From Acidimicrobiales bacterium (GTDB lineage Bacteria > Actinomycetota > Acidimicrobiia > Acidimicrobiales > JAHWLA01), in assembly GCA_035536915.1 (NCBI GenBank), contig DATLNE010000040.1, positions 1 to 64,000 on the forward strand: 64,000 bases of DNA, read 5' to 3'. Within the stretch, counting starts at the first letter, position 1, and the number at the start of each line of letters is the position of its first letter. Below are positions 1 to 64,000 of the stretch, in pieces. A program made the position numbers and the translations under genes. The notes beneath the pieces are model-generated. The model was not told the origin of the DNA. It made no database searches and saw nothing but the letters and a program-made list of their open reading frames with translations.

Positions 1-1
1 C

Positions 2-745
<744 letters not shown>

Positions 746-758
746 CCGGGACCGCAGG

Positions 759-1546
759 TCAGCTAAAGGGCGCCAGCGCTTCGGCGCCGAACCCGGCGAC
801 CCTGGCGGCAGGAAGGCCGGCGCGATCGCAGTACCAGTTGTGGTAGCGGGCCAGCCACTCGTACTTGACCCTGACACAGGGGTTGTCGCGGTGGTCGAGC
901 AGGCCGCGCTGTATCAGGGCGCTGTGTTCGCCCAGCAGCGGCAGAAGCTCGTCCTTGTCGTCGCCGGAGCAGTAGTTACGGGCGGCATCGAGGTAGTTCA
1001 CGAAGACGCGCCCCGCGTTGTCGATGACGAGGAAGTCGCTGTGAGGCGTCCACGTCGATCCCTTGCCGTAGGACGGGAGGAGCGACCGTGCCAGGGCGAC
1101 GACGTCGGGTGAGAGCACCACGCGCGGGGTTGTCGCGTTCCGTTCGAGCTTGACCGCCTCGACGAGGGCAGGCCCGAAGGTCACGTTGCCGTCCATGAAG
1201 AACGCTCCGAGGGCGAACCCGCCCCGGGTGGCAAAGCCCGCTCGGGCCAGCTCGAACTGCACTCTCTCTGCCATTGTGACGACGTCGAGGAACTCGTTCT
1301 CGCCGTGCCAGGTCGTGATCGGGAAGCCAATCGTCAGACTGTCGGAGAACCAGGCGTGCTCGTAGCCAGGCCCGATCTGGGCATGTTCCCGGGCCGCGGT
1401 GAACGCCACGTCGAGCCGGGCGAGCACGTCCGCAGCGTTCGGGCTGTTGCCAGGGCGCTGACGCCGAGCAGGTCGAGGAACAGGACGAGCGAGTCGGCGA
1501 AGGCCGGCGCTCCGTCGACAGTCCGAGGGTACGGGCACGCAGCCAC
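759..1546 (-). pseudogene. Class III nucleotidyl cyclase-like protein, apparently frameshifted
   Basis: Two overlapping frames together give one protein. The N-terminal frame (GTG at 1546) encodes ADSLVLFLDLLGVSAL, like the first metal-binding strand of class III cyclase folds. The second frame continues with NAADVLARLDVAFTAAREH, FSDSLTIGFPI and FGPALVEAVKLER, and runs to 759. The frames join at the GGG run 1441-1443 (CCC on the coding strand): one extra C would restore a continuous reading frame of about 263 residues. This is therefore either a real -1 frameshift or a base-calling error. It follows the MaoC gene by 34 nt and may be the last member of that operon. The cyclase-like call rests on motif resemblance only; function is unknown. 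Confidence 0.55.
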
Positions 1547-1580
1547 CCCGTCATGGTGCCGGCGCCCGGCGCCGCCCAGG

Positions 1581-2435
1581 TCAGGCCAGGGTGAAGCGGC
1601 CGCCGTCGAGGGCGACCTGGCCGGGCGCAGTCTCGGTGCGGAAGAAGGCGCCTCGCCCGTCGTCGTCGATCCAGATCGACGTGGTCAGCGTGTCGCCGGG
1701 GAACACCGGCTTGACGAAGCGGGCGTGCATGCTGCGGAAGCGGAAGGGGTTGCCCTCGCACACCGTGTGCAGGAGCGCCCGGCCTGCGAACCCGTAGGTG
1801 CACAGCCCGTGGAGGATGGGCCGGTCGAAGCCGGCCAGCTTGGCGAACTCGGGGTCGGAGTGCAGCGGGTTGGGCCCGTCGGCCAAGCGGTAGAGGAGGG
1901 CCTGGTCGACCCGAGTGGCTTGCGTGACGACGTGGTCGGCGGGCCGGTCGGGCGCTGTCGGCGCCGGTTGCGACGCGGCACGCGGCACGCCTTCGAGGTG
2001 CTCACCCCTGACAAAGGCCACCACCCGGTTCTCGAACAGCAGCTCGCCGGTTTCGGGGTCGCGTCCCTCGTTCTGCCGCACGAGCGTGACGCCGCTGCCC
2101 TTGGCGGACAGCTCGGTGATGCGGGCCACGCACACTGCTCGCCCTTCGGGGGCGAGGGGCCGGTGCACGACCAGCCCCTGCTCGGCGTGCAGCACCTTGG
2201 TCCAGTCGACTGTGCCGAGCTTGCGGATCATGCCCAGCGGGCCGAAGACGACCGGGAAGGTGGGCAGCACCTTCTGCGCCAGGCCCGTGGAGTTCTCGGT
2301 GGTGAACTCCAACTCGAAAAAGGGGTCGACCGCCCCCGCCCCCACGCCGAGGGCGTAGAGCATGCAGTCCTTGGCGGACCAGCGGACCTCGAAGGGGTCC
2401 GAGGTGAGCCCGACGGCGTGGGGGTTGAGGGGCAC
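1581..2435 (-). CDS. MaoC-family two-domain 2-enoyl-CoA hydratase (hydratase-2 type)
   Basis: A 284-residue double hot-dog protein of the MFE-2 hydratase type, expected to hydrate trans-2-enoyl-CoA to (R)-3-hydroxyacyl-CoA. The N-terminal half carries YALGVGAG, the C-terminal half the hydratase-2 segment ending NPLHSDPEFAKLAGF followed by ILHGLCTYGFAGRALL. Unusually, the residues before NPLH read ADGP: where hydratase 2 has the catalytic Asp five residues before His (GDWNPLH) this protein has Gly, with an Asp one place earlier. The gene lies 9 nt after the thiolase and with the SDR and DUF35 genes upstream forms a beta-oxidation-like operon read leftwards. The family is clear; activity is uncertain because of the shifted Asp. 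Confidence 0.85.
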   Translation of the reverse strand: MPLNPHAVGLTSDPFEVRWSAKDCMLYALGVGAGAVDPFFELEFTTENSTGLAQKVLPTFPVVFGPLGMIRKLGTVDWTKVLHAEQGLVVHRPLAPEGRAVCVARITELSAKGSGVTLVRQNEGRDPETGELLFENRVVAFVRGEHLEGVPRAASQPAPTAPDRPADHVVTQATRVDQALLYRLADGPNPLHSDPEFAKLAGFDRPILHGLCTYGFAGRALLHTVCEGNPFRFRSMHARFVKPVFPGDTLTTSIWIDDDGRGAFFRTETAPGQVALDGGRFTLA

Positions 2436-2444
2436 GGTCGAGCC

Positions 2445-3653
2445 TTAGGAGGCGCGGCGTTCGAGGATGTGCACTCCGCAGCTCGAACCGAGGCCGATGA
2501 CGTGGGCCAGGCCGACTTTGGCGTCGGGGATCTGGCGGTCTCCGGCTTCGCCGCGCAAGTGGGTGGCCACCTCGAAGATGCCCGCCACACCGGTGGCGCC
2601 GATGGGGTGGCCCTTGGAGATGAGCCCGCCCGAGACGTTCACCGGGATGCGGCCGTCACGGGTGGGCGCGCCGGAGTCGATGAAGTCGCCGGCACCACCG
2701 GGCTCGCACAGCCGCAGGTTGTCGTAGTGCACGAGCTCGGCCGTGGCGAAGCAGTCGTGCAGCTCCACCAGGTCGAGGTCTTGCGGGTCGACTCCCGCCT
2801 TGGCGTATGCCTGGTCGGCGGCCATGCGGGTCAAGGTGTTGATGTCGGGCTGCACGTGGTCGGCCGGGGTGAAGGGGTCGCTGGTGAGCACCGACGCCGA
2901 GATCTTCACCGCCCGCCGCTGCTGATCAGGGTCGAGCGTGCGCAGCTTCTTCTCCGACACCAGCACCACGGCCGCGGCGCCGTCACCGGTGGGGCAGCAC
3001 ATGAGCACGGTGTTGGGGTAGCCGATCAGCTCGGCGTTCATCACCTGCTCCAGCGTGAACTCGTCGCGGTACTGGGCGAGCGGGTTCAGCGTGGAGTGCT
3101 TGTGGTTCTTGACCGCCACCTTGGCGAACTGCTCGAAGCCGACGCCGTCGTTGTTGGCCGCGTACTCCAGCCCGGCCTTGGCGAACACGCCGGGCATCAG
3201 GCCGCTGCCGAGCACTCCCTCGACGCCTTGGACGGCGCCGAACCGGCCCTTGGGCTCGAAGACCCGCTTCTGGTCGGTGCGGGCCTTCTTGCCCGCGTTG
3301 AGCAGGCCCTGCTTGCCCATCTTCTCGGCACCGACGGCGAGGCCCATGTCGGCTTCGCCCGCGGCGATCGAGAGGTAGACGGCTCGGACGGCCGTAGCCC
3401 CGGTGGCGCAGGCGTTGACGACGTTGAAGACGGGGACGCCGTACTGGCCCAGCTGGTGCTGGACGCGCTGGCCGACCCCCGTGCTCGCCTCCTCCAGGTT
3501 GCCTGCGGCGACCACCTGCATGTCGCGCATGCCGACGCCACCGTCGTCGAGGGCGCCGATGGTCGCCTCGCAGGCGAGGTCGACGAGGTCCTTGTCGGCA
3601 TAGCGGCCGAACTTGGTCATCGAGGCCCCGAGGACCCAGACGGACTCACCCAT
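2445..3653 (-). CDS. SCP2-type thiolase (acetyl-CoA acetyltransferase family)
   Basis: A 402-residue thiolase-fold protein. The nucleophilic Cys82 sits in NACATGATAV, a HDCF motif of the SCP2/non-decarboxylating type is near residue 297, and the C-terminal GGLISKGHPIGATG loop is near residue 345. Enzymes of this type cleave 3-oxoacyl-CoA or act in retro-aldol steps of side-chain degradation. The gene overlaps the upstream DUF35 gene by 8 nt; SCP2 thiolases commonly work in a complex with a DUF35 zinc-ribbon/OB-fold protein, so the pair is probably one enzyme. The ATG start at 3653 gives the normal N-terminal strand (VWVLGASMTKFGR). The exact acyl chain or sterol-like substrate cannot be read from the sequence. 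Confidence 0.92.
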   Translation of the reverse strand: MGESVWVLGASMTKFGRYADKDLVDLACEATIGALDDGGVGMRDMQVVAAGNLEEASTGVGQRVQHQLGQYGVPVFNVVNACATGATAVRAVYLSIAAGEADMGLAVGAEKMGKQGLLNAGKKARTDQKRVFEPKGRFGAVQGVEGVLGSGLMPGVFAKAGLEYAANNDGVGFEQFAKVAVKNHKHSTLNPLAQYRDEFTLEQVMNAELIGYPNTVLMCCPTGDGAAAVVLVSEKKLRTLDPDQQRRAVKISASVLTSDPFTPADHVQPDINTLTRMAADQAYAKAGVDPQDLDLVELHDCFATAELVHYDNLRLCEPGGAGDFIDSGAPTRDGRIPVNVSGGLISKGHPIGATGVAGIFEVATHLRGEAGDRQIPDAKVGLAHVIGLGSSCGVHILERRAS

Positions 3654-4074
3654 TGCTCGCTCCTTCTCCAGGCTCGAAGGCGAAGCCGACGGCTTCGGTG
3701 CCCTCGTCGTCGGTGCCGGCGACGAATGTCGTCAGGCGCAGCGGCATCTTCAGGCGGATGCCTGCGGGATCGGTGCCCGCGTTGAGGAGGTTGGCCTTGA
3801 CCGTGCCACCCCCGTCGAGGTCGACCACGGCCGAGACGTAGGGCGTCGGGATGCCCTTGGCCGAACGGTGGATGATCGAGAACGTGCGCAACGTCCCCGT
3901 GGTGGCGAGGGCGCGGGGCTGAAAGTCCCGGTTCTCGCAGCCCGCACAGGCGATGCGGGTGTCGAAGTAGACGGCGTTGCACTTGGTGCACTCGTTGGCG
4001 ACCAGGTGCGGCTCGGGCTCCAGCTCGAGGTAGCGCACGAGCGGCATCCGCTGCGTGGTGGTCGAGGTGGTCAC
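3646..4074 (-). CDS. DUF35 zinc-ribbon/OB-fold acyl-CoA-binding partner of thiolase
   Basis: A 142-residue protein with an N-terminal rubredoxin-like zinc ribbon (CTKC at about residues 31-34 and CAGC at about 45-48) followed by an OB fold (residues about 60-130). DUF35 proteins pair with SCP2-type thiolases or aldolases and help bind the acyl-CoA. The GTG start at 4074 overlaps the SDR stop as GTGA, indicating translational coupling, and the 3' end overlaps the thiolase start by 8 nt. It is short because the upstream part of the long open frame belongs to an overlapping frame of the SDR gene, not to this protein. Confidence 0.88.
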   Translation of the reverse strand: MTTSTTTQRMPLVRYLELEPEPHLVANECTKCNAVYFDTRIACAGCENRDFQPRALATTGTLRTFSIIHRSAKGIPTPYVSAVVDLDGGGTVKANLLNAGTDPAGIRLKMPLRLTTFVAGTDDEGTEAVGFAFEPGEGASNG

Positions 4075-4976
4075 AGCGGCCTCCGCACGTCGATCTTGAG
4101 CGGGAGCTCCTTGGCTGCTGCAGCCAGTTCCTCGACGGTCCAGCGGCGTCCGTCGTTCTTCAGCATGTTGGCGATCGTCCAGCTCTGGTACTGGCCGATC
4201 TCGTCGCCGAAGACCGAGAAGACCTGCCCGGTGAAGGGGCACTCGGCGGTGGCCAGGTAGGCCACCAACGGCGAGATGTTGGCCGGGTCCCAGGGGTCGA
4301 AGGTGTTCGGGTCCTCCGGGGCCTTCATGATCTCCTCGAAGCCCGGGGTGGCCTCGGTGAGCCGGGTGCGGGCTGCGGGGGCGATGGCGTTCGACCGCAC
4401 GCCAAGCTTCTTCAGCTCCTTGGCGCAGATCTGGGTGAAGGCGGCGATGCCCATCTTGGCCGAGCCGTAGTTGGCCTGGCCCACGTTGGCGTGGAGGCCG
4501 GCCGTCGACGACGTGTTGACGACGGCGGCGTTGACCTGCTTGCCGGCCTCGACCTGCGCACGCCAGTACTGGGCGGCGAAGTGGGTCGGGGCGAACGTGC
4601 CCTTGAGGTGGACGTTGATGACCGCGTCCCACTCTTCCTCCGACATGTTGGCCATCTTCCGGTCGCGAAGGATGCCTGCGTTGTTGACGAGGACGTGCAG
4701 GTCGCCGAAGGCCTCGACGGTGGCGTCGATGAGGCGCTTGGCGCCGTCCCAGTCGGCCACGCTGTCGGCGTTGGCGATGGCTTGGCCGCCGAGGGCCTCG
4801 ATCTCCTCGACGACCTGTTCGGCCGCCGTCTTGTCGGATCCGGAACCGTCAGGACCGCCGCCCAGGTCGTTGACGACGACCCTGGCGCCCTCCTTGGCGA
4901 ACAGCAGCGCGTGCTCCCGCCCGAGACCGCGTCCGGCGCCGGTGATGATGGCTACGCGCCCGTCCAATGCGCCCAT
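4071..4976 (-). CDS. Short-chain dehydrogenase, (3R)-hydroxyacyl-CoA dehydrogenase type
   Basis: A 301-residue classical SDR: the NAD-binding TGAGRGLG is at residues 12-19, NNAG near 95, the catalytic Ser in NTSSTAG near 160, and Tyr/Lys in NYGSAK near 173. The C-terminal extension (about residues 250-301) and the DLGGGPDGSGSDKTAAEQVVEEI segment resemble the dehydrogenase part of peroxisomal multifunctional enzyme 2, so it probably oxidises (R)-3-hydroxyacyl-CoA to the 3-oxo form. First gene of the leftward operon with DUF35, thiolase and MaoC, which together could carry out hydration, oxidation and cleavage. A GGAGGT ribosome-binding site precedes the ATG, and a GTTA-N8-TTAC palindrome lies 32 nt upstream. 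Confidence 0.9.
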   Translation of the reverse strand: MGALDGRVAIITGAGRGLGREHALLFAKEGARVVVNDLGGGPDGSGSDKTAAEQVVEEIEALGGQAIANADSVADWDGAKRLIDATVEAFGDLHVLVNNAGILRDRKMANMSEEEWDAVINVHLKGTFAPTHFAAQYWRAQVEAGKQVNAAVVNTSSTAGLHANVGQANYGSAKMGIAAFTQICAKELKKLGVRSNAIAPAARTRLTEATPGFEEIMKAPEDPNTFDPWDPANISPLVAYLATAECPFTGQVFSVFGDEIGQYQSWTIANMLKNDGRRWTVEELAAAAKELPLKIDVRRPL

Positions 4977-5007
4977 GTGGGACCTCCGTGTCTGGTTGTC
5001 CCATCGA

Positions 5008-5023
5008 GTAAACCGGAGTTAAC
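5008..5023 (-). promoter_or_regulatory. GTTA-N8-TTAC operator-like palindrome before the SDR/thiolase operon
   Basis: On the minus strand the site reads GTTAACTCCGGTTTAC. It sits in the 56-nt gap between the SDR start (4976) and the preceding gene. It matches the layout of three other 16-mers in front of acyl-CoA-metabolism genes (7155-7170, 14418-14433, 57151-57166). A TetR-like repressor site is an inference; no regulator gene for it is in the window. Confidence 0.45.
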
Positions 5024-5032
5024 TTCGGGTCG

Positions 5033-6064
5033 TCAAGCCTCGTCTTTGCGCAGTTCGGAGACCAATTCGGAAACCAGGCCTTCGCCGGGCTGGTAGGTCA
5101 TGTAGAAGTTCACCCGGTGGACAACGCCGGTGAACCGCTCCTTGATCGTGCGGGCCGCCTCGGCGGGCGTCCCGACGGCGGCGAAGGTGCGCAGGACCTC
5201 GTCGTCGAGCAAGGTGCCCATCTTCTTCCACTCGCCTTGCTTGGAGAGGGCGTTGAGCTCGGTCTGGAGGTCACCCCACCCGTGCAGTTCGAGCACGCCG
5301 CGGTAGGCAGGGGTGGAGGCATAGAAGGCGATCTGTTCCCGGGTGGCGGCCGCCGCTCGCTCCAGTTCCTCGTCGGTGTGGCCCGCCACGACGAACACCG
5401 GAAGCGACAGTTGGAAGCCCTCGCTGGTGCGTCCCGCCGCCTTGAAGCCCCGATCGAGGGCCGGAAGCGTCACCTCGCGGAGGTAGCGCTCGGTGGTGAA
5501 GGCGTGGACGAGCATGCCGTCGGCCACTTCACCGGCCGTCTCCGTCATCTTCTCGCCGACCGCCGCCAGCAGGACCTTGGGCGGCCCGTAGGGGTTGGGC
5601 CCCGGGTTGAAGAACGGCGTCATGAGCGTGTGCCGGTAGAACTCGCCCTCGAATCGCAGCGGCGCTCCCGTCTCCCAGCAGTCCCAAATGGCCCGCATGG
5701 CCAGGATGAGCTCGCGCATGCGCGCGGCGGGCTTGCTCCAGGGCATGGAGAACCGCTTCTCGATGTGGCTGCGGATCTGGCTGCCGAGTCCCAGGAGGAA
5801 CCGCCCCCGCGAGTACGCCTGGAGGTCGTAGCCCAGGTTCGCCAGCGTCATGGGGTTACGGGCGAAGGCGACGGCGATGGCGGTGCCCAACTCGAGGCGC
5901 TCGGTGTGCTCGGCGGCCAACACCACCGGCAGGAACGGGTCGTGGCTGGTCTCGGCGGTCCAGCCACCGTCGTAGCCCGCGTCCTCCCGGCGTTTCGCCG
6001 CTCGGGGCACGTCGGCCAAGTCGGAAGGGATCCCCCCGTCGATGCGGATGCGTCCGGCGGTCAT
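5033..6064 (-). CDS. Luciferase-like F420-dependent oxidoreductase (LLM class)
   Basis: A 343-residue TIM-barrel protein of the bacterial luciferase-like monooxygenase superfamily. Recognisable parts are the N-terminal AGYDGGWTAETSHDPFLP, ELGTAIAVAFARNPMTLA, and GRFLLGLGSQIRSHIEKRF. Actinobacterial members of this subgroup use reduced coenzyme F420 to reduce or oxidise hydrophobic substrates. It is followed by the SDR operon in the same direction, after a gap that carries its own candidate operator, so it may be separately expressed. Upstream a TAACAT hexamer (minus strand, 6078-6073) lies 8 nt before the ATG, fitting a leaderless transcript. The substrate is unknown. Confidence 0.88.
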   Translation of the reverse strand: MTAGRIRIDGGIPSDLADVPRAAKRREDAGYDGGWTAETSHDPFLPVVLAAEHTERLELGTAIAVAFARNPMTLANLGYDLQAYSRGRFLLGLGSQIRSHIEKRFSMPWSKPAARMRELILAMRAIWDCWETGAPLRFEGEFYRHTLMTPFFNPGPNPYGPPKVLLAAVGEKMTETAGEVADGMLVHAFTTERYLREVTLPALDRGFKAAGRTSEGFQLSLPVFVVAGHTDEELERAAAATREQIAFYASTPAYRGVLELHGWGDLQTELNALSKQGEWKKMGTLLDDEVLRTFAAVGTPAEAARTIKERFTGVVHRVNFYMTYQPGEGLVSELVSELRKDEA

Positions 6065-6086
6065 AGGGACCGATGTTAGTCATGGT

Positions 6087-7124
6087 TCACTTAATGCGCT
6101 CGGCCCACTGCGCGGCGGCGGAGGCGAACAGCCGTACCCGGGTGTCCATGACCGACAAGTCGACCTCAGCCTTGCGGCCCATCACGTCGGCCTTGTACCG
6201 GGAGTAGACGCCTTCCGAGATGCAGGCCAGCTTCCACAGCGCGAACGCCTGGTAGTAGGCGAGGTCGTCGACCGGGTGACCGCAACGTTCGACGTACCGG
6301 GCCACCAGCTCCTCGCGTTCGGGGAAGCCGTCGAGCACGCTGGCCGACTCCGGCCAAGGGGGCGCGTCGTCGTGCGGGCGCGTCCAGCTCACCAGCAGCA
6401 TGGCCAGGTCAGCCAGGACGTCGCCCAGCGTGCACAGTTCCCAATCGAGCACGGCCCGGACCACGCCGTCGGGCCCGACGACGCAGTTGTCGAGCCGGTA
6501 GTCGCCGTGCACGATCCCGGTGACCGGCTGGTCCGGCAGGTGCTCGATCAGGACCTTGTAGACCCCGTCGATGTCGTCGAGGTCACGGGAGCGAGACTGC
6601 TCCCATTGCGTGCGAAAACGCTTGAGTTGGCGGGCCACGTAGTCGTCGCGGGCAGCCAGCGCCCCGAGCCCGACGGCATCGGCATCGAGGGTGTGCAGGT
6701 CGGCGAGCACGTCCACCACCGACTCGGCCGCCACCCGGCGGGCACCCGGCGCCAGCGTCTCCCGGCCCACCCGGCGGTTGCGCACGACGAGGCCGTCGAC
6801 GAACTCCATGACGTAGAAAGGGGCGTCGTTGACCGACAGGTCCTCACAGCAGGCCACCGGCTCAGGCACGGGAACGGGCGTGGGGTGCAGGGCTTGGAGC
6901 AGGCGATGTTCCCGGGTGACGTCGTGTGCAGAGGCAACCACTCGCCCCAGTGGTGGGCGGCGCAGCGCCCATCGGCGCCCGCGTGCGTCGGTCACAACGT
7001 ACGTGAGGTTCGAACGGCCCCCGGCGACGAGCTCGTACTCGAACGGCGGCTCGGCGCCGGGCAGCGACCCAGCGAGCCAGGCGGAAACCGCGGGCTCGGA
7101 GATCCCCTTCACCTGTTCTGCCAC
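6087..7124 (-). CDS. Aminoglycoside phosphotransferase-like kinase (ACAD10/11-type phosphotransferase)
   Basis: A 345-residue protein kinase-like fold phosphotransferase. It shows the Brenner motif VHGDYRLDN (catalytic Asp) and a downstream VLDWELCTLGD metal-binding segment. Family members near acyl-CoA dehydrogenases phosphorylate 4-hydroxyacyl-CoAs or other hydroxylated acids, which suits this lipid-metabolism neighbourhood better than antibiotic resistance. The GTG at 7124 is chosen as start because GGGAGG lies about 6 nt upstream and the protein then begins VAEQVKGISEP; an in-frame start further out (7193) would overlap the divergent gene and its operator. Its end is 22 nt from the luciferase-like gene, so the two may be co-transcribed. 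Confidence 0.85.
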   Translation of the reverse strand: MAEQVKGISEPAVSAWLAGSLPGAEPPFEYELVAGGRSNLTYVVTDARGRRWALRRPPLGRVVASAHDVTREHRLLQALHPTPVPVPEPVACCEDLSVNDAPFYVMEFVDGLVVRNRRVGRETLAPGARRVAAESVVDVLADLHTLDADAVGLGALAARDDYVARQLKRFRTQWEQSRSRDLDDIDGVYKVLIEHLPDQPVTGIVHGDYRLDNCVVGPDGVVRAVLDWELCTLGDVLADLAMLLVSWTRPHDDAPPWPESASVLDGFPEREELVARYVERCGHPVDDLAYYQAFALWKLACISEGVYSRYKADVMGRKAEVDLSVMDTRVRLFASAAAQWAERIK

Positions 7125-7154
7125 GTCGAACCTCCCGGTCGCTTTCGCATGTAC

Positions 7155-7170
7155 GTTAGCGAGCGCTAAC
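7155..7170. promoter_or_regulatory. Perfect operator palindrome between divergent genes
   Basis: GTTAGCGAGCGCTAAC is a perfect inverted repeat about a 2-nt centre, extendable by three base pairs on each side (7152-7173). It lies between the APH-like gene (start 7124, leftward) and the split-barrel gene (start 7180, rightward) and overlaps the TAACGT hexamer at 7167-7172 that would serve as -10 for the rightward gene. Typical of a TetR-family repressor dimer site; the regulator is not identified. Confidence 0.65.
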
Positions 7171-7179
7171 GTAGCGTCC

Positions 7180-7665
7180 ATGCCCGACGCCAACTACGAC
7201 GACCTCGCCGAGGAGTTCTTCCGCCGGGTGGCCGGCATCGCCTGGGCGGTTGTCGCCACCGTCGACACCGCAGGGCGGCCGCGCACCCGCGTGCTCCACC
7301 CGGTGTGGGAGCCGCCTGGCCCGACAGCCTTTATCGGCACTCGCCCCACGTCGCTCAAGGCCAAGCACCTCGAGCGGACGCCGTTCGTGTCGCTCACCTA
7401 CTGGACGCCCGAGCAGGCGGTTGCCGCAGCCGAATGTCGCGTGGAATGGGTGGCGGACGACGCCGAGCGTGCCCGCGTGTGGGACCTCATCAAGGCGACG
7501 CCTGAGCCCCACGGCTACGACCCCGGCACCCTGTGGTCGGGGCCCGGCGACCCGCAGTTCGGGGTCCTGCGGCTCGACGCCTACCAACTCGAGCTGTCCG
7601 GAGGACCCGAGATCGCCACAGGGGTGATCCGTCGCACATGGCGGGACTCGGCGACCGAACGATGA
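7180..7665 (+). CDS. Pyridoxamine 5'-phosphate oxidase-like split-barrel flavoprotein
   Basis: A 161-residue protein with the FMN/F420-binding split beta-barrel pattern: AGIAWAVVATVDTAGRPRTRVLHPVWE at residues about 16-42, then GTRPTSLKAKHLERTPFVSLTYW. Members of this superfamily bind FMN, F420 or haem; nothing in the sequence fixes which. The ATG at 7180 is preceded by TAACGT with a 7-nt spacer and no ribosome-binding site, suggesting a leaderless mRNA under the palindrome at 7155-7170. Next gene is an aldehyde dehydrogenase 83 nt downstream. Confidence 0.78.
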   Translation: MPDANYDDLAEEFFRRVAGIAWAVVATVDTAGRPRTRVLHPVWEPPGPTAFIGTRPTSLKAKHLERTPFVSLTYWTPEQAVAAAECRVEWVADDAERARVWDLIKATPEPHGYDPGTLWSGPGDPQFGVLRLDAYQLELSGGPEIATGVIRRTWRDSATER

Positions 7666-7748
7666 ACGTCGCCGGAGAAAGCCGAGGCAGCGTCGTGGTC
7701 GTGGCCGAACGACGGGCGCCTCGCTTCCGAGGACACTAGGAGGCACAC

Positions 7749-9182
7749 GTGCAACGACGGCTCGACCTGGGAGAGGCGCGTCACTACATCGACGGCACGT
7801 GGTGTGGTGACGGTGAGCGCATCGAGGTCGTCGACCCGGCCACCGAGCAGGTGGTGGGCCAGGTGGTGGCGGGCACCCCGGCCGACGTGGACGCCGCAGT
7901 GGCGTCTGCCCGCCGGGCCTTCCCGGCGTGGTCAGGCCGCAGCGTGGCCGAACGAGTCGACGTCGCCGGCCGGTTGGCAAAGGCGGTGGGGGAGCGGGCC
8001 GGTGACCTCATGGAGGTCATCTCCACGCAGATGGGCTCACCGCTGTGGGTCTCGGAGCGCGTGCAGGTGGGCCTGCCGATGATGGTGCTCGACGCCTTCC
8101 CGCGGACCGCCGCCGACTTCGCCTACGAGGAAGTGCTCGGCAACTCGCTCGTCGTGCGCGAACCGGTGGGGGTGGTCGGCTGCATCACGGCGTGGAACTA
8201 CCCGTTGTACCTGGCCGTGTGCAAGGTCGTGCCTGCCCTGTTGGCCGGCTGCACGGTGGTACTGAAGCCGAGCGAGATGACGCCGTTCGACGCCTGCATC
8301 CTGGCCGAGGCCATGGAGGCGGCGGGGGTGCCGCCGGGGGTCTTCAACGTCGTCCACGGCCGTGGCCCCGAGGTCGGCGAGGCCTTGGCGGCGCATCCCG
8401 ACGTCGACATGGTGTCGTTCACCGGCTCGACGGCGGCGGGTCGTCGGGTGGCGGCCACGGCGGCAGGCACGGTCAAGCGCGTCGCCTTGGAGCTCGGCGG
8501 CAAGTCGGCCACGGTCGTGCTCGACGACGCCGACGTCGCCAAGGCGGTCGCCACGGGCACCGCCATGTGCTTCCTCAACAGCGGCCAGACGTGCACGGCG
8601 CTCAGCCGCCTGCTGGTGCCCCGGGCCCGCCTCGGCGAGGCCGAGCAAATCGCCGCCGCGGTCGCGGCCAAGCACACCGTCGGCGACCCGTTCGACGCCG
8701 GCACCCGGGTCGGCCCGGTGGCGTCGGCCCGCCAGCGAGCCACCGTGCGCGGCTACATCGACGGCGCGGTGGCCGAGGGGGCACGGCTGGTGACCGGGGG
8801 CGGCGGGCCGCCGGCCGACCTGGCGTCGGGCTACTACGTGGCGCCCACCGTGTTCTCGTCGGTCGACCGGACGATGACCGTCGCCCGCGAGGAGGTCTTC
8901 GGGCCGGTGCTGGCGATCCTGCCGTACGAGGACGACGACGACGCCGTGGCCATCGCCAACGACACGATCTACGGGTTGTCGTCCGCGGTGTGGTCAGCCG
9001 ACGAGGAGCGGGCCATGGCCGTGGCCCGCCGCCTGCGCGCCGGGCAGGTCGAGGTCAACGGCGGCCCGTACAACCCCTACGCCCCCTTCGGCGGCTACCG
9101 GCAGTCGGGCACAGGCCGTGAGCTGGGCGCCCACGGCCTGGCCGAGTTCCTCGAGGTGAAGTCGATCCAGCGTCAGCCGTAG
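7749..9182 (+). CDS. Aldehyde dehydrogenase (NAD(P)+)
   Basis: A 477-residue aldehyde dehydrogenase of full family length. It has the cofactor-binding GCITAWNYPLYLAVCKVVPA, the general-base Glu in LELGGKS (about residue 249) and the catalytic Cys in SGQTC (about residue 282), followed by the typical EEVFGPVLAI and FGGYRQSGTGRELG. It oxidises an aldehyde to a carboxylic acid; the substrate is unknown. The GTG at 7749 is supported by AGGAGG 6-8 nt upstream. The last 10 nt overlap the convergent substrate-binding-protein gene. Confidence 0.93.
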   Translation: MQRRLDLGEARHYIDGTWCGDGERIEVVDPATEQVVGQVVAGTPADVDAAVASARRAFPAWSGRSVAERVDVAGRLAKAVGERAGDLMEVISTQMGSPLWVSERVQVGLPMMVLDAFPRTAADFAYEEVLGNSLVVREPVGVVGCITAWNYPLYLAVCKVVPALLAGCTVVLKPSEMTPFDACILAEAMEAAGVPPGVFNVVHGRGPEVGEALAAHPDVDMVSFTGSTAAGRRVAATAAGTVKRVALELGGKSATVVLDDADVAKAVATGTAMCFLNSGQTCTALSRLLVPRARLGEAEQIAAAVAAKHTVGDPFDAGTRVGPVASARQRATVRGYIDGAVAEGARLVTGGGGPPADLASGYYVAPTVFSSVDRTMTVAREEVFGPVLAILPYEDDDDAVAIANDTIYGLSSAVWSADEERAMAVARRLRAGQVEVNGGPYNPYAPFGGYRQSGTGRELGAHGLAEFLEVKSIQRQP

Positions 9183-10738
9183 GCGGGCCGGAAGGGCCCG
9201 ACGTGGCGCCAGCACCGGCAGTCGCGGCGCCACGTGGCCGGGCTCAGCGAGTCACCGCCGGTGAGCTTGCCGGGCCGGTCGAAGCGTGCGTAGTTCACCA
9301 CGGAGGGGCGCATCTCGCCTGACGTGCCGATGGCCTCACCCAACGAGCGGCGGGTGGGGTTGGGGCCGGCTTTGCCAGCGGCCAGCAGGAACTGCTCCAA
9401 GTGGTCGCACAACGTCAAGGCCTCGAGGTCCCGTCCGTAGTCGGTGATCGGAGGCAGGTTGTGCGGCGCCTTGGTGATGACGTCGTTGCATCGCTTGCCT
9501 GCCGCCACCGCCTTCGGGTCGCCGTGGTGGATGGTGGTGTACGCCATCACGCCGTCGAACTGGTCGGGGTTGTAATCACGCGAGCCCGAGTCCAAGGTGA
9601 CGCCGAGCAGGTCGGACAGGAAGTACTTCGGCTTGTAGCCCTGGGGCTGCGCGGAGTTGAGGAACGAGTTGATGGCGACCGTGGTCACCGCCGGGAGCAC
9701 GTGGGTCACGCCGTCGCCCGCAAACTGGAGCTGGGCCACGGGCCCGGCGCGCTGCTGGCTCTGAAGGTCGCAGTCCATGGAGTACTCGCTCCACGACGTG
9801 ACGCCCGCCTGCCGGAGGTAGGCCTTCAGCCCGTTCGGCGTGTTGATGATCGAGTCCCGGCAGTTCATCCACAGGATGCCGAGCTTCTTGAAGCCCTTGG
9901 CCGGGTCGAAGAACCCTGTCTCCTGGGCCGAACGCACGTAGTCGAGCATCTTGCGGTTGTCGTCCTTCATGGTGCCGGTCTGGTACGGCGCCGCCTCTCG
10001 GATCTCCTCGGCGGTGCCGACCTGGCCGGTGAACAGCAACGTCTGCTTCTGCTTGGTGAGGCATGCACGCGTCGTGGCGTTGGCGAAGGCGCCCACGTCG
10101 AGCACGGCGAAGACCTTCTCCTCGTCGGCGAACTGCGTGCACTTCCGGTTCTGGTCGTCGAGGCTGAGGATGTCGACCTCGCGCTTCACAGGGACGATGC
10201 GCCTCCCGTGTACGCCGCCGCGGGCGTTGGCGTCGGCCACCAGCGCGTCGATGACCTTGTCGGTGTCGTCGCGCAGGTTGGCCACGATGCCCGCCTCGGC
10301 CACGCCGGCCAGGTTGATGATCACGAACCCGATCTTGACTGTGTCGGCGGTGACGCCACGGTCGCTGGCCCGCAGTGTCACCGGTCCACCACCGCCTCCG
10401 CCCCCTCCTCCGGTGCCGCCGGTCGCGCTGCCCGATCGACTCGTGCCGCGGGTGCCACCGGTCGCGGTGGTCCCCGCAGCACCGTCGGCGCCGCCCGGCG
10501 CGCCGCCGGCGACGCCGTCGGGCCCTGCAGGGCCGCCACCTTCGCCTGCCGTCTCCTCGAAGGTGCCGCCCGCCTCCGACCCCACGTGCACGCCGTCGTT
10601 GCTGCGGCCCGACAGCGCGGGCACCACGGCGACGACGACCAACGCCATGGCCATGGCCAACGCGGAGACGGCGAGCCGTCGTTCGATCAGCGACGCCTCG
10701 CGCCACCACAGCCGTGTCTGCAACCCAAAGGGGATCAT
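9173..10738 (-). CDS. Branched-chain-type (HAAT) ABC transporter substrate-binding protein, membrane-anchored
   Basis: A 521-residue extracytoplasmic ligand-binding protein of the LivK/peripla_BP_6 kind. It has a single hydrophobic N-terminal segment (about residues 22-46) with no lipobox cysteine, then a Gly-rich low-complexity linker (about 55-130), then the binding domain beginning ADTVKIGFVIINLAGVAEAG. It appears to be held by an uncleaved anchor instead of a lipid. It is the last gene of a leftward importer operon: LivF-type ATPase, LivH-LivM-LivG fusion, this protein (15-nt gap). The ligand is not predictable; in such clusters it may be an aromatic or short-chain acid or an amino acid. 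Confidence 0.87.
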   Translation of the reverse strand: MIPFGLQTRLWWREASLIERRLAVSALAMAMALVVVAVVPALSGRSNDGVHVGSEAGGTFEETAGEGGGPAGPDGVAGGAPGGADGAAGTTATGGTRGTSRSGSATGGTGGGGGGGGGPVTLRASDRGVTADTVKIGFVIINLAGVAEAGIVANLRDDTDKVIDALVADANARGGVHGRRIVPVKREVDILSLDDQNRKCTQFADEEKVFAVLDVGAFANATTRACLTKQKQTLLFTGQVGTAEEIREAAPYQTGTMKDDNRKMLDYVRSAQETGFFDPAKGFKKLGILWMNCRDSIINTPNGLKAYLRQAGVTSWSEYSMDCDLQSQQRAGPVAQLQFAGDGVTHVLPAVTTVAINSFLNSAQPQGYKPKYFLSDLLGVTLDSGSRDYNPDQFDGVMAYTTIHHGDPKAVAAGKRCNDVITKAPHNLPPITDYGRDLEALTLCDHLEQFLLAAGKAGPNPTRRSLGEAIGTSGEMRPSVVNYARFDRPGKLTGGDSLSPATWRRDCRCWRHVGPFRPAYG

Positions 10739-10753
10739 CGGACCTCCGTGCGA

Positions 10754-13546
10754 TCAGGTGGTTCCACTGGCAACCGCAGCCCGCCGACGGCGCGAGGCGC
10801 GAGGTGTCGTGGGCCCGGAGCGGGCAATGGCTGCCTCGGTGGTCCCGAGGTAGCCGGCTATGACGATCGGGTTGTGACGGATCTCGTGCGGCGTGCCCTC
10901 GGCGGCCAGCCGTCCCGCCTCCAGGTAGTAGAGCCGGTCGGCAATCCGCAGCATCAACGGCATGTCGTGCTCGACGATGACCACGGCGCAACCGAGCTCG
11001 TCGGCGATGCGGCGGATCAGGGGCGCAAAGGCCTCGGCATCGCGCTGGGCCACCCCGGCGGTGGGCTCGTCGAGCAGCAGCACCCGGGGTTCGGCGGCCA
11101 CCTGGGTGACGAGGTCGCAGATGCGTCGCGTGCCCGTCGAGAGGTCGCCCACGGCGGTGTCGGCCCAGGTGGCCAGGCCGAAGCCGGCGACCAGTTCGTC
11201 GGCTCGCCGCCGGGTCTGCCGTTCGGTGAAGCGCGACCACGGCGCCCCGAAAAAGCCTGCGAGCAGCCCGACGCGGCGGCGGCGGGCCAAGGCCACCTGG
11301 ATGGTCTCCCGAACGGTGAGGCCGGGGAACAGGCGAGCGTCCTGGAAGCTGCGGCCGATGCCGAGGTGCGCACGAGCGTCAGGTGGCAGGTGCGCCACCT
11401 CGCTGCCGTCGAGCAGCACGCTCCCGCTCGACGGCGTCAGCCGGCCCGACACCACGTTGAGCAGGGTGGTCTTGCCTGCACCGTTGGCCCCGATGAGCCC
11501 GACGATCTCGCCCGGGCGCACCCGCAACGAGACCCCTTGCAGGGCGCGCACCCCACCGAAGGAGAGGTGCACGTCGTCCACTTCGAGGACGGCGTCGCTC
11601 GGCTCCGGGCGAGGTGCTGCGGCCCGGTCGGCGGCCACCCGGTCGAGCAGTCGTTGCCACGACTGCCGGGTCACGGCCGCCAGGCCGCCCGGGTTCGTGA
11701 GCTGCATGACGATCAACCCGGAGCCACCGAGGAGGAGCTGCATCTGCACGGTGCTCGGGAGCACGCCGTGCATGAAGTCGTGCGTGAGCTCGGGGATGCC
11801 GTAGAGCGCGACGGCACCGAGGAAGGCCCCCGCCACCGAGCTGATGCCGCCCACGACCGCCAGCGACAGCATGACGAAGGACTGTTGGGGGTCGAACACC
11901 GTCACCGAGACGTTGCGGACGGTGGCGAGCCACAGGGCGCCGGCGACCGCGGCGAGGGCGGCGGCGAGCATGAACACCGACAACCGGACGGCGCCCGGCG
12001 ACGTTCCGAGGGCGGCCGCAGCCGGGGCGTTGTCGCGAACGGCCACCACCAGCCTGCCGGGCGACGAGCGGCGCAAGGCGGCCAGCCCGAAGGCGGCCAG
12101 CGCGACCACCACGAAGGTGGCGTAGTAGGTCGACCGCGCGGTGTCGAGGTCGCCGATGCCAGGCATGTGCAGGGCGCCTGCCGTCACCACTTCGCCGCCG
12201 GCCAGCCATGGCTGGCGAAACAGCCAGGCGGGGCCCACGACGGCCAACCCCAGGGTCGTCACCGCCAGCCCCAGCCCCGCCACGCGCATGGCGGGGATGC
12301 CGATGATCGCACCGGCGGCCGCCCCCGCCAGTGCCGTCAGGGCCAACACGGCTGGCAGCCCCACCTCGGCCTCCTGCAGCCGGGCGGCCACCAGCGCCCC
12401 GAGGCCGAGGAAGGCGAACTGGCCCAGGCTGACCTGGCCGCCCCAGCCCGCGAGCAGTGTCAACGACAAGGCGACGAGGGCGAAGCACAGCGTCAGCGTC
12501 AACACCTGTGTGGCGCTCGGCGTGCGCAGCCGGGGCAGGTACGGAGCGAGCACGCCCAGGAACAGCCCGATGCCCACAGCGAGGACCCGCACCCGAGTGA
12601 CCAGTGCCCCGGCCAGGATCGGGGGTGGTGCGATGGGCTTGTCGTGGGGATCGAGCACGCCTTCGGTGGCGGTGCCCGACTCGCTCCCGTCGCGGTAGCG
12701 CACGAGCAAGCTGACCAGGATCACCAGGAACATGACGGCCGTGGCGGTGTGGTCGCTGTGGGTCACGAACACGACGAGGCTCTCGAGCACGCCGAGGGCG
12801 ACGCCGGCGGCGAAGGCCACGGGCATGTTGGTGAACCGGGCCACTGCGGCTGCGCCCAGCACCCGCAACAGCAGCGACGGCCCCAGTGCCTGGGTGTCGA
12901 AGACCGCCTGGCCAGGAGCGGTGAGCACGGCGCTGACGGCGGCCAGCACCCCGGCCACCACCCAGGTGATCGACGACACCCGGGAGACCGACACGCCGGC
13001 CAGGGCGGCGGCGTCGCGGTTGCACGCGGCGGCTCGGATGGCTTTGCCGAGCAGCGTCCAGCGGAACAACGCGCTCAAGCCTGCCGCCACCGCGGGGACG
13101 AGCACGAGCACGACGACGTGCTGGCCTCGCAGGGTCAGCGCCCCTACCGGGATGCTCGTCTCGAAGGGCACCGGGTAGCCCTCGGCGTTCAGCCGCAGGC
13201 GGCTGGGGCCCAGCCACGTGAAGTAGGTGAAGGCCAGCAGCACCTGCGACAGCCCGATGGAGGCGATGAGCAACGTCGCCCGCGAGCGGTCGGCCAACGG
13301 CCGCACGACGAGGCGTTCGGAGACGTAGCCGATGAGGCCGCCGACGGCGAGGGCCACCACGAAGGCGGGCAACCACGGGAGCCCGAGGTCGAGCACCAAC
13401 TTGGCCAGGAGCAGGGCGGGAACAACGCCTAACTGGGCATGGGCCAGGTTGAGGAAGCGCCCTGCCTTGTAGACCAGGACGAAGCCCAGCGCGAGCACGG
13501 CGATGACGAGCCCGTTGACGACGCCGAGGACGAAGAAGCCGATCAC
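10754..13546 (-). CDS. LivH-LivM-LivG fusion: HAAT-type ABC permease-permease-ATPase
   Basis: One 930-residue polypeptide contains what is normally three proteins. Residues about 1-285 are a LivH permease (starts VIGFFVLGVVNGL; NLAHAQLG loop). About 300-620 are LivM (GWGGQVSLGQFAFLGLGAL, RDNAPAAAALG). About 648-890 are a LivG ATPase with Walker A GANGAGKTT near 681, a degenerate signature LSTGTRR near 799, Walker B VLLLDEP near 820, and EHD. The GTG at 13546 overlaps the LivF stop as GTGA, and the long open frame upstream of it is a shadow of LivF. With LivF and the binding protein this is a complete importer. Confidence 0.9.
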   Translation of the reverse strand: MIGFFVLGVVNGLVIAVLALGFVLVYKAGRFLNLAHAQLGVVPALLLAKLVLDLGLPWLPAFVVALAVGGLIGYVSERLVVRPLADRSRATLLIASIGLSQVLLAFTYFTWLGPSRLRLNAEGYPVPFETSIPVGALTLRGQHVVVLVLVPAVAAGLSALFRWTLLGKAIRAAACNRDAAALAGVSVSRVSSITWVVAGVLAAVSAVLTAPGQAVFDTQALGPSLLLRVLGAAAVARFTNMPVAFAAGVALGVLESLVVFVTHSDHTATAVMFLVILVSLLVRYRDGSESGTATEGVLDPHDKPIAPPPILAGALVTRVRVLAVGIGLFLGVLAPYLPRLRTPSATQVLTLTLCFALVALSLTLLAGWGGQVSLGQFAFLGLGALVAARLQEAEVGLPAVLALTALAGAAAGAIIGIPAMRVAGLGLAVTTLGLAVVGPAWLFRQPWLAGGEVVTAGALHMPGIGDLDTARSTYYATFVVVALAAFGLAALRRSSPGRLVVAVRDNAPAAAALGTSPGAVRLSVFMLAAALAAVAGALWLATVRNVSVTVFDPQQSFVMLSLAVVGGISSVAGAFLGAVALYGIPELTHDFMHGVLPSTVQMQLLLGGSGLIVMQLTNPGGLAAVTRQSWQRLLDRVAADRAAAPRPEPSDAVLEVDDVHLSFGGVRALQGVSLRVRPGEIVGLIGANGAGKTTLLNVVSGRLTPSSGSVLLDGSEVAHLPPDARAHLGIGRSFQDARLFPGLTVRETIQVALARRRRVGLLAGFFGAPWSRFTERQTRRRADELVAGFGLATWADTAVGDLSTGTRRICDLVTQVAAEPRVLLLDEPTAGVAQRDAEAFAPLIRRIADELGCAVVIVEHDMPLMLRIADRLYYLEAGRLAAEGTPHEIRHNPIVIAGYLGTTEAAIARSGPTTPRASRRRRAAVASGTT

Positions 13547-14331
13547 GGGGCGGTCTCCCCGCCGAAGAACACGGCGCGGGCGATGTCGGACCGTTCGAGC
13601 AGGTCGACGGTGCGGCCCTCGAACCGAACGGCGCCCTTCTCCATGAACACGGCTCGCTCGCACAACCCGGCCGCCACGTTGAGGCTCTGCTCCACGAGCA
13701 CCACGGTGGTGCCGGTGGCGTTCACTGCGCGGACGCGGTCCAGCAGCGCTTCCACCACCACCGGGGCGAGCCCCAGCGACAGCTCGTCGATGAGCAGGGC
13801 GCGGGGGCTGAGCAGCATGGCCTTGGCCAAAGCGAGCTGCTGCTGTTCGCCGCCGGACAGCGAGCCCGCTCGTTGGCCGAGCCGAGCCTTCAGTGCGGGA
13901 AAGAGGTCGAGCACGGCCTCGCTTCGTTCCTGCACCAGCTGCCGGTTCCGCCGCAAGGTCCATGCCCCCACGTGGAGGTTCTCGGCCACCGTGAGGTCGG
14001 CGAAGACAGCCTTGCCGCCTTGCAACAGGACGACGCCGCGACCGACCAAATCGACGGGGTCGGCCCTGGTCACGTCGGCGCCGTCGAGCTCGACCCGGCC
14101 TGCACTGGGCCGCGAGAGCCCGGAGACGACACGCAGCAAGGTCGACTTGCCGGCGCCGTTGGTCCCGAGCAGGGCCACCATCTCACCGGGAGCGACATCG
14201 AGAGAGACGTCGTGGAGCACTTGGACGGAGCCATAGCTGAAGTCGATGCCGGTGACCCGAAGCCGTGCACCGAGGGGCACAGCGGGATCCGGCGTCTGCG
14301 GCTTCAGATGTGCTGCGGGAGCACTCTGCAC
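13543..14331 (-). CDS. LivF-type ABC transporter ATPase
   Basis: A 262-residue ATP-binding subunit of a HAAT importer. Walker A is GTNGAGKST, the Q-loop region is VVLLQGGKAVF, the signature is SLSGGEQQQLALAKA, Walker B is ALLIDELSLGLAP, and the switch is VEQSLN. It pairs with the LivG domain of the fused protein encoded next, to which it is translationally coupled. Start is GTG at 14331; the first 20 residues are a non-conserved leader. A GTTA-containing stretch (14341-14356) lies just upstream. Confidence 0.92.
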   Translation of the reverse strand: MQSAPAAHLKPQTPDPAVPLGARLRVTGIDFSYGSVQVLHDVSLDVAPGEMVALLGTNGAGKSTLLRVVSGLSRPSAGRVELDGADVTRADPVDLVGRGVVLLQGGKAVFADLTVAENLHVGAWTLRRNRQLVQERSEAVLDLFPALKARLGQRAGSLSGGEQQQLALAKAMLLSPRALLIDELSLGLAPVVVEALLDRVRAVNATGTTVVLVEQSLNVAAGLCERAVFMEKGAVRFEGRTVDLLERSDIARAVFFGGETAP

Positions 14332-14473
14332 GAATCGGACGTTAACATTGGTTATCCACTAGGGGAAGGCCTTCTCGCAAAGGATTGGCCTCTTGCCTCA
14401 GAGATGTTGCATTTGACGTTAGTAACCGTTTACATAGTGCGAAGCACGTCGAGCCCTTCCGGGAGGTCAGCAG
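14332..14473. promoter_or_regulatory. Divergent promoter region between importer operon and MaoC operon
   Basis: This 142-nt gap is clearly lower in GC than its surroundings. It holds GTTAGTAACCGTTTAC at 14418-14433, which fits the GTTA-N8-TWAC motif, and a weaker relative GTTAACATTGGTTATC at 14341-14356. A possible rightward promoter is TTGCAT (14407-14412), 18-nt spacer, TACATA (14431-14436), overlapping the motif. A GGGAGG ribosome-binding site is at 14460-14465 before the MaoC gene. The promoter is a pattern match only. Confidence 0.4.
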
Positions 14474-14920
14474 ATGGCGGACACGTCGTACATCGGGCAC
14501 ACGGGGAAGCCGTTCCCTGTCGTGGTCGAGCGAGGCAAGATCCACGAGTTCGCAAAGGCGACGAAGTCGAAGAACCCTGCGTACTTCACCGAGCAGCCGG
14601 TCGTGCCGGCCACCTATCTGACACTGGCGACGAACTTCTGGGAGGGCCTCGCCGGCGGCGGCGTCGACGTCGGCCTGAACTGGGCACGCGTGCTCCACGG
14701 CGAGCAGGAGTTCGTGTACCACGGCGCCCTGCCCAAGGCGGGCGACACGCTCACCGGCACCACCAAGGTGGAGAACATCTTCACAAAGTCGGGCAACCGC
14801 GGCGGCGACCTCACCTTCGTGGTGACCGCCACCGAGCTGCGCAACGACGCGGGCGAGCTCGTGGCCGAGGTGCGCACGACCTTGATCGAAACCGGCAAGG
14901 CCGCAGGAGGGAGCAACTGA
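14474..14920 (+). CDS. MaoC-like dehydratase, FAS1-type N-terminal subunit (HadA-like)
   Basis: A 148-residue single hot-dog protein of the kind that forms a heterodimer with a catalytic MaoC partner (HadA with HadB, or ChsH1/ChsH2-like pairs). Conserved features are the N-terminal GHTGKPFPVVVERGKIHEFAKAT and VPATYLTLATNFWEG, HGEQEFVYHGALPKAGDTL. It lacks the D-x-N-P-x-H catalytic signature, which is present in the next gene. The two genes overlap (TGATG). ATG at 14474 has GGGAGG upstream. Confidence 0.85.
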   Translation: MADTSYIGHTGKPFPVVVERGKIHEFAKATKSKNPAYFTEQPVVPATYLTLATNFWEGLAGGGVDVGLNWARVLHGEQEFVYHGALPKAGDTLTGTTKVENIFTKSGNRGGDLTFVVTATELRNDAGELVAEVRTTLIETGKAAGGSN

Positions 14921-15315
14921 TGACCACCGTCGGGACCACGGCCGAGGCTCGCTCGTACGGGCCCATCACGCGCACCGACATCGTGCGTTACCAGGGGGCG
15001 TCCCTGGACTTGAACCCCATCCACCACGACGACGAGTTCGCCGCCAAGGGCGGCTACAAGTCGGTGTTCGGCGTGGGCATGCTCCAGGCGGGCCTGCTGG
15101 GCACGTACGTGACCGACTGGTTCGGCGCCGAGAACGTGCGTCGCTTCAAGGTCCGCTTCAAGGAGCAGGTGTGGCCCGGCGACCTGCTCGAGTGCACGGG
15201 CAAGGTAGTCGCTGTCGACGAGGTCGACGGAGAGAAGCGAGCCACGGTGGAGCTGGCTTGCACCCGTCAGGGCGGCGGCGTCGCCGTTGCCGCCGAAGCA
15301 ATCGTCGTCCTCTAG
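14920..15315 (+). CDS. MaoC-like dehydratase, catalytic subunit (HadB-like)
   Basis: A 131-residue hot-dog protein with the full hydratase-2 signature DLNPIHHDDEFA: the catalytic Asp and His are spaced five residues apart as expected, followed by the GVGMLQAGLLG helix. It should form an enoyl-CoA hydratase or 3-hydroxyacyl dehydratase with the preceding subunit, whose stop overlaps this ATG by one nucleotide. A thiolase follows after 13 nt. The intact signature is a useful contrast with the altered one in the MaoC protein at 1581-2435. Confidence 0.88.
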   Translation: MTTVGTTAEARSYGPITRTDIVRYQGASLDLNPIHHDDEFAAKGGYKSVFGVGMLQAGLLGTYVTDWFGAENVRRFKVRFKEQVWPGDLLECTGKVVAVDEVDGEKRATVELACTRQGGGVAVAAEAIVVL

Positions 15316-15328
15316 CAAGGAGCGCACC

Positions 15329-16495
15329 GTGCCCGACGCAGTCATCGTCGCCGCTGCTCGTACGCCGATCGGCCGCGCCCTCAAGGGGTCGTTGGTCGAC
15401 GTCCATGCGGGAGACCTCGGCGCCATCGCCATCCGTGGCGTGCTCGACCAGGTGCCGGCGGTCGACCCCGCGACCATTGACGACGTCGTCGTCGGTGCCG
15501 CCAACCTCGTTGCCGACCAGAACTGGCTGTTCGCCCGCATCGTGACCGCCCTCGCCGGGTTGCCCGACACCGTGCCCGGCATCAACGTGAGCCGGGGGTG
15601 CGCGTCGTCGCTGGAGGCGATCCGCATCGCCGCCGAAGCGGTCAAAGCGGGGTCGGGCGACACCTACCTCGCGGTCGGCGTGGAGCAGTGCAGCCACACC
15701 AACGGAAAAGGCATCGAGATGGCCGATCTCCATCCGCGCCTGTTCGACAAGACGCGGGACGACTTCCTGTGCGACATGTACCTCCCCATGGGCATCACTG
15801 CCGAGAAGGTGGCAAAGCGCTTCGGCGTGACCCGGGAGCGCATGGACGAGTTCGCCAAGCTGAGCCACGACCGCGCTGTCGCCGCCCAACAGGCCGGGTT
15901 CTTCGACCGCGAGATCGTGCCGGTTCCGTTGCCCGACGGGACGCTGTTCACCAAGGACGAGTGCCCCCGCCCGAACGCCAGCGTGGAGTCGCTCGCCGCC
16001 TTGTCGCCGTCGTTCAAGAAGGACGGCGTCGTCACCGCAGGCAACTCGTGCCCGCTCAACGACGGCGGCGCCGCGGTCATGGTGATGAGCGAGGAGCGGG
16101 CCCATGAGCTCGGCCTCCAGCCGCTCGTCCGCATCAGGTCGTGGGCCACAACGGGCCTGGCGCCCGAGATCATGGGCGTGGGACCGATCGAGGCCGTGCG
16201 CAAGGCACTCGAGCAGGCCAAGATGACGCTCGACGACGTCGACGTGGTCGAGCTGAACGAGGCGTTCGCCTCCCAGGTGCTGGCCGTGTGCGACGAGCTC
16301 GGTATCGACATCGACGAGCAGCTCAACCCGCACGGCGGTGCCATTGCCCTTGGCCACCCCTTCGGCATGACCGGTGCTCGGATCATGACCACCCTCATCA
16401 ACGATCTCCAGACGCTCGACAAGGAGATCGGCGTGGAGACCATGTGCGTGGGCACGGGCATGGGTGTGGCCATGGTCGTCGAGCGGATGTCGTGA
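15329..16495 (+). CDS. Thiolase (acetyl-CoA C-acyltransferase)
   Basis: A 388-residue classical degradative-type thiolase. The nucleophilic Cys is in NVSRGCASSLEAI near residue 90, NEAFASQ near 312, the catalytic His in GGAIALGHPFGMTGAR near 343, and the second Cys in CVGTGMG near 374. It cleaves 3-oxoacyl-CoA to acetyl-CoA and a shortened acyl-CoA. GTG at 15329 is the start (AAGGAG about 7 nt upstream); it follows the MaoC pair by 13 nt and precedes an SDR, giving hydration, oxidation and cleavage functions in one operon. Confidence 0.93.
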   Translation: MPDAVIVAAARTPIGRALKGSLVDVHAGDLGAIAIRGVLDQVPAVDPATIDDVVVGAANLVADQNWLFARIVTALAGLPDTVPGINVSRGCASSLEAIRIAAEAVKAGSGDTYLAVGVEQCSHTNGKGIEMADLHPRLFDKTRDDFLCDMYLPMGITAEKVAKRFGVTRERMDEFAKLSHDRAVAAQQAGFFDREIVPVPLPDGTLFTKDECPRPNASVESLAALSPSFKKDGVVTAGNSCPLNDGGAAVMVMSEERAHELGLQPLVRIRSWATTGLAPEIMGVGPIEAVRKALEQAKMTLDDVDVVELNEAFASQVLAVCDELGIDIDEQLNPHGGAIALGHPFGMTGARIMTTLINDLQTLDKEIGVETMCVGTGMGVAMVVERMS

Positions 16496-16544
16496 AGGAC
16501 TAGCTCCGCGTGCCCGGTACCCACGACGCCAGACGACTGCTGCG

Positions 16545-17354
16545 ATGAAGGTGATGCCGTTGCCGGAGCCGGTCGATTCGCGCAGCCTGTTCGACGTCTC
16601 GGGCAAGACCGTGCTGGTGACCGGCGGGTCACGTGGCATCGGCCGCATGATCGCCCACGGGTTCGTGGCGGCAGGCGCCCGGGTGTACATCTCGGCGCGG
16701 AGCGAAGAGGAGCTGGCGAGCGCCCAGGCGGAGCTGGCTGCCCACGGCGAGTGCCACGCCCTGCGGGCCGACCTGTCGAGCGAGGCGGGCGCGCGTGCGC
16801 TGGTCGAAGGGCTGGCCGAGCGGGAGCCGGCGTTGCACGTGCTGGTCAACAACGCAGGTGCCAACTGGGGGGCGCCGTTGGAGTCCCATGACGACGCGGC
16901 CCTCGAGCGGGTGCTCGCACTCAACGTAAAGGGCACGTTCCACGTGACGCGCTTCGCGGTGCCCCTGCTGAAGGCGGCGGCTACGCCGGAGGACCCCGCC
17001 CGCATCATCACAGTGGGGTCGGTGGCCGGGATGATCGTGCCCGACTCCGGGGTGTACGGCTACGCGGCGAGCAAGGCGGCGGTGCACAGCTTGAGCCGCC
17101 ACCTGGCCCGAGAGCTGACGCCCGACCACATCACCGTGAACGTGCTCGCCCCCGGCAGCTTCCCGAGCAAGATGACGCAGTTCATCTTCGAGGCGCCCAA
17201 GGGGGAGGAGTTTCTGATCCGCCGCATTCCGGCCGGCCGCACGGGGCGTACGGCCGACATCGCCGGGCCCGCGCTGTTCCTCGCCTCGCGGGCGGCGGCG
17301 TACGTGAGCGGCGCGGTGCTCACCGTCGACGGAGGGTGGTCGCTCCTTGGCTGA
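16545..17354 (+). CDS. Short-chain dehydrogenase/reductase
   Basis: A 269-residue classical SDR. TGGSRGIG lies near residue 22, NNAGANWGAP near 95, Ser in VGSVAGM near 155, the YGYAASK catalytic Tyr/Lys near 170, and the C-terminal VSGAVLTVDGGW. Such enzymes oxidise or reduce a secondary alcohol with NAD(P). No strong ribosome-binding site marks the start; ATG 16545 is taken, with ATG 16554 an alternative. Its TGA overlaps the TTG of the next gene by 8 nt, so the two are probably coupled. Confidence 0.85.
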   Translation: MKVMPLPEPVDSRSLFDVSGKTVLVTGGSRGIGRMIAHGFVAAGARVYISARSEEELASAQAELAAHGECHALRADLSSEAGARALVEGLAEREPALHVLVNNAGANWGAPLESHDDAALERVLALNVKGTFHVTRFAVPLLKAAATPEDPARIITVGSVAGMIVPDSGVYGYAASKAAVHSLSRHLARELTPDHITVNVLAPGSFPSKMTQFIFEAPKGEEFLIRRIPAGRTGRTADIAGPALFLASRAAAYVSGAVLTVDGGWSLLG

Positions 17355-18360
17355 GCATCTCGAACGCACCTGTGCACTTCTGCCCGGCCCGCTTCCGTTG
17401 GAGGCCTACGACCGGGCCCACTCGCCGCGGCCCGAGGTGGCGTACGCGGCGATGCTCACGATCGTGTACCTGCGCGACGACGAGGGTGAGCAGTACCGAG
17501 TGGAGCGCGTCTTCGACGAGGGCGAGCGCGACACGACCAGCGTGACCGCGGTCCGTTTCGGCCCCCCCGACCTGGCCGGCGCCCGGCCTGTGCTGTGGCC
17601 CGACGGACCCAGGGGCAAGGTGGCCGTCGCCTTCGAGCAGGACGCCGGCGCGGTGCGCTGGCGCAACGACGACGTGACCTTCACCATTGGGACCGGGCCG
17701 GTCACCTGGCGCGACGGCGGTGGTGCCATGGCGCTCACCCTCGACCGGCTGGCGGATCGCGGCTATTCGATCTGGCTGCCCGAGCAGCACGGGCTCCCGT
17801 GCCAGTACCACCGTGCCGAGATGTTCCGGGCCGAGGGCGTGCTCGACGGCCGGCCGGTGTCGGGTTGGGGCTACGTCGACTACGCCTACGGCGCCCCTGG
17901 CCGGTCGTTCGTGGAGCTGCCCATGGTCATGCACCTCAACAAGCTGTGGGCGACGTGGCTCGGGACGTTTCCCGACGGTTCCTCGACGGTGGGCGTACTT
18001 CGTTGGGGGCGGTCGCAATGGGACTGGTCGATGGCCTACGTCGTCCGCGACGGTGTGGCCGCCGTGCACGACCCGGTCTCGGTGTCGATTTCCTATGGCG
18101 ACGACGGCGTCGTTCGCGGGGGGGAACTCCTGGCCGGGCCCGAGCGGGTGTCCTTCGAGCAGCGTTGGCGCCTCCGGTTGCCGTTCACAACCCTCGGCTC
18201 GGTGGCAGGCAGCACGTCGGGCACATGCGAGCTCGAGTGGATGCCCGACAACGCTCCGGCGTTGTTCGCCGCGGTCCAATCGGGGGCCCTGACTCGGGAG
18301 CACGTCGCCTCCCTGCGCATCGACGGCGAGCGAGTGGTCGTGCTCGGCCTGCTCGACTGA
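17347..18360 (+). CDS. Conserved-type protein of unknown function
   Basis: A 337-residue soluble protein without signal or membrane segment. The composition is rich in Trp, Gly and beta-strand-like alternation (for example VSGWGYVDYAYG, WATWLGTFPDGSSTVGVLRWGRSQWDWSMAYVV), suggesting a lipocalin- or CrtC-like beta-barrel, but no catalytic motif is recognised. The TTG start overlaps the SDR stop, and the gene closes the thiolase/SDR operon. Codon use (high GC3) is like its neighbours, so it is a real gene. Confidence 0.7.
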   Translation: MAEHLERTCALLPGPLPLEAYDRAHSPRPEVAYAAMLTIVYLRDDEGEQYRVERVFDEGERDTTSVTAVRFGPPDLAGARPVLWPDGPRGKVAVAFEQDAGAVRWRNDDVTFTIGTGPVTWRDGGGAMALTLDRLADRGYSIWLPEQHGLPCQYHRAEMFRAEGVLDGRPVSGWGYVDYAYGAPGRSFVELPMVMHLNKLWATWLGTFPDGSSTVGVLRWGRSQWDWSMAYVVRDGVAAVHDPVSVSISYGDDGVVRGGELLAGPERVSFEQRWRLRLPFTTLGSVAGSTSGTCELEWMPDNAPALFAAVQSGALTREHVASLRIDGERVVVLGLLD

Positions 18361-18420
18361 CGACGGCTCGCCGCCCGGGACAAGCGAGGCGTGAAACCAC
18401 AGCAGCGCACTAACACGCGC

Positions 18421-18450
18421 TTGCATTGCTGGAAACGTATCCAGAATACT
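18421..18450 (+). promoter_or_regulatory. Promoter with embedded LacI-type operator before the GH94-like gene
   Basis: TTGCAT (18421-18426), 18-nt spacer and AATACT (18445-18450) resemble a promoter. The spacer contains TGGAAACGTATCCA (18430-18443), a near-palindrome of the GGAAACGTTTCC type seen at several other points of this region. Repression of the operon 18484-22792 by the LacI protein encoded at 25888-26913 is the natural reading. Confidence 0.6.
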
Positions 18451-18483
18451 GGCCCTAGCCCGACGGGGCGCGAGGGAGGGCCG

Positions 18484-20838
18484 ATGAGCCGGTACGGGAA
18501 GTGGATCGAGGAAGCGGGCTTGCCCGCCTTCCAGTACGACGCCGATCACACGGTCGACGAGGCCGCCGAGTGGAATACCCGCGGCGACGGGCGCACGCGC
18601 AGGCACCAGCACGGCTTCGGCAACCGGCGCATCCAGGCGTTCGCCGACAACGACGGCACCGTCGTCCTCTGGGACGAGCTCGACGCCATGCGCTGGCTCA
18701 CAGCGCCCACACCGAACGGGTCCGGCATCTCCCGCATCCGCTGCGACGAGCGGTCGTGGTCGACGCTGTTCGTCGAGCGCCCCCCGGCCGGGCCGCACGT
18801 CCGCACCTTCGGCCCCACCTGGTTCCGCGTGGCCACCGACGACGGCCGCGTCGCCGTCGAGCGCACCGTGCTCTGCCCCGAGGGCGAGCAGCCCTGGGTC
18901 CTCGTTCGGGTGCGCCTCACGGCCGTCGGCGAGCCGACGCGGCTGCAGCACGTCGAGGAATGGGCCCTGCGCCCCCGCCATCAGAACCTGTTCGCCCAGC
19001 GCGACGACCTGGGTCGCGCCGCGGCCGAGGCCATCGCCTACGAGGTGGAGGCCACTGGTGCGACGGCGACCGCACGCGAGCAGCGGGCCGAGACGGTCCC
19101 CACCGTCGTGTTGGCGGGCGACGACATGGAACCCACGACGGTGCCCCTCGTCATCGGCCGCCCCCTCGACGTCCGCCTGGAAGCTCTCGGCACGGCAGGC
19201 GTGGCCGCCGGCGACGGCGCCGCCCACCCGACGCTTACCGTCACCAGCGACGTCGAGCTTTCGGCAGGCTCGCCCGTCACCTTGTGGTTCCGCTTCGGCA
19301 TCGACGATGGAACCTCGCTCGACGACCCGGAAGCCCTGTTCGACGCTTCCCTCAAGGCCCTGCGCGAGCGCCTGCCCGAAGCCGAGGCCGACACAGCACC
19401 GCAGGCCGCCCGAGAGATCCCGTGGCACATCGCCACGCTCACCGGCGGCGCCTGCGTGGACGGCGTCATCGGCGACCACGCCCTCGACCAGGCCTCCGCC
19501 TACTCCTACGTCTCGGGCTTCAACGGCGCCTCCCGCGACCCCTTCCAGCACGCGCTGCCGCTGGTCTACACCGAGCCCGACCTCGCCTTGTCGGTCCTGC
19601 GCAACACGTGCTCGTGGGCCTACCCCGACGGCTTCCTGCCCTGGGGCCTCGACGGCGAGAAGCGAGTGCGACGCGGCAAGGACCTCTGGCACCTGGGCCA
19701 GTTGGAGTACGCCTCGGACCTGCACCTGTGGGCCTTCTGGCTGGCCGCCGAGTACGCGGCGGCCACCGGCGACCTGGCTGCCTTTGCCGCCCCGTTGCCC
19801 TTCCACCCGGCCACCAAGGCCGAGCCCGTCCCGTTCATCGAGAACCTGCGCCGCCAGTTCCGCCACTTCGTCGACGAGATCGGCCTGGGCGAGCACGGCC
19901 ACGTCCGCCTGCTCGGCTGCGACTGGGCCGACAGCCACGTGGGCGACATCGCCGCCCAAGGGGTCGACCGGGCCACACTGTTCGAGAAGGGCGAGTCCCT
20001 CCTCAACTCGGCCATGGCCGCCTGGGTGCTACCCGTTTTCGCGGGCCTCTGCGACCGCTTGGGCGAGGGCGCCATGGCCGCCGAAGCTCGTGAGCTCGGC
20101 GCCCACCTCCGTGGCGCGGTGGCTGTCGAGTGGAACGGCCGCTGGATCCCCCGCGCCCTGTGCGGCGATGCTCGCTTCGGCGAGGACTCGCTGTTCCTGG
20201 AAGTGCAGCCGTGGGCCATCTTGTCGGGCGCCGTCGAAGGCGACCGCGCCCGCGACCTGCTCCGCGAGATCGACGAGCGCTTGCGCCACGGGTCGCCACT
20301 GGGCGCCCGGCAGCAGTGGCCGGTCCCGACCGAGCCGTCACGCGCCGGCTTCCCCGGCGAGTGCCTCAGCGGCGGCATCTGGTTCTCGCTCAACGCCACC
20401 CTCACGTGGGCGGCCGCCCACGTCGACCGCCAGTTCGGCTGGGACGAGTGGCGGCGCATGACGCTGGCCAACCACGAGGAGCACTACCCCGAGATCTGGG
20501 AGGGCACGTTGTCGGGGCCCGATGCCTACAACAGCCCCGAAGCCCGCATCCCGGGCCGCACGTGGGCAGTCGTGGGCCTCGGCATCCAGTCGTTCCCGGT
20601 CAACAACCTGCACAGCCACGCCCAGCCCGTCATCAGTTACCTGCGCATGCTCGGCGTCGAGCCGGGGACGGCGGGCGAACTGCGAGTGGCAAGCGATCCC
20701 ACAGCGTCGTTCCGCAGCCGTTCCTTCGAGGTTCGCCGCGACGGGTCCGGCCGCCTGGAGGCGTCCGGCCCGGTCGTCGTGCGCACGCCGTCGCAAACGG
20801 TCGAGGGCGGGCCGGGCACGCTGACGTGGTCGAAGTGA
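18484..20838 (+). CDS. GH94-like (alpha/alpha)6 glycoside hydrolase/phosphorylase
   Basis: A 784-residue cytoplasmic protein (no signal peptide). The N-terminal third (to about residue 280) is beta-rich with HQHGFGNRRIQAF; the rest is an alpha-helical barrel with GFNGASRDPFQHALPLVY, NTCSWAYPDGFLPWG and GCDWADSH, the last resembling the GDWND catalytic segment of cellobiose/chitobiose phosphorylases. It probably splits an imported glycoside or oligosaccharide. ATG 18484 has GGGAGGG upstream. It overlaps the E1 alpha gene and is preceded by a LacI-type operator, placing it first in an inducible operon. The family assignment is by motif resemblance; substrate unknown. Confidence 0.65.
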   Translation: MSRYGKWIEEAGLPAFQYDADHTVDEAAEWNTRGDGRTRRHQHGFGNRRIQAFADNDGTVVLWDELDAMRWLTAPTPNGSGISRIRCDERSWSTLFVERPPAGPHVRTFGPTWFRVATDDGRVAVERTVLCPEGEQPWVLVRVRLTAVGEPTRLQHVEEWALRPRHQNLFAQRDDLGRAAAEAIAYEVEATGATATAREQRAETVPTVVLAGDDMEPTTVPLVIGRPLDVRLEALGTAGVAAGDGAAHPTLTVTSDVELSAGSPVTLWFRFGIDDGTSLDDPEALFDASLKALRERLPEAEADTAPQAAREIPWHIATLTGGACVDGVIGDHALDQASAYSYVSGFNGASRDPFQHALPLVYTEPDLALSVLRNTCSWAYPDGFLPWGLDGEKRVRRGKDLWHLGQLEYASDLHLWAFWLAAEYAAATGDLAAFAAPLPFHPATKAEPVPFIENLRRQFRHFVDEIGLGEHGHVRLLGCDWADSHVGDIAAQGVDRATLFEKGESLLNSAMAAWVLPVFAGLCDRLGEGAMAAEARELGAHLRGAVAVEWNGRWIPRALCGDARFGEDSLFLEVQPWAILSGAVEGDRARDLLREIDERLRHGSPLGARQQWPVPTEPSRAGFPGECLSGGIWFSLNATLTWAAAHVDRQFGWDEWRRMTLANHEEHYPEIWEGTLSGPDAYNSPEARIPGRTWAVVGLGIQSFPVNNLHSHAQPVISYLRMLGVEPGTAGELRVASDPTASFRSRSFEVRRDGSGRLEASGPVVVRTPSQTVEGGPGTLTWSK

Positions 20839-21815
20839 AGGCCACCAAGGCGACGCACGACACCACCACGGTGCTGTCGTGGTACCGCCGCATGTACGAG
20901 ATCCGCGCCTTCGAGGAGCACATCCAGAAGCTGTTCTCCAAGGGTGAGGTGCGGGGCACCACCCACCTGGCCACCGGCCAGGAAGCCGTGGCCATCGGGA
21001 CGGCCGAAGCCCTGCGCCCGGGCGACAAGGTGCTGTGCACCTACCGGGGCCACCACCACTGCCTGGCCCGGGGCATGAGCCCCGAGCGGGCCTTCGCCGA
21101 GATCCTCGGCCGGGCCACCGGCGTGTGCGGGGGCAAGGGCGGCTCCATGCACCTGACCGATGTGACCAAGGGGCTGTACGGCAGTTACGCCATTGTCGGT
21201 GCCCACCTGCCCATTGCCGTGGGCATGGCGTGGGCGTCGAAGATCCGTAACGAGCAGGACGTCACCGTGGTGTTCTTCGGCGACGGCACCACCACCATCG
21301 GTGCCTTCCACGAAGCGGTGAACATGGCAGCGGTGTGGTCGCTGCCCGTGTTGTTCATCTGCGAGAACAACCGGTACTCCGAGTACACGCCCATCGACAA
21401 GGTCTGCCCCGTTCCCCGGGCGGCGGCCGACCGCGCCCCGGCCTACGGCCTCGACGGCATCGTGGTCGACGGCAACGACATCGTGGCCGTGCGTGACGCC
21501 GTAGCGGCCGCCGCCGACCGGGCCCGCAGCGGAGGCGGCCCGGCGATCATCGAGGCCGAGACGTACCGCCACGGCGGCCACTCGCGGGCGGACCCGGCCA
21601 AGTACCGGCCCCAGGAGGAGGTCGACGCCTGGCTGGCCCGCGACCCCCTGGCTGCCGCCGAGCGCACGCTGCTGGCCGCAGGCGTCGACACCGCCGCGGC
21701 CCGGGCCGAGGTCGACGCCTCGCTGAACGCTGCCGTGCGGGCCGCCCTGGCCGCTCCCGAGCCCGACCTCGCCGCCATGTACACCGACGTGTTCGCACCG
21801 GAGGGTGCTCGATGA
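20835..21815 (+). CDS. 2-Oxoacid (acetoin/pyruvate-type) dehydrogenase E1 component, alpha subunit
   Basis: A 326-residue thiamine-diphosphate enzyme subunit. Diagnostic parts are CGGKGGSMHLTD, the TPP motif beginning FFGDGTTTIGAFHEAVNMA and ending CENN about 28 residues later, and the AETYRHGGHSRADPAKYR phosphorylation-loop region. It decarboxylates a 2-oxo acid (or cleaves acetoin) and normally passes the acyl group to a lipoyl-E2. GTG 20835 overlaps the previous stop (GTGA); GTG 20826 is an in-frame alternative. It overlaps E1 beta by 4 nt. No E2 or E3 gene is in the window, so it must borrow one or have a different acceptor. Confidence 0.92.
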   Translation: MKATKATHDTTTVLSWYRRMYEIRAFEEHIQKLFSKGEVRGTTHLATGQEAVAIGTAEALRPGDKVLCTYRGHHHCLARGMSPERAFAEILGRATGVCGGKGGSMHLTDVTKGLYGSYAIVGAHLPIAVGMAWASKIRNEQDVTVVFFGDGTTTIGAFHEAVNMAAVWSLPVLFICENNRYSEYTPIDKVCPVPRAAADRAPAYGLDGIVVDGNDIVAVRDAVAAAADRARSGGGPAIIEAETYRHGGHSRADPAKYRPQEEVDAWLARDPLAAAERTLLAAGVDTAAARAEVDASLNAAVRAALAAPEPDLAAMYTDVFAPEGAR

Positions 21816-22792
21816 CCACCATCAACTACCGCCAGGCCATTACCGAGGGCATCGCCCGGGCCATGCGACGCGACGAGCGCGTCGTCTTTCTCGGCGAGGA
21901 CGTGGGAGAAGCGGGCGGCGCTTTCAAGTCGACGGTCGGGCTCATCGAGGAGTTCGGCCCCGGCCGCGTGTGGGACACGCCCATCTCCGAACAGGCCATC
22001 ATCGGTGCCGCCATGGGAGCGGCGATGAACGGGCTGCGCCCCATCGCCGAGATCATGTTCTCCGACTTCCTGTCGGTGTGCTGGGACGGCATCGCCAACG
22101 AGATCGCCAAGGCTCGCTACATGACCGGCGGCCAGTTGGAGGTGCCGCTGGTCATCCGCACCCACAACGGCGCGGGCATGGGCTTCGGCGCCCAGCACTC
22201 CCAGTCGTTGGAGAACATGGCGATGATGGTCCCGGGGCTGAAGGTCGTGGCGCCGTCGAACCCGGCCGACCTCGTGGGCCTGCTGGCGTCGGCGGTCGAC
22301 GACCCCGACCCGGTCCTGTTCTTCGAGCACAAGAACCTGTTCAACGACAAGGGCGAGGTGCCCGACGGCGACCACTGCGTGCCGCTGGGCCGCGCTGCCA
22401 TCGTGCGGCCCGGCACCGATGTCACGATCGTGTCGTTGGCCGCCATGGTGCCGGTGGCGCTGGAAGCGGCCGAGGCACTGGGCGGCCAAGGCGTGTCGTG
22501 CGAGGTACTCGACCTGCGCTGCCTGGCGCCGCTCGACCTCGATGCCATCGTGGCCTCGGTGGAGAAGACGAGCCGCCTCGTGGTGGTGGAGGAGAACCCT
22601 CGGGCGTGCGGGTGGGGCGCCGAGATCGCATCGCTGGTGGTGGAGCACGCCTTCTGGTCGCTCGACGGCCCGATAATGCGCATCACCGGGGCTCCCGTCC
22701 CCGTGCCGTTCGCCGCCAACCTCGAAGCCGCCGCCATCCCCTCGGCCGCCGGCGTGGTCGAGCAGATGACGGCGGCCCTCGCTTCGGCCTAG
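21812..22792 (+). CDS. 2-Oxoacid (acetoin/pyruvate-type) dehydrogenase E1 component, beta subunit
   Basis: A 326-residue transketolase-like subunit: GEDVGEAGGAFKSTVGL, the SEQAIIGAAMGAA helix with the Glu that contacts the TPP aminopyrimidine, and VIRTHNGAGMGFGAQHSQSLE. It forms an alpha2beta2 E1 with the preceding gene, to which it is coupled (ATGA overlap). It ends the LacI-controlled rightward operon; a convergent operon ends 3 nt further on. Confidence 0.93.
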   Translation: MTTINYRQAITEGIARAMRRDERVVFLGEDVGEAGGAFKSTVGLIEEFGPGRVWDTPISEQAIIGAAMGAAMNGLRPIAEIMFSDFLSVCWDGIANEIAKARYMTGGQLEVPLVIRTHNGAGMGFGAQHSQSLENMAMMVPGLKVVAPSNPADLVGLLASAVDDPDPVLFFEHKNLFNDKGEVPDGDHCVPLGRAAIVRPGTDVTIVSLAAMVPVALEAAEALGGQGVSCEVLDLRCLAPLDLDAIVASVEKTSRLVVVEENPRACGWGAEIASLVVEHAFWSLDGPIMRITGAPVPVPFAANLEAAAIPSAAGVVEQMTAALASA

Positions 22793-22795
22793 TCG

Positions 22796-23533
22796 CTAGG
22801 GCATCACCCAGCCGCCGTCGACCACCAGGTTCTGCCCGGTGACGAACGACGAGTCGGGGCCGCAGAGGAACGACACGGCGGCAGCGAGTTCGTCCAAGCG
22901 GCCCCGGCGCTTGAGGGCCTGGCTGTCGATGATGCGGCGGTCGTAGGCCTCGCGGTCGGGGTGGACCTCTTCGGCCGCGGTGGGAAACGCCCCGGGCGAC
23001 ACGGTGTTCACCCGCACGCCCACGGCGCCCAGCTCCCGGGCCATGGCGCGGGTCATCGACAGGATGCCGCCCTTGGTGGTGACGTAGGCCGACAGGTCGG
23101 CCCAGCCGCCCGTCGTGGTGATCGAAGAGATGTTGACGATGGCGCCGGACCCGGCCGCTTCCATCTGCCGCGCCGCGGCCTGGGCCACCAGGAAGTAGCC
23201 CCGCAGGTTCACCGCGAGCACGTCGTCGAGGTCGGCTGTCGTCACCTCCAGGAACGGCCCGCTGGGGAAGACGCCTGCGTTGTTGACGAGGATGCCGACC
23301 GGGCCGAGCGCGCCGGCCACGTCGGCGAACAACCGGCTTATGGCATCGCCATCGCGCAGGTCGCAGGCGAAGGCACGGGCACGCCCGCCGTTCTCGGCAA
23401 CGAGCTTGGCCGTTGTCTCCGCAGTGGCCTCGTCGCGGTCGACCACCGCCACCTCGTGGCCGTCTTCGGCCAGTCGGGCGGAGATGGCGCGCCCGAGGCC
23501 GCCGCCGCCACCGGTCACCAGCGCCACCGTCAT
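22796..23533 (-). CDS. Short-chain dehydrogenase, sugar/sugar-acid type
   Basis: A 245-residue classical SDR: TGGGGGLG at residues 7-14, NNAGVFPSGP near 83, NISSITTTGG near 133, YVTTKGG near 150, and VTGQNLVVDGGW at the C terminus. In this operon (enolase-superfamily dehydratase, DUF4432, SDR) it probably oxidises an aldose or a 2-keto-3-deoxy acid. The ATG at 23533 overlaps the DUF4432 stop as ATGA and has GGAGGTGA upstream; longer readings of the frame are a shadow of that gene. Confidence 0.88.
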   Translation of the reverse strand: MTVALVTGGGGGLGRAISARLAEDGHEVAVVDRDEATAETTAKLVAENGGRARAFACDLRDGDAISRLFADVAGALGPVGILVNNAGVFPSGPFLEVTTADLDDVLAVNLRGYFLVAQAAARQMEAAGSGAIVNISSITTTGGWADLSAYVTTKGGILSMTRAMARELGAVGVRVNTVSPGAFPTAAEEVHPDREAYDRRIIDSQALKRRGRLDELAAAVSFLCGPDSSFVTGQNLVVDGGWVMP

Positions 23534-24690
23534 GCCTTCACCTCCGCAGCCCGCTGGGCCATCGTCGTGTCGTCGGGTTGTCCGCCCACAGCCCGGATGC
23601 GCGCTTCGGACGCCGACAAGGCGTCGGCCCCGTCGAGGACGGCGAACGTGGTGTGGTACGAGCGCGACTCGCCCGCGCCGAGCCAGGTCATGGAGCCGTC
23701 GGCGCGCGCCGCCTCTTCGCCTTCGACGTGGTGCGTCGAAGGCTCCAAGCCGATGGCGTAGGCGCCCTCGCGCAGGTGCAGCCACTCGAAGAAGCAGGGG
23801 AACTCGTCGGCCCGCCACGTCATCTCGAAGCCCAGGCCGAGGCGGTCGTTCAGGAGGGCGACGCATCGGGTGCCGTCGGTGTCGGTGGCCAGCTCGTGCT
23901 CGTACACCTGCTCGGCGACGCCTCGGGCGGGGGCGGGCATGGTGCGGTACGAGATGCCCTGGTCGACCACGCTGGCCGTGCACCACCGTGTGCCGTCGAC
24001 GGCGGCCACGAAACGGCTGCCTTCGTCGAGCACCGGCCATCCGACGTTCACGTGGTAGAGCTGCATGTGCGGCGTGTCGTCGGACCCGGCGTTGGTCACG
24101 GTGTCGACCAAGCGGATCTCGTTGCCGCCCAGGTCGGCTTCGATGCGCCGTCGCAGCACCAGGTGCTCGCCGAACACGCGGGCCTGGCGTACTTCGCCTT
24201 CGGCCCACAGCACGCAGCCCTCGTCGGTCCATTGCTCGCCGTAGCCGGTCAGGCGGGCAGGGATGTTGGAGATGCGGCCGTGCAGCGGCTGCCACACCGT
24301 GGGCAGGTAGTTGTAGTGCGAGCCGTCGACTTCGGCAGGGAACAGCGTGTGGTCGAGGCCGGCGGTGACGAGCAGGCCCGAGAACGACCGCACCCACGAC
24401 AGGCCGTTGTCGTCGGCGTGCTCGTGCAGCCCCGGGTGCCGAAAGCCGGTGGCCGAACGCCAACCGACGGCGCGGCCTGCGTGTTCGACGGCGCCGATGT
24501 CCATGGCCCGGTCGACCAGGACCTCGAAGGCCAGGCCGGTGCCGGTGCGGAACTCGAGGCAGCGGATGCCGCGCTCGACGCCGTCGGCCAACTCCACCAA
24601 CCGCACCCCGCCGACGACGCCGAGGTCGCCGCTGTAGCGAGCCAAGTCGGCCCGGTTGAAGCGTCGGTCGTTGCCCGTGATGTCGCCCAT
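23530..24690 (-). CDS. DUF4432 aldose-epimerase-fold protein
   Basis: A 386-residue protein of the galactose-mutarotase-like fold (DUF4432). Recognisable segments are GIRCLEFRTGTGLAFEVLVDRAMDIG, GLLVTAGLDHTLFPAE and MQLYHVNVGWPVLDEG, with AIGLEPSTHHVEG near the C terminus. Family members are found in sugar-acid and sulfosugar catabolic clusters and may interconvert sugar anomers or act as isomerases; the reaction is not established. Coupled by overlap to the SDR downstream, 16 nt after the dehydratase. GGAGG precedes the ATG. Confidence 0.82.
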   Translation of the reverse strand: MGDITGNDRRFNRADLARYSGDLGVVGGVRLVELADGVERGIRCLEFRTGTGLAFEVLVDRAMDIGAVEHAGRAVGWRSATGFRHPGLHEHADDNGLSWVRSFSGLLVTAGLDHTLFPAEVDGSHYNYLPTVWQPLHGRISNIPARLTGYGEQWTDEGCVLWAEGEVRQARVFGEHLVLRRRIEADLGGNEIRLVDTVTNAGSDDTPHMQLYHVNVGWPVLDEGSRFVAAVDGTRWCTASVVDQGISYRTMPAPARGVAEQVYEHELATDTDGTRCVALLNDRLGLGFEMTWRADEFPCFFEWLHLREGAYAIGLEPSTHHVEGEEAARADGSMTWLGAGESRSYHTTFAVLDGADALSASEARIRAVGGQPDDTTMAQRAAEVKA

Positions 24691-24706
24691 GATCCTCCGT
24701 TGTCGT

Positions 24707-25825
24707 TCAGGGGCCGACGACGTGATCGGCGATCAGGTCGTCGGCCGGCGTGATGCCGAGGCCGGGAGCGTTCGACGCCGTGGCCCGGCCGGGGGCGAAG
24801 GTCGGGCCGCCCTCCCAGAGCCGCCCGGCGGGGTCGAACGGGTTGTCGTCGGCGCCGAACGTCTCGATGCTGCAACCCGGGCTCCCGGCGGCGGCCACGT
24901 GGACGTGTAGCTCGGGGTAGACGTGGCACGACACCGGCACGCCCACGACGTCGGCGAACTGGCGCAGGCGCCACGCCGCCGAAATGCCGCCGATGGTTGT
25001 GGCGTCGATGCGCAAGACGGCGACGCCCGCCCGTTGCACCAAGGCGACGGCGGCGTGGCTGTCGGTCAGCTCGTCGCCCACGCCGATGGGCGCAACCCCG
25101 GCGGCCACCAGGCGGGCGTAGCCCTCGACGTCCTCCGGCACCATTGGGTCTTCGATCCAAGCCAAGGGAGCGGCGTCGGCCCACGTTCGGATCTCGTCGA
25201 CGGCGTCGGCCGCTCGACGCCACCACCAGGCGGCGTCGACCACCATGCGGGCGTCGTTCGGCAGCTTGGTCGCTGCCGTCTCGAGCAGGGCGCGCATGTC
25301 GGCGGGGTCAGGCATGCGGGCCACTTTGAGCAAGCGGTGGCCGTCGGCGGCTGCGGCGGCGACCCGCTCGCCGAGCTCGGTGGCCGGTTCGCCGGTGGGA
25401 TAGCCCGCCACGAGCATGCAGTCGACCTCGGGGTGCCCGCCGCCGAGCAACTGCCATACCGGCAGCCCGGCTCGCTTGCCCTTGATGTCCCACAGGGCGA
25501 TGTCGAGCAACGACAGCGCTCGCTGGGCCAGGCCCACGCGTCCGGCGGCGACGGCGGCCCGGCCCACGGTGTCGACCACCGAAGCAATGCGGTCGGCGGG
25601 CAGGCCGACGGCGACGGGGGCGACCATGGTGCGCACAACCTCGGCCACCGGTGCGTCACGGGTCAGGCCGTAGGCGGTGCCGACCAGTCCCTCGTCGGTG
25701 CGGACCCGCACCACGCAGTAGCGGCGCTCGGTCACTGTCATGGGGCCGAGTTGCAGCGGTCGGGGGATCGGCAACGCCACGGTGACGGCGTCGACGGATT
25801 GGATGCGGTCCAGCGTGCTGCCCAC
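24707..25825 (-). CDS. Enolase-superfamily sugar-acid dehydratase (mandelate racemase/muconate lactonizing enzyme group)
   Basis: A 372-residue enolase-superfamily protein. Metal ligands appear as Asp in MVVDAAWWW (about residue 199), Glu in WIEDPM (about 226) and Glu in GDELTDSH (about 252). A later LRIDATTIGG and SCHVYPELH supply the Asp-His dyad of the mandelate-racemase subgroup. The usual KxK on the second barrel strand reads KVAR here, so the second general base differs. It probably dehydrates an aldonate to a 2-keto-3-deoxy acid. First gene of a leftward operon with an operator at 25844-25855. Confidence 0.87.
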   Translation of the reverse strand: MGSTLDRIQSVDAVTVALPIPRPLQLGPMTVTERRYCVVRVRTDEGLVGTAYGLTRDAPVAEVVRTMVAPVAVGLPADRIASVVDTVGRAAVAAGRVGLAQRALSLLDIALWDIKGKRAGLPVWQLLGGGHPEVDCMLVAGYPTGEPATELGERVAAAAADGHRLLKVARMPDPADMRALLETAATKLPNDARMVVDAAWWWRRAADAVDEIRTWADAAPLAWIEDPMVPEDVEGYARLVAAGVAPIGVGDELTDSHAAVALVQRAGVAVLRIDATTIGGISAAWRLRQFADVVGVPVSCHVYPELHVHVAAAGSPGCSIETFGADDNPFDPAGRLWEGGPTFAPGRATASNAPGLGITPADDLIADHVVGP

Positions 25826-25843
25826 GGGCGTGCCTCAGCTTCA

Positions 25844-25855
25844 GGAAACCTTTCC
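25844..25855. promoter_or_regulatory. LacI-type operator GGAAACCTTTCC
   Basis: This near-palindrome lies 19 nt upstream of the dehydratase start (25825, leftward) and downstream of the LacI gene. It differs from the GGAAACGTTTCC consensus only in one central base, so it is a credible site for the local LacI protein. Confidence 0.6.
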
Positions 25856-25887
25856 AGAAGACACTAGCGCGGCCGGTGCCGCCCGCG

Positions 25888-26913
25888 TCACCTTGCGCCG
25901 GGTGCAGCGCAGCTTTCGCCGGGCGAGAACTCGACGGGGAGCTCGATCCGGCGTGCCCGGTTTCCCTGCATGGCCCCGAGCATCAATGTGGCCGCCATGC
26001 GTCCCAGCTCCCGGGCATCGCGGGTGATGCGGGCCAGCGGGGGCTCGAGCAGTTCGGCCAGCGGCGTGGTGTCGCAGGTGACCAACGAGATGTCGCCGGG
26101 CACGTGCAGGCCGCGAGCGCGGATGGCCCGCAGGACGCCGACGAGGAGTTGGTTGCCGCCCGCGATGATGGCCGTCGGCGGGGTCGCGGAATCGAGCATG
26201 CGGGCGGTGGCAAGCTCGCCGTGCTCGGCCGTGAAGGCGCCGCAGTCGACGACTGCTCGCACCCCGCGACGCCCGGCACAGGCCTCGACCAAGGCATCGG
26301 CCCGAGCCCGCGTCGGGCGCACGGTCGGCGTGCCGCCTGCGAACCCGATGCGTCGATGGCCCAAGTCGATGAGGTGAGCGGCCGCTGCCCGCATCCCGGC
26401 CGCGTGGTCGGACAGCACGGCGCTGGTGGCGCCCGCCCCGGTGATCTCGCGGTCGACCAGGACGAACGGGCGGCCCATGTCGCGGAGCAGGCGGGCCGCC
26501 ACCCGGTTGCGCTCGTCGGCCAACGACACGATCATCCCGTCGACGCGGCGCTGGCGCAGCACCCGGAGCTGGGCGGCATCCTGTTCAGGGGCGCCCTGCG
26601 AGTTGGCGATGATCATGGCGAAACCCGCCTCTTGCAGGGCCAGCTCGGCGCCGACGGCAATCTCCGAGAACAGCGGGTTGGAGATGTCGCCGACGAGGAA
26701 GCCCACGGTCGAGGTGACGCCCCGTCGCAAGCTCTGGGCCAAGAAGTCGGGCTCGTAGCCGACCGCTTCCACGGCTTCCAGGACGCGGGCCTTCATCTCG
26801 GCGCTCACGTCGGGGTGGCCGGACAGCACCCGGGAGACCGACGAGATCGCCACGCCTGCAGTGGTGGCGACGTCTTTGATGCCGACTCGTCCGTTCTCTG
26901 CCTGTCGCGGCAC
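25888..26913 (-). CDS. LacI-family transcriptional regulator
   Basis: A 341-residue regulator with an N-terminal LacI helix-turn-helix and hinge (residues about 8-60: IKDVATTAGVAISSVSRVL, ARVLEAVEAVGYEPD, AQSLRRG) and a periplasmic-binding-protein-like sensor domain (TVGFLVGDISNPLFSEIA onward). It should repress the surrounding sugar-acid operons until a metabolite binds. GTG 26913 is chosen as start: it gives normal family length and has GGAGGAC upstream, whereas the frame continues upstream without homology. Candidate sites of the GAAACGTTTC type are at 18430, 25844, 26997, 27819, 27905, 27917, 27981 and 29558. Confidence 0.9.
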   Translation of the reverse strand: MPRQAENGRVGIKDVATTAGVAISSVSRVLSGHPDVSAEMKARVLEAVEAVGYEPDFLAQSLRRGVTSTVGFLVGDISNPLFSEIAVGAELALQEAGFAMIIANSQGAPEQDAAQLRVLRQRRVDGMIVSLADERNRVAARLLRDMGRPFVLVDREITGAGATSAVLSDHAAGMRAAAAHLIDLGHRRIGFAGGTPTVRPTRARADALVEACAGRRGVRAVVDCGAFTAEHGELATARMLDSATPPTAIIAGGNQLLVGVLRAIRARGLHVPGDISLVTCDTTPLAELLEPPLARITRDARELGRMAATLMLGAMQGNRARRIELPVEFSPGESCAAPGAR

Positions 26914-26996
26914 CCGCGTCCTCCACTTCTCGGCTTCCCCCGCTTGCCGCCGGAGTCGGCTGCACGGCCGCCCGATACTATCCGACGAGGTTCCCC

Positions 26997-27008
26997 GGAA
27001 TCGTTTAC
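26997..27008. promoter_or_regulatory. Degenerate LacI-type operator between divergent lacI and SDR genes
   Basis: GGAATCGTTTAC matches 9 of 12 positions of GGAAACGTTTCC and lies 15 nt before the SDR start at 27023, in the region shared with the leftward LacI gene. It may serve autoregulation. Weaker than the other sites. Confidence 0.4.
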
Positions 27009-27022
27009 TGGACGGAGGCAGG

Positions 27023-27784
27023 ATGGAACAGGGCATGGTCGCGCTCGTCACCGGCGGGGCGCGGGGGATCGGCTTGGCAACGGCTCGAATGTTGGCCGCC
27101 GACGGGTGGACCGTCGTGGTCGGCGACTGCGACGAGGCGCAGACGGCCGCGGCAGCCGAGGATGCGCAGTGTCACTCGACCGTGCTCGACGTCACTGACG
27201 CCGCCTCCGTCGACGCTGCCGTCGACGGGGCCGTGGCCCGGTTCGGCCGCCTCGACCTGCTCGTCAACAACGCAGGCATCCAGCGCCACGCGCCACTGGA
27301 GGCCCTGGCTTGGTCGGACTGGACCGACGTGCTCGACGTGAACCTGCACGGCACCCTGCGCTGCATGCAGGCGGCCGCCCGCCACATGCTCCCGGCCGGG
27401 CGGGGGTGCATCGTGAACCTGGTGTCGATCACCGCCGCTCGCGGCGCGCCGGCTCGGTCCGCCTACGTGGCGTCGAAGTCGGCCGTCATCGGCCTCACGC
27501 GGACGGCGGCCGTCGAGTGGGCGACGCGTGGCGTGCGGGTCAACGCAGTAGGCCCGGGGTACGTCGCCACCGACCTCATCCTCGACGCCATCGCCGAGGG
27601 CACCATCAGCGAGGCGCCCATCCGGGCGGCCACGCCGATGGGCCGCATGGCCGAACCTGACGAGATCGCCCAGGTGATCAGGTTCTTGGCCTCCGATGCC
27701 GCGTCATACGTGACCGGCCAAGTGGTGTACGCCGACGGTGGCTTCCTCGCCGGTTACGGGGTGGGCTCTTCCACCCTGGGTTGA
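27023..27784 (+). CDS. Short-chain dehydrogenase, sugar dehydrogenase type
   Basis: A 253-residue classical SDR: TGGARGIG at residues 10-17, NNAGIQRHAP near 85, Ser in LVSITAARG near 138, YVASKSA near 152, and VTGQVVYADGGF. Divergent from the LacI gene and followed by the transport operon, so it likely acts on the imported sugar or its acid. GGAGG 5-9 nt before the ATG supports the start; ATG 27035 is an internal alternative. Confidence 0.88.
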   Translation: MEQGMVALVTGGARGIGLATARMLAADGWTVVVGDCDEAQTAAAAEDAQCHSTVLDVTDAASVDAAVDGAVARFGRLDLLVNNAGIQRHAPLEALAWSDWTDVLDVNLHGTLRCMQAAARHMLPAGRGCIVNLVSITAARGAPARSAYVASKSAVIGLTRTAAVEWATRGVRVNAVGPGYVATDLILDAIAEGTISEAPIRAATPMGRMAEPDEIAQVIRFLASDAASYVTGQVVYADGGFLAGYGVGSSTLG

Positions 27785-28019
27785 CCAGCGGCCCCTCGCC
27801 GTTTCATGACGGGTGTCGGAAAACGTTTCGTGTACGGAGGGTCCTCGACGCGGGCGGTCGGCGCGACACGATGCGAGGGATCGATGCATCCAGGTAGGCC
27901 TTCCGAAACGTTTCCAGAAACGTAGCGTTTCCGATGCGGAATCCCTTGACTGAGCCTGCGCAACCGTGCTGTCATGACTAGAAACGTTTCCACCCCCCCA
28001 CCCCAGGGAGTCTTCGTTG
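27785..28019 (+). promoter_or_regulatory. Control region of the transport operon with four LacI-type operators
   Basis: Operators: AAACGTTT core at 27821-27828; GAAACGTTTC at 27905-27914; GAAACG-TAG-CGTTTC at 27917-27931; GAAACGTTTC at 27981-27990. A promoter candidate is TTGACT (27946-27951), 18-nt spacer, TGTCAT (27970-27975), so the last operator covers the start site and the middle pair sits upstream, an arrangement suited to looping repression. AGGGAG at 28005-28010 is the ribosome-binding site of the next gene. The base composition is AT-richer than the coding sequence. Confidence 0.68.
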
Positions 28020-29540
28020 ATGCGTGGTACCCGTGCCCTGGCCGCACTGGCAGCCTTCTCGCTGTTGGCTGCCGCCTGCGGTAGTTCCACCGCTTATCGC
28101 CAAGCGAACTCGAAGCAGCAGCAGGGGGGCGAGGAAGGGGAGTTCGGCGTCGGCCCCGACGGCAAGCCCCTCGAGGGTGGCGTTCCTGGGCAGGAGCCCG
28201 GTGTACAGGGCACGCCCGGCACGACCGGCACCACCGGCCTCGCTCCCGGGGCCAACGGCGGCGACCCGACACGTCCCGGCCCAGGGACGACAACAGGCCC
28301 GGGCCCGACCGGCCCCGGCAACACGGCGCCCATCCGACTCGGCTACGTCATCGCCGACAACCGCGAGGTCGAGCAGATCACCGGCAGGAAAGCAGGCGAC
28401 GCCAGCGCCGCCGAGCGCGAGATGCAGGCGCTCATCAGTTGGGCCAACAAGACCGGTGGGATCGGCGGCCGCAAGATCGACGCCAAGGGCTACACGATCT
28501 CGCAGACTTCGAACGACTCCCAGCGCACGGCGGCCTGCGTGGCCATGACCGAGGACGACAAGCGCGAGGTCGTCATCGACTCGGTGGTGTTCGGGACGGA
28601 AGCCAGCTACGCCTGCTTCGCCAAGCACAAGACGACGTTTATGGGTGCGGTGACCACCAGTTCCAGCGGCTACCTGCAGTCGACGGCGCCGTACATCATG
28701 ACGACCAACGCAGGCCTGGACCGGGAGATGCAGGTGCTCCCGCAGGCCCTGAAGGAAGCCGGGTACTTCGAGGGGGAAAAGGTCGGCGTGATCCTCGACG
28801 ACATCCCCAACCTGCGGGCCGCCTACCAGCAGCACCTGGTGCCGGCCATGCAGCGAGCAGGCGTGCCGATCGCCGACGTCCGCTTCGTCGGCTACGAGGG
28901 CACCGCATCGGAGCACGCCCAGATGGGCAACGCCGTGCTCGACTTCAAGGACAAGAAGATCCAGCGCGTGATCATGTTCACCTACGCGCTGAACTACCTC
29001 TCGTTCACAAGCCAGGCCCGATCGCAGACATACAACCCGCGCTACGCCTACACCGACTACATGGCGTTGAACGCGGTGGCGTTGGCCTTCGGCGCCGCCG
29101 CCCAGAACGCCAACGCCATGGGCTTGAGCACCGTCGACGGCATGGTGGTCGACGACAACTCGCGAGGCTTCGGTGACACCACGCCGGTGCCCCGGGAGAA
29201 GCTGTCGCCGGGGAGGCAACGCTGCCTCGACATCCTCTCGCAGGAAACCGGCCGCGACTACTACCGGCCCCAGGAGTCGGGCCGCACCAACGTGGTCTTC
29301 ATCCACTGCGACAGCTTCTTGTTGTGGCTCGACACAGCCCGGGCGACCGGCCCGTCGTGGGCGCCGGGTGCGAGTGCCCCTGCGCTGCGCCGACTCGGCA
29401 CCGGCTTCCTCACGGCGACGCAGAAGGCCACCAACTTCGGCACCGGCCGCTTCGACGGGGCGAGCTCCTACCGCCTGGGCAAGCGCGACGACAGGTGCAA
29501 CTGCTACGTGAAGGTCATCGACTGGCGCCCGTTGCCCTGA
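28020..29540 (+). CDS. HAAT-type ABC transporter substrate-binding lipoprotein
   Basis: A 506-residue lipoprotein: the signal peptide MRGTRALAALAAFSLLAAAC ends in the lipobox Cys at residue 20. A Gly/Pro/Thr-rich linker follows (about 30-100), then the LivK-like domain beginning RLGYVIADNREVEQITG. The C terminus has several Cys (CFAKHK, HCDSF, DDRCNCYVKV) that may form disulfides. Its operon and regulation place it with sugar-acid catabolism rather than amino-acid uptake, so the ligand is probably a sugar, sugar acid or plant-derived acid. ATG 28020 is preferred over the adjacent TTG 28017. Confidence 0.88.
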   Translation: MRGTRALAALAAFSLLAAACGSSTAYRQANSKQQQGGEEGEFGVGPDGKPLEGGVPGQEPGVQGTPGTTGTTGLAPGANGGDPTRPGPGTTTGPGPTGPGNTAPIRLGYVIADNREVEQITGRKAGDASAAEREMQALISWANKTGGIGGRKIDAKGYTISQTSNDSQRTAACVAMTEDDKREVVIDSVVFGTEASYACFAKHKTTFMGAVTTSSSGYLQSTAPYIMTTNAGLDREMQVLPQALKEAGYFEGEKVGVILDDIPNLRAAYQQHLVPAMQRAGVPIADVRFVGYEGTASEHAQMGNAVLDFKDKKIQRVIMFTYALNYLSFTSQARSQTYNPRYAYTDYMALNAVALAFGAAAQNANAMGLSTVDGMVVDDNSRGFGDTTPVPREKLSPGRQRCLDILSQETGRDYYRPQESGRTNVVFIHCDSFLLWLDTARATGPSWAPGASAPALRRLGTGFLTATQKATNFGTGRFDGASSYRLGKRDDRCNCYVKVIDWRPLP

Positions 29541-29557
29541 TGCCGAGCCCACGTACC

Positions 29558-29569
29558 GAAAACGTTTCT
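29558..29569. promoter_or_regulatory. LacI-type operator before the second dehydratase
   Basis: GAAAACGTTTCT in the 61-nt gap between the binding-protein gene and the dehydratase gene (start 29602). It contains the AAACGTTT core of the family, so the downstream genes may have a separately repressed promoter. Confidence 0.55.
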
Positions 29570-29601
29570 ACAAATCACGGCGACGAGCTGTCGGAGGACG
29601 G

Positions 29602-30774
29602 ATGACGAGCGGAGCAGTAACCGAGGACAACGTGGTGACGGGTGGCGCGGCGCCGCCGTCGCCGGTCCTGCACGTGGAGCGGGTCGAGGTGGTGCCCTTG
29701 CGCGTGCCGCTCGAGCGCCGCTTCCAGGGATCGCACTACTCGATGAACTCACGATGCACCCTGATCGTGCGCGTCTACACCACCGAAGGTGTCGTCGGGA
29801 TCTCCTACAACGGTGACGAAGCAGGCACCCAGCTGGAGATCGCCCGGATCATCACCGACGAGCTCGGCCCGTTGGTGAAAGGCATGGCCGTGCCGGGCCA
29901 TGCCGCCCTGTGGAACGCCATGCTCCCGCCGACGTTCGACATCCTCCGCGACCGTCGCCTGGTGATCATGGCCATGGCTGCCCTCGATTCGGCGTTGTGG
30001 GACGCCGCCGGCAAGGCGATGGGCATGCCCTTGTGGCGCGTGTGGGGCGGCGCACAGCCCGCCCTGCCACTCATCGCCATCGGTGGCTACTACTGGGACG
30101 ACCCCGCGGAGACGGTCTCGGAGATGGAGGACTACCTGGCCCTCGGCATCGCCGGGTGCAAGTTCAAGGTCGGCGGGGCCACCCCCGAGGTCGATGCCGA
30201 ACGGCTGCGGGTGGCGAGGAAGGCAGCGGGGCCCGACTTCGTGCTGATGGCCGACGCCAACCAGGGCTACACGCTGTCGGAAGCGCTGCGTTTCGCCGAA
30301 CTGGTCGCCGATTGCAACGTGCGCTGGTTCGAGGAGCCGGTGAACTGGATGAACGACCGCCTCGACATGGCGGCACTGCGCCATCGCTGCGCCATCCCCA
30401 TCGCCGCCGGGCAGAGCGAGTTCACCCGCGCAGGGGCTCGTGACCTGATCGTGAGCGGTGCCGTCGACGTCTGCAACTTCGATGCGTCGTGGAGCGGCGG
30501 GCCGACCGAGTGGCTGCGGGTGGCAGCGGTGGCCCACGCGTTCGGCGTGGAGATGGCGCACCACGAAGAGCCCCAGATCGCCGCCCACCTGCTCGCCGCC
30601 GTGCCCAACGGGACGTACGTCGAGTGCTTCCACCCCGAGCGAGACCCGATGTTCTGGCAGTTGCTCGCCAATCGTGGCGGCCCCCAGGCCGGCATGTACG
30701 TGCTCGGCGACGCGCCAGGCTTCGGGCTCGAGCTCGACGAGCAGTTCGTGGCGCGATGGCGCGAGGACCGTTGA
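29602..30774 (+). CDS. Enolase-superfamily sugar-acid dehydratase (second paralogue)
   Basis: A 390-residue mandelate-racemase-group protein with the full signature: KFKVGG (second-strand Lys), LMADANQGY (metal Asp), WFEEPVN (metal Glu), AAGQSEF (third ligand Glu), then NFDASWSGG and VEMAHHEEPQIAAH giving the Asp-His pair. It should remove water from an acid sugar to give a 2-keto-3-deoxy acid. Unlike the paralogue at 24707-25825 its Lys motif is intact, so the two likely use different stereoisomers. It lies inside the transport operon; the lipoprotein gene overlaps its end. Confidence 0.9.
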   Translation: MTSGAVTEDNVVTGGAAPPSPVLHVERVEVVPLRVPLERRFQGSHYSMNSRCTLIVRVYTTEGVVGISYNGDEAGTQLEIARIITDELGPLVKGMAVPGHAALWNAMLPPTFDILRDRRLVIMAMAALDSALWDAAGKAMGMPLWRVWGGAQPALPLIAIGGYYWDDPAETVSEMEDYLALGIAGCKFKVGGATPEVDAERLRVARKAAGPDFVLMADANQGYTLSEALRFAELVADCNVRWFEEPVNWMNDRLDMAALRHRCAIPIAAGQSEFTRAGARDLIVSGAVDVCNFDASWSGGPTEWLRVAAVAHAFGVEMAHHEEPQIAAHLLAAVPNGTYVECFHPERDPMFWQLLANRGGPQAGMYVLGDAPGFGLELDEQFVARWREDR

Positions 30775-31247
30775 GGCGCCTCGCCGCCGGCCTGGCTGTC
30801 GCAGCGCTGCTCACCGGCGGCTGCGCCGTCAGCGGCATCAACCTCGTGCAGGACCAGCGGGTGAGGATCCTGGCCCCCGGCCCCGATGACGAGGTCACCG
30901 TGCCTCTGACCATCCGCTGGGAAGCCGAGCGCGTGGAGGGCCTGACCTTCGCCGTGTTCGTCGACCGCGCACCGATCAAGCCCGGCGCGTCGCTGCGGTC
31001 CTTGGCCGAGGACGACGACGTCTGCCTGTCGCGACCCGACTGCCCCGACGCCGGATACCTCGCCTCCAAAGGGGTCTACGTGACGACCGAGCCCTCAGTC
31101 ACCCTCCCAGGCCTGCCGGATCACCGCGCCACCGAGGAGCACCGCCGCGACCCGCACTTCGCCACCATCGTGCTCATCGACGGGGACCGCCGCGTGGGCG
31201 AGAGCGCCTGGTACCGGGATTTCTCGATCATCCGGAAGTCGACGTGA
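30756..31247 (+). CDS. Small lipoprotein of unknown function in transporter operon
   Basis: A 163-residue lipoprotein: MARGPLRRLAAGLAVAALLT followed by GGC with the lipobox Cys at about residue 23. The mature part is beta-rich (RVRILAPGPDDEVTVPLTIRWEAE), like an immunoglobulin-type fold. ATG 30756 gives a proper Arg-containing n-region; TTG 30771, overlapping the previous stop, is an alternative start. It is coupled by GTGA overlap to the MFS-LivF fusion gene, so it may be an accessory surface subunit of that transporter. No homologous function is recognised. Confidence 0.72.
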   Translation: MARGPLRRLAAGLAVAALLTGGCAVSGINLVQDQRVRILAPGPDDEVTVPLTIRWEAERVEGLTFAVFVDRAPIKPGASLRSLAEDDDVCLSRPDCPDAGYLASKGVYVTTEPSVTLPGLPDHRATEEHRRDPHFATIVLIDGDRRVGESAWYRDFSIIRKST

Positions 31248-33430
31248 CCGACACCCTGCACGACGATGCCGCCGTCGTCGAGGTCGAAGAGACCCAGGCG
31301 GCGCTGCGCAAGGCGGGCCGCTCCGTCCTCGGCATCACGGGCGACGAGAACGCCCCGCCCCTGCGCCGCATCCTCAGCGAGGAGGGGCTGAGCTGGTACC
31401 CGCTCTTCGCCCTGTGCGCTCTGGCCCTGGTCGACCAGTTCCAATCCCGCGCCTTCATCGTCCTGGCCCCGGAGATCGCCCAAGCCTTCGGCTTGGCGCC
31501 CGCCGCCATCGCCGCCTTCGGCTCCCTGCAGGCACTGACCCTGTCGGTTGCCGCCCTTCCCGCCGCCGCCTTCGTGCAGCGGAAGGCTCGCCGCGGCGCG
31601 GTGGCGATCGTGACCGCGGTGGGATGGGGGTTGGCGACGCTGTGCACCGGCTTCGTCGGCAACCCCTTCGGCCTGCTGATGGTGACCTTGCTCGACGGCG
31701 CGTCGAGCGGGTCGGTGCGGACCGTGCACGGCCCACTGCTGTTCGACCATTACCCGCCTGCGGCCAGGGGCCGCATGCTGTCGACCTACCTGGCGGCCAC
31801 CTACGCCGCCGGGGTGATCGCGCCGGCTTCGGTGGCCATCTTGACGGCGTTGAACCTGACCTGGCGCGGCGTGTTCGTCGTGCTCGGCGTGGTGTGCCTG
31901 GCCACCGCTGCGGCCGCCTCGCGCCTTCGTGACCCGGGCTTCGGCCGCTTCGACACCGCTCGCATCCGCGGCTTGGTGAGGGACGAACCGGTGGAGGAGG
32001 AGCCGGGCCTCGACCTCGGCTTCTTCGAGGTGGTGCGGCGCATCTGGCTCATTCCCACGGTGAAGCGGGTGATGGTCGCCTCGACCCTGCTGGGGATCAT
32101 GCTCACCCCGCTCATCACGTTCATGGTCTTCTACCTGGCCGAGCGGTGGCACCAGGGGCCGACGGCGCGGGCCGTGTTCTCCGCCCTCACCGCTGCCCTC
32201 GCCGTGCCTGCGCTCATCGTCATGGGCGGGCGCATCGAGCGCAACTTCCGCCACGATCCCTCTCGCGTCGTGGTGCAGAGCGGCACCTTCCTGGCCGTCG
32301 GCGTCGTCGGCCTCGGCGTGGGGGTCCTGTCGCCGTGGTTCGTGGGCATGGGCGTGCTCTTCGCCATCGGCAACACCGCATTCGCCCTGACCGTCCCCGC
32401 GCTGGCCATGTCGGTGCAGGCGGTGCTGCCGCCCGCGATGCGCGCCCACGCCGCTGCCCTGCAGGGGATCATGCTCTTCGGCGCCGGGTCGTTCGTCGGG
32501 GTGATCTTCCTCTCGGGCATCGACCGGCGCCTGGGGCCGACGGGCGCGGTGATCGCCATGGCCATCCCCGGGCTGGCGTCGGCCGCCGTGCTCGCCAGTT
32601 GCCGCAAGACGATCAACGCCGACATCGACCGCGTGGTCGACGACATCGTCGAGGAAGAGGAGATCCGCAAGCTGGTGTCGTCGGGCGTGCGCCTGCCCAT
32701 GCTGGCATGCCGCAACATCGACTTCAGCTACGACCAGCTGCAGGTGCTCTTCGACGTGTCGTTCTCGGTCGACGAAGGCGAGATGGTCGCCCTGCTCGGC
32801 ACGAACGGGGCGGGCAAGTCGACCCTGCTGCGGGCCATCACCGGCCTGGGCTTGCCGTCGTCGGGATCGGTGCGCTTCCGGGGCGCCGACATCACCTACG
32901 TCGACCCCCAGCGGCGGGTCGGGTTGGGCATCACCCAGATCGCCGGCGGCAAGGCCACGTTCCCCCGGCTGACGGTGGTGGAGAACCTGCGGGCCTTCGG
33001 CTACGGGCGAGGCCGCGACACCCGCGCCGTCGACCGCGGCATCGAGGCCACCTTCGACGCCTTCCCTCGGCTGGCCGAACGGCGCGACCAACTGGCGGGC
33101 ACCCTGTCGGGCGGCGAAGCCCAGATGCTCGCCCTGGGCCGGGCGCTGATCCTCGAGCCGCCCCTGCTCTGCATCGACGAGCTGTCGTTGGGCCTGGCGC
33201 CCAAGGTCGTGGGCGAGTTGCTGGAGATGGTGCGGCGCATCAATGCCCAGGGCACGGCGGTGGTCCTCGTCGAGCAGAGCGTGAACATCGCCCTCTCGCT
33301 GGTCGACCACGTCTATTTCATGGAACGCGGGGAGATCCGCTTCGACGGCAAGGCGCGTGACCTGCTCGGCCGGGACGACTTGCTCCGGTCGGTCTTCCTC
33401 GAAGGTGCAACGAAGGGACTCGCCCGGTGA
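31244..33430 (+). CDS. MFS transporter domain fused to LivF-type ABC ATPase
   Basis: A 728-residue fusion. Residues about 45-465 contain roughly twelve hydrophobic segments in a major-facilitator pattern (DQFQSRAF in segment 1, VQRKARRG loop after segment 2, ARGRMLSTYLAATYAAGVIAP in segment 5). Residues about 485-728 are a complete LivF ATPase: Walker A GTNGAGKST near 518, LSGGEAQMLALGRA near 620, Walker B LLCIDELSLGLAP near 642, and VEQSVN. Frame and codon use are continuous across the junction. The stop overlaps the LivH-LivM-LivG fusion gene (GTGA), so the product must supply the LivF half of that importer while also carrying a secondary transporter. Confidence 0.88.
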   Translation: MTDTLHDDAAVVEVEETQAALRKAGRSVLGITGDENAPPLRRILSEEGLSWYPLFALCALALVDQFQSRAFIVLAPEIAQAFGLAPAAIAAFGSLQALTLSVAALPAAAFVQRKARRGAVAIVTAVGWGLATLCTGFVGNPFGLLMVTLLDGASSGSVRTVHGPLLFDHYPPAARGRMLSTYLAATYAAGVIAPASVAILTALNLTWRGVFVVLGVVCLATAAAASRLRDPGFGRFDTARIRGLVRDEPVEEEPGLDLGFFEVVRRIWLIPTVKRVMVASTLLGIMLTPLITFMVFYLAERWHQGPTARAVFSALTAALAVPALIVMGGRIERNFRHDPSRVVVQSGTFLAVGVVGLGVGVLSPWFVGMGVLFAIGNTAFALTVPALAMSVQAVLPPAMRAHAAALQGIMLFGAGSFVGVIFLSGIDRRLGPTGAVIAMAIPGLASAAVLASCRKTINADIDRVVDDIVEEEEIRKLVSSGVRLPMLACRNIDFSYDQLQVLFDVSFSVDEGEMVALLGTNGAGKSTLLRAITGLGLPSSGSVRFRGADITYVDPQRRVGLGITQIAGGKATFPRLTVVENLRAFGYGRGRDTRAVDRGIEATFDAFPRLAERRDQLAGTLSGGEAQMLALGRALILEPPLLCIDELSLGLAPKVVGELLEMVRRINAQGTAVVLVEQSVNIALSLVDHVYFMERGEIRFDGKARDLLGRDDLLRSVFLEGATKGLAR

Positions 33431-36405
33431 TCGCTGTTTCTGTACCCCTCCCCCTGGTCCTCCTGGGGGTGGTCATCGGGCTGACGTACGGGCTGCTGGC
33501 GGTCGGCCTGGTGCTGATCTACCGCTCGAACCGCATCATCAACTTCGCCCACGGCGAGATCGGCGGCTTCGCCGCGGCCCTGCTGGTGGTGTTCGTGGTG
33601 CGCAACAACTTGCCGTACTGGCTCGTCTTCCCGTTTGCCTTGGCGGCGGGTGCCGGGGCGGCGATGACGGTGGAGGCGGTGGCCGTCCGCCGCATCCGCC
33701 GGGCGCCCGCCCCGATGAGCATCATCGCCACCTTGGGGGCAGGCACGTTCCTTGCCCTGTTCGGCCTCGCCATCAACACCGGCCTGCGCCGCGGCTCGGC
33801 CTTTCCGCAGCCCCCGGGCCTCCCCTCGTTCGCCGTCGGCCAGCTGGTGCTGACCCCGGCCTACGTCGCCATGCTCGTGATCACGCCGCTGCTCGTCGTC
33901 GGCTTGGCGCTGTTCCTGCGCTTTACCCGCTACGGCGTGGCCATGCGGGCAGCCGCCGACAACAGCGACACGGCGTCGATGAGCGGGATCTCGCCCACCC
34001 GCATGTCGTCGATCACCTGGGGGATCGCCGGCGTGGTCTCGGCCTACACCGCCATCCTGCAGATGCCGTCGGCGGGCGTGATGGTGGCGGGCATGTCGGT
34101 GGGGCCCGCGCTGCTGTTGCGGGCGTTGCTGGCCGCGGTGATCGCCCGCCTCGACAGCCTGCCGCGGGCGTTGGCAGCGGGCGTCGGCATCGGCGTGGTC
34201 GAGCAGGTGCTGTTGTGGAACAACCCCTCCAGCGGCCAAGTGGAAGCGCTGCTGTTCTTCTGCACCATGGTCGCCCTGTTCGCCCTCCGACGCCGCAGCG
34301 GGCGGGAGGAAGCCCAGGGGTCGTGGCTGGCGGCCACGCCGTGGCCGCCCCTGCCCGAACGGCTGCGCCAGGTGTGGGCCATCCGCAACTTGGGCCGCCT
34401 CGCCTTCGTGGCCACCTTCCTGCTCTTCGTGCTGGTCTCACTGACGACGAACCGTGCCGCCTACACCTTCACCCTCGTCGCCGGGTACTCGCTCGTGGGC
34501 CTCTCGGTCTTCGTGGTCACGGGGCTCACCGGGCAACTGTCGCTCGGCCAGTTCGCTTTGGCGGGCGTGGGCGCCATCGCCAGCTACCAGGTCGCCGTAC
34601 GCGGCGGCGACCCGGTGGTCGGCGTGCTCCTTTCGGGGCTGACGGCGGCGGTCGCCGCCGTGCTCATCGGGCTGCCCGCCCTGCGACTGCGAGGGTTGCT
34701 GCTGACGGTGAGCACCATCTCGTTCGCCTTGATGTGCCAGGGGTGGTTGTTCAGCCAGTCATGGGCCTTCTCCGGCGGCGTCGATCCCGGTCGCCCCATC
34801 TACTTCGATCGCGCCTTTTTGTCGTCGAAGTCGTACTACTTGTTCGCCCTGCCGTTCCTAGCCGTGGGTTTCCTCCTCGTGTGGAACGTGGCTCGCGGGG
34901 GCGTCGGTCGAGCCTTCGTGGCCGTGCGCGACAACGAAGACGGCGCTCGCGCATTCGGCGTTCGGGCCATGCGCACGAAGCTCCTCAGCTTCGCCATCGC
35001 CGGCTTCCTCGCCGGCCTCGGCGGCGCCGTCATCCTCCATGCCGAGGCCCGGGTCACCGCCGGCACCTTCGGCGCCGCGGCCAGCGTGACCGTGGTGGCC
35101 ATGAGCGTGATCGGCGGCATCTCGTTGCTCTCCGGTTCGCTCATCGGCGCCCTGTACCTCATCGCCTTGCCCGCCTTCGTGCCGCTCGACTCGGCGGCCT
35201 CGGCGGCGAGCACGTTGGGGTGGCTGTTTCTCATCCTCTACTTCCCCGGCGGCGTGGCCCAGTTGGTGCGCCCCCTGCGAGAGCGGCTGATCGTGCTGTT
35301 GGCGCGACGGGCGGGCGTCGACCCCACAGACGCGGCGGCCGAGGCGGCCACGTCGGAGGAGGCGTCGGCCATCACCGGCGCCGTGCGGCTGGCCGACGCG
35401 CCGCAGGTGGCGTCCGTCGAGCAGGGTGGCAACGCCGCAGGTGTGCAGGTGCGCGACATCCGCCGCCACTTCGGTGGCGTGCGCGCTGTCGACGGCGTGA
35501 CCATCGACGTGCAGCCGCGGGAGATCCTCGGGATCATTGGGCCCAACGGCGCAGGCAAGACGACCTTGTTCGAGATCATCGGCGGCTTCACCGCCCCCGA
35601 TGCCGGCTCGGTGATCTTCGACGGCACCGACGTGACGAAGTTGGCGCCGGAGGGCCGGGCCGCCCTCGGCATCGTGCGCTCGTTCCAGGACGCCCGCCTG
35701 TTCCCGACGATGACGGTGCTGGAGTGCGTGCGACTGTCGTTGGAACGGCAGTCGAAGACGCCGGTGGTGGCGTCCCTGCTCGGGTTGCCCACGGCATCAC
35801 GGCGAGAGCGTGAGCGTGATGTCCAGGCCCGGGCGCTGGTCGAGACCATGGGGCTCGACGCCTACCGTTCGAAGACGGTGGCCGAGCTGTCGACGGGCAC
35901 CCGTCGCATCACCGAGTTGGCGTGCATCGTGGCCATGCGGCCTCGGCTCCTCCTCCTGGACGAGCCGTCGTCGGGCATCGCCCAGCGGGAGTCCGAAGCG
36001 CTGGCCGATGTCATCCGCATGATCCGCGATCGCCTCGACACCACCGTCATCGTCATCGAGCACGACATCCCGCTGGTGACCTCGATCAGCGACCGCATGA
36101 TCGCCATGGACTTGGGCCAGGTCATCGCCGGCGGGAGCCCCACCGAGGTGTGCAGCCACCCGGCGGTGGTCGAGAGCTACCTAGGCGGCAACATGGCGGC
36201 TATCGAACGGTCCGGTCGCGTCCGGCGTCGGCGCTCCCGGGCGGCCGTGCCGCAGGTGTCGAACGGCAACGGCAACGGCCACGGGCACGCGGGCGCAGCC
36301 GACGGCGCCCGCTGCGAGGCTGTCACCCGCTCCGGCGAGCGCTGCTCGCGGGCCGCCTCCGTCGACGGCGTCTGCGGCCAGCACGCCAAGGTCAGCTCGG
36401 CCTGA
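33427..36405 (+). CDS. LivH-LivM-LivG fusion with C-terminal zinc-finger-like tail
   Basis: A 992-residue HAAT importer core. Residues about 1-290 are LivH (LTYGLLAVGLVLIYRSNRII, NFAHGEIGG). About 315-620 are LivM (GLTGQLSLGQFALAGVGAI, VRDNEDGARAFGVR). About 671-915 are LivG with Walker A GPNGAGKTT near 707, LSTGTRR near 820, Walker B LLLLDEPSSGIAQ near 840. After an Arg-rich and Asn-Gly-repeat linker, residues about 961-986 read RCEAVTRSGERC followed by CGQH, a Cys/His pattern like short DUF5763-type zinc ribbons. GTG start overlaps the preceding stop. Parallel to the fusion at 10754-13546 but for a different binding protein. Confidence 0.9.
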   Translation: MIAVSVPLPLVLLGVVIGLTYGLLAVGLVLIYRSNRIINFAHGEIGGFAAALLVVFVVRNNLPYWLVFPFALAAGAGAAMTVEAVAVRRIRRAPAPMSIIATLGAGTFLALFGLAINTGLRRGSAFPQPPGLPSFAVGQLVLTPAYVAMLVITPLLVVGLALFLRFTRYGVAMRAAADNSDTASMSGISPTRMSSITWGIAGVVSAYTAILQMPSAGVMVAGMSVGPALLLRALLAAVIARLDSLPRALAAGVGIGVVEQVLLWNNPSSGQVEALLFFCTMVALFALRRRSGREEAQGSWLAATPWPPLPERLRQVWAIRNLGRLAFVATFLLFVLVSLTTNRAAYTFTLVAGYSLVGLSVFVVTGLTGQLSLGQFALAGVGAIASYQVAVRGGDPVVGVLLSGLTAAVAAVLIGLPALRLRGLLLTVSTISFALMCQGWLFSQSWAFSGGVDPGRPIYFDRAFLSSKSYYLFALPFLAVGFLLVWNVARGGVGRAFVAVRDNEDGARAFGVRAMRTKLLSFAIAGFLAGLGGAVILHAEARVTAGTFGAAASVTVVAMSVIGGISLLSGSLIGALYLIALPAFVPLDSAASAASTLGWLFLILYFPGGVAQLVRPLRERLIVLLARRAGVDPTDAAAEAATSEEASAITGAVRLADAPQVASVEQGGNAAGVQVRDIRRHFGGVRAVDGVTIDVQPREILGIIGPNGAGKTTLFEIIGGFTAPDAGSVIFDGTDVTKLAPEGRAALGIVRSFQDARLFPTMTVLECVRLSLERQSKTPVVASLLGLPTASRRERERDVQARALVETMGLDAYRSKTVAELSTGTRRITELACIVAMRPRLLLLDEPSSGIAQRESEALADVIRMIRDRLDTTVIVIEHDIPLVTSISDRMIAMDLGQVIAGGSPTEVCSHPAVVESYLGGNMAAIERSGRVRRRRSRAAVPQVSNGNGNGHGHAGAADGARCEAVTRSGERCSRAASVDGVCGQHAKVSSA

Positions 36406-36426
36406 TCCCGGCCGCGGAGAACGCGC

Positions 36427-36540
36427 GTGCTCGACAACCGACCCGTCGACGTGGGCGGCATCGACATCGCCGAAGAAGGCATCCGCCTGTACGAAGCGTT
36501 TCGCAAAGGCCCGGGCCGCATCGTCGACTTTGACGACTGA
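36427..36540 (+). CDS. Possible small protein at end of transporter operon (37 aa)
   Basis: A short frame starting at GTG 36427 with GGAGA 8-12 nt upstream, encoding VLDNRPVDVGGIDIAEEGIR and ending in RIVDFDD. Codon use is strongly coding-like (nearly every third base is G or C; Gly, Asp, Ile codons typical of the neighbours). It lies 21 nt after the LivHMG fusion. It could be a genuine small protein or the remnant of a larger gene. No homology is recognised. Confidence 0.4.
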   Translation: MLDNRPVDVGGIDIAEEGIRLYEAFRKGPGRIVDFDD

Positions 36541-36603
36541 GGCCGCGTCGCCGCCTCGTTTCACGGGACTTGGGGACGGGTGAGCAGCGGGTTTTCCGCA
36601 AGT

Positions 36604-37377
36604 ATGAAGGCCATGCCTCTGGTCACCCTCGACGTCGTCGACGGCGTCGCCACCGTCACGCTGCGCGACGCCGAGCGGCGCAACGCACTGACGTTGCCGA
36701 TGGTCGCCGAACTGGTCGACATCTTCGACGCCATCGAAGCCGACGACGCGGTGGGCGCCGTGGTGGTGACGGGGGAGCCGCCTGCGTTCTGCGCGGGCGC
36801 CGACCTGTCGCACCTGTCGGGCTCGTCGGCGGGCAGCACCGAGGACTCCCTGCGGGCGATCTACGAGGGCTTCCTGCGCGTGGGCCGCTCGCCGCTGCCG
36901 ACGCTGGCGGCGGTGAACGGCGCCGCAGTGGGCGCAGGCATGAACCTGGCGCTGGTGTGCGACGTTCGTCTCGCCGCCGCGGGCGCCCGCTTCGACACGC
37001 GGTTCCTCAAGTTGGGCCTCCACCCCGGCGGCGGCCACACGTGGATGCTCCGCCGGGTCGCAGGCCCGCAGGCGACGGCCGCGCTGGTGCTCTTCGGCGA
37101 GGTGGTCGACGGCGCCGAGGCCGAGCGCATCGGGCTCGTGCACCGCTGCGTGGCCGACGACGAGCTCCTCTTCACGGCGCATGCCATGGCCGCTCGGGCC
37201 GCCGCCGCGCCCCGCGAACTGGTTCGCCGGGTCAAGGCGACGGTCGCCGACATGGCCGCCGTCACCGACCACCAAGACGCCGTCGACCGGGAGCTGGTCG
37301 ACCAGGTGTGGTCGATGGCCCAGCCCGCCTTCCGTGAGCGGCTGGCCGGGCTGCGGGCGCAGATCAGCTCCCGCTGA
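36604..37377 (+). CDS. Crotonase-fold protein (enoyl-CoA hydratase/isomerase family) lacking catalytic glutamates
   Basis: A 257-residue crotonase. The oxyanion-hole segments AFCAGADLS (about residue 60) and GAAVGAGMNLALVCD (about 107) are intact. However, the positions of the two hydratase glutamates carry other residues: the segment FDTRFLKLGLHPGGG has no Glu where rat enoyl-CoA hydratase has Glu144, and ATAALVLFGE has Ala where Glu164 is expected. It may therefore be an isomerase, hydrolase or non-catalytic acyl-CoA binder, as proposed for mycobacterial EchA6. ATG 36604 is used; a second ATG is 3 codons later. Confidence 0.83.
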   Translation: MKAMPLVTLDVVDGVATVTLRDAERRNALTLPMVAELVDIFDAIEADDAVGAVVVTGEPPAFCAGADLSHLSGSSAGSTEDSLRAIYEGFLRVGRSPLPTLAAVNGAAVGAGMNLALVCDVRLAAAGARFDTRFLKLGLHPGGGHTWMLRRVAGPQATAALVLFGEVVDGAEAERIGLVHRCVADDELLFTAHAMAARAAAAPRELVRRVKATVADMAAVTDHQDAVDRELVDQVWSMAQPAFRERLAGLRAQISSR

Positions 37378-37402
37378 ACGCGCACCCCCGTACCCTGATG
37401 CG

Positions 37403-38743
37403 ATGAACGACCTGCTCGTCCGCCTCGTCGGGCAGCGAGACCTCCCACGAGCGCTGGCAGCCGTGACCGCTGCAGTGCTGCTCGTGGGCGTCTTCACCCT
37501 CGGGGTGCGCGTGGGCAGCTCGGGCGACGACGATGCCTCGCCGGCACCCGCCCCGAACGAGACGACGACCACGGCCGCCGCAGGCCCGCCCGACACCACG
37601 GCCGCGACACCGGCACCGCCCCCACCCGACGTTGCCGCCCTGCCCGCCGTGCCCGCGGTGCCGAGTCCGAACGGCGTCGCCGCGGGCGCCCGCTCGGTGG
37701 CCTACGAAGGCGGCATCTCCGGCATCGCCTCCGTCAAGCTGCGGGGCAACCAGGCCATCGAGTTCACCGGCCAGTTCGTCGACGGCGCGGGCACGCGGCG
37801 GCGGGGCACCGTGCGGGGCAGTGGCCCCGAGGTCCACGTGGCGGGCAAGGCGCTCGACCTCACCGTCGTTGGCGAACTGCGCATCCGGGGCACCACAGTG
37901 CACCTCACCCGCGGGACCATCCAGGTGGCCTCCTCGGGAAACGTCACCGCCGCCGCGGGCTCGTTCACCTTTCAACCGGCTTTCGACCCCAACGCCCCGC
38001 GCACCACCAGCAGCCCGCAGCCGACCGACGTGCCCGGCCCGGTGACGCTGGTGAGCGAGCCCGGGGTCACCGCGGGCATCTCGGGCGGCGAGGCGGAGTG
38101 GGTCGACGCGCCCGCCACCCTGCGCGCCACAGGCAAGGACCGCTCCACCTTGTCGTGGGCGGGACCGGGTGTGGTGCGAGCCGCGGGCCGCGACCACAAA
38201 GGCGAGTTCCTCGGCGTCAAGGCGTCCGCTCTGGAAGTCACCATCGAACGGCTGCCCGGCGGCGTGCGGCTGCGGGGCACGGCCACGTTCCTCCAGGTCT
38301 TCGCGGACGGACTCCCCACGCTGCCCGGCCAGGGCCGAATGCGGGTCAAGCGCACGCCCGGGCAGGTGGCCCGCGGCACCAACGGCTCGTTTACGTGGGC
38401 ACCGGAGAACGACGGCAAGACCGACTTCGTGATGACCCGCATCAAGCCCGGCAATGCCGAGGCGGCGTGGGTGTCGCTGGGCCTCGACAAGCTTCCGGCC
38501 ATGTGCGGGGGCGAGGAGTGCCCGGTGAAAGGCGGCGACACCACCGGCTTCCGCAGCGGCCGAGGCATCAACGCGGTGATCCGACCCGGCACCGGAGACG
38601 AACGCGACATCCGCTTCGCCGTGCCTGCCGACGCCGCCTTGGGACGCCACCAGATCGTTGTCGTCGTGGAGGGCAACTTCGAGCCCATCCGGGTCGTCGT
38701 CGAGTTCGAGGTGGTGGCCACCTCGCCCACCACCACTCGTTAG
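37403..38743 (+). CDS. Membrane-anchored secreted protein of unknown function
   Basis: A 446-residue protein with one N-terminal transmembrane segment (about residues 17-36, AVTAAVLLVGVFTLGVRVG) followed by a Thr/Pro/Ala-rich linker (about 40-90) and a beta-rich extracellular domain. A single Cys pair is near residues 367-373 (CGGEEC). No enzyme motif is recognised. TACCCT at 37391-37396 with a 6-nt spacer to the ATG suggests a leaderless transcript. Unrelated to its neighbours as far as can be seen. Confidence 0.75.
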   Translation: MNDLLVRLVGQRDLPRALAAVTAAVLLVGVFTLGVRVGSSGDDDASPAPAPNETTTTAAAGPPDTTAATPAPPPPDVAALPAVPAVPSPNGVAAGARSVAYEGGISGIASVKLRGNQAIEFTGQFVDGAGTRRRGTVRGSGPEVHVAGKALDLTVVGELRIRGTTVHLTRGTIQVASSGNVTAAAGSFTFQPAFDPNAPRTTSSPQPTDVPGPVTLVSEPGVTAGISGGEAEWVDAPATLRATGKDRSTLSWAGPGVVRAAGRDHKGEFLGVKASALEVTIERLPGGVRLRGTATFLQVFADGLPTLPGQGRMRVKRTPGQVARGTNGSFTWAPENDGKTDFVMTRIKPGNAEAAWVSLGLDKLPAMCGGEECPVKGGDTTGFRSGRGINAVIRPGTGDERDIRFAVPADAALGRHQIVVVVEGNFEPIRVVVEFEVVATSPTTTR

Positions 38744-38779
38744 CGGTCTAACCGGCTCAGGCGGGGTAGCGTGCGCTCG

Positions 38780-39580
38780 ATGAGCGTCCTCACCAGGAAC
38801 AACGTGACGCTCTCGGGCCAGGAGGCGGGCCAGCCCATGCTGTTCGCCCACGGGTTCGGGTGCGACCAGAACATGTGGCGCTTCGTGGCCCCGGCCTTCG
38901 AGGACGAGTACCGCATCGTCGCCTTCGACCACGTGGGGTCGGGCAACTCCGACCTGTCGGCGTGGGACCCCGAGCGCTACGGCAGCCTGGAGGGATACGC
39001 CGCCGACATCCTTGAGATCTGCGCCGAGCTCGACCTCCGGCACGTGATCTTCGTGGGCCATTCGGTGAGCGCCATGATCGGTGTGATCGCCGCCCTGAAG
39101 GAACCCGACCGCTTCGCCCGGCTGGTGATGGTGGGGCCGTCGCCCCGCTACATCAACGACGACGACTACGTGGGCGGGTTCAGCGCCGAGGACATCGAGG
39201 GGTTGCTCGAATCGCTCGACAGCAACTACCTGGGTTGGTCGAGCGCCATGGCGCCGCTGATCATGGGCAACGCCGATCGGCCCGAACTGGGCGAGGAGCT
39301 GACCAACAGCTTTTGTCGCACCGACCCGGCCATCGCCCGCCACTTCGCGCACGTCACGTTCACGTCCGACAACCGCCACGACCTGCCGCGGGTGACGACA
39401 CCGTCGCTGGTGCTGCAGTGCTCCGAGGACGTCATCGCCCCGCACGCCGTGGGCGAGTACGTGCATCAGCAGATCCCCGGCAGCGAGCTCAAGGTGCTGC
39501 AGGCGACGGGGCACTGCCCCAACCTGAGCGCACCCGACGAGACGGTGGCCGCCGTCAAGTCGTTCCTGGCGAGCGGCTGA
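38780..39580 (+). CDS. rsbQ: RsbQ-like alpha/beta hydrolase
   Basis: A 266-residue alpha/beta hydrolase very like Bacillus RsbQ in length and landmarks: HGFGCDQNMWR oxyanion region at residues 24-34, nucleophile Ser95 in VGHSVSAMIG, and catalytic His in ATGHCPNLSAPDE near residue 245. RsbQ is the partner of the PAS-phosphatase RsbP in energy-stress signalling and is thought to make or deliver a small ligand to the PAS domain. The next gene, 4 nt downstream, encodes a PAS/GAF/SpoIIE phosphatase, so the pairing is conserved here. TAGCGT at 38767-38772 is 7 nt before the ATG. Confidence 0.87.
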   Translation: MSVLTRNNVTLSGQEAGQPMLFAHGFGCDQNMWRFVAPAFEDEYRIVAFDHVGSGNSDLSAWDPERYGSLEGYAADILEICAELDLRHVIFVGHSVSAMIGVIAALKEPDRFARLVMVGPSPRYINDDDYVGGFSAEDIEGLLESLDSNYLGWSSAMAPLIMGNADRPELGEELTNSFCRTDPAIARHFAHVTFTSDNRHDLPRVTTPSLVLQCSEDVIAPHAVGEYVHQQIPGSELKVLQATGHCPNLSAPDETVAAVKSFLASG

Positions 39581-39584
39581 GCGC

Positions 39585-41957
39585 TTGGTCGACGAGCCTC
39601 TCGCCGAGCTGCTCGAGGACAGCGCCGAAGACCTCTACGAGAACGCGCCCTGCGGGTACCTGTCGACGCGACCCGGCGGGCTCATCGTCAAGGTCAACCG
39701 CACCTTCCTCGACTGGACCGGCTTCGAGCGCGACGACCTGGTGGACAAGGTGCGGTTCCAGGACCTGCTGACGCCGGGCGGCCGTATCTTCCACGAGACC
39801 CACTACGCCCCGCTGCTGCGCATGCAGGGGACAGTGCGAGAGATCGCCGTCGAGATCGTCTCCGCCGAGGGCCAACGCCTGCCCGTGCTGGTGAACTCGG
39901 TCATGAAGACCGACGACGACGGCAACCCCCTGCTCGTCCGGACCACGGTGTTCAACGCCGCCGACCGCAAGGCCTACGAGCAGGAGCTGTTGTGGGCGAG
40001 GCAGAAGGCCGAGCGGTCCGAGGCCCGGGTCCGCATCCTGCAACAGGTGGTGGCCGACCTGGCTGCCGCCGCGGGCGTGGCCGACATCGCCGACGTGACG
40101 GTGCGAGCCGCAGGCGACGCCTTCGGCGCAGGCGGCAGCGTCGCCTGGTTGCTGGATGCCGACCAGGACGTGCTGGTGCGCGTCGCCTCCACCGCCTTCC
40201 CCGACGCCGAACTGCAACGCCTTCCCGCCTCGGAACCACTGGCCCAGGCCATCCTCGACCAGCGCGACCTCGTGGTGGCGACCACCGACGACGACTATCA
40301 CGTCGTCGGTCCGGCCATGGCCGGCGCCGGTTTTCCGGCCTTCGCCGCCGTGCCGCTGCTGGCCGACGATCGCGTGCTCGGCATGATCGCCTTCGGGTTC
40401 CGTGAGGCGCGAACGTTCGCCCCCGACGAAGCCGACCTGCTGCGCACCTTGGGCCGCCACGCGGGCCAGGCTGTCGAGCGAGCACGCCTCTACGAAGCAG
40501 AGCGCCGCCTACGGCGCCGGGCCGACGTGTTGCAGCGGGTGACGGCCTTGCTGGCCGCCGCCTTGGCGCCCGACCAGATCGCCGCGGCCGTGCTCGACGA
40601 ACTGGGCCACAGCATGGGCGCCGACGCCACCGCCTTCGCAGTGGTCGACGGCGACAACAGGCTCCGTGTGCTGAGCGGCCGGGGCGACCTGCAGCCGGCG
40701 GGCGACCCGCGGGAGGCGTCGTTCACGGAGGCGCCCTGCGCCGAGGCGGTCGTGCCGCTCATGGTGGAGGGCCGCTCGATCGGCTTGCTGGCCTTGGGCT
40801 TCGACGGGCCGCGCCGGTTTTCCAAAGAGGAGCGGACGTTCCTGCTCGCCATCGGCACCCAGTGCGCCCAGGCGCTCGAGCGGGCGCGGCTGCACGAGGA
40901 GACGGCGCAGCGGGCCGAGCGGGCGGCCTTTTTGGCCCGCACCAGTCGCCTGCTCGACGAGGTGCCGCGGCTGGCCCAACGGGCGCGCCGCCTGGTCGAG
41001 CTCGTGGTCCCGACCGTGGCCGACTGGGCCGCCGTCGACATCGGTGGCGAGCGGGTGGCCGCGACCTCGGGCGAGCAACCGCCGTCGCCCGACGTCGCCA
41101 CCTTGCCCCTCCAGGCGGGCGGCGAGGTGTTCGGGGCCTTGGTGCTCGTCCGCACCGACGGCCCCGCCGCCGAGTTGTCGTTCGTGCTCGACCTGGCCGA
41201 CCGCACCGCCATCGCCTTGGAGAACTCCCGCCTCTACGAACAGCAGCGCGACGTGGCGCATGCGCTGCAGCGCAGCATGCTGGCCGGTGCGCCCCCGGAA
41301 GACCCCCGCATCGCCATCGCCAGCCGGTACCGGCCTGCGGTGGAGACGTTGGAGGTCGGCGGCGACTGGCACGACGCCTTCTGGGTGGGCGCCGACCGCA
41401 TCGGCATTGTCGTCGGCGACGTGGTGGGCCGCGGCATCGAAGCGGCCACAGCCATGGGCCAACTGCGCAGTGCGTTGCGGGCCTTGGCGGGCGCCGACCT
41501 CGGCCCCGCCCAGGTGTTGGAGCGCCTCGACGTCTTCGTCGAACAGGTGGAAGCGGCGCGGGTGGCCACCGTCGTCTACGGCGAGCTCGACGTGCGCAAC
41601 GGACGGCTGCGGTATGCGTGCGCGGGCCATCTGCCGCCGGTGCTGGCCGAGGTCGACGCTCCCGCCCGCTTGCTGTGGGAGGGCCGCTCGGCTCCGCTCG
41701 GCGTCTACCCGGCCCGCATGGCGCGCGACGAGGCCACCTGCACGCTGGCGCCCGGTTCCCGGTTGTTGCTCTACACCGACGGCTTGGTCGAACGTCGAGG
41801 ACAGGCGCTCGACGAAGGCCTCGACGCCTTGGCCGCCGAGTTCGACCGTCGGTGCGGCGCGCCGCTGGCGACGATGGTCGACGAACTGACCGATGCCCTT
41901 CTGGCCGACGAGGAGACAGGCGACGACGTCTGCCTCCTCTGCGTGGAACGCCGCTGA
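39585..41957 (+). CDS. RsbP-like PAS-GAF-GAF-PP2C (SpoIIE) serine phosphatase
   Basis: A 790-residue cytoplasmic signalling protein. A PAS domain (about residues 12-130: ENAPCGYLSTRPGGLIVKVN) is followed by a short helical linker, two GAF-like domains (about 150-305 and 310-455), a further degenerate GAF-like stretch (about 460-555) and a SpoIIE/PP2C phosphatase domain (about 560-790: GGDWHDAFW, GDVVGRGIEAATAMGQLRSA, CAGHLPP, LLLYTDGLVERR, GDDVCLLC). Such phosphatases dephosphorylate anti-anti-sigma factors in partner-switching. TTG 39585 starts 4 nt after the RsbQ stop. No anti-sigma or STAS gene is adjacent, so the target is elsewhere. Confidence 0.88.
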   Translation: MVDEPLAELLEDSAEDLYENAPCGYLSTRPGGLIVKVNRTFLDWTGFERDDLVDKVRFQDLLTPGGRIFHETHYAPLLRMQGTVREIAVEIVSAEGQRLPVLVNSVMKTDDDGNPLLVRTTVFNAADRKAYEQELLWARQKAERSEARVRILQQVVADLAAAAGVADIADVTVRAAGDAFGAGGSVAWLLDADQDVLVRVASTAFPDAELQRLPASEPLAQAILDQRDLVVATTDDDYHVVGPAMAGAGFPAFAAVPLLADDRVLGMIAFGFREARTFAPDEADLLRTLGRHAGQAVERARLYEAERRLRRRADVLQRVTALLAAALAPDQIAAAVLDELGHSMGADATAFAVVDGDNRLRVLSGRGDLQPAGDPREASFTEAPCAEAVVPLMVEGRSIGLLALGFDGPRRFSKEERTFLLAIGTQCAQALERARLHEETAQRAERAAFLARTSRLLDEVPRLAQRARRLVELVVPTVADWAAVDIGGERVAATSGEQPPSPDVATLPLQAGGEVFGALVLVRTDGPAAELSFVLDLADRTAIALENSRLYEQQRDVAHALQRSMLAGAPPEDPRIAIASRYRPAVETLEVGGDWHDAFWVGADRIGIVVGDVVGRGIEAATAMGQLRSALRALAGADLGPAQVLERLDVFVEQVEAARVATVVYGELDVRNGRLRYACAGHLPPVLAEVDAPARLLWEGRSAPLGVYPARMARDEATCTLAPGSRLLLYTDGLVERRGQALDEGLDALAAEFDRRCGAPLATMVDELTDALLADEETGDDVCLLCVERR

Positions 41958-41961
41958 TCGA

Positions 41962-42717
41962 CTACGCGACGTCGCGCGTGGCGAAGGCCGCCGTGCCGCC
42001 GCCGACGATCGCCGCCACGACGACGAGCAACAGGAGGGCGCCCGCCGCGGGCTGCAACAGGCCGGGCTCCGGTGTGGCCGCGGTGAGCAGGGAGCGGGCG
42101 CCGCCGCCGGGCATCCACTTCGACAGCGACGGGTTGCGCAGCACGACAGGCAGGACGTTCTCCACGACCGTCGACCACACGACGGCACCGACCACCGCGG
42201 CCGTCTGGTCGCGGACCAAGGCACCGAGGCCGACGCCCAGCGCGGCGTACGCCACTGCCACGGCCACCACGGCGGCGGCCGTGGCCAGCGAGTCGGCGCC
42301 GAACGGGGCGGCGTCGACGCCCGCCGAGCGCAGGACGGCGGCGCCCAAGCCGAGGGTGACGGCGCTGACGGTCACCGCCAAGGCAACGGCGAACCCGCTC
42401 ACCGCCGCCAGCTTGGCCACCAGCACCTGTCGGCGCCGGGGGGCGACGAGCAACGTGGCAGGCAGGGTGCCGTGGCGCACTTCGCCCGCGGTGGCCAGCA
42501 CGCCGACGACGAGCACGACGAGGGCGACCACGAAGCCTTGGCCGCGCACGGCTTGGGGCAGCATCTCCGGGTTCCAGTCGGCCTTGGTGGCGGCGGGCGC
42601 CGCCCATGCGGGGCCGAGCGACACGAGGGCGATGCCCACGGCGGCGAGGCCGAGGCCGGCCACCGATCGCAGGGTTCGCAGCTTGCGGGCTTCGGCACGA
42701 ACGAGGGACCAGTTCAC
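41962..42717 (-). CDS. ABC-2 type transporter permease
   Basis: A 251-residue membrane protein with about six hydrophobic segments, starting VNWSLVRAEARKLRTLRS, the typical cytoplasmic start of ABC-2 permeases. Later segments include GFVVALVVLVVGVLATAGEVRHGTL and AYAALGVGLGALVRDQTAA. GTG 42717 overlaps the ATPase stop (GTGA) and has AAGGAG 6 nt upstream. With the ATPase it forms an exporter, substrate unknown, whose operon carries the same palindrome as the two-component system next to it. Confidence 0.87.
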   Translation of the reverse strand: MNWSLVRAEARKLRTLRSVAGLGLAAVGIALVSLGPAWAAPAATKADWNPEMLPQAVRGQGFVVALVVLVVGVLATAGEVRHGTLPATLLVAPRRRQVLVAKLAAVSGFAVALAVTVSAVTLGLGAAVLRSAGVDAAPFGADSLATAAAVVAVAVAYAALGVGLGALVRDQTAAVVGAVVWSTVVENVLPVVLRNPSLSKWMPGGGARSLLTAATPEPGLLQPAAGALLLLVVVAAIVGGGTAAFATRDVA

Positions 42718-43607
42718 GATGCACTCCTTTCGGTGAGGGCGAAGTAGACGTCTTCCAACGAGGGTTCGAGTGGGCGCAGTTCGTAGACCACGAGGCCGGC
42801 GTCGGCCACGGCTCGGCCCACCTCTTCGGCGGAGGCGCCCGACACCACCAAGCCCTCGCCGTCGCCGTCGCCCGTGGCGGTGATGCCGCGGCGCGCCAAC
42901 GCGTCGGCCAGTGCCGCGGCCTGCGGCGTGCGCACGTGCAGGCGGTCGGCGCCGAGGCCGGGCAGTTCGCGCAACGGCGAGGAGGCGACCAACCGCCCGC
43001 CCGCGATGACGAGCACGTCGTCGACCGTCTGGGCCACCTCGCCCAACTGGTGGCTCGACACCAGCACCGTGCGGCCCTCGTCGCGCAACGAACGCAGCAG
43101 TCCCCGCAACCACTGGATGCCTTCGGGGTCGAGCCCGTTGGCGGGCTCGTCGAGGACGAGCACCTCGGGGTCACCCAGCAGTGCCGCCGCCAATCCCAAA
43201 CGTTGGCGCATGCCGAGCGAGTACGTGCCGACCCGCCGTCGGGCGGCGCCGTCGAGCCCGACGAGGGCGAGCACCTCTTCGACACGCCGGTCGGGCACGC
43301 CTGCTGCTGCAGCCAGGGCTCGCAGGTGGTCGCGGGCGCGCCGGTCGGGGTGGAACCTCGGCTCCAGCACGGCGCCCACCGTGCGCGACGGCGCAGACAG
43401 TGCGGCAAAGGGAACGCCGTCGAAGTGCGCCGTCCCGCTCGTCGGCCTGGCCAGGCCCAGGAGCATGCGCAGCGTCGTCGTCTTGCCCGCTCCGTTGGCG
43501 CCGAGGAAGCCGGTGATGGAGCCGGGCTCCAGTCGGAAGGAGATGTCGTCTACGGCGATCACGTCGCCGAAGCGTTTGGTGAGCCTGTCGGCCACGATGG
43601 CGGGCAC
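42714..43607 (-). CDS. ABC transporter ATPase (ABC-2 / drug-export type)
   Basis: A 297-residue ATPase: Walker A GANGAGKTT near residue 38, the signature YSLGMRQRLGLAAALLG near 130 (LSGGQ variant typical of bacitracin/drug exporters), Walker B VLVLDEPANGLDPEG near 150, and SSHQLGEV. The C-terminal 80 residues form the usual extension ending in LEPSLEDVYFALTE. GTG start with GAGGAGG upstream. It precedes and is coupled to the permease. Confidence 0.91.
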   Translation of the reverse strand: MPAIVADRLTKRFGDVIAVDDISFRLEPGSITGFLGANGAGKTTTLRMLLGLARPTSGTAHFDGVPFAALSAPSRTVGAVLEPRFHPDRRARDHLRALAAAAGVPDRRVEEVLALVGLDGAARRRVGTYSLGMRQRLGLAAALLGDPEVLVLDEPANGLDPEGIQWLRGLLRSLRDEGRTVLVSSHQLGEVAQTVDDVLVIAGGRLVASSPLRELPGLGADRLHVRTPQAAALADALARRGITATGDGDGEGLVVSGASAEEVGRAVADAGLVVYELRPLEPSLEDVYFALTERSAS

Positions 43608-43618
43608 CGCCGCCTCCT

Positions 43619-43664
43619 CGTCCGTACCCGGCGCACCGGCCGGCTACGAAGGACGGTACGGACG
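43619..43664. repeat. Inverted repeat CGTCCGTACC...GGTACGGACG upstream of ABC operon
   Basis: Ten-base perfect arms at 43619-43628 and 43655-43664 separated by 26 nt, in the leader of the leftward ABC exporter operon (start 43607). It may form a hairpin in the mRNA leader or be a spaced operator. The right arm overlaps a possible leftward -10 (TACCGT on the minus strand). Confidence 0.4.
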
Positions 43665-43704
43665 GGGCCGTCGCGCCGAATCCGCCCGAACGCGATTCTT
43701 GCCG

Positions 43705-43720
43705 TACGTCGAGCGACGTA
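43705..43720. promoter_or_regulatory. NarL-type 7-2-7 palindrome upstream of ABC exporter operon
   Basis: TACGTCGAGCGACGTA: perfect 7-nt arms about a 2-nt centre, with the TAC...GTA ends typical of NarL/FixJ-family response-regulator sites. It lies about 100 nt upstream of the ATPase start and just beyond the end of the response-regulator gene. A 15/16 match sits before the histidine-kinase gene (45572-45587). Confidence 0.6.
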
Positions 43721-43730
43721 TGTCGTGGAC

Positions 43731-44399
43731 TCAGCGGCCGTGGGGCCGCACCAGACCGGTCTCGTAGGCGAGCATCACCAACTGCGCCCGGTCGCGTGCA
43801 TGCAGCTTCGCCATGATGCGCCCCACATGGGTGCGGGCGGTGGCCGGGCTCATGGCCAAGTCGGCGCCGATCTCGTCGTTGGAGCGTCCGGCGGCCACCG
43901 ATGCGAGTACCTCGCGCTCGCGATCGGTCAGCACGTCGAGGGCGGGGGCGGAGGTTTGCGGCGGCTGCGGGCGACGGGCGAACTCCTCGATGAGCCGACG
44001 CGTGACCGCGGGCGCCAGCAGGGCGTCGCCGGCGGCCACCACGCGCACGGCGGCGAGCAGGTCTTCGGGGGTGACGTCCTTGAGCAGGAAGCCGCTGGCG
44101 CCGGCCTGCAAGGCGGCGTAGACGTGTTCGTCGATGTCGAACGTGGTGAGGATGATCACCCGCACGCCCGCGGTGGCGGCGTCGCCGGTGATGCGGGCGG
44201 TGGCCTCGATGCCGTCGAGCACGGGCATGCGGATGTCCATCAGGAACACGTCGGGGCGTTCGATGCGGGCGAGCTCGATCGCCTCGTCGCCGTTGGCTGC
44301 TTCGCCCACCAACGCCAGGTCGGGCGCCGAGCCCACCATCACGCCGAAGCCGGCGCGCACCAACGGCTGGTCGTCGGCCACGGCGACGCGGATCGTCAT
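43731..44399 (-). CDS. NarL/FixJ-family response regulator
   Basis: A 222-residue regulator: receiver domain with phosphorylatable Asp55 (VFLMDIRMP), Thr in LTTFD near residue 87 and Lys in FLLKDVTPED near 108; LuxR-type helix-turn-helix at about 155-215 (LTDREREVLASVAAGRSNDE, SPATARTHVGRIMAKL). The ATG at 44399 overlaps the histidine-kinase stop (ATGA). It probably binds the TACGTCG-AG-CGACGTA sites on both sides of the pair. Confidence 0.94.
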   Translation of the reverse strand: MTIRVAVADDQPLVRAGFGVMVGSAPDLALVGEAANGDEAIELARIERPDVFLMDIRMPVLDGIEATARITGDAATAGVRVIILTTFDIDEHVYAALQAGASGFLLKDVTPEDLLAAVRVVAAGDALLAPAVTRRLIEEFARRPQPPQTSAPALDVLTDREREVLASVAAGRSNDEIGADLAMSPATARTHVGRIMAKLHARDRAQLVMLAYETGLVRPHGR

Positions 44400-45523
44400 G
44401 CGGGATCCCGCAAGGTGGCGACCACCCGGAAACCATGGTCGGGAAGCGGGCCGGCCTCCACCGAACCGCCGTAGACGGCGACCCGTTCGCGCATGCCCAC
44501 GAGGCCCAGGCCGCCGCCGTCCGGGGCCGGAGGTCGGGCGGCGCGACCGCCGCCGTCGTCGGTCACGTCGATGCGCATGCCCTCGTCGTCGTACGCCATC
44601 ACGACACAGACCGTGGCACCGGGAGCGTGCTTGCGCACGTTCGTCAGCACCTCCTGCACGATCCGAAAGGCGGTGAGCTCGGCGCCGGGGGAGAGGGGCC
44701 GGCGAGCGCCCTCCACCCGCATCGACACCGGCAGGCCCCCGTCGGCCGCTTGGGCGATGAGCCGGTCCACGTCGCCCAGTCCGGGCGCGGGTTCGCGGGT
44801 CTCGTCGCGTCCCTCGCCGTTCTGGCGCAGCACGCCGAGCAGGCGCCGCATCTCGTCGAGCGCGCCGCGGCTGGTCTCTTCGATGGCGACGAGAGCTTGG
44901 CGAGCTCGCTCGGGGTCGTGGTCGACGACCAGCCGTCCCGAAGCGGCCTGCACGGCCACCACGCTCATGGAGTGGGCGACCACGTCGTGGAGCTCGCGGG
45001 CGATGCGCAAGCGCTCCTCGGCCGCCGCCCGCCGGGCCACCTCGGCCTGCGTGCGTACGAGCTGCACCGCCCGGTCGCGGTGCAGCGCCAGCACTTCTCG
45101 TCGCCGCCGAGCGCTGTCGCCGAAGAGCCACGCTGCGCCCAAGGCGATTCCGTCGCCCACGATGGTGGATAGGTCGACGTCTTGGGGGAGCAAGGCGACG
45201 ACGAGGGCGGCTTCGATGAGGACGAGGGCGAGGAGCCCCTGTCGCCGGGGGAGTTCGGACGCCGCCGTGTAGGCGACGACGAGCGGGGCGGGGCCGAGGA
45301 TCACCAGCGGGTTATCGCCTGCTGCCACGGCGACGGCCGAGGCCAACGAGACGGCGAAGGCCGCCGCCGGCCACCGCCTGCGCAGGGCGAGCGACGCCGT
45401 GTGCACGACCGCCAAGGCGGCGGCGGTGTCGGGGAGGTTCGGCAACCCCGTCATCAAGGCGATCGACAACGCCGTGGCCGCGGCTGCCAGTGCGATGTCG
45501 GCTGCCCACTGTCGCCGGGTCAC
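44396..45523 (-). CDS. Two-component sensor histidine kinase (HisKA_3 type)
   Basis: A 375-residue kinase: four to five hydrophobic segments in the first 130 residues, no large extracellular sensor, then a dimerisation helix with the phospho-acceptor His in ARELHDVVAHSMSVV (about residue 185) and an ATPase domain (QEVLTNVRKHAPGA, VTDDGGG, GLGLVGMRERV). This architecture usually senses the membrane or cell envelope. GTG 45523 is preferred because TATGGT lies 6 nt upstream on the coding strand, fitting a leaderless start; GTG 45562 is an in-frame alternative. Confidence 0.91.
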   Translation of the reverse strand: MTRRQWAADIALAAAATALSIALMTGLPNLPDTAAALAVVHTASLALRRRWPAAAFAVSLASAVAVAAGDNPLVILGPAPLVVAYTAASELPRRQGLLALVLIEAALVVALLPQDVDLSTIVGDGIALGAAWLFGDSARRRREVLALHRDRAVQLVRTQAEVARRAAAEERLRIARELHDVVAHSMSVVAVQAASGRLVVDHDPERARQALVAIEETSRGALDEMRRLLGVLRQNGEGRDETREPAPGLGDVDRLIAQAADGGLPVSMRVEGARRPLSPGAELTAFRIVQEVLTNVRKHAPGATVCVVMAYDDEGMRIDVTDDGGGRAARPPAPDGGGLGLVGMRERVAVYGGSVEAGPLPDHGFRVVATLRDPA

Positions 45524-45571
45524 GTGTTCACCATACGGACACGCTTCGTCGCCCGCATCCACCTCGCCGCG

Positions 45572-45587
45572 TACGTCGAGCGGCGTA
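45572..45587. promoter_or_regulatory. NarL-type 7-2-7 palindrome upstream of the histidine kinase gene
   Basis: TACGTCGAGCGGCGTA differs by one base from the site at 43705-43720. Its centre is about 57 nt upstream of the presumed leaderless start at 45523, a position usual for an activating response regulator; autoregulation is inferred. Confidence 0.55.
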
Positions 45588-45592
45588 GTGCC

Positions 45593-46282
45593 TCAGTTGC
45601 CCTGGACCTGCTTTGTCATCTGTTCGGCGATGTCGCGGAGCTTGACGTTGAGCCGCTGCGAGGCGCGGCGCAGCAGCTCGAAGGCCTCGTCTTCGCCGAT
45701 GCCCTGGCGCACCATGAGGATGCCCTTGGCCTGCCCGATGACGTCGCGGGTCGCCATGCCTGTGCGCAGCTCGGCTTCCCGCTGCGCATGCGAGAGCGCC
45801 ACCGCGGCGTGGGCGGCGAAGACGGAGCCGACCGTGACGGCTTCCTCGTCGAAGGCCTCCGTCTTCCGGGAGTAGAGGTTGAGGGCGCCCATGGTGCCTT
45901 CCTGCACGAAGAGCCGGAACGAGAGCATGCTGCGCACCCCGGTCTCGTCGACCGCCCGTTGGGCGAAGCGGGGCCAGCGCTCCTCCGTGGCCAAGTCGTC
46001 GGCGAGCACGGTGTCGTGCTCGCGAATCGACATCAGGCACGGGCCTTCGTTCGCCTCGTACTGGATGGCGTCGACGGCGACGGGGGTCTCGTCGCTGGCC
46101 GCGGGCGTGCTGATCGTGCGACCTTGGATCAACGACACGCCTGCGTGGTCGCAGCCGTCGATGGTCTGGACCGCCAGTTCGCAGATGCGGGTGAGGGTCG
46201 CCTGGACGCCCTCTTCGGCCTGCAGGGATCTCGCCACCTCGGCCAGTGTCTCGGCTAGTTCGGTTGCCCGTTCGTCCGCCAC
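45593..46282 (-). CDS. GAF-ANTAR regulatory protein
   Basis: A 229-residue protein with a GAF domain (about residues 20-165: DHAGVSLIQGRTISTPAASDE, YEANEGPCLMSI) and a C-terminal ANTAR RNA-binding domain (about 172-226: DVIGQAKGILMVRQGIGEDEAFELLRRASQRLNVKLRDIAE). ANTAR proteins bind tandem hairpins in mRNA and prevent termination; GAF-ANTAR proteins of this kind are common in actinobacteria and often respond to stress signals. GTG start. Stands alone between the kinase gene and a thioesterase. Confidence 0.9.
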   Translation of the reverse strand: MADERATELAETLAEVARSLQAEEGVQATLTRICELAVQTIDGCDHAGVSLIQGRTISTPAASDETPVAVDAIQYEANEGPCLMSIREHDTVLADDLATEERWPRFAQRAVDETGVRSMLSFRLFVQEGTMGALNLYSRKTEAFDEEAVTVGSVFAAHAAVALSHAQREAELRTGMATRDVIGQAKGILMVRQGIGEDEAFELLRRASQRLNVKLRDIAEQMTKQVQGN

Positions 46283-46334
46283 CCGGTGCCCCCTTGCAAA
46301 TGACCCCTCGGCAGGAGTCTATGAGGGGTGCTAC

Positions 46335-46745
46335 TCAGCGGCTACTGCGGAGCACGATCTGGCTCTGCGTGGTCTTGGCCACCAGCGTGCCCTTGTCGTC
46401 GGTGAGCTCGGTCTCCACCACGATTATCAGGCCGCCGACCCGCAGCGGCCGGGCCTGCGCCCCAACGGTGCCCGAGCGCACGGCGCCGAGGAAGTTGGTC
46501 TTCGACTCCACCGTCGAGGTGCCGGTTGTGCCCTCGGGGAGGTTGAAGAAGGCACAGGCGCCGCCTGCGGAGTCGGCCAACGCCATGAGGGCACCGCCGT
46601 GCAGCAGGCCGCCGCTGGTACACAGCTCGGGTCGCCAGTCGAGCTCGAGGTGGACGAGGTCCTTGGAGCTGGCCACCACCCGGAAGCCCAGCGTCTCGGT
46701 CAAGGGCATGGCCTGATGGATGAAGCCCGTGAGTTCGTCTGCCAT
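46335..46745 (-). CDS. PaaI-family hot-dog thioesterase
   Basis: A 136-residue single hot-dog protein with SGGLLHGGALMALADSAGGACA, the helix-containing active-site segment of the PaaI/YdiI group, and STVESKTNFLGAVRSG. It hydrolyses an acyl-CoA thioester, often aromatic. ATG 46745 (MADELTGFIHQAMPLTETLG). It faces the divergent methyltransferase gene across 33 nt. Confidence 0.88.
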   Translation of the reverse strand: MADELTGFIHQAMPLTETLGFRVVASSKDLVHLELDWRPELCTSGGLLHGGALMALADSAGGACAFFNLPEGTTGTSTVESKTNFLGAVRSGTVGAQARPLRVGGLIIVVETELTDDKGTLVAKTTQSQIVLRSSR

Positions 46746-46778
46746 GCCACGGAGCATGCCACCTACGCTCCGCCTCCG

Positions 46779-47567
46779 ATGCCTCTCGTGCCGGTCGACA
46801 ACCCTGAAGACGAGCGCTTGGCGGTCTACACCGGCCTCACCGACGGCGAGCTGCGGCGTCGGGGCGACGCCTTCGTGGCGGAGGGCGTGCTGGTGATCCG
46901 CCGGCTGCTGGAGTCGCGCTTCCCGGTGCGGTCGCTGCTGGCCACGCCCAACCGGCTCGACCCGGCGTGGGCGGCGCTCGACGTGCCCGTCTACGTGGCC
47001 TCGCAGGAGGTCATGAACCAGGTCGCCGGCTTCGACATCCACCGGGGTGCGCTGGCCGCCGGCGCCCGGGTGCCGCTGCCGCCCGCGGCATCGCTGCTCG
47101 ACGGCGCCCGTCGGGTGGCCGTGCTGGAGGGAATCAACGACACCGAGAACATGGGGGCGTTGTTCCGCAACGCCGCCGCGTTCGGCCTCGACGCCGTGCT
47201 GCTGACGGCCGACTGCTGCGACCCGCTGTACCGCCGGGCCGTGCGGGTGTCGATGGGCAACGTGCTGCACGTGCCGTTCACGGTGGTCGACGGGCTCGAC
47301 GACTTGCGGGGGTTCACGACCGTGGCGCTGACGCCCGCAGCCGACGCCGAGCCGCTCGGGCCCGTTCCGGGGCCCGTGGCGTTCCTGGTGGGCGCCGAGG
47401 GCTCCGGCTTGCGGGCTGAGACCCTGGCCGCCGCCGACCGTCGCATGCGCATCCCCATGGCGCCCGGCGTCGACTCGCTCAACGTGGCCACCGCCGCCGC
47501 TATCGCCTTTTACGCGCTCGGGAGTACATGGCGTACGGATTCCGTACGCCATGTACTCGGGAGTTAG
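46779..47567 (+). CDS. SpoU/TrmH-family RNA 2'-O-methyltransferase
   Basis: A 262-residue SPOUT methyltransferase: N-terminal substrate-binding domain (about 1-90), then knot motifs VLEGINDTENMGALFRNAAAFG (motif 1), LVGAEGSGL (motif 2) and IPMAPGVDSLNVATAAAIAFYAL (motif 3). It methylates a ribose in rRNA or tRNA using S-adenosylmethionine. TACGCT at 46764-46769 is 9 nt before the ATG. The last 15 or so residues (STWRTDSVRHVLGS) are encoded by the palindromic element at 47522-47558 and are not part of the conserved fold. Confidence 0.91.
   Translation: MPLVPVDNPEDERLAVYTGLTDGELRRRGDAFVAEGVLVIRRLLESRFPVRSLLATPNRLDPAWAALDVPVYVASQEVMNQVAGFDIHRGALAAGARVPLPPAASLLDGARRVAVLEGINDTENMGALFRNAAAFGLDAVLLTADCCDPLYRRAVRVSMGNVLHVPFTVVDGLDDLRGFTTVALTPAADAEPLGPVPGPVAFLVGAEGSGLRAETLAAADRRMRIPMAPGVDSLNVATAAAIAFYALGSTWRTDSVRHVLGS
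47522..47558. repeat. Palindromic element, family B, copy 1 (inside the methyltransferase 3' end)
   Basis: Perfect 18-bp arms (47522-47539 and 47541-47558) around one base. The left arm begins GAGTACATG and the right arm ends CATGTACTC; the inner stem is GCGTACGGA. The element lies in frame in the last codons of the SpoU-type gene. The same outer boxes recur at 61182-61220 with a different inner stem. Confidence 0.85.
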
Positions 47568-47595
47568 AGGGGGCGCGAGGGGGAAACATGACGGC

Positions 47596-48288
47596 ATGGT
47601 CAAGCCCCAGCAACCAGAGCTCGCACGCAGTGGACGCGGGGAGGTCGACCCCAGCGCCGTGAAGGCCCGCCACGGCGGCCCCACCGACACCACCGAGTCT
47701 CCCGCCCCGGTGCCGGACGACAACCTCCCCGGCCACCACCCCGAAGCCGAGCAGGACAAGCCCGACGTCACGCCGTTAGCCGCGCCACGCGGGCGGCGGG
47801 GCGCCGCCAGGCCCAAGGCAACGCCCAAGGCCAAGCCCACGGCCACAGCCAAGGCGGCAGCACCGGCCGTCGAGCCGCCGCGCCGGGCGACATTCGCCTT
47901 CGCTTTCGACGTGCGCATGGCGCTGGCTGCCCTGCCGTTCGGGGTCACGCCGTTCACCACCGGGCTCGACATCGCCGACGGCGAGTTGCGGGTCCGCTTC
48001 GGCCCGTGGTCGCTGCGCACGCCGCTCGACAACATCGAAGGCGCCGAGGTCACCGGCCCCTACACCTGGTTCAAGGTCGCCGGCCCGGCCCACCTGTCGT
48101 TCAAGGACATCGGCCTCACCTTCGCCACCAACGCCAACCGCGGCGTGTGCATCCGCTTCAAGGAGCCGGTGGCGGGCCTGGTGCCCAAGGGCCTGCTCAA
48201 GCATCCGGCCCTCACCGTGACCGTCGACCGCCCCGACGATCTGGTGGCCGCGCTCACCCCGGTAGCGTCGGCCCATGGACAAGCCTGA
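47596..48288 (+). CDS. Actinobacterial-type protein of unknown function
   Basis: A 230-residue protein. The first 100 residues are low-complexity (Pro, Ala, Lys repeats such as KATPKAKPTATAKAAA) and likely disordered. Residues about 95-230 form a compact domain (FAFDVRMALAALPFGVTPFTTG, RVRFGPWSLRTPLDNIEGAEVTGPYTWFKVAGPAHLSFKDIG) that looks like a PH-like beta-barrel. No enzyme motif. ATG 47596 is taken; the 3' end overlaps the FKBP gene by 14 nt. Confidence 0.72.
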   Translation: MVKPQQPELARSGRGEVDPSAVKARHGGPTDTTESPAPVPDDNLPGHHPEAEQDKPDVTPLAAPRGRRGAARPKATPKAKPTATAKAAAPAVEPPRRATFAFAFDVRMALAALPFGVTPFTTGLDIADGELRVRFGPWSLRTPLDNIEGAEVTGPYTWFKVAGPAHLSFKDIGLTFATNANRGVCIRFKEPVAGLVPKGLLKHPALTVTVDRPDDLVAALTPVASAHGQA

Positions 48289-48643
48289 CGTCACCATCCC
48301 CGAGGGGCAGCCGCCCACCGACCTCGGCATCGAGGATCTCAGCGAGGGCGACGGCCCCGAGGCCGCCGCAGGCCAGGCCGTCGACGTCCACTACGTCGGA
48401 ATCTCCTGGTCGAGCGGCAAGCAGTTCGACGCCTCGTGGGACCGGGGCCAGCCGTTCTCCTTCCAACTAGGCGCGGGCCAGGTCATCCCCGGCTGGGACC
48501 GGGGCGTGGCGGGCATGAAGGTCGGCGGCCGCCGCCGCCTCACCATCCCGCCCGAACTGGGCTACGGCTCTCGCGGCGCGGGCGGCGTCATCGCCCCCAA
48601 CGAGACGCTGGTCTTCGTAGTCGACCTGTTGGGCGTTCGTTAG
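48275..48643 (+). CDS. FKBP-type peptidyl-prolyl cis-trans isomerase
   Basis: A 122-residue FKBP domain with conserved VDVHYVGISWSSGKQFDASWDRGQPFSFQLG, GQVIPGWDRGVAGMKVGGRRRLTIPPELGYG and VFVVDLLGV. It catalyses proline isomerisation during folding; no signal peptide, so cytoplasmic. TAGCGT at 48263-48268 lies 6 nt before the ATG, inside the previous gene. Confidence 0.95.
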   Translation: MDKPDVTIPEGQPPTDLGIEDLSEGDGPEAAAGQAVDVHYVGISWSSGKQFDASWDRGQPFSFQLGAGQVIPGWDRGVAGMKVGGRRRLTIPPELGYGSRGAGGVIAPNETLVFVVDLLGVR

Positions 48644-48670
48644 GCGCCGCCGCCGGGCAGAACGGCGGGC

Positions 48671-49654
48671 ATGACGAACGTGGAGATCGGCTACTGGATG
48701 TCGAGCGAGGAGCACTCGCCCAACGACTTGGTTCGCAACGCCACGCGCGCCGAGGAGCTCGGCTTCCCCAGCGCCATGATCTCCGACCACTTCCACCCGT
48801 GGCTGTCGCAGCAGGGCCACAGCCCCTTTGTGTGGTCGGTGCTCGGCGCCATCGCCCATGCCACCGAGCGCCTGCGCATCGGCACCGGCGTCACTGCGCC
48901 CATCCAGCGCACCCACCCGGCCATCGTGGCCCATGCCTCGGCCACCGTTGCCGCCATGATGCCGGGCCGTTTCTTCCTCGGCGTGGGCACGGGCGAGCGC
49001 CTCAACGAGCACATCACCGGCGAGCACTGGCCCACGCCCGACGAACGCCGCGACATGCTCGAAGAAGCGGTCGACGTCATCCGCAAGCTCTGGACCGGCG
49101 ACCGCATCTCCCACCGCGGCCGCTACTACACGGTGGAAGAGGCCGAACTGTTCACCCGCCCCGAGGAGCCGCCGCTGATCGTGGTGGCGGGCAGCTCCAC
49201 AGTGAGTGCCGACCTGGCGGGCCGCATCGGCGACGGCTTCGTGGGCGTTACCCCCGACGCCGAAGTCATCACAACCTTCGAGGAGAGCGGCGGCGCGGGC
49301 AAGCCGAAGTTCGGCCAGGTGTCGATCTGCTGGGCGGAGGACGAAGAGGCCGGCCGCCGCACCGCCCACCACATCTGGGCCAACACCGGCCTGCAGGGCG
49401 CGCTGTCGACAGAGCTGTCACGGCCCAAGGACTTCGAGGCGGCGGTGGCCAACGTCAGCCCCGACGACGTGGCCGAGTCGGTGCCGTGCGGCCCTGACCC
49501 CGAACGCCACCTCGAAGCGATCATGCAGTACGTCGAGGCCGGCTACGACCATGTGTACCTGCACCAGATCGGCCCCGACCAAGAAGGCTTCTTCCGCTTC
49601 TGGGCGGACGAGTTGCGGCCCCGCCTCGATCAGCGAGTGGCGCGAGTGGCGTAG
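48671..49654 (+). CDS. F420-dependent oxidoreductase, glucose-6-phosphate-dehydrogenase-like LLM family
   Basis: A 327-residue luciferase-like TIM barrel of the FGD-related type: IGYWMSSEEHSPNDLVRNATRAEELGF, ISDHFHPWLSQQGHSPFVWSVLGAIA, GVGTGERLNEHITGEHWP. The SDHFHPW and GTGER segments line the F420 and substrate sites in this group. The physiological substrate is unknown. The 3' end overlaps the convergent DUF983 gene by 25 nt. Confidence 0.9.
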   Translation: MTNVEIGYWMSSEEHSPNDLVRNATRAEELGFPSAMISDHFHPWLSQQGHSPFVWSVLGAIAHATERLRIGTGVTAPIQRTHPAIVAHASATVAAMMPGRFFLGVGTGERLNEHITGEHWPTPDERRDMLEEAVDVIRKLWTGDRISHRGRYYTVEEAELFTRPEEPPLIVVAGSSTVSADLAGRIGDGFVGVTPDAEVITTFEESGGAGKPKFGQVSICWAEDEEAGRRTAHHIWANTGLQGALSTELSRPKDFEAAVANVSPDDVAESVPCGPDPERHLEAIMQYVEAGYDHVYLHQIGPDQEGFFRFWADELRPRLDQRVARVA

Positions 49655-50013
49655 TCGTCGGGGGCGGCGGGCTTGATCATCAGGTCGAACGCCGCCCAGA
49701 TCGTCTTGGAGAACGGGTAGAAGGCGATCGGCGCCGCCACCATCAGCGGCACGGCGATGGCGCACAACAACAGCAGCGGCGGGTCGGGCAGCGTCAGCAC
49801 GAACGACACCAGCAGCATCACCCCGAGCACGCCCTCGGTGGTGGCGAAGTTGATGAGGATGGCGCCGAGGAAAAAGGCGTCGGCGCCGCGCCGCTCGAAC
49901 CGGTAGCTGCACGTGGGGCAGTGCGGTCGCATGGCCAGCCACGAGGTGAACAGGCCGCCGCCCCCGCACAGCGGGCAGTGCCGTGTCAGGCCTCGGGCCA
50001 ACATCCGCCACAT
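49630..50013 (-). CDS. DUF983 zinc-ribbon membrane protein
   Basis: A 127-residue protein: a zinc ribbon (CPLC at residues 13-16 and CPTC at about 32-35) followed by two or three transmembrane segments (FFLGAILINFATTEGVLGVMLLVSFVL; LLLLCAIAVPLMVAAPIAFYPF). DUF983 proteins are conserved and of unknown function. It lies downstream of valS, separated by the long palindrome at 50027-50080. Confidence 0.85.
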   Translation of the reverse strand: MWRMLARGLTRHCPLCGGGGLFTSWLAMRPHCPTCSYRFERRGADAFFLGAILINFATTEGVLGVMLLVSFVLTLPDPPLLLLCAIAVPLMVAAPIAFYPFSKTIWAAFDLMIKPAAPDDYATRATR

Positions 50014-50026
50014 GCCCCCGTTCTAT

Positions 50027-50080
50027 CCGTTCTGGTCCGGTAATCCCGCGCCACAGCGCGGGATTACCGGACCAGAACGG
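50027..50080. repeat. Palindromic element, family A, copy 1 (valS/DUF983 intergenic)
   Basis: Perfect 25-bp arms (50027-50051 and 50056-50080) with a CACA loop. Outer boxes CGTTCTGGT and ACCAGAACG, inner stem CCGGTAATCCCGCGC. There is no T-run on either side, so it is not a standard terminator. A related element with the same outer boxes is at 56508-56559. Confidence 0.88.
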
Positions 50081-50082
50081 CC

Positions 50083-52581
50083 TCAGTCGGGCGGGGCCAG
50101 CTCGACCTCGACGGTCACCTCGGGCGCCTCGCCGAACTCGACCTCGGTAACCGTGCCCGCGTCGCGCACGTCGTCGAGGGCCAAGCGCAGCGCGGCGGGG
50201 GCGCCGACCCGCAGCCGGGCCACCGGCGCCCGCATCGACACCTTGGCCTCGCTCTTGGCCTTGCGCACGGCAGCGAGCACCTCGGTGGCCACCGCCAGCA
50301 CCTCGCCCGAGGCATCGCCCGCGGCGGCCCGCAGCGGCTCGACGGACGGCCACTCCGCCTGGTGGACCGAGCCGTCCTGCCACCACGACCACACCTCTTC
50401 GGTGACGAAGGGCAGGAACGGGGCGAACAGCCGCAGCAGGGTCGACAGGGCCTGCGACAAGGCGCCGACGGCCGACTCGCCGCCAGGCCCTCCGGCATAC
50501 GCCCGGTTCTTCACCAGTTCGAGGTAGTCGTCGCAGAACGCCCAGAAGAACGCCTCGGTGCGCTCCAGCGCCCGGGCGTAGTCGTAGCCCTCGAAGGCGA
50601 CGGTGGCCTCGTCGACCAGCGCGGCCAACCCGGCCAGCAGGTCGCGGTCGACGGCCTCGGTGACGGCGCCCGCGGTCGACGGCAGCGACAGCACGAACCG
50701 CGAGGCGTTGAGCACCTTGGTGGCCAGCCGCCGCCCGACCTTCATCTGCCCTTCGTCGAAGGCGGTGTCGGTGCCCGGCCGCCCGTTGGCCGCCCAGTAG
50801 CGCACGGCGTCGGAGCCGTACTGCTCCAACAGGGCGATGGGCGTGACCACGTTGCCCTTCGACTTCGACATCTTCTTGCGGTCGGGGTCGAGGATCCACC
50901 CTGAGATCGCCGCGTTGCGCCACGGCACCGAGCCGTGCTCGAAGTGCGAGCGCACCATGGTGGAGAACAGCCAGGTGCGGATGATGTCGTGGCCTTGCGG
51001 GCGCAGGTCCATGGGGAAGACCCGGCCGAACAAGTCGGGGTCGTCCTCCCACTGGCCCGCGATCTGCGGGGTCAACGACGAGGTCGCCCACGTGTCCATG
51101 ACGTCGGGGTCGCCCACGAAGCCGGCGGGCTGCCCACGCTGCGATTCGTCGTAGCCCTCGGGCACGTCGCTCGACGGGTCGATCGGCAGCTGCGACTCGT
51201 CGGGCACCAGCGGCGCCGAGTAGTCGGGCTCGCCGTCGTCGCCCACCGGGTACCAGACGGGGATGGGCACGCCGAACCACCGCTGGCGCGAGACGAGCCA
51301 GTCGCCGTTGAGCCCGCCGACCCAGTTCTCGTAACGCGACTGCATGTAGGGCGGGTGCCACTGCAGTTCCTTGCCGCGGGCCTGCAGCGCCCCGCGCACG
51401 TCGTCGTCGCGCCCACCGTTGCGGATGTACCACTGCCGGCTGGTGACGATCTCCAGCGGGCGGTCGCCCTTCTCGTAGAACTTGACCGGGTGGGTGATCG
51501 GCCGCGGGTCGCCGACCAGTGCGCCCGACTCGACCAACAGTTCAACGACGCGCTTCTGGGCCTGCTTGGCCGTCTTGCCGGTGAGCTCCGACCACGCCTC
51601 GTTCTCGGGCACGCCCGCCGGCGCGGCGGCGACGATGCGCCCGTCGCGGCCGATGATCGAGCGCACCGGCAGGTCGAGCTCGCGCCACCAGGTGACGTCG
51701 GTGAGGTCGCCGAAGGTGCAGATCATGGCGATGCCCGACCCCTTCTCGGGATCGGCCAGCTCGTGGGCCAGCACCGGCACCTCGACGCCGAACAGCGGCG
51801 TGCGCACGGTCGAGCCGAAGCGGGGCTGGAAGCGGGCGTCGTCGGGGTGGGCGACCAAGGCGACGCAGGCGGGGATCAGCTCAGGCCGCGTGGTCTCGAT
51901 CTCGATGTCGTCGAAGCGGATGCGGTGGTAGGCGCCGGGCATCTCCCGGTCCTCCAACTCCGCTTGGGCCACCGCGGTGCGGAAGTCGACGTCCCACAAC
52001 GTCGGCGCCTCGGCCGAGTACGCCTCGCCCCGCGCCAGGTTGCGGAGGAACATGCGCTGCGATGCTCGCCGCGACCGGTCGTCGATGGTCGTGTAGGTGT
52101 GGGCCCAGTCGACCGACAGCCCCAGCCGGCGGAACAGGTCCTCGAAGGCCTGCTCGTCCTCGGCGGTCAGCCGGTGGCACAGCTCGATGAAGTTCTGCCT
52201 GCCGATGGGCAGTTGGTCCTTGCCCGGCTTCTCGGGCGGCTCGAACCCGGGGTCGTGGGCCACGCTCGGGTCGCAGCGGACGCCGAAGTAGTTCTGCACC
52301 CGGCGCTCGGTGGGCAGCCCGTTGTCGTCCCATCCCATGGGGTAGAAGACGGCCTTGCCCCGCATGCGGTGGAAGCGCGCCGTCACGTCGGTGTGCGTGT
52401 AGGAGAAGACGTGCCCGACGTGCAGCGAGCCGCTCACCGTGGGGGGTGGCGTGTCGACCGCATAGACCTCCTCACGAGGCCGGTCGCGGTCGAAGGAATA
52501 GGTGCCCGCGTCGGACCACGCCGCGATCCACTTCGGCTCGAGGCCGTCGAGCGATGGTTTTTCCGGGACGTTGGGCGTCAT
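50083..52581 (-). CDS. valS: Valyl-tRNA synthetase
   Basis: An 832-residue class I aminoacyl-tRNA synthetase. HIGH-type motif SGSLHVGH in [21 protein letters not shown] near residue 50, [15 protein letters not shown], an editing domain in the middle ([21 protein letters not shown]), the KMSKS motif [10 protein letters not shown] near residue 565, and DALRY-like [23 protein letters not shown]. It charges tRNA-Val. The ATG at 52581 is 20 nt from the divergent cysS start. The C-terminal tRNA-binding coiled coil is shortened, as in several actinobacterial enzymes. Confidence 0.96.
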
Positions 52582-52601
52582 CGGGGCGTTACGGTACTTG
52601 C
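52582..52601. promoter_or_regulatory. 20-bp divergent promoter shared by valS and cysS
   Basis: The gap contains TACGGTA (52590-52596), which gives TACGGT on the plus strand 6 nt before the cysS GTG and TACCGT on the minus strand 9 nt before the valS ATG. Neither gene has room for a ribosome-binding site, so two overlapping -10 elements driving leaderless mRNAs are likely. Confidence 0.5.
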
Positions 52602-53924
52602 GTGCTGCGCCTCCACGACACTGCATATGGAACCGTCCGCGAGCTGACGCTGCGCGATCCCGGCCGGGTGTCGATCTACGTGTGCGGCCCCACCGTCTAC
52701 GACGTGCCCCACATCGGCCACGGCCGCGCCGCGCTCACCTACGACATCCTGCGGCGGTACCTGGAGTGGACAGGCCTCGCCGTCGACCACGTGTCGAACA
52801 TCACCGACATCGACGACAAGATCATCCAGCGGGCCAACGAGCGGGGGCGCAGCGCGGACGACGTGGCCGCCGAGTTCGAGCAGGCATGGTGGGACGCCGT
52901 CGACGCCCTCGGCGTCCTGCGGCCCACCCACGACCCCCACGCCACTGCGTTCGTCGACCGCATGCTGGAGCTCATTGGTGAGCTCATGGCGGGCGACATG
53001 GCCTACGAGACCGACGACGGCGTGTACTTCGTGAGCGAGTCGGTGGCCGACTACGGCCTCCTCGCCCGCCAGACGCTCGACTCCCTGCGCAGCGGTGCGC
53101 GCGTCGAGGTGGAGGAGCAGAAGCGCTCGCCCCTCGACTTCGTGCTCTGGAAGAAGGCCAAGCCGGGCGAGCCGTCGTGGGAGTCGCCGTGGGGGCCTGG
53201 CCGTCCCGGCTGGCACACCGAGTGCGTCGTCATGTCGCTCGACCTGTTGGGCGACGGCTTCGACCTGCACTCGGGCGGGCTCGACCTCATGTTCCCCCAC
53301 CACGAGAACGAGCGGGCCCAGGCCGTCGCCCTCGGCCACGCCTTCGCCCGCCACTGGATGCACCACGCCTTCGTCGAGGTGGGTGGCGAGAAGATGTCGA
53401 AGTCGCTCGACAACTTCACCTCGCTCACCGACCTGCTGGCCCGCCACGACGCCCGCGCCTACCGCTTGCTGGTCCTGCGATCGCACTACCGCTCGCCCAT
53501 GGAGGTGACGCCCGAGACGATGGCCGACGCCGAGTCGGGCCTCGATCGCCTCGACTCCTTTGCGCGTCGCTTCAAGCCGACGTCGACGGCAGACCAGGGC
53601 GCGCTCGACCGGTTCCGCGAGCTCATGGACGACGACCTGCGCACGCCCCAGGCCGTCGCCCTCCTGTTCGACCTGGTGGGCCAGGCCAACGCCTCCGACG
53701 ACGCCGCCGCGGCGGCCGCGGCCTACGAGATCGCCGGTGCGATGGGCCTCGAACTGCGGGGTGCAGCCGACGAGGTCGACGCCGAAACGCACGCCCTCAT
53801 GGCCGAACGCGACGCGGCCCGAGCGGCCCGTGACTTCGCCCGAGCCGACGCCATCCGTGATGCATTGCAGTCGCTGGGATGGGTGGTCGAAGACACCGCG
53901 GAGGGCACCAGAGTTCATCGGTGA
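52602..53924 (+). CDS. cysS: Cysteinyl-tRNA synthetase
   Basis: A 440-residue class I synthetase: [20 protein letters not shown] with the zinc-ligand Cys and HIGH motif near residue 23-35, [29 protein letters not shown] with zinc-binding residues near 220-235, and KMSKSLDNF near 265. The shorter paralogue MshC (mycothiol synthesis) is also possible in actinobacteria, but the C-terminal domain is CysRS-like in length, favouring cysS. Start GTG 52602 follows the shared divergent promoter. Confidence 0.9.
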
Positions 53925-54016
53925 CGGGCGGACGATTTGCTGTTACCGTTCGCGGCTGGGGAATCGCCAAAGGCAGTCCCCTGGACCCAAGCAACGTACG
54001 AAGGGGGATCGCCACA

Positions 54017-54217
54017 GTGGCGACCGGAACTGTGAAGTGGTTCAACGCCGAGAAGGGCTTCGGGTTCATCTCGCAGTCCGATGGGGCTGACGTGTTCGTG
54101 CACTTCAGCGCCATCCAGATGAATGGCTACCGCGCCCTCGAAGAGGGGCAGGCTGTCGAGTTCGAGGTCCAAGAAGGACCGAAGGGCTTGCAGGCTGCCA
54201 GCGTGCGTCCCATCTAG
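54017..54217 (+). CDS. Cold-shock domain protein
   Basis: A 66-residue CspA-type protein with both RNA-binding motifs: [15 protein letters not shown] and VFVHFSAIQ. It binds single-stranded RNA/DNA as an RNA chaperone. GTG 54017 is preceded by AAGGGGG at 54001-54007; a leader of roughly 70-80 nt (from 53940) has no other gene and may hold cold-responsive structure. A strong terminator follows. Confidence 0.95.
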
Positions 54218-54243
54218 GCGAAGCATCAGCCCACGACAACGTA

Positions 54244-54276
54244 GAAAGCGCCCGGCCGATTCGGCCGGGCGCTTTC
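54244..54276. terminator. Intrinsic terminator after the cold-shock gene
   Basis: A 16-bp perfect stem (54244-54259 with 54261-54276: GAAAGCGCCCGGCCGA paired to its complement) followed by GTTTGCTT. The A-rich start and T-rich end let it work in both directions, serving both the cold-shock gene and the convergent sigma-factor gene. Confidence 0.88.
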
Positions 54277-54313
54277 GTTTGCTTCAACTTCGGACCAGCG
54301 GCAGCAAGGCCTT

Positions 54314-55810
<1,497 letters not shown>

Positions 55811-55928
55811 GAAACCTCCGTGAGGGACCGCCTACGCGCGAACAGTGGTGACACTTCGGCGCCGGAGCCTAGGGTTCCTGCGCATTCGGACTTGACGGAC
55901 ATTGCCGGCGGGCCATCTGCTGTCGCCC

Positions 55929-57131
55929 GTGCGCACGAGGCCGAAGACCGGGAGTTCGTTGCCCCCGGGCTTCGGGACCATCTGGATGTGCGTTGCACTC
56001 GACCTGGTGGGGTTCGGCATCGTGCTCCCCATCCTGCCCCTCTACGCCGAGGAGTTCGGGGCCCGGGCGCTGTCGGCCACCGGCTTGGTGGCCGCCTTCT
56101 CGGCCGCCCAGTTGGTGTTCTCGCCCATCTGGGGGCGGCTGTCGGACCGGGTGGGGCGCAAGCCCATCCTGGTGCTGTCGTTGGCGGGCACGGCGGTGGG
56201 CAGCCTGCTCACCGGGCTGGCGGGCTCGTTGACGATCCTGTTCGTGGGGCGGGTGGTCGACGGGATCTCCGGCGCCAGCGTGTCGGTGGCCCAGGCGTCG
56301 GTGGCCGACATCGCCCCGCCCGAGCAGCGGGCCCGCTTGCTGGGGCTGTTGGGGGCGGCCTTCGGGTTGGGGTTCGTGGCCGGCCCTGCCATCGGGGCGC
56401 TCGCCGCCCTGGGCGACCACCGCATCCCCTTTTTCATCGCCGCCGCCCTGGCCGCCGTCAATGCCGTGGTGGCGTGGCGCCGCCTGCCCGAAACCCACCC
56501 CAACCGCCGTTCTGGTGGGGGAATCGCGCGCCAGGGCGCGCGATTCCCGGACCAGAACGAGGTGCCGCGGTCGTGGCGGCGGCGGGGGGTGGCCGAACTG
56601 GTCATCGGCGCCTTCGTGTCCCTCACCGCCTTCAGCGCCTTCGAGGCCACCTTCTCCCTCTTCGCCGAGCGCCGCCTCGACCTGCAGTTGGCGTCGATCG
56701 GCGGGCTGTTCGCCGCCGTCGGGCTGGTGCTGGCCTTGGTGCAATGGCGCCTGCTCGGCCCGGTGGTCGACCGGCTGGGCGAGGCGGGCACCTTGCGGCT
56801 GGGCCTCGTGCTCAACGGCGTGGGCCTGGCGATGCTGGCCGCCGTCCATTCGTGGGCGCTGCTGGTTCCCACGCTGTTGTGCCTCATCGTGGGGCAGGGG
56901 TTCGTGACGCCCACGCTGTCGTCGATCCTGGCCGGACGCGTGCGGGCCGACCGGCGGGGCACGGCGCTGGGCGTCCAGCAGGCGGCGGGCGGGCTGGCTC
57001 GGGTGGCGGGCCCGATCCTCGGCGGGGCGTTGTTCGAGCACGTGGGCGTGCCCGCGCCCTACATCGTGGGTGCCGGTCTCATGGCGGTCGCCGTGGTTAT
57101 CGTTGCACCGGCGCTGCAAAAAGAGGTCTAG
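55929..57131 (+). CDS. Major facilitator superfamily exporter (TetA/Bcr-like) carrying an in-frame palindromic insert
   Basis: About 400 residues with twelve predicted membrane segments. The loop 2-3 motif GRLSDRVGRKPILVLSL and the segment-5 motif GAAFGLGFVAGPAIG mark a drug/H+ antiporter of the 12-segment type. The central cytoplasmic loop after LPETHPN contains about 19 residues, RRSGGGIARQGARFPDQNEV, encoded by the palindromic element at 56508-56559. GTG 55929 is taken as start; TTG 55902 is an upstream in-frame alternative. Confidence 0.88.
   Translation: MRTRPKTGSSLPPGFGTIWMCVALDLVGFGIVLPILPLYAEEFGARALSATGLVAAFSAAQLVFSPIWGRLSDRVGRKPILVLSLAGTAVGSLLTGLAGSLTILFVGRVVDGISGASVSVAQASVADIAPPEQRARLLGLLGAAFGLGFVAGPAIGALAALGDHRIPFFIAAALAAVNAVVAWRRLPETHPNRRSGGGIARQGARFPDQNEVPRSWRRRGVAELVIGAFVSLTAFSAFEATFSLFAERRLDLQLASIGGLFAAVGLVLALVQWRLLGPVVDRLGEAGTLRLGLVLNGVGLAMLAAVHSWALLVPTLLCLIVGQGFVTPTLSSILAGRVRADRRGTALGVQQAAGGLARVAGPILGGALFEHVGVPAPYIVGAGLMAVAVVIVAPALQKEV
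56508..56559. repeat. Palindromic element, family A, copy 2 (inside the MFS gene)
   Basis: Arms of 25 nt (56508-56532 and 56535-56559) with two mismatches and a 2-nt loop. Outer boxes CGTTCTGGT and ACCAGAACG are identical to the copy at 50027-50080, while the inner stem (GAATCGCGCGCC) differs. It keeps the reading frame of the transporter gene and falls in its large cytoplasmic loop. Confidence 0.88.
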
Positions 57132-57150
57132 CCACCGCCGCAGGCGTCAT

Positions 57151-57166
57151 GTTACTGTCCGGTAAC
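57151..57166 (+). promoter_or_regulatory. GTTA-N8-TAAC operator-like palindrome before the acyl-CoA dehydrogenase
   Basis: GTTACTGTCCGGTAAC lies 57 nt upstream of the acyl-CoA dehydrogenase start. Same arrangement as the sites at 5008, 7155 and 14418. The rest of the 91-nt gap shows no other clear signal. Confidence 0.5.
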
Positions 57167-57222
57167 TAAGCCAATCCGCCGGAGCCGAGCTTCCGGCCGC
57201 CCGCACGAGGTCGCCACCTTCG

Positions 57223-58440
57223 ATGTCCGAATTCTCACTCGAGCTCAACGAGGACCAGCTACAGATCCAGAAGTGGGTCCACGACTTCGCTGAGAACGTC
57301 GTCCGCCCCGTCGCCTCCGAGTGGGACGAGCGCGAAGAGACGCCTTGGCCCGTGATCGAGCAGGCCGCCGAGATCGGCCTGTACTCCTTCGACTTCATCG
57401 CCAACGCCTTCGGCGACCCGGCCGGGCTGCTCCTGCCCATCGTCATGGAGGAGATGTTCTGGGGTGACGCAGGCATCGGCCTGTCGATCTTCGGCACCAC
57501 CCTCGGCGTGGCGGGCATCTTCTCCAACGGCACCGCCGAGCAGGTCATGGAGTGGGTGCCCCAGTGCTTCGTGGGCGAGAACGGCAAGCTGAACATGGCC
57601 GCCTTCGCCGTGTCGGAGCCCGACGCCGGCTCCGACGTGTCGTCGCTGCGCACCCGGGCCGTCTACGACGAGGCCAAGGACGAGTGGGTGCTCAACGGCA
57701 CCAAGACGTGGATCACCAACGGCGGCATCGCCGACATCCACGTGGTCGTCGCCTCGGTGGAGCCCGAGCTGGGGTCGCGGGGCCAGGCCAGCTTCGTCGT
57801 GCCGCCCAACACGCCCGGCCTGTCGCAGGGCCAGAAGTTCAAGAAGCACGGCATCCGGGCCTCGCACACGGCCGAGGTCGTGCTCGACGACGTGCGGGTA
57901 CCGGGGCGCTGCCTGCTGGGCGGCAAGGAGAAGCTCGACGAGCGCATTGCCCGGGCTCGTGAGGGCAAGAGCGCCAAGACGCAGGCCGCCATGGCGACCT
58001 TCGAGGCGTCCCGCCCCGCGGTGGGCGCCCAAGCCGTGGGCATCGCCCGCGCCGCCTACGAGTACGCGCTGGAGTACGCCAAGGAGCGCAAGCAGTTCGG
58101 CAAGGCGATCATCGAGAACCAGGCCATCGCCTTCAAGCTGGCCGACATGAAGACCTCGATCGACGCCGCTCGGCTGCTGGTGTGGCGGGCCGCGTGGATG
58201 GGTCGCACAGGCAAGCAGTTCACAGCGGGCGAGGGCTCGATGTCGAAGCTGTTCGCAGGCGAGACCGCCGTGCGGGTGACCGAGGAAGCCATCCAGATCC
58301 TCGGCGGCTACGGCTACGTGCGGGAGTACCCCGTCGAGCGTTGGCACCGCGACGCCAAGATCTACACGATCTTCGAAGGCACCTCCGAGATCCAGCGGCT
58401 CGTCATCAGCCGGGCCATCTCCGGAGTGCACGTCAAGTAA
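57223..58440 (+). CDS. Acyl-CoA dehydrogenase
   Basis: A 405-residue FAD enzyme of full family length. FAAFAVSEPDAGSD-type flavin segment (MAAFAVSEPDAGSDVSSL, near residue 127), WVLNGTKTWITNGG near 165, a C-terminal helical domain with RKQFGKAIIENQAIAFKLADM, and the catalytic Glu in YTIFEGTSEIQRL near residue 388. It introduces the 2,3 double bond of an acyl-CoA, the first beta-oxidation step. Monocistronic, with its own operator-like site. Confidence 0.94.
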   Translation: MSEFSLELNEDQLQIQKWVHDFAENVVRPVASEWDEREETPWPVIEQAAEIGLYSFDFIANAFGDPAGLLLPIVMEEMFWGDAGIGLSIFGTTLGVAGIFSNGTAEQVMEWVPQCFVGENGKLNMAAFAVSEPDAGSDVSSLRTRAVYDEAKDEWVLNGTKTWITNGGIADIHVVVASVEPELGSRGQASFVVPPNTPGLSQGQKFKKHGIRASHTAEVVLDDVRVPGRCLLGGKEKLDERIARAREGKSAKTQAAMATFEASRPAVGAQAVGIARAAYEYALEYAKERKQFGKAIIENQAIAFKLADMKTSIDAARLLVWRAAWMGRTGKQFTAGEGSMSKLFAGETAVRVTEEAIQILGGYGYVREYPVERWHRDAKIYTIFEGTSEIQRLVISRAISGVHVK

Positions 58441-58491
58441 CGGCAACGCCGCACCACGTGGCGTAGGTTCTGCGCCATAGCACGGTCAGGG

Positions 58492-59076
58492 GTGCTGCGG
58501 TTCTTCCTGGTGGCGGGGGCCGGCTTCGTGGTGGCCGGCCTCTTCGCCGTCCAGTCGGGCAACGAGGGCGCAGGCATCGCGGGCGGCACGTTCCTGATGA
58601 TCGGCGTGATCTGGGTGCTCGTCGCCGTCGGTGTCGGCGGCTTCTACGCCAAGCACGCCAAGAAGCAGGCGGACGACCGCCGCCTCTACGAGACCGGCAG
58701 CCGCGCCCGCGGCGTCATCGAGGAGGTCGAGCAGACGGCGACGTCGATCAACGACATGCCGGTGTTCAACCTCGTGGTGCGCATCGAACTCGAAGGCGGT
58801 GACTCGTTCGTGCACCGTCGTCGGCTGGTCACGCCGACCAGCGCCATGCCCGTGCCGGGGCAGGTGGTGAACGTGGCCTACGACCCGCGGGACCGCACCC
58901 GCGTCGCCTACGAGACGCGGCCCGGGCTCGCCGCCCTTCCCGCCGAGGTGCTCGCCGTCCGCTCGGCGGGGGGCAGCAACCTCGACGACCTGGAGCGGTT
59001 GGCCCGGCTGCGCGACCAGGGCGTGCTCACCGAGGACGAGTTCCGCGAGCAGAAGGCCCGGTTGCTGGAGGGCTGA
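58492..59076 (+). CDS. Membrane protein with C-terminal SHOCT domain
   Basis: A 194-residue protein: two N-terminal transmembrane segments (residues about 3-20 and 30-50), a DUF3592-like soluble stretch (RARGVIEEVEQTATSINDMPVFNLVVRIEL, about 68-140) and a SHOCT (short C-terminal) motif at about 163-192 (DDLERLARLRDQGVLTEDEFREQKARLL). SHOCT domains are thought to aid oligomerisation; function unknown. GTG start 51 nt after the dehydrogenase; pyruvate kinase follows 24 nt later. Confidence 0.8.
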   Translation: MLRFFLVAGAGFVVAGLFAVQSGNEGAGIAGGTFLMIGVIWVLVAVGVGGFYAKHAKKQADDRRLYETGSRARGVIEEVEQTATSINDMPVFNLVVRIELEGGDSFVHRRRLVTPTSAMPVPGQVVNVAYDPRDRTRVAYETRPGLAALPAEVLAVRSAGGSNLDDLERLARLRDQGVLTEDEFREQKARLLEG

Positions 59077-59100
59077 CGCCCGCCCGTATCGTGGGCGGCC

Positions 59101-60540
59101 ATGCCTCGCCGTACCAAGATCGTCGCCACCATCGGTCCCGCCTCCGACTCGCCCGACACGCTGCGGGCCATGATCCGGGCGGGCATGGACATGGCGCGCG
59201 TCTCGTTGTCGCACTCGTCGCTCGACGAGGCCATCGCCACGGTGGCGCGGGTGCGGGCGGCGGCCGACGCCGAGGGGTGCGTGATCGGCGTGCTGGCCGA
59301 CCTGCCGGGGCCGAAGGTGCGGGCGGCGGAGTTCCCCGAAGGCGGCGCCCACCTGGCCGAGAACGCCGTGGTCGAACTGGTGACCGACGGGACGGCCAGC
59401 AACGACACCCGCATCGTCGTCGACTACCCGATGCTGCTGAGCGAGATCGAAGCGGGCGACACGGTGGCGCTGGGCGACGGTGCGATCTCGTTGCGCATCA
59501 CCGACGTGCGGGCCGAGCGGGCGATTGCGCAGGTGGTCACCGGCGGGTGGGCGCAGGGGCGGCCCGGCGTGGCGCTGCCACCCGGGCGGTTGACGGTGTC
59601 GTCGCCGACGGCGGAGGACCTGCGCCTGCTGGCGGGCTTGGCCGAGGCCGCGGTCGACGCCGTGGCCATCTCGTTCGTGCGGGGGGCGGGCGACATGGTG
59701 CGGGCCCGCAACTCGCTGGGCTCGGGCGGGCCCATGTTCGTGGCCAAGATCGAGACGCAGGAGGCGGTCGACGACGTCGACGACATCATCGCCGTGTCCG
59801 ACGCGGTGATGGTGGCTCGCGGCGACCTCGGCATCCGGTGCGCGCTGGCCGACGTGCCGCACCACCAGAAGCGCATCATCCGCACGGGCGTGGCGTACGG
59901 GCGGCCGGTGATCACCGCCACGCAGATGCTGGAGTCGATGGTGCGGGCGCCGACGCCGACCCGGGCCGAGGTGAGCGACGTGGCCAACGCCGTGTTCGAC
60001 GGCACCTCGGCGCTGATGCTGTCGGGCGAGTCGGCCATCGGGCGCCACCCCGTGGCCGCGGTGGCCACCATGGCGGAGATCGCCGAGCGGGCCGAGCGCG
60101 AGTTCGACTACGACACCTGGGGGCGCACGCTCGGGCGCCAGCAGACACAGGACGCCGCCGACGCCCGGCCCCACGCCCGCATCACTGCTGCGGTGTCGGC
60201 CGCGGCGTGGCGGGCGGCGTCCGACGCGGGGGTGGCCGCCATCATCGCCTGCACCAACAGCGGCGCCACCGCCCGGGCCATCTCCCGCTTCCGCCCCACA
60301 GCGCCGGTGCTCGGTTGCACGCCGTCGCCCCGCACGGCCCGCCAGCTCACGGTGGCGTGGGGCATCACGCCGATGGTGATGGAGTACCAGGGCACCACTG
60401 ACGACATCGTGTGGTTCGCGGTGGAGCGGGCGGCCAAGGAGGGGTTGGTGCAGCCGGGCGACCTGGTCGCCGTGCTCGTCGGCTCGCCCACCGACCTCGA
60501 ACCGGTGACCGACAGCCTCCGCCTGGTCCGCGCCCGCTGA
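59101..60540 (+). CDS. pyk: Pyruvate kinase with K+-independent signature
   Basis: A 479-residue pyruvate kinase: KIVATIGPASDSPDTL at the N terminus, AKIETQEAVDDVDDII with the active-site Lys and Glu, VMVARGDLGI, and ITATQMLESM. It makes pyruvate and ATP from phosphoenolpyruvate and ADP. The segment DLPGPKVR carries Lys where K+-dependent enzymes have Glu117, plus Leu113 and Val118, the residues reported for K+-independent enzymes. The usual NFSHG loop is SLSHS. TATCGT at 59087-59092 with an 8-nt spacer precedes the ATG. Confidence 0.95.
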   Translation: MPRRTKIVATIGPASDSPDTLRAMIRAGMDMARVSLSHSSLDEAIATVARVRAAADAEGCVIGVLADLPGPKVRAAEFPEGGAHLAENAVVELVTDGTASNDTRIVVDYPMLLSEIEAGDTVALGDGAISLRITDVRAERAIAQVVTGGWAQGRPGVALPPGRLTVSSPTAEDLRLLAGLAEAAVDAVAISFVRGAGDMVRARNSLGSGGPMFVAKIETQEAVDDVDDIIAVSDAVMVARGDLGIRCALADVPHHQKRIIRTGVAYGRPVITATQMLESMVRAPTPTRAEVSDVANAVFDGTSALMLSGESAIGRHPVAAVATMAEIAERAEREFDYDTWGRTLGRQQTQDAADARPHARITAAVSAAAWRAASDAGVAAIIACTNSGATARAISRFRPTAPVLGCTPSPRTARQLTVAWGITPMVMEYQGTTDDIVWFAVERAAKEGLVQPGDLVAVLVGSPTDLEPVTDSLRLVRAR

Positions 60541-60561
60541 GGCGGCGCTGCCAGAACGACG

Positions 60562-60960
60562 TCAGTCGACTCGCACTCGGTCGCGCAGCCAGGCGGCTAG
60601 CCATCCTTCGTCGACTTCTCGGGCAGCTACGGCCTGCATGGCTGCCTCCGCCTCGTCCACGTCGGGCGGGTCGGGGTCCCAGGCGCAGTCGTTCAGGTCC
60701 AGGAACATCACCAACGTGGCCCACGCTGCACGCTTGTTGCCGTCGGGCAGCGGGTGGTTCCACGCGAGGCGGCAGGTCACAACGGCGGCCTTGTCGACGA
60801 AGTCCGGGTAGAAGTCGTCGTCGCCGAAGCCTGCGGCGGGCGCATGGAGCGCGGAATCGGCGAGGTCGAGCCGGGCGGCCTTGGCGAGGACGGCGGCCTC
60901 TGTCCCGGTTACCTGCTCGGCCAGCCATAGGTACTCGGCCAGGCTCAGGTAGCGGGTCAC
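60562..60960 (-). CDS. doc: Doc/Fic-family toxin (death-on-curing)
   Basis: A 132-residue Fic-fold protein with the active-site motif HPLPDGNKRAAW (His at residue 69), close to the HPFxDGNKR consensus; Leu replaces the usual Phe. Doc phosphorylates elongation factor Tu, while other Fic proteins AMPylate targets. The start overlaps the antitoxin stop (GTGA), giving a standard antitoxin-toxin operon. Short length and lack of an inhibitory helix fit Doc. Confidence 0.87.
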   Translation of the reverse strand: MTRYLSLAEYLWLAEQVTGTEAAVLAKAARLDLADSALHAPAAGFGDDDFYPDFVDKAAVVTCRLAWNHPLPDGNKRAAWATLVMFLDLNDCAWDPDPPDVDEAEAAMQAVAAREVDEGWLAAWLRDRVRVD

Positions 60961-61166
60961 CGGGCGAGTCGGTCCAGCAGTTCCTTGTCTCGCTCCAAGA
61001 GCTTGCGGGCCCGCTTCGTGAAGTCCTTGTCGGCCCGGACGCGCTCGATCTCGCTGGTGAGCGACTCGACGATCAGCGCGTTCACGCTCGTGCCCTTGAC
61101 GCGGGCGACGGCCTCCGCCTCGTCGGCCAGTTCGTCGGGCAGTCGGACAGTCGTTTGTTTCGTCAC
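60957..61166 (-). CDS. Ribbon-helix-helix antitoxin
   Basis: A 69-residue protein starting VTKQTTVRLPDELADEAEAV, a ribbon-helix-helix (Arc/CopG-like) DNA-binding N terminus, followed by a charged helical tail (ERVRADKDFTKRARKLLERDKELLDRLAR) likely to bind the Doc toxin. GTG 61166 gives the domain its proper beginning. The palindrome at 61182-61220 is 16 nt upstream and could be the operator or a separate mobile-type element. Confidence 0.85.
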   Translation of the reverse strand: MTKQTTVRLPDELADEAEAVARVKGTSVNALIVESLTSEIERVRADKDFTKRARKLLERDKELLDRLAR

Positions 61167-61181
61167 GACATCATGGTATCG

Positions 61182-61220
61182 CGAATACATGTGCGACGGT
61201 TTCCGTCGCACATGTACTCG
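61182..61220. repeat. Palindromic element, family B, copy 2 (upstream of toxin-antitoxin operon)
   Basis: Eighteen-base arms (61182-61199 and 61203-61220) with one mismatch and a TTT loop. The outer boxes AATACATG and CATGTACTCGGG match the copy at 47522-47558, and the inner stem TGCGACGG differs. It lies between the antitoxin start (leftward) and the manganese riboswitch (rightward). Confidence 0.83.
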
Positions 61221-61237
61221 GGGCGTAGACTGCCGGG

Positions 61238-61357
61238 CTTCGGAGGGGAGTAGCCCCAAAGGGGACGTCGTCATCACGGCCGAACGTTCGGCCCGGCGCC
61301 CCACCCGCCTCGTTTCGGGCGGCGAGACCTCCGCTGCTTTCGGAGGAACGCGTTCCC
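61238..61357 (+). promoter_or_regulatory. yybP-ykoY (manganese) riboswitch
   Basis: The leader of the TerC gene holds GGGGAGTAG (61245-61253) and GGCGAGACC (61321-61329), the two conserved loops of the yybP-ykoY Mn2+ element, and CATCACGG (61272-61279) between them. CGGAGG at 61241-61246 can pair with CCTCCG at 61328-61333 to close the element. The same CCTCCG can instead pair with the CGGAGG at 61341-61346 that holds the ribosome-binding site. Metal binding would thus free the ribosome site, a translational ON switch. Exact boundaries are estimates. Confidence 0.85.
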
Positions 61358-62344
61358 ATGTCGCTGCTCGCAGCCGATACCGGCCCCGCTGCCGGTGAGT
61401 TCGCCACAATCGACGCCCCGCCGTGGGCGTGGGCGGCGCTGATCGGCTTCGTCGTCGTCCTGCTGGTGGCCGACCTGCTCATCGTCCACCGCAAGCCCCA
61501 CGAGGTCACCTTCAAGGCGGCAGCCGTCGAGTCGGCGGTGTGGATCGCCATCGGCCTCGGCTTCACCGGGGTCATGGCCTTCTGGCACGGCGGCACGGCG
61601 GCGGGCGAGTACCTGGCCGGCTACCTGATCGAGAAGAGCCTCTCGGTCGACAATGTCTTCGTCTGGGCGGTGATCTTCGGCTTCTTCGCCGTGCCCAAGC
61701 GCTACCAGTTCCGGGTGCTCTTCTGGGGCATCTTCGGGGCGCTCGTCCTGCGCGCCATCTTCATCTTCGCCGGCGTCGCCCTGCTCGAGGCCTTCGACTG
61801 GATCCTCTACGTCTTCGGCGCCTTCCTCCTCTACACGGCCTGGAAGATCTCTCGCCACGAGGGCGCCGAGGTGCATCCGGAGTCGAGCGTCGTCATGCGC
61901 ATCGTGCGCCGGGTCGTTCCCTCCACGCCGGAGTACGACGGGCAGAAGCTCTTCACCCGCCGCTCGGGCAAGCTGCTGGCCACCCCGCTGTTTGCCGTGC
62001 TGCTGCTGGTGGAGACCACCGACGTCGTCTTCGCCGTCGACTCCATCCCCGCCATCCTCGCCGTCTCCCGCGAGCCGTTCATCGTGTTCGCCTCGAACGC
62101 CTTCGCCATCCTCGGCCTGCGGGCGCTGTACTTCCTGTTGTCGGGCATGGCGGGCCGGTTCCGCTACCTCAACCAGGGCTTGGGCGTCATCCTCGCCTTC
62201 GTCGGGGTGAAAATGATGATCGTGGAATGGGTCCACTTCCCCACGTGGGTCAGCCTGACCGTCATCGCCGTGGTGCTCGCCGTCACCATCTGGGCGAGCC
62301 TGCGGGCCGAACGCCGTGAGCTCGCCCAAGGAGGCGACGCTTGA
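61358..62344 (+). CDS. TerC/Alx-family membrane protein, probable manganese exporter
   Basis: A 328-residue membrane protein with about nine hydrophobic segments and the TerC-family acidic motifs SLSVDNVFVWAV (about residue 93) and ETTDVVFAVDSIPAI (about 221), plus FASNAFAILGLRALYFLL. Members under yybP-ykoY control export Mn2+ or load it into secreted proteins. GGAGG at 61342-61346 is the ribosome-binding site, 11 nt before the ATG, and is part of the switch hairpin. Confidence 0.93.
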   Translation: MSLLAADTGPAAGEFATIDAPPWAWAALIGFVVVLLVADLLIVHRKPHEVTFKAAAVESAVWIAIGLGFTGVMAFWHGGTAAGEYLAGYLIEKSLSVDNVFVWAVIFGFFAVPKRYQFRVLFWGIFGALVLRAIFIFAGVALLEAFDWILYVFGAFLLYTAWKISRHEGAEVHPESSVVMRIVRRVVPSTPEYDGQKLFTRRSGKLLATPLFAVLLLVETTDVVFAVDSIPAILAVSREPFIVFASNAFAILGLRALYFLLSGMAGRFRYLNQGLGVILAFVGVKMMIVEWVHFPTWVSLTVIAVVLAVTIWASLRAERRELAQGGDA

Positions 62345-62766
62345 ACCTCAAGGACGTCGTCGCCCGCGGCGTTACAACCGCGCACGCCGCCGTCTTCCGG
62401 CTGACCGACGGACGGGTGGGCGGGAAGCTCTTCGGGATGCCCACGCTCCTGATCACCACCACGGGGCGCAAGAGCGGAAAAGCCCGCACAACCATGCTCA
62501 CCACGCCGATGCACGACGACGACACAGTGGTGCTGGTGGCGTCGTACGGCGGCGACTCGCGGCACCCCACGTGGTTCCTGAACCTGCGTGACAACCCCGA
62601 CGTCGAAGTGGTGCTGGAGGGACGCACGCGGCGCATGAAGGCACGGGTGGCCAGCGCCGAGGAGAAGGCGACGCTGTGGCCGCAGGTCATCGCCGGCTAC
62701 AAGGGCTACGACGCGTATCAGCGCCGCACCGACCGCGACATCCCCGTGGTGATCCTCGAACCATGA
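62341..62766 (+). CDS. Deazaflavin (F420)-dependent nitroreductase-family protein (Ddn/DUF385)
   Basis: A 141-residue split-barrel protein of the Ddn group: FGMPTLLITTTGRKSGKARTTML, DTVVLVASYGGDSRHPTWFLNL and the C-terminal YQRRTDRDIPVVILEP are characteristic. In mycobacteria such proteins use F420H2 to reduce quinones or nitro compounds. The TTG start overlaps the TerC stop (TTGA), so it depends on the same transcript and riboswitch. Confidence 0.9.
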   Translation: MNLKDVVARGVTTAHAAVFRLTDGRVGGKLFGMPTLLITTTGRKSGKARTTMLTTPMHDDDTVVLVASYGGDSRHPTWFLNLRDNPDVEVVLEGRTRRMKARVASAEEKATLWPQVIAGYKGYDAYQRRTDRDIPVVILEP

Positions 62767-62796
62767 CCCGGCCGGTGGCGTCGTAGCATCCGCCAG

Positions 62797-63885
62797 ATGA
62801 TCGAAGCATCGGCAGGCGACGTCGTCGTATTGGTGGGTACCAGCAAAGGGCTGTTCGCCCTTTCGTCTGGACCTGACCGCACGCAGTGGACGACGGCGGG
62901 GCCGTTCTTCAAGGGCGAGGAGATCTACGCCGCTGCGCTCACGCCGGGGGGACGCCTGCTGGTGGGCGCCACCAGCTCGCATTGGGGACCGTCGGTGTAC
63001 CGCTCCGACGACCTCGGCGCCACGTGGACCGAGCCCGACGCCGACACCCTGCGCTTCCCGGAGTCGACCGGTGCGGCGTTGGCCCGGGTGTGGCAGCTGC
63101 TGCCCGCCGGGGGCGACGTGGTGTTCGCGGGCGTGGAGCCCGCCGCCCTGTTCCGCTCCGACGACGGGGGCACCACGTTCCGTCTCGACGAAGGGCTGTG
63201 GAACCACGAGCACCGGCCCCAGTGGCAGCCGGGCGGCGGCGGCCTGTGCCTCCACACGATCATCCCCGACCCCACGGGCGGGCCCCGCATGGCCGTCGCC
63301 GTGTCGGCCGCAGGCTTCTACCGCACCCTCGACGGCGCCCAGTGGGAGGCCGCAAACCGGGGCATCAAGGCGGTGTTCCTGCCCGACCCCGACGTGGAGT
63401 TCGGCCAATGCGTGCACAAGGTCGACCGCCATCCCACCGAGCCCGACACCCTGTTCCTCCAGCACCACTGGGGCGTGTACCGCTCCGACGACTTCGGCGG
63501 CACATGGCAGGAAATCGGGGCCGACGCCCTGCCGTCGACGTTCGGCTTTCCCGTCGTCGTCGACCCCAACCGGCCCGGCACCGCCTACGTGCTGCCGTTG
63601 GAGGGCGACTTCTTCCGGTGCACGCCGGAGGGCCGCATGCGGGTGTACCGCACCACCGACGGCGGGGAGTCGTGGGACGCCTTGGGCAACGGCCTGCCCC
63701 AGGAGGGCGCCTACCTCACCGTGTTGCGCGACGGCTTCACCGCAGACCGCCTCGACCCCGCAGGGCTTTACTTCGGCACCCGCACCGGCGAAGTGTTCGG
63801 CTCGCCCGACGCGGGCGAGTCGTGGCAGGAGCTCGCCCGCCACCTGCCGCCCGTGCTGTGCGTGAAGACGGGGATCCTGTCCTGA
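62797..63885 (+). CDS. BNR/Asp-box beta-propeller protein (sialidase/VPS10-like)
   Basis: A 362-residue beta-propeller with repeated Asp-boxes: YRSDDLGATW (about residue 68), FRSDDGGTTF (about 118), YRSDDFGGTW (about 228), YRTTDGGESW (about 283) and GSPDAGESW. No signal peptide, so cytoplasmic; no sialidase catalytic set is recognised. Such proteins are common in actinobacteria and uncharacterised. TAGCAT at 62784-62789 is 7 nt before the ATG. The next gene begins within 10 nt of its stop. Confidence 0.8.
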   Translation: MIEASAGDVVVLVGTSKGLFALSSGPDRTQWTTAGPFFKGEEIYAAALTPGGRLLVGATSSHWGPSVYRSDDLGATWTEPDADTLRFPESTGAALARVWQLLPAGGDVVFAGVEPAALFRSDDGGTTFRLDEGLWNHEHRPQWQPGGGGLCLHTIIPDPTGGPRMAVAVSAAGFYRTLDGAQWEAANRGIKAVFLPDPDVEFGQCVHKVDRHPTEPDTLFLQHHWGVYRSDDFGGTWQEIGADALPSTFGFPVVVDPNRPGTAYVLPLEGDFFRCTPEGRMRVYRTTDGGESWDALGNGLPQEGAYLTVLRDGFTADRLDPAGLYFGTRTGEVFGSPDAGESWQELARHLPPVLCVKTGILS

Positions 63886-63893
63886 CCGTCGTC

Positions 63894-64000
63894 GTGCGCC
63901 TGGCCGCCGCGCTGCGGGAACACGCGGGCGGTGCCGCCGAGGTGGAAGTCGACGTTCCGGCCCCTGCCACCGTCGCCGCCGTCATCGATGCCGTCGCTGC
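63894..64000 (+). CDS. moaD: MoaD/ThiS-family sulfur-carrier protein (3' truncated by window edge)
   Basis: The frame reads VRLAAALREHAGGAAEVEVD and then PAPATVAAVIDAVAA, the typical beginning of a MoaD ubiquitin-like sulfur carrier for molybdopterin synthase. GTG 63894 is used; the homologous N terminus would begin slightly earlier (LTVVVRL from 63882), where only CTG is available. The C-terminal Gly-Gly is beyond the window. Confidence 0.7.
   Translation, partial: MRLAAALREHAGGAAEVEVDVPAPATVAAVIDAVA

Follow-up and report, generated by a model that had tools for sequence, protein, structure and literature searches.

The fusion gene and its operon

The window that we analysed is a stretch of 64,000 nucleotides from contig DATLNE010000040.1 of an Acidimicrobiales bacterium. 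On its forward strand, at 31244–33430, lies one open frame with a GTG start that encodes a protein of 728 amino acids, and a sequence-only reading had proposed that a twelve-segment MFS transporter runs in frame here into a complete LivF ATPase. Both halves of that proposal hold. Pfam placed MFS_1 at residues 58–419 (E 4e-28) and ABC_tran at residues 503–646 (E 2e-26), and the model of the whole protein (pLDDT 88.2, pTM 0.85) showed 12 helices in the MFS domain (residues 52–455, 31397–32608), which matched the 12-helix MFS fold. The LivF domain (residues 485–728, 32696–33427), assigned by Pfam, NCBIfam and fold, contains a Walker A motif, GTNGAGKST (residues 519–527, 32798–32824), an ABC signature, LSGGEAQ (residues 621–627, 33104–33124), and a Walker B motif, LLCIDE, with the catalytic Glu (residues 641–646, 33164–33181). 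Its top fold match was 1ji0 (Z 32.7), and its top NCBIfam models were UrtE and LivF, each scoring under the curated cut-off. Between TM12 and LivF, the structure model and the alignment of the joint place a linker helix of 23 residues (457–479, 32612–32680), modelled with confidence.

The fusion holds the only LivF of its operon and adjoins a single chain of 992 amino acids comprising LivH, LivM and LivG (33427–36405; Pfam and NCBIfam). The two genes share a GTGA overlap at 33427–33430, through which the sequence-only reading had taken them to be coupled. A second GTGA overlap (31244–31247) joins the fusion gene to the gene for LP158, a small lipoprotein of 158 amino acids (30771–31247) that accompanies the fusion in its clade. 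Upstream of these, and in the same operon, are an enzyme of the enolase superfamily (MR/MLE; 29602–30774; Pfam and NCBIfam) and a Peripla_BP_6 lipoprotein (28020–29540; Pfam), which is likely the importer's substrate-binding protein. Downstream of LivHMG, a neighbour scan found an enoyl-CoA hydratase/isomerase (36604–37377), followed by a protein of 446 amino acids (37403–38743) whose N-terminal part includes a hydrophobic stretch and which matched no Pfam family. All these genes lie on the forward strand.

The operon shares with HAAT/Liv importers (LivFGHMJK), the branched-chain amino acid ABC importers that we take to be TC 3.A.1.4, LivF and LivG ATPases with Walker A, Walker B and signature motifs (a variant LSTG in LivG), LivH and LivM as two BPD_transp_2 permeases (two PF02653 stretches), and a gene for a Peripla_BP_6 protein whose binding role is predicted. 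It differs from them in the N-terminal MFS domain of LivF, in the joining of LivH, LivM and LivG into one chain, and in the extra lipoprotein; relative to E. coli-type LivF and LivG, the ATPases of the window also score under the NCBIfam cut-offs. At the H-loop position the fusion LivF carries Gln (VEQS), a residue shared by the other LivF proteins whose pattern could be read, and this residue together with the LSTG-type signature of LivG predicts two unequal ATP sites, one canonical and the other unusual. Of the 47 MFS-bearing systems, 45 have LSTGTRR or LSTGSRR as the LivG signature, which also occurs in relatives without the MFS domain. The earlier estimate of about 30 membrane segments for the complex is plausible in view of the 12 modelled MFS helices, but a crude hydropathy count gave only 9 segments for the MFS domain and 13 for LivHM.

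Neighbouring genes were mixed in content, being sugar-acid-like in the window and in locus L064 and related to acyl-CoA in L065, L066, L067, L046 and L047. Since these neighbours are mixed and the loci of the scan were hand-picked, we claim no substrate. At four loci (L064:12015–12932, L066:3478–4326, L069:6195–7202 and L067:11594–12769) the Liv genes have as neighbours recurrent, apparently secreted proteins that carry a WW motif early in the chain and a hydrophobic stretch at the C-terminal end; a Pfam scan of the four gave no match. A similar stretch is fused ahead of LivH in the N-terminal part of L048:4860–8387.

Occurrence of the fusion

The MFS-LivF fusion is a genuine and recurring design in related importers and no artefact. 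The source genome alone has eight fused copies, two of which continue into LivG (MFS-LivF-LivG), and the fetched loci contained 49 fused MFS domains, 34 in MFS-LivF and 15 in MFS-LivF-LivG proteins. MFS and LivF occupied one frame beside LivH, LivM and LivG in 46 of the 47 complete MFS-bearing systems fetched; these loci were selected because they matched the query and not at random, so the counts are no measure of frequency. In the remaining system (L092) the joint is interrupted solely by 10 N, and the frameshift that we had considered there was rejected for this reason; no frameshift or stop was found at the joint in any of the fetched loci. The spacing between D460 and G512 was 52–54 residues in all 26 aligned full-length proteins, which came from 18 genomes or records and included one locus with 47% G+C. 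The anatomy of the fusion, including a joint of fixed length, is secure.

We also considered an internal start at M486 that would release a free LivF. A Shine-Dalgarno match of at least 4 bases was present at the joint in 0 of 15 cases, where about 1.4 would be expected by chance, so that this result amounts to a mere absence of any sign of separately translated LivF. The sequence-only reading had named homologues with the two halves as separate genes in the same place as evidence against a true fusion. None of the 19 MFS-only homologues fetched adjoins separate LivF, LivG, LivH and LivM genes in this way, the nearest case being L135, where the gene for a one-chain LivH-M-F-G has a stand-alone MFS gene on the opposite strand at a distance of about 3 kb. 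The stand-alone MFS of L135 is Spns-like.

Profile searches at E 1e-40 found the MFS domain, stand-alone proteins included, in at least 63 of 198 genomes of the class (best 8 candidates per genome) and at least 19 of 396 genomes of the phylum (best 4 candidates per genome); the class and phylum searches scored the best 4 to 9 candidates of each genome, and their counts are lower bounds. At least 5000 plasmid records had some match, and among the matches listed one (Embleya) covered at least 80% of the query. A search for related loci among genome contigs returned four unrelated ABC ATPases. The dN/dS of the MFS part was 0.22–0.45 (NG86; 7 of the 8 closest pairs, dS being not computable in the eighth), which, given the high dS, indicates purifying selection only roughly. 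A limited search of the open-licence PMC literature found no description of an MFS-LivF fusion, and the domain pair may already stand in sequence databases under automatic names.

Gene layouts and relatives without the MFS domain

As a check, the question had been posed if a LivHMG fusion invariably accompanies the MFS and LivF pair; it does not. Three layouts occur, namely MFS-LivF with LivHMG, MFS-LivF with LivHM and a separate LivG (L051, L052 and L063), and LivHM with MFS-LivF-LivG (15 rows among the complete systems). Open frames of 1700–1900 amino acids at MFS-LivF-LivG genes had suggested single chains of five domains, and were rejected because they overlap LivHM in another frame.

Close relatives that have no MFS domain consist of LivHM with LivF-LivG, or of LivH, LivM, LivF and LivG in one polypeptide (L135:5360–9097 and L136:3823–8613). 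One such importer lies within the window itself (9.2–14.3 kb, reverse strand) and provides a natural comparison, with a free LivF of 245 amino acids (13543–14280), a single LivHMG chain (10754–13546) and a substrate-binding protein (9173–10738). In the LivFGHM tree of 76 rows, the MFS-bearing system of the window and this neighbour both belong to a single starred set, which comprises 32 rows. The presence of such importers in the same larger clade indicates that the MFS domain is unnecessary for LivF or LivHM to work.

A single origin of the fusion was not borne out, as the LivFGHM tree requires 3 changes in MFS presence with 58 rows and 6 with 76 rows, the larger set being the 58 rows plus 18 systems without MFS from relatives. 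Gains and losses of the MFS domain were indistinguishable among these changes. In the tree of the MFS domain itself, stand-alone proteins were interspersed among the fused groups, with 4 changes.

Kinship and proton-switch residues of the MFS domain

Profile and fold comparisons place the MFS domain nearest to the Spinster (Spns) lipid transporters. In a profile search of solved structures HnSpns (6e8j) came first (E 1.5e-33), followed by Spns1 (3.2e-24) and, in third place, DgoT (E 1.7e-21), while a single-sequence phmmer search of the PDB returned nothing at 0.001. Comparison of the modelled fold gave Spns1 with lysophospholipid (Z 38.8, rmsd 3.0, 411 aligned), then Spns2 (Z 38.6) and VAChT (35.8). 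The domain shares with HnSpns, Spns1 and Spns2 the equivalents of Arg91 and Asp142, and differs from them in being fused to an ABC ATPase and in an identity of 14–17% in the fold alignments. The match to DgoT-like sugar-acid:proton symporters is weaker, and the MFS domain of the window lacks the Arg in TM4.

The HnSpns study describes Asp41, Arg42, Arg122 and Glu129 as proton-switch residues, along with a relay of Asp87, Arg91 and Asp142 (PMC9440201). A HMMER alignment mapped these residues to positions 67 (Asp41), 68 (Arg42), 148 (Arg122), 155 (Glu129), 112 (Asp87), 117 (Arg91) and 168 (Asp142) of the window's protein. The equivalents of Asp41, Arg42, Asp87, Arg122 and Glu129 were each present in 0 of the 17 members of the window's clade, and these losses, which include the motif A Asp87, separate the clade from Spns. 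In their place we found Q/H/L at 67, S/G/T at 68, Q/A/G or a gap at 112, L/M/G/T at 148 and S/T at 155. The Arg91 and Asp142 equivalents, as well as D64, were retained in all 17. L147, omitted from the count for its poor alignment, has none of the mapped residues. The sister of the clade, L115, still has equivalents of Asp41 and Arg122.

Outside this clade the switches are better preserved. In the two other fused groups and the stand-alone group, respectively, the Asp87 equivalent was present in 18/18, 15/15 and 18/20 proteins, that of Arg122 in 15/18, 15/15 and 20/20, and that of Asp41 in 9/18 (with Glu in 6 more), 15/15 and 19/20; the 20 rows counted as stand-alone include L092, which is really fused. 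The Glu129 equivalent occurred in 1 of 18 and was not among the residues listed for the other two groups. Since it is gone from nearly all other groups too, the change in the window's clade did not start from a full set of proton switches.

The MFS core in this clade nevertheless appears constrained. Pairwise identity was 0.50 in the cavity helices and 0.49 in the gating helices, against 0.42 in the supporting helices. TM1 (0.56), TM4 (0.55), TM7 (0.55) and TM11 (0.59) were well conserved and TM9 (0.28) and TM10 (0.34) poorly so, and the cavity helices hold the clade-specific polar residues Q67, D151, S157 and T292. Within 14 systems the identity of the MFS domain was 0.49, not far from the values for the permeases LivH (0.55) and LivM (0.53), and that of LivF was 0.75. 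These alignments suggest that the MFS module of this clade is probably not proton-driven. Loss of the residues alone is no proof of uncoupling, because Spns proteins can differ in motif A and yet retain proton coupling, according to a preprint on a mycobacterial Spns (PMC13192786). The MFS identity of the N-terminal half stands, and its earlier description as a secondary carrier is doubtful given the five missing equivalents.

The lipoprotein LP158

LP158 has an invariant lipobox Cys at position 18, and Cys 85 and Cys 91 were present in 15 of 15 sequences. No Pfam family matched at 1e-3, and single members gave weak matches up to E 0.018. Its model suggests an FnIII/Ig-like arrangement; a GM2 activator fold, although the top Foldseek match, was rejected on a TM score of 0.26 and a best Z of 7.9. 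The source genome has five matches, beside its five members of the clade (one of them 6.5 kb away), 58 relatives yielded 10 more, and the phylum sample added 5 strong and 2 weak partial matches as lower bounds. Across the genomes searched, every one of the 20 strong matches falls at an MFS-bearing Liv locus; one of these loci is L145, in which the contig ends inside the MFS domain. L115 has no LP158 within its 13.9 kb. At L146, LP158 stands beside an MFS-LivF-LivG protein that keeps the Asp41, Asp87 and Arg122 equivalents, and hence the lipoprotein and the loss of residues are not strictly tied.

Discussion

The LivF subunit of a HAAT-type importer carries, in these bacteria, a permanently attached Spinster-like MFS domain, which implies that every assembled importer would hold one MFS domain beside LivH and LivM. 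The sequence-only reading had offered an ATP-gated pore, co-import and export, or a scaffold as the meaning of this domain, and all three are possible. From the evidence above we infer an order in which a gate comes first, followed by a scaffold, an ordinary carrier and an ATP-powered MFS.

Loss of most of the mapped proton-switch residues, combined with selection on the MFS core, makes an uncoupled or LivF-biased membrane gate the likeliest role in the window's clade, and we put it forward tentatively. Such a gate would pass a compound related to the importer's substrate, perhaps a co-substrate, an intermediate or a product, and LP158 may aid it.

A non-transporting MFS domain, acting as a scaffold, sensor or assembly factor that positions LivF and draws in LP158 or the binding protein, is somewhat doubtful. 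It would accord with the lost switches, the fixed joint, the lipoprotein partner and the relatives that manage without the domain, but conservation is among the highest in the cavity helices TM1, TM4 and TM7 (about 0.55 each), and a pure scaffold need not retain Q67, D151, S157 and T292.

That the domain is an ordinary secondary carrier, fused to secure equal amounts and co-location and coupled through other residues or another ion, we consider unlikely in this clade, which has lost five of the seven mapped residues, even though D64 and the Asp142 equivalent persist throughout; the loss of Glu129 from nearly all groups also speaks against it. It is most credible for the groups in which the TM1 Asp, motif A Asp and TM4 Arg are intact, the other fused groups keeping the equivalents of Asp87 in 33 of 33 and of Arg122 in 30 of 33 proteins.

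An MFS powered directly by LivF, with the fixed helix relaying movement of the nucleotide-binding domain to TM12, would suit the near-constant length and modelled helicity of the joint and a loss of proton switches after fusion, but it is very unlikely, as LivF has to serve LivHM of the same operon as well and several fused groups retain the Asp41 and Arg122 equivalents. The broader notion that alternating access of the MFS domain came to be driven or gated by the ATP cycle of LivF, proton coupling being abandoned after fusion, is improbable too; if it were true, a single pair of ATPases would serve two different translocation routes within the same complex.

By convention, ABC transporters (primary) and MFS transporters (secondary) belong to different energy classes. 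Cases are known in which an MFS carrier is fused to, or works with, another component of lipid or steroid uptake, as in LplT-Aas and CamABCD/CamM; to our knowledge these are not MFS-ABC fusions. Here the two classes form one polypeptide, in many paralogues and with a joint of fixed length. What is new is the loss of residues in the window's clade, the companionship of LP158 and the existence of related importers without the MFS domain. With the gate as the favoured reading, these natural variants, in which the switches are lost, more of them are kept or the MFS domain is absent, make gating of an MFS fold by an ABC ATPase and its reuse as a non-transporting part alternatives that can be tested.
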